Source of the DNA: an uncultured Candidatus Altimarinota bacterium
Lineage (GTDB): Bacteria > Patescibacteriota > Gracilibacteria > BD1-5 > UBA2023
DNA: 33,094 nt
Direction of reading: 5' to 3'
NCBI GenBank assembly: GCA_936941205.1
Contig: CAKZJF010000052.1
Location: 1-33,094 of the forward strand
The stretch's first letter is position 1, and every line of letters begins with the position of its first letter. Below the pieces are notes generated by a model. That model was given only the letters and a program-made list of their open reading frames with translations. It ran no database searches and was not told the origin of the DNA. Position numbers and translations under genes: made by a program. Below, in pieces: positions 1 to 33,094 of this stretch.

Positions 1-774
1 GTTCTAGCGACTGGTTGAAATGCTTATAAACATACGGGTTCTACGGGTGATGGATATGATTTTGCACGTTCACTCTGACATACTATAACTCCACTTGGGC
101 CTTCACTTTCAAGTTTTCTCACGAAAGAATCTTGGCTTCATACATTGAGTGGACTTGCTTTTCAATCCCCTTTGCTCCATTGGGGAAAAATTCAATCCCC
201 AGCTCCAGTTCTATTGACGCACTTTTGAATTTCAGGGCCAGGAGCTTTTATGCTATCGGCATATATGGCATTTGAAACCCTTAGTAGTAAACAGCCTATT
301 TCTGTTCTTTTTCAACCAGATTCAACCCTTGCAACTTCTGATTGGAATCTTTATCTCCAATGAGCATTTCTCTCTCATCCGAAGAAATTGCTTACTACCA
401 TTCTTTCTGAGAAGCTTCCAAAGCGTTTTTCAGAAGCCTTTGTAACTGAATTTTTTCCACAGATAGCAACCACTTTTGCAGGAAGTATTGCACGAAAAGA
501 CCGAGAATCGATCGCACTTTTATTGGGAGGATGAGTTCCGATTACCCTTCTTGAACGTCGTCCTGGAGATGAATTTGTAACAGCTGGATGAGTATCAACC
601 CAGGAGATATATCAGGAAACGATGGAATCACGTATCTCCTCTGGATTATATCTTATTTGAGAGCTGATTGACGTTGATGCGGTAACATGAGGTTTTAATC
701 TTCAGGGGTGTTGGAGTATGGGTTTTATGGCTGGAAATGCTATTGTTAAAACCCTTGACAGTCCGCTTGTTTAA
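1..774 (+). CDS. BaiN/HI0933-like NAD(P)/FAD-dependent flavoprotein, 5' truncated by the window
   Basis: This is the C-terminal part of a flavoprotein oxidoreductase; the first codons lie outside the window. With TGA read as Gly it is open from base 1 to a TAA at 772-774. It shows the landmarks of the HI0933/BaiN/YhiN family: an ATGG-N-AYKHTGSTGDGY stretch (TGA encodes the second G of ATGG), a GH-I-TPLGPSL segment, LLTHFGISGPGAF, and near the end TAGGVSTQEI, a GLY-L-I-GE-L-I-DVDAVTGGFNLQ segment and a final MGFMAGNAIV. These form the FAD-binding and substrate-domain signatures of the family. At least eight glycines are written TGA. The physiological substrate of this family is usually unknown. 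The family assignment is firm; the specific role is not. Confidence 0.88.
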
Positions 775-844
775 GCTCACAAGATATAAAATATTTGCTT
801 TCTTACTCTTTGGACATATACTCTCTGGACTATAATTTATAGGT

Positions 845-1729
845 ATGAAAGTGAATCTTGGTATTGTGGACCGGTGGATACGACTTTTTCTGTGAGGTAC
901 GTTGTTTGTATTTGGGTACTTTTGGACAATAGGAATCATTACTATTCTTCTTTGGATACTGGCCTGAGCCCTCATAGTAACAGCATTTATTGGATATTGC
1001 TCACTCTATCCATTCTTCCAAATGAATACATGTACTGTAAAGGTACGAAAAAAACAAAAAATTCTCTTTGCAGTTCTCCTGATTCCGGTTCTTCTCTGGA
1101 TTGAATCTTCCGTGAGTATCCGCATGACCGAAAAACGATTCATGGTTGATCTTCAAAATGTAAATGATGCCTATTATAATTTTCTGATAGCTACGAAGCA
1201 GAATGATGAAGCAATTGCTGGAGAAGCGTACTCTATTCTCATAGATACGTATAAGCAGTATGAAAAGAAATATCGCACATATCGTCCATACAGTATTCGA
1301 AATGATAAAAAGTTTGTACAAGATACACAAAATGTACGTGAAATTTTTGTAGGAGCAAAGGATTCTATCTCTTCTTCTGGTTCCTATGAGACCATTCGAA
1401 CTGATCTTGAACCCGTACGAGCACTCTGGCGTGAATTATTAAAACGAAATAACTTCCCTCCACTTGATGGTCTTTTTCTTGATCTCGCAGGAGTTGTGGG
1501 GTTCATGATTGACGCAAGTCAGAAAAAAGATTCCGCAGAAGTTGTAAGACGATACCAAAGAGCTGATGAGATTATGAAATCCATCGAGAAACTTGATTCT
1601 TCGGATGATATTGCTACCTTTCGTAAAACCCTTGATCTTGTGTTTTGACTTGCAAAACAAGAGAAGCTTGAAGAACTTGGAAAATCATATCCACTTCTTC
1701 TCAATGATTTTCAGAAAATCTCCCCATAA
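845..1729 (+). CDS. DUF2892-like membrane protein with a long C-terminal extension
   Basis: The predicted protein has 294 residues. Residues 1 to about 60 resemble the DUF2892/YgaP-type membrane domain: an N-terminal MKVNLGIVDRWIRLFLGG, two hydrophobic segments, and a closing GYCSLYPFF that matches the family's CPLY-like end. A third hydrophobic segment follows at about 68-85 (KILFAVLLIPVLLWI). After it comes a charged, helical region of roughly 200 residues with no recognised domain. In-frame TGA codons occur in the membrane part and again near the end, so a standard-code reading would lose both ends. The ATG at 845 is chosen because the DUF2892 motif begins there. It follows the flavoprotein gene by 70 nt and may share its transcript. 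The function of the extension is unknown. Confidence 0.72.
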
Positions 1730-1760
1730 TACATCGATTCTTCAATACATTTGTAAAATA

Positions 1761-1787
1761 AAAATACCTATCTGAGATAGGTATTTT
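1761..1787. terminator. Bidirectional hairpin terminator between converging genes
   Basis: A perfect 12-bp inverted repeat (AAAATACCTATC, 3-nt loop, GATAGGTATTTT) lies between the DUF2892-like gene and mltG. It gives an A-rich and T-rich flank in both directions, so it can stop transcription from either side. The TAG stop of mltG lies inside the left arm. Confidence 0.75.
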
Positions 1788-2802
1788 TATTGGCTATATG
1801 TTCTTCGTTTGTCTTTGCATAGTGGATATTTCCATTCATATCATGGAGATAGAAATAGTAGGGAGAAGATTCTGGATGAATTGTAGCTTCCCACGTATCC
1901 TTTGTAAAGTTAGCAATCGGAGTAGGAGGGAGTCATTGCATGTTTCGTGTATTGTAGGCAGTTTTCTTTGTGATATTTTGTCCAATAAAGGTAGGAGTAC
2001 ATTCTTTCTGTGTTTTTCCATATTCATAACATACGGTTGCATCTGCTCAGAGGGCTATATGTTCTTCGAGGCGTTTGAGGAGAATTCCTGCAACGATAGG
2101 CTGAGAACTTTTCGCTCGTTCTTCTCTTTCTACTATGGAAGCAAGTATGAGTCGATCATAGGCTTTTTTCCCCAGTTCTGTATAACTTTCTCCGATTTGT
2201 TTCTTGAATTCATCGAGGAGTACTGTCAGGATATTTTCTATAGAACTATTTCGAAATATTCGATAGGTATCTGGATAGAGGAATCCTTCGAGACTTTCCG
2301 CATTTTTAAGAAATGGGTATTTTGCTTGTAATTTTGGTAAAAGTGAACTCGTCTCTTGGATGAACTCTCCGGGTTTGAAGAATCATTTTGCTGAGAGACT
2401 TGCATCGATGTCATAGATATTCCATCCTGGAAGAATCGTAATCGAGAGATCGGTATTGGTAGGATTCTTGAGGATAGTACCAAATGCCGTTTCGAGTGAT
2501 TCTATTTTTTCTATTGTATAGTGTCCTGCTTGGAGTTGAACTTCTGGGGCAAAGTATTTTGTCCAGATTCGATACCGGAGGGGGGATATTGAGAGCTTGA
2601 ATGTACTCGGTAGACTCTGTATAGTATCTCCAGGATTAATAACGTATGTTCCTGCTTTGATAGGTATATTTCCTATAGAAAGAATAGAATTCCAGAGGAT
2701 AAGAAGAACGATGCCAAGAAAAATAAAAAATATAAGAAGCTTGGGCTGTCATGAAACATGACGTGATCGATCTCGATGGGCACTGCGATGAAAAGAGGAC
2801 AT
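1768..2802 (-). CDS. mltG: Endolytic murein transglycosylase MltG (YceG-like)
   Basis: MltG cleaves nascent peptidoglycan strands at the outer face of the cytoplasmic membrane. The predicted protein has 344 residues: a short basic cytoplasmic N-terminus, one membrane segment at about 24-40 (LLIFFIFLGIVLLILW), a LysM-like region, and the YceG catalytic domain. Family landmarks visible are FLYPDTYR, ASIVEREE with its catalytic-type glutamate, an LLKRLEEHIALGADATVCYEYG-type stretch, and the closing GLPPTPIANF...TWEATIHPESSPYYFYL...G-N-I-HYAKTNEEH. The stop is TAG. TGA occurs as Gly, for example in the GLPPTPI motif. The ATG at 2802 is 2 nt after the stop of the upstream Sua5-like gene, so the two are co-transcribed. 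The assignment is secure. Confidence 0.93.
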
Positions 2803-2804
2803 AG

Positions 2805-3335
2805 TTATATAAAATAGTGATTATTACGGAGATAAGTAATCTCTGTACCATCTCCAATGAATGAGAAGATATCAGATGATGCTTGTTTCTGACTTACCTC
2901 TCAACGAATATCGAGTGGTATATTTTTAAAGGCTTTTTGTACTTCTTTTTTTGTATGGCATTCTTTTTCTCCACTGATATTTGCACTGGTAAGAAAGAGT
3001 GGGAAAGTGAGATCACGATAAAAGGTATCTTCTAGAATACAGGCCTCTGCTACTCGAATGGCAATCGTATGATATCGGCCATGATCAAGAAATGATGGAA
3101 GATGAAACACGGAACGAACTAAGACAGTAAAAGGGGCAGGATAATCTCGGAGAAAATCCTGTTGATCATCGTTGATAATCCCATAGCGTTCTATGTCATC
3201 ATAGCTTTGGACGATGATACTGAGAGGCTTGGAATAGTCTCGTTGTTTCATCTGGTAGATTGCATGGTATCCAGCTTCATCATGGAGTGAACATGCAAGT
3301 CAATAACAGGTATCAGTCGGGAGTGCATATATCAT
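2805..3335 (-). CDS. tsaC: Threonylcarbamoyl-AMP synthase (Sua5/YciO/YrdC family)
   Basis: The predicted protein has 176 residues, the normal size for the single-domain TsaC/YrdC form. The family makes threonylcarbamoyl-AMP from threonine, bicarbonate and ATP, the first step of t6A37 modification of ANN-decoding tRNAs. The N-terminus gives MIYALPTDTCYGLACSL (the PTDTxYGL motif, with G written TGA). Then come YQMKQRDYSKPLSIIV (the KxR...KPL nucleotide-binding motif), AIRVAEA, and FPLFLTSANISGE (the SAN-SG motif). The ATG at 3335 gives the family's usual start. It lies upstream of mltG with a 2-nt gap. The partner subunit gene tsaE lies elsewhere in this window at 28513-28929. Whether it is TsaC or YciO-like cannot be decided by eye. 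Confidence 0.9.
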
Positions 3336-3360
3336 GGCTTGAAATTATATGGAAAAATAA

Positions 3361-3389
3361 AAAATCGCAAGTACGTGACTTGCGATTTT
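3361..3389. terminator. Hairpin terminator
   Basis: A perfect 12-bp inverted repeat (AAAATCGCAAGT, 5-nt loop, ACTTGCGATTTT) sits just downstream of the stop of the coiled-coil membrane protein gene at 3402. The T-rich arm end gives a Rho-independent terminator on the minus strand. Confidence 0.7.
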
Positions 3390-3401
3390 CTTTTTGGATG
3401 C

Positions 3402-3911
3402 TTATTTTGTTGTAAATATCATGTCTTCGATACTTCCAGATCCTTTTTCGGTTGTTCCTGTGTTACTTGCTTTCTCTGTAGAAACACTTCCAGAAACACT
3501 ACTTCCACTTCCGAGTGTCATCAGTGCACCCATATCTCATCGAAGCTTATCAATAGAGTCCCCTACTTTCTTAACCGATTCGATAGTTGCATTGAGCTCC
3601 TCTGCTTTTTTATCAACACTTTTTGATATAGATTCAACCGTCTCAGACATTTTCTCGATGCGTCCTTTCGTTTCAGTAATAATCGTTGGAATCTGACCGA
3701 ACGTTCCGATACTTCCAAGGAAAGAACCAGTGTTTGAAGGATTTGAAAGTGTATCAATTTTTTCCTTGAGTCCACGAATCTGTTCACTGAGCTGAGGTTG
3801 TCCGATGGCAGTTTCAATTTTTTTCGCTATTGGTGGATTCACAAAAACAAGAAGAACATATATTATTCCTGCTAGAAATAGGATCCAGAGTAACTTTGCT
3901 ATAAGTCGCAT
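3402..3911 (-). CDS. Hypothetical membrane-anchored coiled-coil protein
   Basis: The predicted protein has 169 residues. It begins with one N-terminal membrane segment (residues about 4-23, LIAKLLWILFLAGIIYVLLV). A long heptad-like helical region follows (about 30-125), rich in K, E, S and I, with repeats such as IEKMSETVESISKSVDKK. The tail after about residue 126 is Gly/Ser/Thr-rich and looks unstructured; it starts with a TGA-encoded glycine, so a standard-code reading would truncate the protein at 124 residues. It starts 9 nt after the stop of the zinc-ribbon-like gene and is followed by a terminator, so it closes that operon. No family is recognised. A scaffold or envelope spacer would fit the architecture, but this is only inference. 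Confidence 0.7.
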
Positions 3912-3920
3912 GAATGATTT

Positions 3921-4298
3921 TTATAAAAATAAATCCTCCATGGTATTGCCTTTTTTCAAGGTATCACGTACTTTGAGTATATCTTCATCTTTTATCATAG
4001 GGGCTCCTTCATCTTTGTTGTGGATAAGAATACCTTCTCCTGTTCCAACTTTTTGCATCATTTCTTGGAGAAATGCTTTTCCATGTTCCGACTGAATCAT
4101 ATTAGCTGCAAGCATATTTACTTCTGCCTTTACAATACCAATCGTAGCACAGTGTGGGCATATAATTTCTAGATTGATCCCTTGAGCATTACTTCCAAGG
4201 AGATTTACGTTATTTTCATTGATTTGTCCTTTGCAGTTTTGACAACGAAAGTGAGCTATCGTTGCATCGATGATGTTCTTAAGGATGAGGTAGTTCAT
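3921..4298 (-). CDS. Hypothetical protein with a two-CxxC (zinc-ribbon-like) motif
   Basis: The predicted protein has 125 residues from the ATG at 4298. A CQNC pair and an IICPHC pair about 30 residues apart suggest one zinc-binding knuckle near the N-terminus. The C-terminal half is helical and charged, ending in a TMEDLFL segment. An in-frame TTG farther upstream (4373) would add 25 residues, but this would overlap the gltX end and the added part is basic and low-complexity, so I prefer the internal ATG, which leaves a 58-nt gap to gltX. It is probably co-transcribed with gltX upstream and the coiled-coil protein gene downstream. No specific family was recognised. Confidence 0.65.
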   Translation of the reverse strand: MNYLILKNIIDATIAHFRCQNCKGQINENNVNLLGSNAQGINLEIICPHCATIGIVKAEVNMLAANMIQSEHGKAFLQEMMQKVGTGEGILIHNKDEGAPMIKDEDILKVRDTLKKGNTMEDLFL

Positions 4299-4356
4299 AG
4301 AGGTGATAGCGAGAAAATAAATAAATCTGTCTCTATCTCTTTCTATTGTACGATTT

Positions 4357-5829
4357 TTACGATAATTTCGCAAGTATTCTATCGATTCTTTCTATTGACT
4401 TTTCTTTACCAAGTATGTATGCCAATTCAAATGCACCAGGTGAGAATTCTTCTCCAGAAAGGGCTACACGGATAGGCCAGAGTACCTGTCAATTCTTCTT
4501 TCCAGCCTCTGAAATGGCTGCAATAATTGGTTCCTTGATAGTGTCGAGCGAACTGAAGTCAGTACGTGCCAATACAGTCCGTCCGAGCTCAAGAGAGGCA
4601 CGTGCATCCTCGAGGGTTTCTATTTTCATCTTTGGATTTACGAGGAGATCGGGGCGAATCTGTGCAGCTCCATAGAAAAACTTTGTCAGTTCACGGTATT
4701 CATTGAATCGCTTCATGCGACCCTTGAGTTCGTTGAGAATCTTTTCATTGGTTGACCATTCAGCCTTTGAATACACGGTTGTAAAGAATTCATTCTCATA
4801 CTTGTGGAGATATATACTCAGCTTCGTATGAAGTTCTTCAGTAGAAAGTACTTTGATATATTCTCCATTCATCCAGTCAAGCTTTATCGGGTCAAATACT
4901 GCCCCAGCCTTGTGAATATCATGGATATCGAACTTTTCAATCAGTTCTTCCATGGTAAGGATCTCTTGATCACTCTTTGGATGCCAACCGAGAAGGGCTA
5001 TAAAATTCAAGAGTGCATCAGGAAGATATCCTTTTTCGAGGTAGATTTCTGCTGAAGTGTCTCCGGTTCGTTTTGAAAGTTTTTTCCCATCGGCACCAAG
5101 GATATTTGGCATGTGTGCATACTCTGGAAGAGTAATACCGAGCGCACGTGCTGTGAGGACTTGTTTTGGAATGGATGAAATCCACTCTTCTCCGCGCATA
5201 ACATGAGTTATCTCCATGAGATGATCATCGATAACGACCGCTCCATGGTATGTCGGGATACCATCAGACTTCATGAGGACACAATCATCGGTTTCTGATG
5301 AGTTGAACTCGATACGTCCACGGATAGCATCGTTAAAAAGGATTTTTTCTCATTTTGGTACCTTGAGGCGGATAGTATATTTTTCTCACTTTGCGATTCG
5401 TTCACAGGCTTCTTCGAGTGGTACATGTCGGCAGTGTCCATCATAGCGAGGAGGGAGCTTGAGTTCTTCTTGTTCTGTACGGAGTGCATCGAGGCGCTCA
5501 GAGGTACAAAAACAGTAATAAGCACTTCCCTCTTCTACGAGCTTATGAAGGCGCTCTGCATAGATAGGGAGACGATGAGATTGGATATATGGCCCATATC
5601 CTCCATCGTGCTGAGGTCCTTCATCTGGGGAGACCCCCATACGAGTAAGTACTTCGATGATACGTTCGATACTTCCTTCTACGAGTCGTGTCTGGTCCGT
5701 ATCTTCGATACGAAGAATAAATTTCCCATTATTATGATGAGACCAGAGATAACAATACAGGGCTGTGCGAAGACTTCAGATATGAACATCTCCTGTTGGA
5801 GAAGGGGCAAAACGAGTACGAACAGTCAT
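4357..5829 (-). CDS. gltX: Glutamyl-tRNA synthetase
   Basis: Class I aminoacyl-tRNA synthetase that charges tRNA-Glu, and in organisms with an amidotransferase also tRNA-Gln. The predicted protein has 490 residues, the normal length. It starts [19 protein letters not shown]; the HIGH-type motif is HIGS, and its glycine (residue 18) is a TGA at 5776-5778. Other landmarks are the LRIEDTD segment, [33 protein letters not shown] (the KMSKS-type loop KLSKR), [10 protein letters not shown], and a C-terminal anticodon-binding helical domain ending [21 protein letters not shown]. The start ATG at 5829 is fixed by the N-terminal motif. A candidate promoter lies 38 nt upstream. Confidence 0.96.
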
Positions 5830-5867
5830 AGAAATAATATGTACAATATATAAGAATGGATATATGG

Positions 5868-5895
5868 ACTATATAGAGAAGCCCAAAAAAGGCAA
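5868..5895 (-). promoter_or_regulatory. Candidate sigma-70-type promoter for gltX
   Basis: On the minus strand a TTGCCT (-35, 5890-5895) and a TATAGT (-10, 5868-5873) are separated by 16 nt, with the gltX ATG about 38 nt downstream. This was read by eye only; AT-rich DNA gives such matches easily. Confidence 0.4.
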
Positions 5896-5917
5896 GACTT
5901 CTCCTCTTCTCTCGGGT

Positions 5918-6376
5918 TTATTCTGTATCTAGATATGAGAGAAGTATTTGGTATTCTGTTTCGGTTACTGGAGTAATCGAGAGACGATTCCCTTTTTCAA
6001 GTATCTTCATCGTCTCGAGTCCAGGAGTAGCTCGGATATCTCCTATCGTATATATTTTCTGGAGTTTTCTCTCGAATGCCACATCAATACAGTACCATAT
6101 CGGTTTCTCTCGTGTTGCCTTGGGTTCGAAGTACTTCCCTACCTCGAACTGAGACTCATCTGGATGGGCGAGACTTGCTACTCGGGCAATCCCTGCAATC
6201 CCGACTTCTTTACATGATGAGTGATAGAACAGTACGACGTCTCCTACTTGCATCTGGTCTCGCATGAAATTACGAGCTTGATAGTTGCGTACACCGAACC
6301 AACTCGAACATTTCTCTTGTTCGAGTCTATCGATGGAATACTCGGATGGTTCAGATTTCATGAGCCAGGTGGACAT
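5918..6376 (-). CDS. EVE-domain protein (thymocyte nuclear protein 1-like)
   Basis: The predicted protein has 152 residues, the typical length of a single EVE domain. It opens with STWLMKSEPSEYSIDRL, then WFGVRNYQARNFMRDQMQVGDVVLFYHSS, then VGIAGIARV, then KPIWYCIDV and ending in RLSITPVTETEYQ. These are the standard EVE (PUA-like/YTH-related fold) motifs. The fold binds modified bases, and family members are often linked to recognition of modified DNA or RNA. Here it stands alone upstream of gltX on the same strand. No in-frame TGA occurs although several glycines are present. The domain assignment is firm; the ligand is unknown. Confidence 0.92.
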   Translation of the reverse strand: MSTWLMKSEPSEYSIDRLEQEKCSSWFGVRNYQARNFMRDQMQVGDVVLFYHSSCKEVGIAGIARVASLAHPDESQFEVGKYFEPKATREKPIWYCIDVAFERKLQKIYTIGDIRATPGLETMKILEKGNRLSITPVTETEYQILLSYLDTE

Positions 6377-6452
6377 TGTACTCTAGAGTTAGATTTATTG
6401 TTACTGATAATATTTATTTTTATGAATTTTTCTATGGTGATTTTAAATATTT

Positions 6453-6480
6453 TTGACTATCCCCTTCCTCCTCATAGAAT
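6453..6480 (+). promoter_or_regulatory. Candidate promoter for the TMEM43-like gene
   Basis: A TTGACT (6453-6458) and a TAGAAT (6475-6480) are spaced by 16 nt, 30 nt ahead of the ATG at 6511. This is the only good match in the 134-nt divergent gap between the EVE gene and the TMEM43-like gene. Confidence 0.45.
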
Positions 6481-6510
6481 ACGGACATATATTCTTTTCA
6501 TTTTTTCTCT

Positions 6511-7689
6511 ATGGCAGATAGTGTTACGGTTACTACCACCCGTTCATGGGGACAACGACTCAAGTCAGCCCTTGCTGGTCTTATCCTCGGTCCTATCTTT
6601 ATAGCTGGCTCTCTCTGGGGGCTCTCATACAACGAGTCACGTTCAGCTGATGTGATCACGAGCGTTGCAGAAGCTCGTAAGGTGGTTGTAGAATCTCCGA
6701 GCACAGTAGTCACTCCAGGGTATGATGGAAAGTTCGTTCATATGATCGGTCCTATTACCGGTGGACCACTCGTGGATGCTCTTTTTTCTGTAGCGGTGAC
6801 ATGAGCGGTGCTTTATCGAAATGTAGAAATGTATCAGTGGAAAGAGTCATCCACTTCATCAACTCATGAAAATATGGGTGGAAGTGAGACAACAACCACT
6901 ACCTATTCATATAAGAAAGTATGGTCTACGGATATGATAGATTCTTCATCTTTTCATGAAAAAGTATGACATGTGAATCCATCTTCTTGGAGATATGCCA
7001 GTGAAACCAAGAAAGCTCCACTTGTAAAAGTTGGGGCCTATGAACTCCAGTCAACGTTGGTAGATTATCTTCCAGTAGAGGCTCCCGTATCACTCGATGC
7101 GAAAAAACTTTTACTCACTTCAGGAGCTATCCTCCAATGAAATGAAATCTATATTGGGAATAATCCAGCTTCTCCAGAAATCGGAGATATGCGCATCGGA
7201 TTTACTCATATTCCAGATGAGACTCTTATCAGTCTATTGTCCGAACAAAAATGAAATACCATCATTCCTCCAGTTAATCAGAAATTTGCTCACACTACTC
7301 GTCTTGAGATCGGTGAACGTACAGCAGAAGCTATGTTTGAGTCGATTCTTACAGAAAATGATTGGATGACATGGGTATTTCGAGGACTTGGTCTTCTCGT
7401 ACTTTTCATAGGGTGGAGTATGTTCTTCTCTCTCCTTCCGATACTTGGAAAGTTTATTCCACTTCTTGGAACGATTATCGGGTTTGGAACCGGACTTATC
7501 GCATTCATCCTCACACTTTTTCTGGGTGGAGGAACGATTATTATTGCATGGTTTGTCGTTCGTCCACTGTATTCTATTATCGGAATAGGAGTTATCATAG
7601 TACTTGTTCTCGGTGCTTGGAAAATCTTTAAAAAAGAGCCTACTTCCCTCTCTGCTTCGACGGATACAAATCTTTCATCAGGCATCTAA
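6511..7689 (+). CDS. TMEM43 (LUMA)-like multi-pass membrane protein
   Basis: The predicted protein has 392 residues. One membrane segment lies at about 19-40. A large extracytoplasmic domain follows, with motifs of the TMEM43/DUF1625 family: SVAEARKVVVES, a GKFVHMIGPITGGP-like stretch, LYRNVEMYQWKES, YSYKKVWSTDMIDSSSF and VGHVNPSSW. Three or more hydrophobic segments lie at about 284-380 (LGLLVLFIGWSMFFSLLPIL and GTGLIAFILTLFLGGGTIII). TGA encodes Gly at several places, so the gene is written in the host code. It converges on the E1/E2 block and is separated from it by two back-to-back terminators, so it is a separate transcription unit. The bacterial members of this family have no settled function. 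Confidence 0.85.
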
Positions 7690-7707
7690 TGAATTATCCT
7701 CTCAATT

Positions 7708-7730
7708 CCTCACATGTGTGAGGACTTTTT
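7708..7730 (+). terminator. Rho-independent terminator of the TMEM43-like gene
   Basis: A short GC-rich hairpin (CCTCAC, 4-nt loop, GTGAGG) is followed by AC and five T on the plus strand, 18 nt after the TAA at 7687-7689. Confidence 0.7.
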
Positions 7731-7733
7731 CAT

Positions 7734-7767
7734 AAAAAAAATCCTCCAAGACCGAAGTCTGGAGGAT
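7734..7767 (-). terminator. Rho-independent terminator of the E1/E2 block
   Basis: A hairpin of about 11 bp with one bulged base (arms ATCCTCCAAGAC and GTCTGGAGGAT, loop CGAA) is followed on the minus strand by seven T. It lies 16 nt beyond the TAA of the E1-like gene. It marks the end of the leftward operon and faces the terminator of the converging gene. Confidence 0.8.
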
Positions 7768-7783
7768 AGGGCGAGATCGACGT

Positions 7784-8629
7784 TTACGCATGGTTGCAGA
7801 ACATGCAACCAACGTGTTGTGGAAGATCAAACTGATGGGATGAAAGGGTGCTTTCCAGGGCTTTGATACCCGAGAGAGACCAGATGATCCAGTTTTTGCC
7901 CATTGGGGCGAGCGAATGCTCTTGGCCTTCGAGGAGGATGTCGAGCGTTTTCCGAGCAGCCATAGCTGCCAGAAAGCTCTGATCGATCCCGAGACCAGGC
8001 ATGGAACGAACATCTCTTTTGGATGAACAGTCTGCTTTGTTTTCTGCATCAACGTACTCGCGCACGTAGTCGTGGCGATCTTGATGAAGTGCCAGACAAC
8101 TGTAACACACGCCGCCAGGGATGTAAGTGAAGAGTTCTCCACCGGCACCTTTCTGGAACATGGCCACGTAGATGGCTGGGGTTTTGGTTTCGATACAGAC
8201 TTCGTTCGCAAGAAAGCGTGACGAGTCCGTATCAGTTGCGATAACAACTGCATCCGACTGGGAAATAATCGATTCAAACTTTGCCCGGTTATCGAGAATA
8301 TTCCACTTATAGGCTTTGATGCCATTTCGGCAGGCCGGACTGTACTCAACCAGAAGGTCGCGAACGGCTTTGGCTTTGTTTTTTCCGATATGCTTGGCAC
8401 CACACGGATGCCGAACAAGATTGCCAGCATCGAGCGTATCAAAGTCGATTAAGTTGATATTCTTGATACCAGAACGGAGAAAATGCAATGCAATCTCTCC
8501 GCCCATGCCACAACCGACAATGGTTACCGTCTTATCGAGGTAGCCGTAGAGGGCGTTGACACGGGGGTTATCAGTCGGGTTATAGACATCATCGGGAATC
8601 GATGGAGGCGGGTTGACTCGTTGAGCCAT
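7784..8629 (-). CDS. E1-like (ThiF/MoeB-fold) adenylyltransferase
   Basis: The predicted protein has 281 residues. It has the Rossmann-type nucleotide-binding motif VGCGMGGE at 38-45, the acidic LIDFDTLDAGNLVRH segment at 60-74 (metal/ATP site, with the arginine that follows), GKNKAKAV at 82-89, and the DTDSSRF segment at 132-138. Two CxxC pairs at 175-178 and 275-278 form a ThiF/MoeB-type zinc site. A cysteine at 201 (ADCSSKRDV), just before SMPGLGID, is a candidate for the thioester-forming residue. Such enzymes activate the C-terminal glycine of ubiquitin-like proteins or sulfur carriers. The start has a strong GAGGAGA ribosome-binding site. About two dozen glycines are present and none is TGA, and the gene is visibly more GC-rich than its surroundings. 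Adjacent E2-like genes favour a conjugation role over thiamin or molybdopterin synthesis. Confidence 0.88.
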   Translation of the reverse strand: MAQRVNPPPSIPDDVYNPTDNPRVNALYGYLDKTVTIVGCGMGGEIALHFLRSGIKNINLIDFDTLDAGNLVRHPCGAKHIGKNKAKAVRDLLVEYSPACRNGIKAYKWNILDNRAKFESIISQSDAVVIATDTDSSRFLANEVCIETKTPAIYVAMFQKGAGGELFTYIPGGVCYSCLALHQDRHDYVREYVDAENKADCSSKRDVRSMPGLGIDQSFLAAMAARKTLDILLEGQEHSLAPMGKNWIIWSLSGIKALESTLSSHQFDLPQHVGCMFCNHA

Positions 8630-8671
8630 AATACTTTCTCCTCATACAATGAAATAAATCCTTCATATGGT

Positions 8672-8703
8672 ATGAGCCGGAATTCGGTTGAACTCCGGCT
8701 CAT
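8672..8703 (-). other. Intercistronic hairpin between the 71-residue gene and the E1-like gene
   Basis: A perfect 10-bp inverted repeat (ATGAGCCGGA / TCCGGCTCAT) can be extended inward by four pairs, leaving an AACC loop on the minus-strand transcript. There is no T-run after it, so it is not a clear terminator. It could act as an attenuator or mRNA-stability element, setting the E1 level below that of the upstream genes. Confidence 0.5.
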
Positions 8704-8708
8704 TTGCT

Positions 8709-8924
8709 TCATGCCGAACGCTCTTCAGTGCTCACCAGAGATGCGATGTTTTGGGCATCTGGAGGCAGGGGTGAATTGACCGGAACAATAGTTCCTGTGC
8801 CGGCAATCTTCACTTCCGTCCCTTTCAGGGCGGTTTGCGTTTTTTCAAGGACACCAGCATCAAGCGGTTTACGCTTTCCGGAGGTGCCATAGTGCTTGTC
8901 GATGTCGTCAAGTGTGAGTCCCAT
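8709..8924 (-). CDS. Small 71-residue protein of the E1/E2 block, ending in TGA
   Basis: The protein starts MGLTLDDIDKHYGTSGKRK and ends SLVSTEERSA. The start has a textbook AAGGAG site. The middle (TEVKIAGTGTIVPV) looks like beta strands; no transmembrane segment or known domain is recognised. The only stop that ends it at a gene-like length is TGA at 8709-8711. With UGA = Gly it would continue through GSKGAG... to a TAA at 8580-8582, gaining 43 residues and overlapping the E1 start by 50 nt. The extended part looks like read-through of an intergenic region, not protein. The gene therefore looks standard-code. Its place between E2 and E1 makes it a candidate modifier, substrate or regulator. 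It has no C-terminal Gly-Gly in the standard reading, so I do not call it ubiquitin-like. Confidence 0.6.
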   Translation of the reverse strand: MGLTLDDIDKHYGTSGKRKPLDAGVLEKTQTALKGTEVKIAGTGTIVPVNSPLPPDAQNIASLVSTEERSA

Positions 8925-8959
8925 GATGTGCTCCTTCTTAAAAATGCACGGTTAAAAAA

Positions 8960-9427
8960 TTAATGCTCTGGCAGAGGCCAAGATTTTGTGGCTCGCCAGA
9001 TTTCCAGGGCATGAAACCACTTCGCTGCGAAATGAACCATCGTGACGGATGAGAGGTTGGGATTCCAACCTTGCCCAATCTTGTCATCTGGTTGAATAAC
9101 ACAGAGATGAAGTTCCCCATCCTTGTAAGTGCCACGAGTATGTTTCGTTCCGCTGTCGTCCCAGAGTTTGATGATATCCGGATCGAGTGCCACCGGAATC
9201 GGTGGTACCATCGGATAATCCTCTGGAAAATAAACGCGCATGCGGTACGCATTTTTCTGGGCAGTTACGATGAATCCCTCCATGTAGAGAGTATCTCCAT
9301 CGCAGATGTTGAATTCAAAATGAGGATACGTTGCTGCCATCTTCTCCATTTCATACCGGAGACGACGAATGCCGCGTTCCTCCCCATACTTCTTTACCCA
9401 ATTGGGTGGTACAAATTTTTTTGCCAT
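8960..9427 (-). CDS. E2-like (UBC-fold) protein with candidate catalytic cysteine
   Basis: The predicted protein has 155 residues, about the size of a ubiquitin-conjugating enzyme. It shows the E2 layout: an N-terminal helix (GIRRLRYEMEKMAATYP), a beta meander with DGDTLYMEGFI and AYRMRVYFPEDYPMVPP (residues 60-76, the FPxxYPxxPP signature of E2), a linker, then GELHLCV with Cys109 at the position of the active-site cysteine, followed by GQGWNPNLSSVT and a C-terminal helix (MVHFAAKWFHALEIW). It has a strong AGGAGA ribosome-binding site, and none of its glycines is TGA. It belongs with the prokaryotic E2-like families found beside ThiF/E1 genes. It would receive the activated modifier from the E1-like protein. 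That last point is inference. Confidence 0.85.
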   Translation of the reverse strand: MAKKFVPPNWVKKYGEERGIRRLRYEMEKMAATYPHFEFNICDGDTLYMEGFIVTAQKNAYRMRVYFPEDYPMVPPIPVALDPDIIKLWDDSGTKHTRGTYKDGELHLCVIQPDDKIGQGWNPNLSSVTMVHFAAKWFHALEIWRATKSWPLPEH

Positions 9428-9444
9428 GATACTTTCTCCTAGGT

Positions 9445-9927
9445 TTATGGCGAATATACATGAAACTGTTCCCCATCAAAGTGGACACAGGCTTGATGAG
9501 TAAACTGCCCGGTTTGGATCCAACCTTCGTAGGCTGCGAGCCACCGTGCAGTCAGGTAAAACATGCTTATGCCCGTTATTTCGGATTGCTCCTCAACCGA
9601 GTAAAGATATGGAGTGATTTGTACCCCATTCATGTTTATACCTTGGGTATAGGGAATTCCCCTTTGTACAAAGGTAACGAAAACGGATTGCTCCTTGATG
9701 ATGGTAAAGGGTGGTGAATTCGGATAATTCTCCGGAAAACAGATGCGAAGCAGATACGAATTCCCTGAAGCAAGTTCAAGTGATCCTTCTGCAAACATCA
9801 TCCCAGTATCTTCCAGAACACGATAGCTAAAGGCAGGAAAATTTGCTATTGCAGCAACCTCCTGTCTTAAGCGATCAATGCTTTGACTATCCTCGTCCTG
9901 TACCCAGTTTGGCATGGTACGAGTCAT
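9445..9927 (-). CDS. Second E2-like protein, lacking the active-site cysteine
   Basis: The predicted protein has 160 residues and aligns by eye along its length with its neighbour. Shared points are PNWV, RLRQEVAAIANFPAF, a G-M-MFAEGSLELASGNSYLLR strand pair, and FPENYPNSPP at 64-73. The C-terminal helix MFYLTARWLAAYEGW matches MVHFAAKWFHALEIW. Where the neighbour has HLCV, this protein reads TPYLYS, so no cysteine is present. It is therefore probably a non-catalytic E2 variant, analogous in logic to eukaryotic UEV proteins, which pair with an active E2. It has a strong GGAGG ribosome-binding site and a 17-nt gap to the active E2-like gene. No TGA codon is used. It looks like a tandem duplication followed by divergence. 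Confidence 0.8.
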   Translation of the reverse strand: MTRTMPNWVQDEDSQSIDRLRQEVAAIANFPAFSYRVLEDTGMMFAEGSLELASGNSYLLRICFPENYPNSPPFTIIKEQSVFVTFVQRGIPYTQGINMNGVQITPYLYSVEEQSEITGISMFYLTARWLAAYEGWIQTGQFTHQACVHFDGEQFHVYSP

Positions 9928-9945
9928 AATTTCCTCCAGTCTTAG

Positions 9946-10647
9946 TTAAACGATATCCTCAGGAATGACCCCATTATCACGGGGATTATTTACACCAGGT
10001 CGACCAATAGCTGGACGTGTATGGCGTTGATTTGTGGGTGTACTTGCTTGCCTCGGAGGAGGGGTTGCTTGTACATTCTCCCGATTCTGAGCCATGAAAG
10101 GCTGATTTCGCCTCTCAAACTCAGTAGGTGTTCCTGTATGGATAACAGTAGTACCTGAACCTCGTGAAGAATTACTACTTTTATCACCGATAATACCAGC
10201 GATAATAGCAATAATAAGGATACCACCGACGATTTTCCAGAGAGAAAAACCGCTCTTCTCTTCAGGAGGTTTATTTCCTGTAGAAGTCGATGATTCGCTT
10301 GCTTGTTGACGTGCCTGATCGGCCGCAATAGCTGCTGCTTCACTTTTCCTTTGAGTATTTTCGATTTCAGAACGCGCCATCTTCAGTTTTTCGATGTGTG
10401 TATTCAGGGCACGGACTCGCTCTTGAATGTTCTTGAGCTCATCCATGTCTTGTTCCGGGTTATTGGATGATTCGATTTTCTCCACTAGATTGTTCGCCAA
10501 TGCTTTGAGACGAACCTTGTCTTGTTCGATGCTTGTGATCTCTCCTGTGATGCTTTCAATAGTTGCTGCTGATACCTCATATGGAAAGAGGAACCAGACA
10601 GCAAACATGATAGCGAAGAGAGAATGGATTATCGTGTTTTGCCGCAT
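9946..10647 (-). CDS. Membrane-anchored coiled-coil protein of the E1/E2 block
   Basis: The predicted protein has 233 residues from the ATG at 10647, which has an AAGGAG site; a TTG 15 nt upstream would include that site in the coding part, so it is rejected. Residues 1-28 look like a cleavable signal peptide (cleavage near EVSA-A). A charged coiled coil follows at about 35-120 (heptads in EITSIEQDKVRLKALANNLV and IQERVRALNTHIEKLKMAR). A second membrane segment lies at about 136-154 (LWKIVGGILIIAIIAGIIG), and then a Ser/Pro/Asn/Arg-rich, probably disordered tail to the end. No TGA codon is used for Gly. It is not recognised as a known family. Its place in the operon suggests an envelope anchor or target of the conjugation system. 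Confidence 0.7.
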   Translation of the reverse strand: MRQNTIIHSLFAIMFAVWFLFPYEVSAATIESITGEITSIEQDKVRLKALANNLVEKIESSNNPEQDMDELKNIQERVRALNTHIEKLKMARSEIENTQRKSEAAAIAADQARQQASESSTSTGNKPPEEKSGFSLWKIVGGILIIAIIAGIIGDKSSNSSRGSGTTVIHTGTPTEFERRNQPFMAQNRENVQATPPPRQASTPTNQRHTRPAIGRPGVNNPRDNGVIPEDIV

Positions 10648-10672
10648 GATTTTCTCCTTCAAGATGCATGGG

Positions 10673-11089
10673 TTACATGGATTGGATGGATTGATTGAGT
10701 TCGAGAGCCTTCTTTTTCAAGAGTTTTCTCTTCTCTTCCTGATCGGTGAAGCTAAGGTTTTTATTTTCATGTTTACACATGCCACGCTTCCATGCCTCAT
10801 TAGCATTTTCACGACGTTCACATACACCAGTCAGGTTGCCTTTTGACCACTTTCCTCGGTAACTGATACCACTGGGAAATGTATAGGTACCTTCACCATC
10901 ACGTTGGCTATCCGAAAATGAGCCACTATAAATATGTTTATCACCATACTCCTTTGTTCCATATCCATTGACGCAGTTTCCACTCTTACATGAGCGGTCT
11001 TTTATCGGTTCGGAATATTTCTGCTCTGGAGTACTCGAACAACCAATGATGGACACAAGTATCAGGCCGATAACGAGAATTTGTTTCAT
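10673..11089 (-). CDS. Lipoprotein with MORN-like repeats
   Basis: The predicted protein has 138 residues. It starts MKQILVIGLILVSIIGC, a lipoprotein signal with Cys17 as the lipidated residue. The middle (about 40-88) holds two to three MORN-type units: NGYGTKEYGDKHIYSGSF, DGEGTYTFPSGISYRGKW and a partial KGNLTG. The C-terminal part is lysine-rich and helical. MORN repeats often bind lipids or act as protein-interaction surfaces. It has a TAGGAG ribosome-binding site, and the gaps to its neighbours are 9 and 25 nt, so it belongs to the same transcript as the E2-like genes. About fourteen glycines, none TGA. The family call is good; the role is unknown. Confidence 0.78.
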   Translation of the reverse strand: MKQILVIGLILVSIIGCSSTPEQKYSEPIKDRSCKSGNCVNGYGTKEYGDKHIYSGSFSDSQRDGEGTYTFPSGISYRGKWSKGNLTGVCERRENANEAWKRGMCKHENKNLSFTDQEEKRKLLKKKALELNQSIQSM

Positions 11090-11098
11090 GATGAACTC

Positions 11099-11620
11099 CT
11101 AAAGATGGTTTTGCCGTAGTTTCGAAAAAATGACAGGAAGATATTCTGCGGTGAGTGCTATCTGGTTATCCGGATACATCACTCGCAGGAGCTTCTCGTA
11201 GGTGAGTTCAATGGTTTCACCCGTAGCTATGAAAAGAAATATTCTTGCTTTTCCTTCGGTGGGATGAACATAGAACGAAAGTGTCCTAATATCTTGCCTC
11301 CAGAAATCACTTGAAATATTGAGATTATACCAGTCTTCATTTTGAAAGCGAACAGCTTTCTCGATGCTTTGAGGCATGTCTTTCTTCTCGAGAGCCATCT
11401 TGCGAACACGTTCCAAGAAACGGTAGTGCTTTTGGCGCGGAGTGTTCCAAGGGAGGGTGACGATGAGAATGATTCCACGGATTGCAGTTTTTGCTATCCA
11501 TGAAAAAATAAGCAGCAAAGAAATCAAGAGAGCATTTCTCGTAGCGTGTTTGCCACGCAGAAAGATGCTTGCAAAGATTTCAGAGGCTGCACTGGCTTTG
11601 AAATATTTCATGAAGCCCAT
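11099..11620 (-). CDS. Hypothetical membrane protein, first gene of the no-TGA block
   Basis: The predicted protein has 173 residues. An N-terminal amphipathic stretch is followed by one or two membrane segments at about 28-56 (NALLISLLLIFSWIAKTAIRGIILIVTLPW). After it comes a soluble, mixed domain of about 115 residues. Motifs such as FWRQDIRTLSFYVHPTEGKARIFLFI and LTYEKLLRVMYPDNQIALTAEYL do not match a family I know. The ATG at 11620 has an AAAGGAA site 9 nt upstream, and the stop is TAG. It starts the leftward block; its promoter must lie in the 124-nt gap after the JAMM gene, or it is carried on the JAMM transcript. Confidence 0.7.
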   Translation of the reverse strand: MGFMKYFKASAASEIFASIFLRGKHATRNALLISLLLIFSWIAKTAIRGIILIVTLPWNTPRQKHYRFLERVRKMALEKKDMPQSIEKAVRFQNEDWYNLNISSDFWRQDIRTLSFYVHPTEGKARIFLFIATGETIELTYEKLLRVMYPDNQIALTAEYLPVIFSKLRQNHL

Positions 11621-11683
11621 GATGTCTTTCCTTTCTGTCGTATGCAGATGTTAAAGGGCAAACTCCGATACTTACGTGCCGAA

Positions 11684-11716
11684 GAGAGGATACAAGAATT
11701 TTGCTTCTATCCTCTC
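11684..11716. other. Inverted repeat ahead of the no-TGA block
   Basis: Perfect 9-bp arms GAGAGGATA (11684-11692) and TATCCTCTC (11708-11716) flank a 15-nt spacer. It lies in the gap between the JAMM gene and the first gene of the no-TGA block. There is no T-run on either strand, so an operator or a weak attenuator is more likely than a terminator. Confidence 0.45.
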
Positions 11717-11744
11717 CAATGCAAGTAAATATTCTTTTGAGGAG

Positions 11745-13355
11745 CTATATTATACGTACATTGAGTGGAATGAGGTCCTCGATTCTATAGTTTTTATTTT
11801 CTGTATTGCGGTGTATCTTCCAGAAATACATAATATAATCACGACTTCATTTGTATTCTGAAGATCGGAATATAATCGAATTTGAAGGCTTATTTCTTTC
11901 ATTGATTGTTGAATTTCTTGGAAGTTCATTGACGATTCACCAGGTGAGAACTTGAAGGTTTGGCTGACGCTCAAATCTTCCTCGTCACATGGACATGTGA
12001 TTGATGTCTCATCCACTTGGATGATAGAGTCCTCCAGGATGTTTGTGCCAATTATAATAATTGATGGCACCATCCATAATGATGGTTTTTTTCACTCCAG
12101 ATTGTAAATAGGTATTTACTTGTTTTTTTAACAGAATATTTGCTTCCTGCGTTCAGAATGTCTGAAAGAGTGAATGTGTCTTATTTCGTGCAAAGTAGTC
12201 AGATCATTTTTTTCCAACGACCGCAAATTCAGCTCCACTTAATTCCATTTCATCAAGCGTTGGATTTGCTAGATGTTCTAATTGCAAGATTCCATTTTTT
12301 ATTCCATAGCAACTCTGAAACCAGTATCCGCCAGTTTCAGTTCCATGACTGAGAACATACGGATCTTCCAACTGTCGGTATATAGATGTGAGGTTATTCT
12401 GGACAATCTCTACCGTATGAAGTGTGAGGAGTTCCTTATTTTTTATAACATCACGTTCTATGAGTGCTTGATGATACATTGCTTCAAACACTATTCAGAT
12501 ATCCTCCAAAGGAAGTACTCTATGGAGAGTAGTATATTTTTCTTTTATACCATCGATCCAAGTAAAACGAACGGAAATATTTCCATGCACATCTTCCTCA
12601 AACAGAGTCATAAATAACCCATGGTATGTTTGTTTTGTAAAAACAATACATTTCTCTCCATTTTCTTCAATATGGGAATCTTTTAGGTCGATAATAAAAC
12701 CAAATTCCTCAATCACTATATCTTTTAGATGATGGAATCGTTCTGCATTTTTGGAAAGTGTTTCTGGAGATTTTTCTTCCTCATTTCATTCCGTTCATAC
12801 CATGTCTCCCTCATCCTTTGCATGAAGAATAACCTCTTTATTGTTTCTTGCTAACTCATCAGCTCTTTCCTTTTCTCGCATGATACGATACGCATTATCT
12901 TTTCGTCTTTTTAATATCCATCCAAGACTCCCCAAAACTCCAACTGCCACCCCACTGGCTCAGAGGATACTGAGAATTCCATAGGGATCATGGAAGGTTT
13001 CTATTTTTTTTGATTGATGGGATGTTTGAGGAGAATTTCTCGGAATGAATGGGGTCTTTTGTCCTTCACTTCAATTGATTTTATTTCTTTTTTCACGAAC
13101 TGTTTCCGAATGTTCGGTGGTAGTATCATTTGATGGATGTATCACTTGGTTTCATGTTGATACTTCTGGAGAATTTGTTTCTGAAAGAACATAGGCCCTT
13201 TCGGTTACTATTTGAATTTGTGCTTCTGTAGATTTTTGATTACCCGGATTCACTACCGTTTGTTCATGAGTAATAATTCAGAGTTCTTTCATGGGTATAA
13301 TAATTCAGTTTTCGAGTAAAATGGATTTCTCAGGGGTAAAAGTATATGTATGCAT
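11745..13355 (-). CDS. Membrane-anchored protein with a C-terminal JAMM (JAB/MPN+) signature
   Basis: The predicted protein has 536 residues and is visible only if TGA = Gly; at least ten glycines are TGA. Residues 1-125 are polar and probably disordered or surface-exposed. A membrane segment lies at about 126-148 (GILSILGASGVAVGVLGSLGW). A charged helix and a mixed domain follow to about 365. The C-terminal part contains MELSGAEF (Glu371 or Glu376 as the upstream acid), then NWHKHPGGLYHPSGGDI, an exact HxH-x7-S-x2-D match with His437, His439, Ser447 and Asp450. This is the zinc site of JAMM isopeptidases, which remove ubiquitin-like proteins. The sequence after about residue 455 is less convincing as a fold. 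The gene stops at a TAG and is followed in the same direction by the E1/E2 block. Start choice is moderate: the ribosome-binding site is weak. Confidence 0.72.
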
Positions 13356-13526
13356 CCTTTGAATCTTGAGAGTGCAACAAAAACATCTATACTTTATTTG
13401 ATGAGAAAAGATCAACTTGTATTTTTGTATTATTTTCTAGATTCTAATAAAAGAATTTAATTTGTCAATCAGTTATATTTACTTTTTCCGATATATACGC
13501 ATGATAATAATAGTATATAAATTGGT

Positions 13527-13554
13527 TTGACAGGATATCCGACAAATATAAACT
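13527..13554 (+). promoter_or_regulatory. Candidate promoter for the histidine kinase gene
   Basis: A consensus TTGACA (13527-13532) is followed by TATAAACT (13547-13554), spaced 14 nt from the TATAAA or 16 nt from the TAAACT reading. It lies about 30 nt ahead of the TTG start. The 227-nt gap between the JAMM gene and this gene holds nothing else I can support. Confidence 0.5.
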
Positions 13555-13582
13555 ATGCCTTATCCATTATTAGGTTCTTTAT

Positions 13583-14917
13583 TTGAAACTCGCACACAAA
13601 ATCCCTGTTGTTACAGGGCTCATCTTATTTACAACGATTTGTATCAATATTCTTGGACTGAATATTTTTACGAGTCGTGGGTTTGTTGAATACAGTGAAT
13701 CCGTAAAAAATACCGATAATACCTCACTTGATATTGATCTTATTTCAACGATTCTCAAGTCTGATAAGCTCGATACAAAAACTCGAGAAGAATATGAACA
13801 AATCCTCAAGGAGCTATCTATGATATCAGGAAATCTCGAGAATATTTCTGAAGACCCATCGGCTTATGTTGATACAGAATCTCCCGTAGATCGAAAAAAT
13901 ATCCTTGATATCGGAAAAAAGAGTTCCACCCTTGGAAGTTTTAAGCTTTTGATAGATACATTTTTTTCTATAACGCGCATTGATACCTCTACTCCGGAAG
14001 GGGCATTTCTCTATTCTACTCTTGGAAAGATGCTTCTCTTGAATCTTATATGGACGATCTGTATAGGAATTATTTACTTTTTCTGGATACGGAAGGTATT
14101 TTTTCCTGTACAGACAGTGACTGAAAATCTGAATCGTATTATTCATAAATGAGAGTATACCACGATACCATACAATGCAAATGATGAATTCACGGCTCTT
14201 GTAACCATGATTAATAATCTCAATAAAAGTCTTTCCATTCAAGAAAAAATACGAAGTGATTTCTTATCGGATTTTAGTCATGAAGTGCGTACTCCGATTA
14301 CTGCTGTGAAATGTTATATCGAAGGTATTGAAGATGGAGTTATCAAGATGAACACGGAAACAGTATCCCTTCTCAAGAATGAACTGGATCGGCTCGCTGA
14401 TATTACAGAGTGAGTAATGAACTATGAGAAACTCACCTATACCCATGAAGAGAAAATTCATGTAGAAAGGTTTGCTCCTTATAAAATGCTGGAGCATATA
14501 ATCTCTGAATACTCTCCACAGCTTGCTGGTACAAAGCAAACAATACTCCACTCAATTCCCCCATCTTTTACCCTTACCATGGATAAAATGATGCTTTCAC
14601 AGATTCTCCATAATGTCGTTTCCAATTTTATAAAATATGCTGGAAATGGATCTATTCTGAAAATTTCTTGAGAAAAAACAAAAGAGTATACGTATTTTAC
14701 TTTTACTGACGATGGAGTTGGGGTTCCGAGAGAAGAACTTCCCTACTTAAAAGAACGTTTTTATCGACTTGATAAGGCTCGTACTCGTACAAAAACGGTA
14801 TCTATGGGGATTGGACTTTCTATTATCGAAAAAATTGCACGATTACATGGTGGAGAGTGTACTATCGATGTTCCGGATGATGGTGGTTTTCAGATACAAC
14901 TGAGTGTTCGTCGATAG
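13583..14917 (+). CDS. Membrane sensor histidine kinase
   Basis: The predicted protein has 444 residues. Two membrane segments, at about 8-27 and 150-170, enclose an extracytoplasmic sensor region of about 120 residues. A HAMP-like linker follows (about 172-220). The kinase core has the H box SDFSHEVRTPITAVK with His233, the N box SQILHNVVSNFIKYAG, the G1 box TDDGVGVPREEL, the F box ERFYRLDKAR and the G2 box GIGLSIIEK. TGA encodes Gly at three in-frame places. The start is a TTG at 13583, because a TAG stops the frame at 13571-13573. It would phosphorylate a response regulator, but none lies next to it, so it is an orphan kinase here. The last 56 nt overlap the 3' end of the converging hypothetical gene. 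Confidence 0.93.
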
Positions 14918-15350
14918 GATGAGCAACGAGAGTAATGGGAGCTCATTGATCAGTCACATATTGTTGTCTTCTGTATAAATTCCCATAGAGCCATGGGTCC
15001 ATATTGCTCATTGGGAATGCAACTTCCTTACACCCTGGGACATCTTGTAAAATAATGGGAATATGTTTTGTAACTCATCGTCATCATGCAGGAAGATAAC
15101 GAGAGAAATAAAGACCCACATAGGTCCTTGCTTGTATAAGTTCAATGATTCCTTCTATTTGGCGTTTTTTTCCTCTTTCTAGGAGCAGAAAAACTCGACG
15201 ATTAGTACTGATATCCGTATCTATCCCTGTCAGATCAATATAAGGAAAATTCGATATTCACTCGTTTGACGGAGTTTTATTTCGGAGGGTTTTTATTATT
15301 CGAGGAATATCTTCAGAGGATGATAGGGAGAGGGTATCCCATTCAAGCAT
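14862..15350 (-). CDS. Hypothetical protein downstream of rsmI
   Basis: The predicted protein has 162 residues, and is open only with TGA = Gly (a run reads GGRG as TGA TGA CGA TGA). It begins MLEWDTLSLSSSEDIPRII, continues with IDLTGIDTDISTNRRVFLLLERGKKRQIEGIIELIQART, and has a mid-part with IPIILQDVPGCKEVAFPMSNMDPWLYGN. The composition and amphipathic helices look like a real cytoplasmic protein. The last 18 or so residues overlap the histidine kinase gene on the other strand and are His-rich, which may be the price of the overlap. Its ATG is 11 nt after the rsmI stop, so the two are co-transcribed. No family is recognised. Confidence 0.62.
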
Positions 15351-15361
15351 AAAAGGGAGAG

Positions 15362-16024
15362 TTAGAATACAAGAACAAATTCTCCTTTTACTTTTCACTC
15401 TCACTTGTAGTAGTCTCTTACTTCTGAAATGGTACCACGTTTAAATTCTTCAAATTTTTTGGTAATTTCACGACCCACAACGATGTGAAAATCAGATCCA
15501 AGATATTCTTCGAGTTCGGAAAGTGTTTTTTCGATACGATGAACGGATTCATATACTACAACCGTATATTGTTTATTTACGAGGGATTTTAACATGGTTT
15601 GTCGTCATTTCTTGACTGGAAGGAAGCCAAGATAGAGATACTGATGACAGTCAATTCCAGATGCAACCAATGCAGATAGTACAGCAGATGCGCCAGGAAC
15701 AGGAACAACTTCAATCCCCTCTTCTACTGCTTGTCGTATGAGTACAAAACCAGGATCCGATATTCCAGGAGTTCCAGCATCAGAAACAAGGGCAACGTGC
15801 TTTCCTTCTTTTAAAAGTTCTATAATTTTATCAGTTTTTGAAAAACCAGAATGTGAGTGGAATGACATCAAGCGTCCATTGTTGGCAATATCATAATAAC
15901 CAAGAAGCTGTCAGGTGACACGAGTATCTTCACAGGCTATATAATCCGCTTCCCTGAGTACTCGCATAGCTCGAAGAGTAATATCTTCAAGATTTCCAAT
16001 CGGGGTTGATACAATAGAAAGCAT
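15362..16024 (-). CDS. rsmI: 16S rRNA (cytidine-1402-2'-O)-methyltransferase
   Basis: The family methylates the 2'-OH of C1402 in the decoding centre of 16S rRNA using S-adenosylmethionine. The predicted protein has 220 residues, the short form of the family. It begins [19 protein letters not shown], continues with a CEDTRVTGQLL motif, then [28 protein letters not shown] (SAM-binding), [30 protein letters not shown]-type segment (TGA = G), [30 protein letters not shown], and ends with [10 protein letters not shown], the usual closing motif. Three TGA codons occur near the C-terminus, so a standard-code reading loses the final strand. It is followed by the 162-residue gene and preceded by a hypothetical gene. 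Confidence 0.95.
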
Positions 16025-16080
16025 GGTCGAATAATGAGAAAAAGTATAGGGTGAGTATAGTGATTTTTCATCAAAATACA

Positions 16081-16671
16081 TTATTTTTTTCCTGAGTCTC
16101 GGTATTTACTTTGTAACTTATGGAACACCTTCAGAACTTCATTTGTAAAAATATGGGCACTGACTGGATATTCGCTGAGTGTATGATTTATAAGGATGTA
16201 TTCCTTGTTTTTCTCATCATTATGGTAGACACAAGCAATCACTTTTCCCTCATGATTTTGAAAATAGACACCACGAATATTTCCATTTACGAAGTTTTCT
16301 GTACGAAAATGTTTTCGTATTTTTCATTGGTCTTTTTGTCGACTGATCTCATCATAGTCAATCGGAGAATAAAGTGGGGCATTTTTCTTCTTTCCTTTTC
16401 GCATTTTTTCATGAATTTCCATAGCCTCTTTATTGCGTTGTTCCAAATCTTTTCAGCTTACATACATTAATCCAGTCTCCAATCCAACGTCTCATATAAT
16501 TATATGGCATGCCTCGGTTACCTCATGAATAAGATTATCTGTTGGGTGCGTTATTCCATTGGGCAATTTCTTCATAACAAGATTATGAACGTACTGCTGA
16601 AGTGATTTTATAACGCTCTGAAATTCCGGTCAAATACTGAGTTGTTTTGATAAATGTTTCAGTTCTGTCAT
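16081..16671 (-). CDS. Hypothetical protein upstream of rsmI
   Basis: The predicted protein has 196 residues; four glycines are written TGA, which breaks the frame in the standard code. It has an N-terminal helical region ([32 protein letters not shown]), a [13 protein letters not shown] segment, a lysine-rich middle ([20 protein letters not shown]), and a beta-rich end ([40 protein letters not shown]). No signal peptide or membrane segment is seen. No family is recognised. It lies between the dnaA terminator and rsmI, all leftward. The reading frame and codon pattern support a real gene. Confidence 0.68.
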
Positions 16672-16682
16672 AATACAAAATT

Positions 16683-16712
16683 ATAAATACTCTCGGTTAG
16701 GAGAGTATTTAT
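16683..16712 (-). terminator. Terminator after dnaA
   Basis: A perfect 12-bp inverted repeat (ATAAATACTCTC, loop GGTTAG, GAGAGTATTTAT) lies 23 nt beyond the dnaA stop. The stem is AT-rich at its base, and the T-rich flank on the minus strand is short. Confidence 0.6.
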
Positions 16713-16735
16713 AATATTAAAATATATTTTGTCAA

Positions 16736-18163
16736 TTATATTCCAAGTTTATCTCGAATGAGGTTGAGCTCATAGACGACTTGTTGATCTTTCTTCATAA
16801 CTTGTTCGAGTTTTTTACAGCTATACATAACAGCGGTATGATTTCTCTGTGAGAATATATTTCCAATACGTTCGTATGTATAATCGAGACGATTCTTCAA
16901 GAGATACATGGCAAGTTGACGAGGAATCATATTTTCTTTTCTTCGATCTTCTCCGATTATTGCCTTGATCTCGATACCAAAATGTTCAGAAACGGTACGG
17001 ATAAGATCTTCATATGAACAATTACTCGTTCGGCTTACTCGTGTTTGAGAACCAATTGTTTGAGTCAGGGTTTTTACAGAGAGTTTTGAAAGACGAAGTG
17101 CTACATTTTCAAGAGTTGGAGGAGTGCCTCGGAGGTCATATTCAGCGATAATTTGATTGAGAACTCATTCTATCTCACGAACATTGGTTGTAACATGCTC
17201 TGCGATGAATTCAGCAACCTTTTGATCAATGATAAACTCACGTGCCTGTGCTTTACTCTGAAGGATTGCGAGACGAGTTTCGAAATCTGGATCCCCTACA
17301 TCTACGGTAATTCCCCATTCAAAACGACTTTGAAGGCGAGGTTCGAGATTGGTAAGTTCTTTTGGTGGACGGTCTCCAGAAAGGATAATCTGCTTTCCTG
17401 CTTCGTAGAGAATATTGAATATATTGTAGAGTTCGGTTTGTGTCTGTTCTTTTCCTGCGAGAAATTGTACATCATCGATAACGAGGACATCAATCGATCG
17501 ATACTTATCACGGTATTTATCAAGGGTTCTTGATTTTACATTTGCTACATAGTCTGTTAAGAATCGATCAGCTGTAGTGTATACAACTTTAAGATTTTTA
17601 TGTTTTTCTTTGATAACGTTCGCAGTCCCTTGAAGAAGATGAGTTTTCCCAAGTCCAACATTTCCATATACATAGAGTGGATTATATGAAGAACCCGGTC
17701 TTCTTGATACTGCATCACATGCTGCATGGGCAAGTTGAGTAAATGGCCCAACTATGAAATTATCAAGGTGATAACGATCATTGATAAGTCGGCTATTAAT
17801 TCCATCTACCACTTCAACTCCATAGATATCTTCTTTCTTCTTCTTTGCTCCTACCTCTTTCATTTCATTGTGGCAGTCTATTACATTTTTATTTTCAGAA
17901 TTTTCAATATCAGTATCGACGATGATATCAATTCCAGTGATTTCTGGGAAAATCTCAATTGATGCCCCTTTGATTTCTTCATAGTATTTCTTCAGAAGAT
18001 TATCACGGTAAAATCCAGAAATAACTCCATATGTTACAATTCCATTTTCCAGCTTAATAAGCGATATTTTTTTAAAATACGTGAGAAAATCCTGTTTTCG
18101 AATATTTTTTGCAATATATTGAATTACTGATTTAAGTTCATGTACGCTGAATTGTTTCGACAT
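16736..18163 (-). CDS. dnaA: Chromosomal replication initiator DnaA
   Basis: The initiator ATPase that melts oriC and loads the replicative helicase. The predicted protein has 475 residues, the usual length. The N-terminal domain I starts SKQFSVHELKSVIQYIAKNI. A variable linker follows. The AAA+ domain starts with NYTFDNF-equivalent YHLDNFIVGPFTQLAHAA and has the Walker A GNVGLGKTHLL, Walker B VLVIDDVQFLAGKEQTQTE, and sensor LSGDRPPKEL...LQSRFEWG. The motif NVREIEG has its glycine written TGA at 17165-17167. The C-terminal domain IV has the DNA-binding signature RNHTAVMYSCKKLE (compare RDHTTVIHAC). Start ATG at 18163. The helicase gene dnaB is 3.8 kb away in the same window. No cluster of DnaA boxes was seen by eye in the upstream gap. 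Confidence 0.97.
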
Positions 18164-18422
18164 AAGGAATGGAGGAAAAATGAGAGTGGAAGATGGAACA
18201 ATGCACTAAATTCTTCTAAAAAAACTGTTTGGTATAAACCGTATTTGTATGCTGAAAACGCAGTCATTTTTAACGTTTTCTGAGGTGAAGTCAAAAAGAA
18301 AAATAGCTTGACAGAGAAATGTCGTACACTTTTTGTGTGCGTAGAAAATGTAAAGGCCCCGTCCTTCCTTTTTGTGAAAGAAAAATTGATTCTATTACAA
18401 AATATTTTCAGAGAGATAGAAT

Positions 18423-19607
18423 ATGTTTGAAAATTGGTATGGATTTGCTCCGATATTTGATATTGACCAGGAAATATGCTATATTATTCGTAATACCTCG
18501 ATCTCCGATTCCCTTTTTATGACTCCTGAAAGTCCTGTCATCAATAAATTCCTTCAACTTTTGGATGAGGTTATCAATAATAGCCTAACCGATCTTCATG
18601 TGAGTGTGGGAAATTTTCCATATATTCGAACTCCAAATCGTGATGTTGAACCAGTCGAATCATTTGGTATTCTTTCCAATAATGATGTCTTACGTATTAT
18701 TGATTTTACTGGAAGCATTAATACCCAAGAACTTGAGGAAACCCTTGAGGGTATGAATTATATTTATGAATTTAAATGAAATCGATTCCGTGCCAATGTT
18801 TCCAAAAATAATGAGTGACTTGCTATTGCATTTCGAACGATTAAAAAAAAGGTGCCTACGGCTGAAAGTGTCGGACTCGATGCTGATATGCTCAATATCC
18901 TTAATGCTGATAAAGGACTTATTCTTATTACAGGTGGTACAGGAAGTGGAAAAACGACAACACTCGTAGCAATGCTAGATTATCTCAATCGTACACAACA
19001 TAGGCATATTATAACCGTAGAAGATCCTATAGAATATATTTTTCAAAACCAAAAAAGTCTCATCCATCAAAAGCAAGTTGGGAAACATGTTTCCTCTTTT
19101 GAACAGGCGATTAAAGATGCCATGCGTGAAGATCCAGATATTATTATGGTAGGTGAGATGCGAGATATGGAGACTATTTCTGCAGTTCTCACCTTGGCCG
19201 AAACAGGACACCTTGTTCTTTCTACTCTTCATACCAATGATGTTGTGCAGACATTTGATCGTCTCGTATATGCTTTTCCAGCTCAAATGCAATCACAAGT
19301 ACGCGTCCAGCTTGCACTCACCTTGGTTGCGATTATAGGGCAATTAATTCTTCCAAAAATTGATAATTCTGGAAATATTGCAGCTCGAGAAATATTCATG
19401 AATACCGATGCAACGAGAAATCTGATTATCGAATGAAGTATTAGTCATCTCTACTCTATCATGGAAATCGGGAAAAAAGAAGGAATGATGCTCATGGATC
19501 ATCGACTCGCTGAAATGTTTACGAAAGAACTTATTTCGTATGAAACATTGATGAGTCATGTGAAGAATCCAAATATTCTCAGTCAGCTTGGAATTATCCG
19601 TTCATAA
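18423..19607 (+). CDS. pilT: PilT-type type IV pilus retraction ATPase
   Basis: The PilT/GspE-type ATPase powers pilus retraction at the base of a type IV pilus. The predicted protein has 394 residues. An N-terminal extension of about 35 residues precedes the canonical start FLQLLDEVINNSLTDLHVSVG. Further motifs are the Walker A LITGGTGSGKTTTLVAMLDYLN, the Asp box TVEDPIEYIF, the Walker B EDPDIIMVGEMRDMETISAVLTLAETGHLVLSTLHTND (Asp, Glu and two His boxes), and the family's AQMQSQVRVQLALTLVAIIGQLILP. TGA encodes Gly at four or more places, for example after YEFK. The pilus structural genes lie 3.7 kb downstream on the other strand. The ATG at 18423 is the first in frame that leaves room for the N-domain. 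Confidence 0.95.
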
Positions 19608-19637
19608 AAAACCTATTGTTTATAAATAGGTTTTTTT
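19606..19637 (+). terminator. Terminator after pilT
   Basis: An 11-bp inverted repeat (AAAAAACCTAT / ATAGGTTTTTT) separated by 9 nt ends in seven T. It overlaps the last two bases of the TAA stop. The converging gene downstream ends only 36 nt away and may use it too. Confidence 0.75.
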
Positions 19638-19672
19638 ATTATATCTTTTTCTAAGAGTGAAAACCCCAGCCT

Positions 19673-20203
19673 TTATTTTTTCTTCGTTCTTGTATCTACG
19701 AGTTTCAATATCCTTCATACAAGTCATTTTCTTAGTGTCGTTATATCAGAGCTTTCAGGTCATTGATTTTTTCATTCTAAAATTCCCTCAATACTATTTG
19801 ACATATGAGGAATAATTATGAAAGGTATTTGTTTTCAAAAATCAGTATAATACCCATAATCCATATTGATTACCTTTTCAAGATCTTTCATAAGTTCTCT
19901 GCTGAGGTTAATTATATGATGACCTTTTAAAAATCATTGATATTGTTTTAATTTATCCAAACTCCAGTCTTGAGTAAGATTTACCATAAAATCATCCACT
20001 ATTCTTGCAAATCTTCATTCAACTGCACCAGGATAAAAATCACCATGCATGAGATCTATTTGGTATGCTTTTCATCCATTATAGTATGTAACAAATTTTT
20101 GCAGTTCTGTTTCAAGCTTTTTTGATAATTCCTGACTAATAAAATCTACACTCGGATATTTATGTATTTCTTTTTTTTGCAGTTCTGTTTTATTTTTAAA
20201 CAT
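19673..20203 (-). CDS. Hypothetical protein between pilT and rplS
   Basis: The predicted protein has 176 residues from the ATG at 20203; a TTG 57 nt upstream is possible but less likely. The N-terminal part is charged and helical (KTELQKKEIHKYPSVDFISQELSKKLETELQKFV). A short direct repeat of about 14 bp makes the TELQK motif appear twice. The rest has LMHGDFYPGAVEGRFARIVDDFMVNLTQDWSLDKLKQYQ and FLKGHHIINLSRELMKDLEKVI segments and a C-terminal basic end. TGA encodes Gly at several sites, so a standard reading stops after 62 residues. It resembles no family I can name. Its own transcription signals were not found; it lies downstream of rplS but beyond the rplS terminator. Confidence 0.6.
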
Positions 20204-20371
20204 ATTCAAAAAGGTTAATATTATATTAGTTATTTTACTGCAATATTTGAGCAAATGCAAAAAAATATTAATCCACTATATTCCTTGGGATCTTGTATGT
20301 ATTCTTGAAAAATTTACCTTTTCATATAAGAAATAATTCGAATATAAATTGTACTGGAAGTATTCGTTCAT

Positions 20372-20399
20372 AAAAAAACACCCATATGGGTGTTTTTTT
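20372..20399. terminator. Terminator after rplS
   Basis: A perfect 28-bp palindrome (seven A, CACCC, ATAT, GGGTG, seven T) lies 13 nt past the rplS stop. It would work in both directions. Confidence 0.8.
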
Positions 20400-20411
20400 A
20401 TTGGTTGATGA

Positions 20412-20762
20412 TTATTTAATTTCTTTGAGACGTGCTGCCTTACCAGTAAGTTCACGAATATAACCAATATTCTTACGACGAACCTTAAATTTACGAAGTA
20501 CTTCGATTTTTTGGATATATGGAGAGTTTACTGGGAAAATCTTTTCAATACCAATACCATCCATATCTGCACGAACAGTAACCATACGATCAAGAGCAGT
20601 TGCTCCACGAATAGAGATTACGAGTCCACGAAATTTCTGGATACGTTCTTTTTCTCCTTCTTTGATAATTTGGTATACTTCAATTTCCATTCCCGTTTCA
20701 AGAGTTGGGATATTATCTTTTTTTGCTCCTGCTTGAATATCTTGAATAAGTTTTGCGTCCAT
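20412..20762 (-). CDS. rplS: 50S ribosomal protein L19
   Basis: The predicted protein has 116 residues, the normal length of bL19. It shows the family landmarks: IPTLETGMEIEVYQIIKEGEKERIQKFRGLVISIRGATALDRMVTVRADMDGIGIEKIFPVNSPYIQKIEVLRKFKVRR and ends in LTGKAARLKEIK. bL19 sits at the 30S-50S interface. None of its eleven or so glycines is TGA, which fits avoidance of the reassigned codon in highly expressed genes. It stands alone here, without the usual trmD or rimM neighbours. Assignment is secure. Confidence 0.97.
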   Translation of the reverse strand: MDAKLIQDIQAGAKKDNIPTLETGMEIEVYQIIKEGEKERIQKFRGLVISIRGATALDRMVTVRADMDGIGIEKIFPVNSPYIQKIEVLRKFKVRRKNIGYIRELTGKAARLKEIK

Positions 20763-20914
20763 AAGGTGTCATTAGTAATAGAAAACGGACTGCACTATAT
20801 AGATAAAAACAAAAAATGCAATTTTTTTTTCATTTTTAGGAAGTTTTTTCTTTGTAGGTTTGCAAAATCCCTATTTTTTTATATTATACTCGCGATTTTC
20901 CCTATTTTTTCTGT

Positions 20915-21913
20915 ATGGATGTATTATTTTCTTGATGATTTCTCACATACGAATTGTATTTTCTCGTATTAAATATACTCGTTCTTCTTTGAATCTATTT
21001 ATATGATGGATATCGATTTGGAAGAAGAGTCGTTCTTCTTATGAGACCAAAACGGACACTAAATGATTCCCATGAGGCAGTGACTCCTCCAAAAGAGGCT
21101 GAAAAAGAAGTTATTCCTCCTGTTATTGAAAATACCGTTCTTGAGTACACCATCTCGGAACCTAAAAGTTACCAAGAGGAAGAATGAATATTATCTCCGC
21201 TTGGAGAGATAATACCAGATGAAATCACTCCACTTATGGTTCAGGATGCCCCAAAGAGCTCTCAAGATGAAGAGAAGATATTATTGGCTGATGCGAATGA
21301 TTCAAAGCTTTCTCCTGAAGAAAAACAACATATTCAAGATTTATTGCGTGCTATTCGTACAAAGATAGCCCTTGGATCACTCTTCGATGCACATGGGCTT
21401 ATTGTAGAATGATTATCACTTGATAAAAATCACCGTGAATTAAATCTTCTCCTTGCTAGTATATTTGAACAAGAAGGTTGATATAAAAAGGCGGAGTACG
21501 TATATGTTGATATGATTGCTTTATATCCAAAGGATAAAGAAATATATAGTAAACTGTGAATCGCTCTCTCAATGCAAACAAAATACGAAGCTGCTTTTGA
21601 AACCTATAAACAACTCCTTGAACTTGATCTCGATTCTCCAAATACTATTCTCATGTTGGCACATATAGCCCACGAACTCAAACAACACGATGAGGCATAT
21701 GATTACGCAAAAATGTATCTCAAGCAATTCCCTCACCATCCTGAAATGCTTTGGATTGTAACCCATGCTTGTATTGATCAGAAAATGCGATCAGAGGCTC
21801 TTGAATATCTCATAAAGCTCCGTAATATTTCTCCTCGAAATAGTGAAGTTATAGAACTCATAGAAAAGCTCAGAACAGAAGAAACGTTGGCACAAAATTT
21901 TCAATCACAATAA
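20915..21913 (+). CDS. Membrane-anchored TPR protein upstream of dnaB
   Basis: The predicted protein has 332 residues. An N-terminal membrane segment at about 7-30 (GGFLTYELYFLVLNILVLLGIYLY) is followed by a basic stretch (RFGRRVVLLMRPKR). A Pro/Glu-rich region follows to about 140. The C-terminal half, from about 160, has tetratricopeptide-like helical pairs such as LNLLLASIFEQEGGYKKAEYVYVDMIALYPKDKEIYSKLGIALSMQTKYEAAFETYKQLLELD. TGA encodes Gly six or more times. The ATG at 20915 is the earliest in frame before the membrane segment. It ends 9 nt before dnaB and is co-transcribed with it. TPR proteins serve as scaffolds; its partner is unknown. Confidence 0.78.
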
Positions 21914-21922
21914 TTCCCACAT

Positions 21923-23278
21923 ATGGATTTTAAGATTCCTCCTCATAGTATCGATGCTGAACGATGAGTACTTGGTTCTATACTTATAGATAAAGATGGC
22001 ATCATTCAAGTGGCTAATCTCCTTTCTCCATTGGATTTTTATGATCCAGCACATGGATTGGTTTTTGAAGCAATGATAGAATTATTTACTCGTAATAAGC
22101 CAATTGATCTTCTTACGGTTCGTGAAAACCTCGATGATAAGAAAAAACTGGACTCGATAGGTTGAAATGCTTTTTTGGCAGATCTTGCAGCCAGTGTATT
22201 TACCAGTGCAAACATTTTCCAGTATGGACAAATGGTAAAGCAAAAAAGTATTCTCCGTAAGCTTATTAAAGCCGGAAATGATATTATGGTAACCTGATAT
22301 GATGAGATGACAGAGGTGAATATACTTCTAGAGAAAGCAGAAAAGGCTCTTTTTCAAGTTACACAGACTTTTATTCAAAATAAACTCGTGTCAATTCGTG
22401 ATATTATCAATGCTCGATATGAGGAATTTGCGGAGATTCATGCCAATCCAAATCATATTCAAACCAATGTAGTTCCTATTGGATATATAAGTTTTGATGA
22501 ACGTCTTGGGGGTTTTAAGCGATGAGATCTTATTATTCTTGCAGCTCGTCCAAGTATGGGTAAGACGGCACTTGCTATGAACTTTGCACAGAGTGTTGGT
22601 GATAAGAGTAAAAATGTTGCAATATTCTCACTCGAAATGACAAAGGAACAACTCACAGATCGTCTTATCTGTTCTGCTATGTGAGTAGATGGATGGAAGC
22701 TACAAAAATGAAAACTTTCCGAAGAGGAATTTGCGCGCATGGGGGATGCATTGGAGCGACTTTCTCAATCACAAATATTTATCGATGATTCTCCAGGTGG
22801 AAGCTTAATAGAAATAAAATCAAAAGCCCGCCGTCTTAAAATGGAGGGAGGACTTGATCTTATTATCATTGATTATCTCCAACTCATGTCAAATGGAAAT
22901 AGTCTCAATCGTGTACAAGAAATATCTGAAATATCACGTGGACTCAAGTCACTTGCTCGTGAACTCGATGTTCCACTTATTGCTCTTTCTCAGTTGTCCC
23001 GTGCGGTGGAATGACGTCCAGATAAGCGTCCAGTACTTTCTGACCTTCGTGAATCAGGATCAATCGAACAAGATGCTGATATTGTAATGATGCTATATCG
23101 TGAAGATTACTATAATGATTTTCCTGCCCCTGAAAATGCCTGAATTACGAGTGTATTTATTCGTAAGAATCGTAATGGGCCAGTTGGCTCAGTGGATTTA
23201 AAGTTTGAAAAGAAGCATATGAAATTCTATGAAATTGAGCGTGCACATGGTCAACAAGATCATGGATTTGACGATTAA
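21923..23278 (+). CDS. dnaB: Replicative DNA helicase DnaB
   Basis: The hexameric 5'-3' helicase of the replication fork. The predicted protein has 451 residues, the usual length. It begins with [16 protein letters not shown] (the PHxxEAExxVLGS motif; the Gly after ER is TGA). The N-terminal domain is followed by a linker helix and the RecA-like domain: [38 protein letters not shown] (Walker A), [14 protein letters not shown], the Walker B region [51 protein letters not shown], and the final [23 protein letters not shown]. No intein is present. The start ATG at 21923 is 9 nt after the TPR gene. At least eight glycines are TGA. Confidence 0.97.
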
Positions 23279-23297
23279 TAATAGTACATATATATAA

Positions 23298-23322
23298 AAA
23301 ATCCCATCATTGATGGGATTTT
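23298..23322. terminator. Terminator between dnaB and the pilus operon
   Basis: A near-palindrome (AAAATCCCATC, 3-nt loop, GATGGGATTTT) lies between the two converging transcription units: 19 nt after the dnaB stop and 20 nt after the end of the pilus operon. T-rich and A-rich ends allow function in both directions. Confidence 0.7.
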
Positions 23323-23342
23323 ATGATTTATACCGTGTGTGA

Positions 23343-24266
23343 TTAGTTATTTTCATTGTCCATAAAGAGTCCATATTTGAGTGATTCATAGTATTTGGAT
23401 TTATCTTCAGAAAATTCTATAGTCTGTTTTGCCGTTGTTCCAATATGACTGGATGCAACGATTGAATTCATAGGGAGCGCAAATGGACTATCTGTCTGGA
23501 GTTCAACAGAGTATCAAACATTTCCAGGGTTGAATATGAGTAGATATGGTTCAGTAAGATCTCATCGATTTAAGAAATTGGCAACTCACGTATTGGAATG
23601 TATAAAATATTCTTGAGTATCGAGAACATCTCATCAAATATCTTGGATACTCTCTTCTATATATTCTCGGATAACGCCAGTTTGATCGAGTGTTGGATAA
23701 TGAATGGATATATTTCCGGTACCTGTTATTCCAATTGTTTCTCCGTTGGATTGTTGTATCATGATAATATTCCAACCCAGTGGTCATCCCATAGTGAGGG
23801 TAAGTTGTTTTTTTACTGCCGCAATAAGATCAGTTTTATTTGGGTGAATCGAGCTTCAACCTAACACAGTTCCTGTACCAATTAAAAGTGGAAAAATAAG
23901 ATGTTCCCCTGCTTGTATAGTTCCACTAAAGTTATTACTATGGTTTTGAAACGTATAATTCAGCCGAAGTCCATTTATTCGGCGTGTATATCCAGAAAGA
24001 AGATTTGAATCGGGTTCTATATCGGAAACTGCATCTCAGAATCCATCACGGTGATTCTTCGATTTTAAGAGTGCATATTCAAGAGATCATTCGGCTCATG
24101 CATAGGTAGTTATACCATTGTATAATGATCGATTAATTTTCATTTCAGTCATGTACATATTCAGTACACCGGTGGATATTATAAGAAGAAATCATATAAC
24201 AAAAATAGACAAGAGTGTAGAAAAACCTTCTTGTGATATCATGTGGATACTTGTTTTTTTTTGCAT
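23343..24266 (-). CDS. PilX-like pilus-associated protein, last gene of the pilus operon
   Basis: The predicted protein has 307 residues. It starts with a short basic leader and a hydrophobic stretch (EGFSTLLSIFVIGFLLIISTGVLNMYMTE, residues about 13-42), like PilX/minor pilin-type assembly proteins but without a clear prepilin-peptidase site. The rest is a large beta-rich extracytoplasmic domain with many Asn, Thr and Ser. About a dozen glycines are TGA, including a TGA TGA pair. It starts 2 nt after the stop of the upstream prepilin gene, so it belongs to the operon. The family call rests mainly on position and the N-terminal pattern, so it is tentative. Confidence 0.65.
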
Positions 24267-24268
24267 AA

Positions 24269-24931
24269 TTATTTTTTATAAGCTCGTTCACTTATGGTAG
24301 TCTGGAGGGTAGTACGGGTTGAATCAATGAATAATCATGAGATTCCTGATTTTTTTGTAAGCATAAGCGTAGTTACGATTGTTACTTTTGGTTCCATGAT
24401 TTCAGGTTGTCATGATATATAAAACCGAATATCTTCGATTTTAACTCGTTTCTCTCATGCATTTGGTCGATAGGGATCTATCAGATCAATAGCATGAATG
24501 TAATCACTATTTCTTACCAGAAAAAGTGAACATCGTATTGAAGTATTTTTGGCTTTCTTTTCTTGTTCAGTACATGGCTCTAATCCTGAAGGAGTTTGTT
24601 TTCAAAATATATAGGATCTATTTTGTCATCCAGTAATATAGAGTGCCTCATTTCCACTTCCAAAATACTGATTTGTTTCCCATGGAATATGTCACCCCAT
24701 ATTTTTAATCCAGCTATACTCTACTCCATATTCACGTACATCTTTTGCAATTGTTTCGGTAATTTCTCTTGCATTTTCTTGAATAAGACGGGTGAGTTCT
24801 AATTTCTTTTCAACGTCTATAAGGTGAATATAAATTGAAATAATTGTTACACTCATAAAAGCTATAATAGTCATAACTATTACGAGTTCTACCAGGGTAA
24901 ATGCTTTTGTATTTCGAATTGCAGTATACAT
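24269..24931 (-). CDS. Type IV prepilin-like protein (PilW-like)
   Basis: The predicted protein has 220 residues from the ATG at 24931, which starts 1 nt after the stop of the preceding gene. The leader MYTAIRNTKA is followed by FTLVELVIVMTIIAFMSVTIISIYIHL, the class III signal with Glu at +5 after cleavage. The residue at -1 is Ala instead of Gly. An N-terminal helix (LELTRLIQENAREITETIAKDVREYG) and a C-terminal beta domain follow. TGA is read as Gly several times. Prepilin peptidase would remove the leader and N-methylate the new Phe. PilW-like is a guess from gene order. Confidence 0.75.
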
Positions 24932-24932
24932 A

Positions 24933-25721
24933 TTATCGTTTCCAGTTAGTAAGAAGAGTACGAATTTCATAGAGTTTTACTCACCTATGGAGTGTTCCAA
25001 CATATGCAGAAACACTTATAATTTCAGGAGTATTGATTCACCCAATAGATACAGGCTCTATTTTATAAAATGATACAAAAGGTGTTTTTGTTTGTGATAT
25101 ATAGCAATTATGGGTATATCTTCCTTGGAAATCCTGACAAAGTCTTGTGCCATTTGGTGTTATATCGAAGGCTCATTTTACGATATCTTCAGGTATTACT
25201 TCCATTCAGATAGGTAATTTTCGTACCTTGATTGCAAAAATCCCGTTCATAGGATTTGTAGTGCTCAAATCGTACTGAAATTCTTCACCACTTATCATAG
25301 ATGGTTTTTCAAAATTATTTTCAATCATATAATATCAGGACAGTGTCTGATTACTTCCTTGCGGATATTGTCCCCATGAAAAATTACTATTTTCCCATCA
25401 GGTAGTAGTTCCATCTGCCTTCCAAGTCTTGTCCCAGAGACGAAGCATAAGCCAATTGGAATCCCTTGTATTTTTTAAAAGCTCAACTTGTTCACGTAAG
25501 ATATTCGATGCAACAATTTCTATTTTTGCATTCTGTGCACTCGAAATTCCAGCATCTACGAGGAGATAGATTCCAAGCATTCCAATTGAAAAAACAACAA
25601 TACCAGTCATAACCTCCACAAGGGTAAATCACTGAGTAGAAGGTTTGGTACTTTTTTTTAATACTGTCCAAAAGGAAGAAGTTGTATGTTTTTCTCGAGA
25701 ACGAGTTTGGTTTGATGTCAT
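24933..25721 (-). CDS. Type IV prepilin-like protein with a long leader (PilV-like)
   Basis: The predicted protein has 262 residues. A long basic leader of 30 residues precedes GFTLVEVMTGIVVFSIGMLGIYLLV, the prepilin motif; the -1 glycine (residue 31) is TGA at 25629-25631. The position and the following DAGISSAQNAKIEIVASNILREQVELLKNTRDSNW helix match PilV/type II minor pseudopilins. The rest is a beta domain rich in Asn, Ser and Gly. The gene overlaps the upstream prepilin gene by 64 nt, which is long for a leader; no better in-frame start is seen, so the leader may be real. It stops 1 nt before the next gene. Confidence 0.78.
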
Positions 25722-26227
25722 ACAGTAATAATGATTTTTTTTATGGTATTGTCAAATAATCCCCCACTCAAAACAAATGTTCCAGAACCACTGGGTGCTT
25801 CTAGAAAAAATCCTATGGAATCAAGTATAAGAGTACTATTATCTTGCTTCTCTATCTTGATCGAGCGTATAATATTTTTTCCATCAAAATATTCATCGGA
25901 AATTTTTTTGAAATTACTATTTCCAGAAATTGATGAAAATGGTGGAACTGTCTTTCCAGACATAACATACATTGGGAGATGGTTGGTATTTTTTGTGAAA
26001 GTCATAAAAATATTTCCATTGGTATTTCCAGAAAATACAATACCATTCATCGCTTGAATTTTTCAAAGTGACCATTCCTGCTCTACTTTATTTGCACTGG
26101 TATGAAGTTTTGCTCGATCATTGAAAAATCCATATGGTGCATAAAACGTCATAAAGAGAATAGCTCCAATAGTCATAACGAGCATCATCTCTGCAAGTGT
26201 AAATCATCAAGATGGTTGTTTTTTCAT
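25658..26227 (-). CDS. Type IV prepilin-like protein (FimT/GspH-like)
   Basis: The predicted protein has 189 residues. The short leader MKKQPSGG ends in two consecutive TGA codons (residues 7 and 8), followed by FTLAEMMLVMTIGAILFMTFYAPYGFF, the prepilin-peptidase recognition motif with Glu at +5. The rest is a beta-rich domain (YVMSGKTVPPFSSISG, LILDSIGFFLEAPSGSGTFVLSGGLFD). A standard-code reading would drop both ends. The C-terminal end is fixed by a TAA at 25658, 64 nt inside the following gene. It starts 8 nt after the pilC stop. FimT/GspH is a tentative name. Confidence 0.78.
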
Positions 26228-26235
26228 AAATACGA

Positions 26236-27321
26236 TTAGATACCAACTCCTCAGGCCACTCACATGATAGCGGAAAAAATAGCAAGTGCAAACCAAAGTA
26301 CAAATACTCAAGCAATGAGAATAGCAATTGGTTCAATGAATTTCACCATTATTCAAAGTGAGTAATCTATCGCTCGACGATATTGATTTGCAAGCTTCTC
26401 ACATGCCTTATTAACTGTAGAGGTTTTTTCTCCTACTTCAATGAGTTGAATGTATTCATGTGTGAAGAGTTCTAAATTTTTATCAGCTTCTTTCATGGAT
26501 TCTCCAAGCCTTTTCCCATGAGCTACATCATAAATAATATGATCAAATATTTGTTCTACATATACATTATTTGAACTTCTTGCTGAAAGTCTTAATGCCT
26601 TTATGATAGTAATTCCAGATTCCATAAGGAGTCCAAGAGTGGTTGATATTTGTGAGAGTAAATAGTTACGATATACTTCTCAAACAGCTGGTATTCGAAG
26701 TATGCTTCTGTGAATTGACAGTCGCCCATTGGGGGTATTTTTATATCATTGAAAAATAAGAATACATGCAACAATAATAGCAATAAGAGTTCCTATCTGA
26801 TTACTGAGAAAATCACTTGTTGCCATAAGAGCTTTTGTACTGAAAGGAATTTCAGTTCATGATTCTGTAAGAATTGGTGCTATCTGAGGGATAACATAAA
26901 TCATTACAACCGTGACAGCAAGGACAAGAAATATAAGTATGATAATTGGGTAAATAAGAGCTCCAATAACTTTTGAGCGTAATTCGTCTTGTTCGCGAAG
27001 ATTTCGAGCAATCGACATAAAAGCTTTTTGCAATGTTCATGATTCTTCCCCCGACTCTACAAGAGCTATTTCCCTATCTCCGAAGAATCCTGGGATTTTT
27101 CTCATTGCCGTACTCATGTTATCTCCTGACTCTACAAAAAATAGAAGATTATCAACTTCATTTTTAAATCGGAGATTATCTGTTTTTGTGACAAATGACT
27201 TTAATGCTTCAATAATACTCACCCCTCCATCTATGAGGTTTGAGAGATGTTCGTAAAACATTGATCTATCTCGAATAGATACTGATCATTTTGGGAGTAA
27301 GGAAAGAAGCGAATTATTCAT
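26236..27321 (-). CDS. pilC: Type IV pilus inner-membrane platform protein PilC (GspF family)
   Basis: The platform protein that PilT- and PilB-type ATPases act on. The predicted protein has 361 residues. Two GspF domains are visible. The first starts FYEHLSNLIDGGVSIIEALKSF and has GDNMSTAMRKIPGFFGDREIALVESGEESG (last Gly TGA), then LREQDELRSKVIGALIYPIIILIFLVLAVTVVMIYVIPQIAPIL. The second has RNYLLSQISTTLGLLMESGITIIKALRLSA, LGESMKEADKNLELFTHEYIQLIEVGEKTSTVNKACEKLANQYRRAIDYSL, and ends in IEPIAILIAGVFVLWFALAIFSAIM. Its start overlaps the stop of the PilO-like gene by 8 nt, which indicates translational coupling. Confidence 0.93.
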
Positions 27322-27898
27322 AGTAGTATATTCCGAATGATAAATTTTGTCCGAACCCATTTCCATCATTCAAATCAGCCCCGGTATCTATAGGAAGTGA
27401 AATAGTATCAAGAACGAAGGCATATTCAGTATTTTTTAGAATCATATCTTGAATGAATAATTCAATAACATCAAGACTTCGTGCTTGAATATTCATATTA
27501 ACACTTCCCATAAATAATCCATTGGGAAGTCTTTCTCATTTTGCAACACTTATATTTGATACAATTACTTTTTGTGAAGGCACAAGGGATTGAGTATATT
27601 GATTCAATACAAGGAACCGCATTATATCCTCCACGATAAATGGTTTTGTATATCGAGCTTGAAGGAGTTTAAGACTTGCATCATTCGCAAGTTCAGATTT
27701 TTTATTAGAAAGGAGTTGATGTTTTGCTTCTCGTTCCTGTAATATATTATTTTTAGTTACATAGAGTGCACTGGTTTCAATATAATTACTGTATGCAGAT
27801 TTTGCTCCAAAAATGAAAATGAGGATTGAAAGACCAAGTAATACTGGTGCAAAAATTTGTGTTTTTTGATGTGATGCACTTTGCGTAAGAGAATTCAT
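27314..27898 (-). CDS. pilO: PilO-like pilus alignment-complex protein
   Basis: The predicted protein has 194 residues. A short cytoplasmic N-terminus is followed by one membrane segment (about 16-36, IFAPVLLGLSILIFIFGAKSAY), a coiled coil (about 37-85, SALYVTKNNILQEREAKHQLLSNKKSELANDASL), and a C-terminal ferredoxin-like domain (VSNISVAKGERLPNGLFMGSVNMNIQARSLDVIELFIQDM) typical of PilO/GspM. The Gly after VAK is TGA. It lies between a second PilN/PilO-like gene and pilC. PilO is the best name by layout, but the sequence similarity is weak, as is usual for this family. Confidence 0.7.
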
Positions 27899-27917
27899 AC
27901 GAAATGAGAGTTATATA

Positions 27918-28460
27918 TTATTTATTAGAAGAGTCTTTTGCAACTTCAAATCCAAGCCCAGTTGCCCTTCTGCTTGGATCCCCATTGATTGAAAATATTG
28001 GTTTTAGAAGAAATGTCTTTTTATTCTTTCTATAATCTTCCATAAGTTTTAAGATTGGCTCAATGGCATCACTCTCATTATTCGATACTGATACCATACT
28101 TGTGCTAATTTGATCTCATTTAATACTAAATCATTGAAATCTGAGCCCATATTCAGATGCTATTGAACGAAAATTGGAAAGAATATTGGGAAGATCAATA
28201 GATTTTTTAATATATTTTTCATCTTGGAGCATGCTGGCAATCTTTACATCTTTATCATTTTCTAATATCTCAATTTTTTTGTTGGTTTCTACTATTTTGT
28301 CTTCAATATCCGTAATGCTACTTCCTGTAAGACTACTGGCAACGCTAAACCCAACATAACATCAAATTGACGCTATAAATAGAAGAACAGATGTAACAAG
28401 GAGAACTTTTCAAGGCTCCTTAATAGGGGCTGGTGGAGCTTGTATTGCTTGGTCTTGCAT
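27918..28460 (-). CDS. PilN/PilO-like membrane protein, first gene of the pilus operon
   Basis: The predicted protein has 180 residues. A Pro-rich cytoplasmic start (QAIQAPPAPIKEPGK) leads to a membrane segment at about 18-42 (VLLVTSVLLFIASIGCYVGFSVASSL). A coiled coil (IEDKIVETNKKIEILENDKDVKIASM) and a mixed domain with LPNILSNFRSIASEYGLRFQGFSIKGD follow. TGA encodes Gly at four places. The layout is that of PilN/PilO alignment-complex proteins, which link the cytoplasmic ATPase ring to the outer part of the machine. Which of the two it is cannot be told by eye. It is the first gene of the leftward operon; the gap of about 50 nt to tsaE must hold both promoters. Confidence 0.68.
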
Positions 28461-28512
28461 ATAGAAAAAATAGAATATACTTCCTGTATATCCTATCATA
28501 TGTTTCTATAAA

Positions 28513-28929
28513 ATGCAAAAATTCTACTTTCCAAATATTTCCTCTCATCATTTTTGATCTCTTAATATTACACTCGTTCCGGGTGATAGAGTTTGGCTTA
28601 TAGGTGATTTATGAGCTGGAAAAACAACCATCGCCCAATTTCTCATACATCAATATATGAATGATCAAAAGATCTCTGTACGAAGTCCAACCTATGTGTA
28701 CTATCAAAAGTATGGAACTGCTTTGTACCATTTTGATCTGTATCGAGCTGATGATTATACTACATTTGAATCTATATGAGGTGAAGAAATCCTCGATAAT
28801 CCTCAGAATATATGTATTATAGAGTGGCCAGACAGAATAGAACAGTATTGGAAACCTACGAAGATTATTCGTATTGAAAAAACAGACGATCCCCTTCTTC
28901 GCTCTATTACTCTAGAGATGTTTCCATAG
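28513..28929 (+). CDS. tsaE: tRNA threonylcarbamoyladenosine biosynthesis ATPase TsaE (YjeE)
   Basis: The ATPase that works with TsaB-TsaD to transfer threonylcarbamoyl to A37 of tRNA. The predicted protein has 138 residues, the normal length. The Walker A motif is GDLGAGKTT at 31-39, and its Gly34 is TGA (28612-28614). Other family motifs are VRSPTYVYYQKY, LYHFDLYRADDY (the HxDLYR motif, with the catalytic Asp), GGEEILDNPQ and CIIEWPDRI (the EWP motif). The start ATG at 28513 fits the family. The gene's last 23 nt overlap the end of the PrsW-type protease gene. Together with the Sua5-like gene at 2805-3335 it shows that t6A synthesis is intact. Confidence 0.94.
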
Positions 28930-29869
28930 GTTCTTTATAGAGCCATTTTGTAATAAAAAAATACGCGCCTATTCCGTATCAAAAGAGTATCATGAGAGAA
29001 TTTTTTTCAACGGAATAATTATAGGCCGCATGGAGAATCGATGCTATAGTAAAGCCTACAAATAGATAGAAAGCATATTTGAATGAATTGAGTGTATATC
29101 TTTGATAAGCTTGAAACCAAAAATATGTACAAATACTAGCTGCAAATATATGGATAATTAATGAAAAAAACGATCGAAGAATCCATATTTGGATACTCTC
29201 TCGTATATTTCCTAGATTTAGAAAATGAATAAGATAGAGTATGTTCTCTGCCCAGACAAAACCGAGTGCTATAAAAATCGTAAGAAGGAGCATTTCTTGG
29301 AGTGATGTTTTTGTTTTGAGATTACTTCCACCAATTAATGAGAGATGTTTTGTGCTTTCTTCTAACATACTCGCGAATGTATAGGTAAATATTCCTTGAA
29401 GAAGTGCAATAAAAAATCAAAATACTTGATATGAAGATTGTCCAAATAAATTTGTAGTATATTGTGCCCAAAAAAAGCAGAATAGAAATAATAGAAACAC
29501 ACCAAAATGAATAGTTCCCAATCGTATGAGTACTGGATAATTTGTACCAATATTTTTTCGAAAGAGTACTCGAACCATCCAAAAATTTGTAATAAAAACT
29601 ATGAAAAAAAGTCCTATAAGAAAAAGGAAAATTTTTGACTGAAATACATCCTGACTTGATAATTGTGCAAGATAGCTCGATTCAATATGGAGGAGCTTCG
29701 GGAGAAAGAAGAAAATAACTACTGAAATTCATCCTGATAATATACCAGCAAAAAAACGTTTCCTATCGAATGAGTCATGATGAAGATATGAAAAAACATA
29801 TCCCCAAAGAAATACGGGAAGAAATGTTATTCCGGCTACCAAAAATAATTCAAAGATTTCTCCTATCAT
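28907..29869 (-). CDS. PrsW-family intramembrane metalloprotease
   Basis: The predicted protein has 320 residues and eight to nine membrane segments. The family motifs are present: MLEESTK at 168-174 (EExxK), GFVWAENILYL (GFxxxEN..Y), RSFFSLIIHIFAASICTYFWF (the R...H motif), and GFTIASILHAAYNY. These residues form the metal site of PrsW-type proteases, which in Bacillus subtilis cut an anti-sigma factor. TGA encodes Gly in several loops; the start ATG at 29869 is fixed by a TAG upstream. It starts 2 nt after the small membrane protein gene, in one operon with rseP. The C-terminal 23 nt overlap tsaE. Confidence 0.85.
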
Positions 29870-29871
29870 AC

Positions 29872-30063
29872 TTACTTTTTTCTAAGAATTTCGTAATTTC
29901 CAAATTTTACTGTATGAGATCGGTTCCTTCCAAAAATAAGATTGGCAAGGAGAATATTTCAACCAATAATAAGACACGTAAATCCTATGATATAAGCGAT
30001 AAGATCAGGATTAAGTATGATAAGTATTCCAAAACACAGGAGAAATCATCCAATATAAGGCAT
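29872..30063 (-). CDS. Small membrane protein (DUF3096-like) between two protease genes
   Basis: The predicted protein has 63 residues. It starts MPYIGGFLLCFGILIILNPDLIAYIIGFTCLIIGGNILLANLIFGR, two short hydrophobic segments split by an N-P-D-L turn, a pattern like DUF3096 membrane proteins. A basic tail follows (NRSHTVKFGNYEILRKK). TGA is used for Gly twice. It starts 11 nt after the rseP stop and ends 2 nt before the PrsW-type gene. It is short enough to be missed in routine annotation. A role as a regulator or substrate of the proteases is inference from position only. Confidence 0.6.
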
Positions 30064-30074
30064 AATAAAAAAGG

Positions 30075-31247
30075 TTATTGAAAGAATATTTTTCGTATAT
30101 CTTCGAATGCAACCAGTATACTCAAGAGAATAAGGAAAAGAAATCAAAAAATATGAATTATTCGTTCTCCCGAAAGAAGTCGAATCTTTGATACTCATAA
30201 AAATGTGAGTATATGAGATATGGTTACTGTTACAAATCTTCCCCCATCAAGTGCAGGGAGTGGAAGGAGATTAAAGAAACCAAGATTTAATGATATAAGA
30301 GCTATAACAATAAGAATGATATTGATCCCAACTTTCATATCAATCATTCCTACGAACAGATTTCCGAGACCAATCGGTCATGAAATATTTTCTATGGCTT
30401 TTTTGCGTTCATCGGTATCTTTTGGAAAAAATATTTTTCGAAAGAAATCCCCGAGCATTTCTGCTGTCATAAGAAAATGTTCCTTAAACTCTCTCGTCCC
30501 GAGATATATAGCATCGAGAAGATTATCTGCCTTAATCTCGGTCAGCTTAAGAGAATTATATCAGAGATAAGCTCCAATTTTTTTATCCTTTGGTTCCAGA
30601 GTAAAAGTTTTATAGGATCATGAACGGTTGATCTCTAAAGAAACTTTCTTTGATTTCTGGATAATCTCCGTAAGTTCACTCGTAGTTTGTACCTTTCATG
30701 AATTTACGGAAACGAGAACATCGTCTTCTCGAATTCCAGCATTATATGCAACACTCCCGGTAAGGGGAGAAAAGATTATATCACCAACCAATATACTTCC
30801 ATCTTGTATACCATCTTCCATAGTGGGAAGAAGTTTTGTATGGGTATCTGTTTTAAAAAATACGTTCACTCAAAAAGGAGTGCTCCCCATAAAAAAAAGT
30901 CCAATAAAAAGAATCCACGTAAGGACAAAGTTCATACTTACTCATGCAAGAAGAATACTTGATTTTGCAAACCATCCTTTTCATGCAAAACTGTCCTTTT
31001 CTGGATTTTCATCGAGGGAATCTTCTCACTTGAGTCGGACAAATCCTCCGAGTGGTATCCAATTCAGAGTATATTCTGTTCATTTTTTATCTTGAAAGAG
31101 AGTTTTTGCTTTTGGGGGGATTCAGAGTCCAAATTCTTCCACTTTTACACGAAAGAGTCTTGCGATTGAAAAATGTCCAAGTTCATGAATAAATACAACA
31201 ATAGTAAATACAATAAGTGTGAGAAGTATTCAGAGTAATATAGTCAT
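30075..31247 (-). CDS. rseP: RseP/site-2-type intramembrane zinc metalloprotease
   Basis: The predicted protein has 390 residues. The zinc motif HELGH lies at 21-25 in the first membrane helix. It is followed by FSIARLFRVKVEEFGLGIPPKAK and a LNWIPLGGFVRLKGED segment, the usual RseP N-terminus. One PDZ domain lies at about 120-205 (GSVAYNAGIREDDVLVSVNSGKVQTTSELTEIIQ). The third zinc ligand is in NLLPLPALDGGR (Asp334). TGA encodes Gly at six or more places, one of them in SGPIGLGN. The family cleaves membrane-bound anti-sigma factors and leftover signal peptides. It starts the protease operon; a terminator separates it from the upstream hibernation factor gene. Confidence 0.95.
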
Positions 31248-31267
31248 AGGAGAAGAAATGAAATTAC

Positions 31268-31298
31268 AAAAGAAGATATCAGGATGATATCTTCTTTT
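31268..31298. terminator. Terminator between the hibernation factor gene and rseP
   Basis: A perfect 13-bp inverted repeat (AAAAGAAGATATC, loop AGGAT, GATATCTTCTTTT) lies 6 nt past the hpf-like stop. It ends the leftward transcript of the hibernation factor gene, so rseP probably has its own promoter nearby or gets read-through. Confidence 0.75.
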
Positions 31299-31304
31299 GG
31301 TGGA

Positions 31305-31601
31305 TTATTTAGAGAGTTGTTCTTTAATATGAGTGAAGAGATGATCGATGAGGTCAGAGAGTTTCTTGAATTCTTCACGATTACTTCTGTATGTTTCACC
31401 ATTTGCCCAAAGAGAGATTTTTCCATCAAATGTTTCATGTTTTCATCGAGTGAGTGTTATCTCAAGGCGTGCTTCTGCAGTTTCTGGATACTTACGAAGA
31501 TAAGCATCTAGCTTTTCTGTAAGGTTTTTATCTATTTCATGAGCAATATATTCCTTTTCAACTTCAAATTCTTTTGCATGAATGATTTTTTCGATATTCA
31601 T
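31305..31601 (-). CDS. hpf: Ribosome hibernation factor, short HPF/RaiA family
   Basis: The predicted protein has 98 residues, the size of short HPF/YfiA proteins. It begins MNIEKIIHAKEFEVEKEYIAHEIDKNLTEKLDAYLRKYPETAEARLEITLTRGKHETFDGKISLWANGETYRSNREEFKKLSDLIDHLFTHIKEQLSK; the parallel between the helix with KL and the beta strand with LEITLT matches the S30AE fold. The Gly of LTRGKHE is TGA, which is why the frame is broken in the standard code. Such proteins bind the 30S decoding centre in stationary phase. Assignment is by fold pattern and length, not by a diagnostic motif. Confidence 0.75.
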
Positions 31602-31771
31602 AATGAAGAATGGTTAATGATGGGTAAATTGTCCGCCTGATAGGCCTTTCTATCGGTTTTGTAATTTCCGGAAGGAATCGGGGGCATAAATCAGTATAGA
31701 AAAAAGCGAAGAAAAATACAATTCTTTTTTATAAATTGTTTCTTCTTCCCCATTCTTTTTCCAAATCTGAA

Positions 31772-31800
31772 TTGACATTTTACCAAAGTTTCTGAAAATA
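31772..31800 (+). promoter_or_regulatory. Candidate promoter for the right-hand membrane protein genes
   Basis: A TTGACA (31772-31777) is followed after 17 nt by AAAATA (31795-31800), close to the ATG at 31811. The -10 match is poor. The 209-nt gap between the hibernation factor gene and this gene holds no other signal that I can support. Confidence 0.35.
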
Positions 31801-31810
31801 GAGAGAACGG

Positions 31811-32080
31811 ATGTATATTTCTTTTTCTATAAAAAAGATGACACCAATAATAACCATGATTTCACTTATATTCCTATATGGAATGATCTGGAGTTTAATT
31901 GTTTTCTTTATTTTTTCTCGATTGAGAACACTTGAGAAAAGTCAGCATGAAAAATTGAATACCACTGAATGAGTTATAATCCGTCCTATTTACCGTCGAT
32001 TGTGGTGGAGTATAGTTTTTGTATCAATATTACAATTAGTATGCTCTATTTTTTTTATTGTTATTATTTTTCTTCCTTAA
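31811..32080 (+). CDS. Small membrane protein
   Basis: The predicted protein has 89 residues. Two membrane segments are clear: about 12-35 (IITMISLIFLYGMIWSLIVFFIF) and about 67-88 (WWSIVFVSILQLVCSIFFIVIIF). The linker is basic (SRLRTLEKSQHEKLN) and contains one TGA glycine. It ends 6 nt before the next membrane protein gene, so the two are co-transcribed. No family is recognised. Confidence 0.62.
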
Positions 32081-32086
32081 GTAAAT

Positions 32087-32581
32087 ATGACAAATCATGC
32101 ACCTATTATTCTCACAAGACATCCCATCCTATTGTTGCTTGTTATTATGCGATTTGTTCTCTTTATATTTGTATCAATCCTTTTTGGGATAATTGCGTAT
32201 CAATATAAAAATGCTATCTCCCCAAGCTTGATTCATTATATTATTTTGCCAACCACGTTTGTTATTTTTAATTATGCCTTTCTTCAAGTCATCTTGAATC
32301 TTATACGGTTTTATAATCGAATAGTAATCATTGAGCCAACGAAAATTACAATTCTTCATTGTTCCCTCTTTCTTATGGATGATATGGAAGTTATGGATAT
32401 GTCGAGTGTATTAAAAATAGATGTTGAACAGCATGGCTTCATTTCCAATCTCCTGTGATATGGGCATCTTATCTTTGAACAACGAAATCAGATACGAAAA
32501 ATTCACTATCTCCCTAAGCCATATAATATTATCGGCACACTCCGACAACATCTTCGATTCCATAATGATGTAAATACATAA
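32087..32581 (+). CDS. Membrane protein with bacterial PH-like (bPH2/YdbT-type) domain
   Basis: The predicted protein has 164 residues. Two membrane segments at about 13-38 and 48-72 are followed by a beta-rich domain that begins FYNRIVIIEPTKITILHCSLFLMDDMEVMDMSSVLKIDVEQHGFISNLLGYGHLIFEQRNQIRKIHYLPKP and ends in TLRQHLRFH. This order (membrane pair, RIVI strand, a strand ending in a loop with G-Y-G and a final helix) is that of bPH2 proteins. The Gly of LLGYG is TGA at 32456-32458. It stands in one unit with the preceding small membrane protein. Confidence 0.72.
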
Positions 32582-32772
32582 ATATAATATTATAGATTTT
32601 CTATATTTTTTTTTCATGAATAAATAAATAATATGATAAATGCTTAAAATTCAGAATATTAATTATTACAAAATTTAAAAAATACTTAAATACAATTAAT
32701 ATCTTAAAATAAATAATCTTTCGGTTTTTTACTAGATTTAATTTAAATGAACTCATTAAAAAACTAATCAGG
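32582..32772. other. AT-rich intergenic stretch without recognised features
   Basis: This 191-nt stretch is very AT-rich (long runs of A, T and ATA) and has stops in all frames. I see no gene, hairpin or clear promoter in it. Confidence 0.5.
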
Positions 32773-32952
32773 ATGAAAATAAATCTTTTTGGGCAAGAAA
32801 TTGAAAGTAAATATTTAATTATTGCAGCTGGTGTTCTTTTGATTTTAGGATTAGGAATGATAAATCATTCCAACCAAACAAAACACATGAAGAATTATAA
32901 AAACAGCAAGCCAGACAATGAAAGTAAATACAAATCCAAATTTACCAAGTAA
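32773..32952 (+). CDS. Possible small single-span membrane protein
   Basis: The predicted protein has 59 residues: MKINLFGQEIESKYLIIAA..., one hydrophobic segment at about 14-31 (YLIIAAGVLLILGLGMIN), then a Lys/Asn/Ser-rich tail. No TGA codon is used. It has an ATCAGG-type sequence just before the ATG. Support is limited to the hydropathy and the start; it could be chance in AT-rich DNA. Confidence 0.4.
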   Translation: MKINLFGQEIESKYLIIAAGVLLILGLGMINHSNQTKHMKNYKNSKPDNESKYKSKFTK

Positions 32953-32981
32953 CTGGGAAGAGTATCAAAAAAATTGGATTA

Positions 32982-33094
32982 TTATTTTAGAGCATTACGA
33001 TGATGCAAATGAATTGATTCAAGCGGAAAATGTTTAAAGACCCACCGGACGTCGTTTGGATAATTTTGCATTATTTGTCGCAAGGTTTCATGAT
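32982..33094 (-). pseudogene. Truncated DsbA-like (thioredoxin-fold) gene end, running off the window
   Basis: Reading leftward from the window edge gives HETLRQIMQNYPNDVRWVFKHFPL, then ESIHLHHRNALK and a TAA at 32982-32984. The VRWVFKHFPL-x-x-IH pattern is that of DsbA-type and NhaA-associated thioredoxin-like proteins, where it is followed by 80 or more further residues. Here a stop comes almost at once, so the gene is probably broken or its 3' part lost. The N-terminal part with the CxxC site lies outside the window. It could also be a short variant. Confidence 0.5.

Follow-up and report, generated by a model that had tools for sequence, protein, structure and literature searches.

The window, the whole stretch of 33,094 nucleotides that we analysed, comes from a 1.3 Mb genome of the Patescibacteria in which dnaA, dnaB and gltX form open reading frames only if TGA is read as glycine (translation table 25). 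An initial annotation had described seven open reading frames on the minus strand, encoding an E1-like enzyme, two E2-like proteins, a 71-residue protein and three envelope proteins, and all seven were found at the places given there (Table 1). The extent of the locus had been drawn too short: the seven genes form a block, but the locus continues to position 13415 with a JAB gene, x, which had been missed and which lies 5' of the block on the same strand. For cc, the start at ATG 10647 is likelier than the one at 10662, because an SD precedes 10647.

Table 1. Genes and other features of the locus in the window.
Feature	Position	Strand	Remarks
Intrinsic terminator	7734..7767	-	UUCG tetraloop and U run; after E1
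E1/ThiF-like adenylating enzyme	7784..8629	-	281 aa; stop TAA; in-frame TGA absent
p71, small conserved partner	8709..8924	-	71 aa here, 71-84 aa in relatives; stop TGA (8709-8711)
E2, UBC fold	8960..9427	-	155 aa; catalytic Cys109 (LCV)
E2b, E2 paralogue without catalytic Cys	9445..9927	-	160 aa
cc	9946..10647	-	signal peptide, coiled coil, one TM helix, basic/Pro-rich tail
Lipoprotein with MORN repeat	10673..11089	-	MORN 2e-6
mem, small membrane protein	11099..11620	-	found in 5 loci
x, TM protein with C-terminal JAMM/JAB domain	11745..13415	-	ETGG...NWHKHPGGLYHPSGGD; code 25, 14 TGA=Gly; no SD

Proteins of the proposed conjugation module

The enzymes named in the initial annotation were confirmed. 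E1 belongs to the E1 superfamily, with a ThiF Rossmann adenylation domain (Pfam ThiF PF00899, 6e-29; PADLOC E1-E2, 2e-24) and invariant residues G39/G41, C175, C178 and C275, and its closest solved relatives by profile were MoeB, UBA5, ThiF, MccB and Cap2. Judged from the sequence, the invariant Cys175, Cys178 and Cys275(/278) fit a zinc site, while Cys201, invariant as well and located in a K-x-x-C-x-x-x-R-D stretch, is a candidate for the thioester cysteine. E2 matched the PADLOC E2 profile (4e-12), which places it among the E2/UBC proteins; its Cys109 is invariant in 8/8 orthologues, as are His96 and Gly99 upstream. A search for E2 in 380 genomes across the phylum returned the window's own copy only. 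E2b is indeed a paralogue of E2 (28% identity, E 4e-14) that lacks a cysteine at the catalytic site. Its AF2 model (pLDDT 83) is of the UBC/UEV type, and the top PDB folds were all E2, UEV or UFC1 (E ~1e-3, TM ~0.45); hence the proposed UBC fold held for both proteins, for E2 by profile and for E2b by predicted fold. Apart from the window itself, G389 (locus L016) was the only relative in which E2b was found. The MORN repeat of the lipoprotein was also confirmed.

Gene x is homologous among six loci. In 6/6 x proteins the C-terminus carries HxH-x7-S-x2-D after ETGG or EVLG, which is the JAMM signature of JAB isopeptidases; the Pfam match to Prok-JAB was weak (0.06, in one orthologue). With x as a JAB protein, the module therefore consists of E1, E2, (E2b), JAB and p71 plus three envelope proteins. 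The ubiquitin-like conjugation system suggested by the initial annotation thus stands as far as E1, E2, the inactive E2 and the envelope proteins are concerned, with JAB added to them, but no modifier that would justify the term 'ubiquitin-like' was seen. Neither Pfam and NCBIfam searches of the genes of the window locus nor the model of p71 revealed a beta-grasp or Ubl domain.

Two proteins were considered as modifiers. CBASS tails require a terminal Gly or Ala (PMC10097602). The tails of cc do not end in Gly or Ala, and neither does p71, except for the window's p71 (Ala). In 6/7 loci, cc ends in G-x-[VI]-P-x-[DS]-[ILFY]-x-COOH, with an invariant Gly seven residues ahead of the end; trimming of cc at this Gly is possible, although this is speculation. 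With its signal peptide removed and a single TM helix, cc would have its tail in the cytosol, where E1 and E2 could reach it. In analogy to the CD-NTase tail of type II CBASS, this C-terminal tail is our best candidate for the modifier and the most likely one. p71 is an alternative candidate, but in L021 and L022 it is not a separate protein and forms the N-terminal part of E1. Most separate copies of p71 conserve a C-terminal SF. A ubiquitin-like nature of p71 was not supported, as its AF2 model had low confidence (pLDDT 58) and was not a beta-grasp.

Two genetic codes in one locus

The 42 block genes of eight loci have 507 glycine codons in total, with no TGA among them, and an SD-like site was present in 42/42. 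For the seven block genes of the window (0/79 glycine codons), the corresponding P lies between 1e-8 and 3e-15, varying with whether the expected rate is taken from the window's own genes or from the sampled contigs. TAA or TAG ends 29 of the 42 genes and TGA the other 13. All five genes of L021 end in TGA; in L016 and L022, TAA ends every gene, and these genes are readable in either code. In two sampled hosts TGA is frequent: it makes up 75% of the glycine codons in G390 (641 sampled ORFs, SD in 2%) and 35% in G000 (150 ORFs), with SD in 2-3% of the ORFs of G390 and G000. Against this background, the five operon genes of G390 have 54 glycine codons and no TGA (P ~5e-33).

Measured against the gene grammar of code 25 (in-frame TGA as Gly, TAA and TAG as the only stops), the block genes fail, whereas x conforms to it. 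In the same loci, TGA accounts for 13-76% of the glycine codons of x, and in most genomes the rate at which these TGA sites align with glycine in the orthologues is similar to that of GGN sites. The TGA stops of the block are located where orthologues have TAA (e.g. after PLPE in E2, LTE in the lipoprotein and L in mem). Reading through them would add 2 to 361 residues; the TGA stop of p71, if read as Gly by the host, adds 43 aa. The core genes of G386, G395, G387 and G396 have few TGA codons, so that the codon argument is weaker in these genomes and the TGA stops are mainly what is telling. A search for prfB/RF2 in seven genomes gave no match over the cut-off, and at most an RF1-like one, which agrees with the reported absence of RF2 (PMC6851277).

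The anti-SD is altered yet partly kept in G389 and G387, and CUCC(UU) remains in G389, G387 and G395. Complete loss of the anti-SD, considered as an explanation, would be true at most for G000. Both the code 25 of the contig and the standard code of the block had been overlooked in the initial annotation. In the open-access literature that we searched, no report of mixed-code chromosomal loci was found; hence we found no precedent for a two-code locus. The biochemistry would be a variation on a known kind.

The operon is not the only source of such genes in G390. In the sample outside the operon, SD preceded five of the six TGA-free ORFs with at least 8 glycine codons, versus 6/524 ORFs with TGA (p=8e-9). 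Among the TGA-free genes with SD are an MCP, a protein that has a signal peptide and the codon usage of the host, and another with Cys repeats like those of DnaJ. The operon is therefore one member of a small class of standard-code genes, part of which is probably ordinary import. For pyrE of G390, codon usage and GC3 were outside the host distribution, and pyrE and MCP look like ordinary recent imports. A lytic transglycosylase of G390 that ends in TGA is a further gene of this kind. No orthologues of L049, another TGA-free gene of G390, were found in the family.

Conservation of the locus and comparison with known systems

The locus was present in 7 of the 27 genomes of its family, the window's own included. 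The relatives that carry it are mostly titled Candidatus Gracilibacteria and come from separate studies; all of them are MAGs. We rejected a chimeric assembly, since several independent MAGs show the same arrangement, one of them on a 165 kb contig. Within the family, E1 orthologues share 42-60% identity. Each E1 has E2 and a p71 homologue as neighbours and, on contigs that extend far enough, most of cc, a lipoprotein, mem and x. A gene order conserved nowhere would have refuted the initial annotation. This outcome was not seen, since the gene set recurs in other genomes. The order varies: mem is last and E2b first in L016, while in L017 (G390) x lies between p71 and E1, all on one strand.

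Searches of viral contigs with E1 and E2 returned no relatives. A profile scan of genome contigs with E1 gave, among the matches listed, six family members together with distant Chloroflexi and other E1s; where the neighbourhoods of these distant E1s were read, again among the matches listed, envelope genes were absent. No close relative of the block from outside the Gracilibacteria was among these matches.

Bil systems belong to the general class of bacterial E1-E2-JAB-Ubl neighbourhoods. A beta-grasp Ubl of the Bil/Ubl type, with a processable C-terminal Gly, was not found among the window genes. The neighbourhoods 6a-6e of Iyer et al. 2006 (PMC1779556) likewise have E1, E2 and JAB, and 6e also has a Cys-less E2/RWD-like protein. 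Unlike in those neighbourhoods, no beta-grasp protein was found here, and the lipoprotein, the signal-peptide coiled-coil protein and the membrane proteins are not described there. Type II CBASS with Cap2/Cap3 (PMC10097602) shares E1, E2 and JAB, as well as the conjugated C-terminus of a non-ubiquitin protein, and the E1 profile matches Cap2 chains. In contrast to the Cap2-type E2-E1 fusion, however, every locus studied here encodes E1 and E2 separately; an extra E2-like protein, p71 and envelope proteins are present, JAB is carried on a membrane protein, and two codes are used. Neither a CD-NTase nor a CBASS effector was recognised in the window locus or its relatives, and the locus is accordingly not assigned to type II CBASS.

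A locus on a plasmid of Mesorhizobium sp. AR10 has the order 57 aa protein, E2, Cys-less E2-like protein, E1, JAB-like protein and MBL. It resembles the window locus in its stand-alone E1 (28%, 7e-27), its E2, its Cys-less E2-like protein and a short protein, a stretch of which is similar to p71; it differs in that envelope proteins are absent, the ordinary code is used throughout, and MBL and patatin genes are present. With respect to coding, the nearest parallel we compared is that of the code-11-compatible phages of Gracilibacteria (PMC10746230), whose TGA-free genes are also tied to hosts that read TGA as Gly. Those are phage genomes, whereas here a conserved chromosomal locus mixes both codes.

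Possible roles and origins of the two-code locus

We consider it probable that the locus encodes an E1-E2-JAB module for protein conjugation which is associated with the membrane and divided over two genetic codes, with the conjugation half intended for standard-code ribosomes and the deconjugase made only in the Gracilibacterium. In such a module, E1 would adenylate a C-terminus and pass it by thioester to Cys109 of E2, which would attach the charged C-terminus to an amine. E2b may act as a non-catalytic partner of the UEV type and p71 as a cofactor of E1, and the JAB domain of x would reverse the bond. The code split leads us to infer that standard-code ribosomes translate the block at least some of the time. 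This would most likely take place in the bacterium that the Gracilibacterium relies on, with a shuttling element as the alternative; the code split likewise suggests that the deconjugase is produced in the Gracilibacterium alone.

Repeated recent horizontal transfer from standard-code donors such as prey or phage, with TGA-Gly codons not yet accumulated, seems unlikely to us. The patchy distribution of the locus and the other foreign-looking, SD-bearing and TGA-free genes of G390 (pyrE, MCP) speak for it, as does the G+C content of the window block (0.46 vs 0.37 in the host), which may indicate a younger arrival in this genome. However, the G+C content of the operon follows that of the contig over a range of 0.34 to 0.56 (r=0.97), and the pairwise identities of E1 and of the TGA-rich x correlate (r=0.92, exact p=0.006), so that x appears to be co-inherited with the block; in G390 it even lies inside the block. 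Taken together, the tracking of G+C content and the agreement in divergence between E1 and JAB argue against one recent import. In G390, E1, E2 and cc fall within the host distribution in both codon usage and GC3, although 75% of the glycine codons of that host are TGA, and the searches described above yielded no viral relative and, among the matches listed, no close one from outside the Gracilibacteria.

A bilingual element, moving back and forth between Gracilibacteria and standard-code hosts under selection for readability in both, is also doubtful. It has a precedent, as in-frame TGA is missing from many predicted phages of Gracilibacteria, some of which standard-code bacteria also target (PMC10746230), and L016 and L022, with their TAA stops only, are fully bilingual. 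Yet TGA stops, which end all five L021 genes, are unreadable in a Gracilibacterium, and a cell with the standard code cannot read x. Beside the window locus we recognised neither phage nor transposon genes, and in both G000 and G389 x is located ~3 kb downstream of dnaA on the same strand. We regard as improbable an ordinary defence operon of Gracilibacteria that avoids TGA for an unrelated cause, e.g. a scarce UGA-reading tRNA-Gly during expression. Most E1-E2-JAB modules with a known function act against phages, but this explanation does not account for TGA stops at conserved gene ends, nor for an adjoining JAB gene with up to 76% of its glycine codons as TGA.

A sharper form of the probable reading, whose likelihood overlaps with those of the other explanations, is a T-DNA-like locus: its DNA would reach the parasitised cell, which would make the envelope proteins and the conjugation enzymes, while JAB would stay in the parasite. 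We propose this tentatively. It draws on the same code evidence, on the three envelope products (lipoprotein, signal-peptide protein and membrane protein) and on the inferred host dependence of Gracilibacteria (PMC11452946). Against it, no T4SS ATPase of the VirB4 type was found in six genomes. It is conceivable that Gracilibacteria keep standard-code genes in their chromosome on purpose for the parasitised cell, placing a membrane-anchored conjugation module in its envelope while the deconjugase is locked to the parasite by its code.

A co-inherited locus that follows two genetic codes would directly record, in its sequence, gene expression that crosses from a recoded parasite to its standard-code partner. 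Looking in code-25 genomes for genes that lack TGA and bear an SD is then a simple screen for genes meant for the other cell. The locus also adds a membrane-linked, apparently Ubl-free branch to the bacterial E1-E2-JAB conjugation systems.

Standard-code genes outside the locus

In G390, where 75% of the glycine codons are TGA, the genes for a chemotaxis and a periplasmic protein have Shine-Dalgarno (SD) sites and lack in-frame TGA. The transglycosylase gene of the same genome has an SD site, ends in TGA and is flanked by TGA-rich host genes. The gene with MORN-like repeats contains no TGA among its 19 glycine codons, though its codon usage is host-like; an orthologue was sought in the family and not found. 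The two TGA-free ORFs of the window's own genome, one with an SD site and a lipoprotein signal, are either further standard-code genes or contamination. The TMEM43-family gene beside the block is written in host code.

Features inside and outside the window
Source	Coordinates	Feature
Window	6511-7689	TMEM43-family membrane protein (PF07787, 1e-65), convergent with block
L131 (G000 C60)	8026-9018; 10852-11556	ORFs without TGA
L062 (G390)	11444-13482	Methyl-accepting chemotaxis protein; periplasmic protein
L059 (G390)	7114-7794	SLT lytic transglycosylase, signal peptide
L049 (G390)	7478-8077	Signal-peptide protein, MORN-like repeats
L027 (G387)	14871-16940	Second JAB-x-like gene
L002 (Mesorhizobium sp. 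AR10 plasmid)	4778-6729	57 aa - E2 - E2-like without Cys - E1 - JAB-like - MBL

16S rRNA 3' end

The 16S 3' end reads GGAUGGACUAUCUC(C/U).. in place of GGAUCACCUCCUU in L064 (contig C79 of the window's genome), L081, L082 and L084. The anti-SD is altered in all four, most strongly in the window's own genome (CUCUUU).

Locus copies and a distant relative

In G387 (L018, L019, L023, L027) the locus occurs twice, and one of the copies seems to be divided between two contigs. The Mesorhizobium gene set is a distant relative, and the annotation of its Cys-less E2-like protein as a Phd/YefM antitoxin is likely a misannotation.
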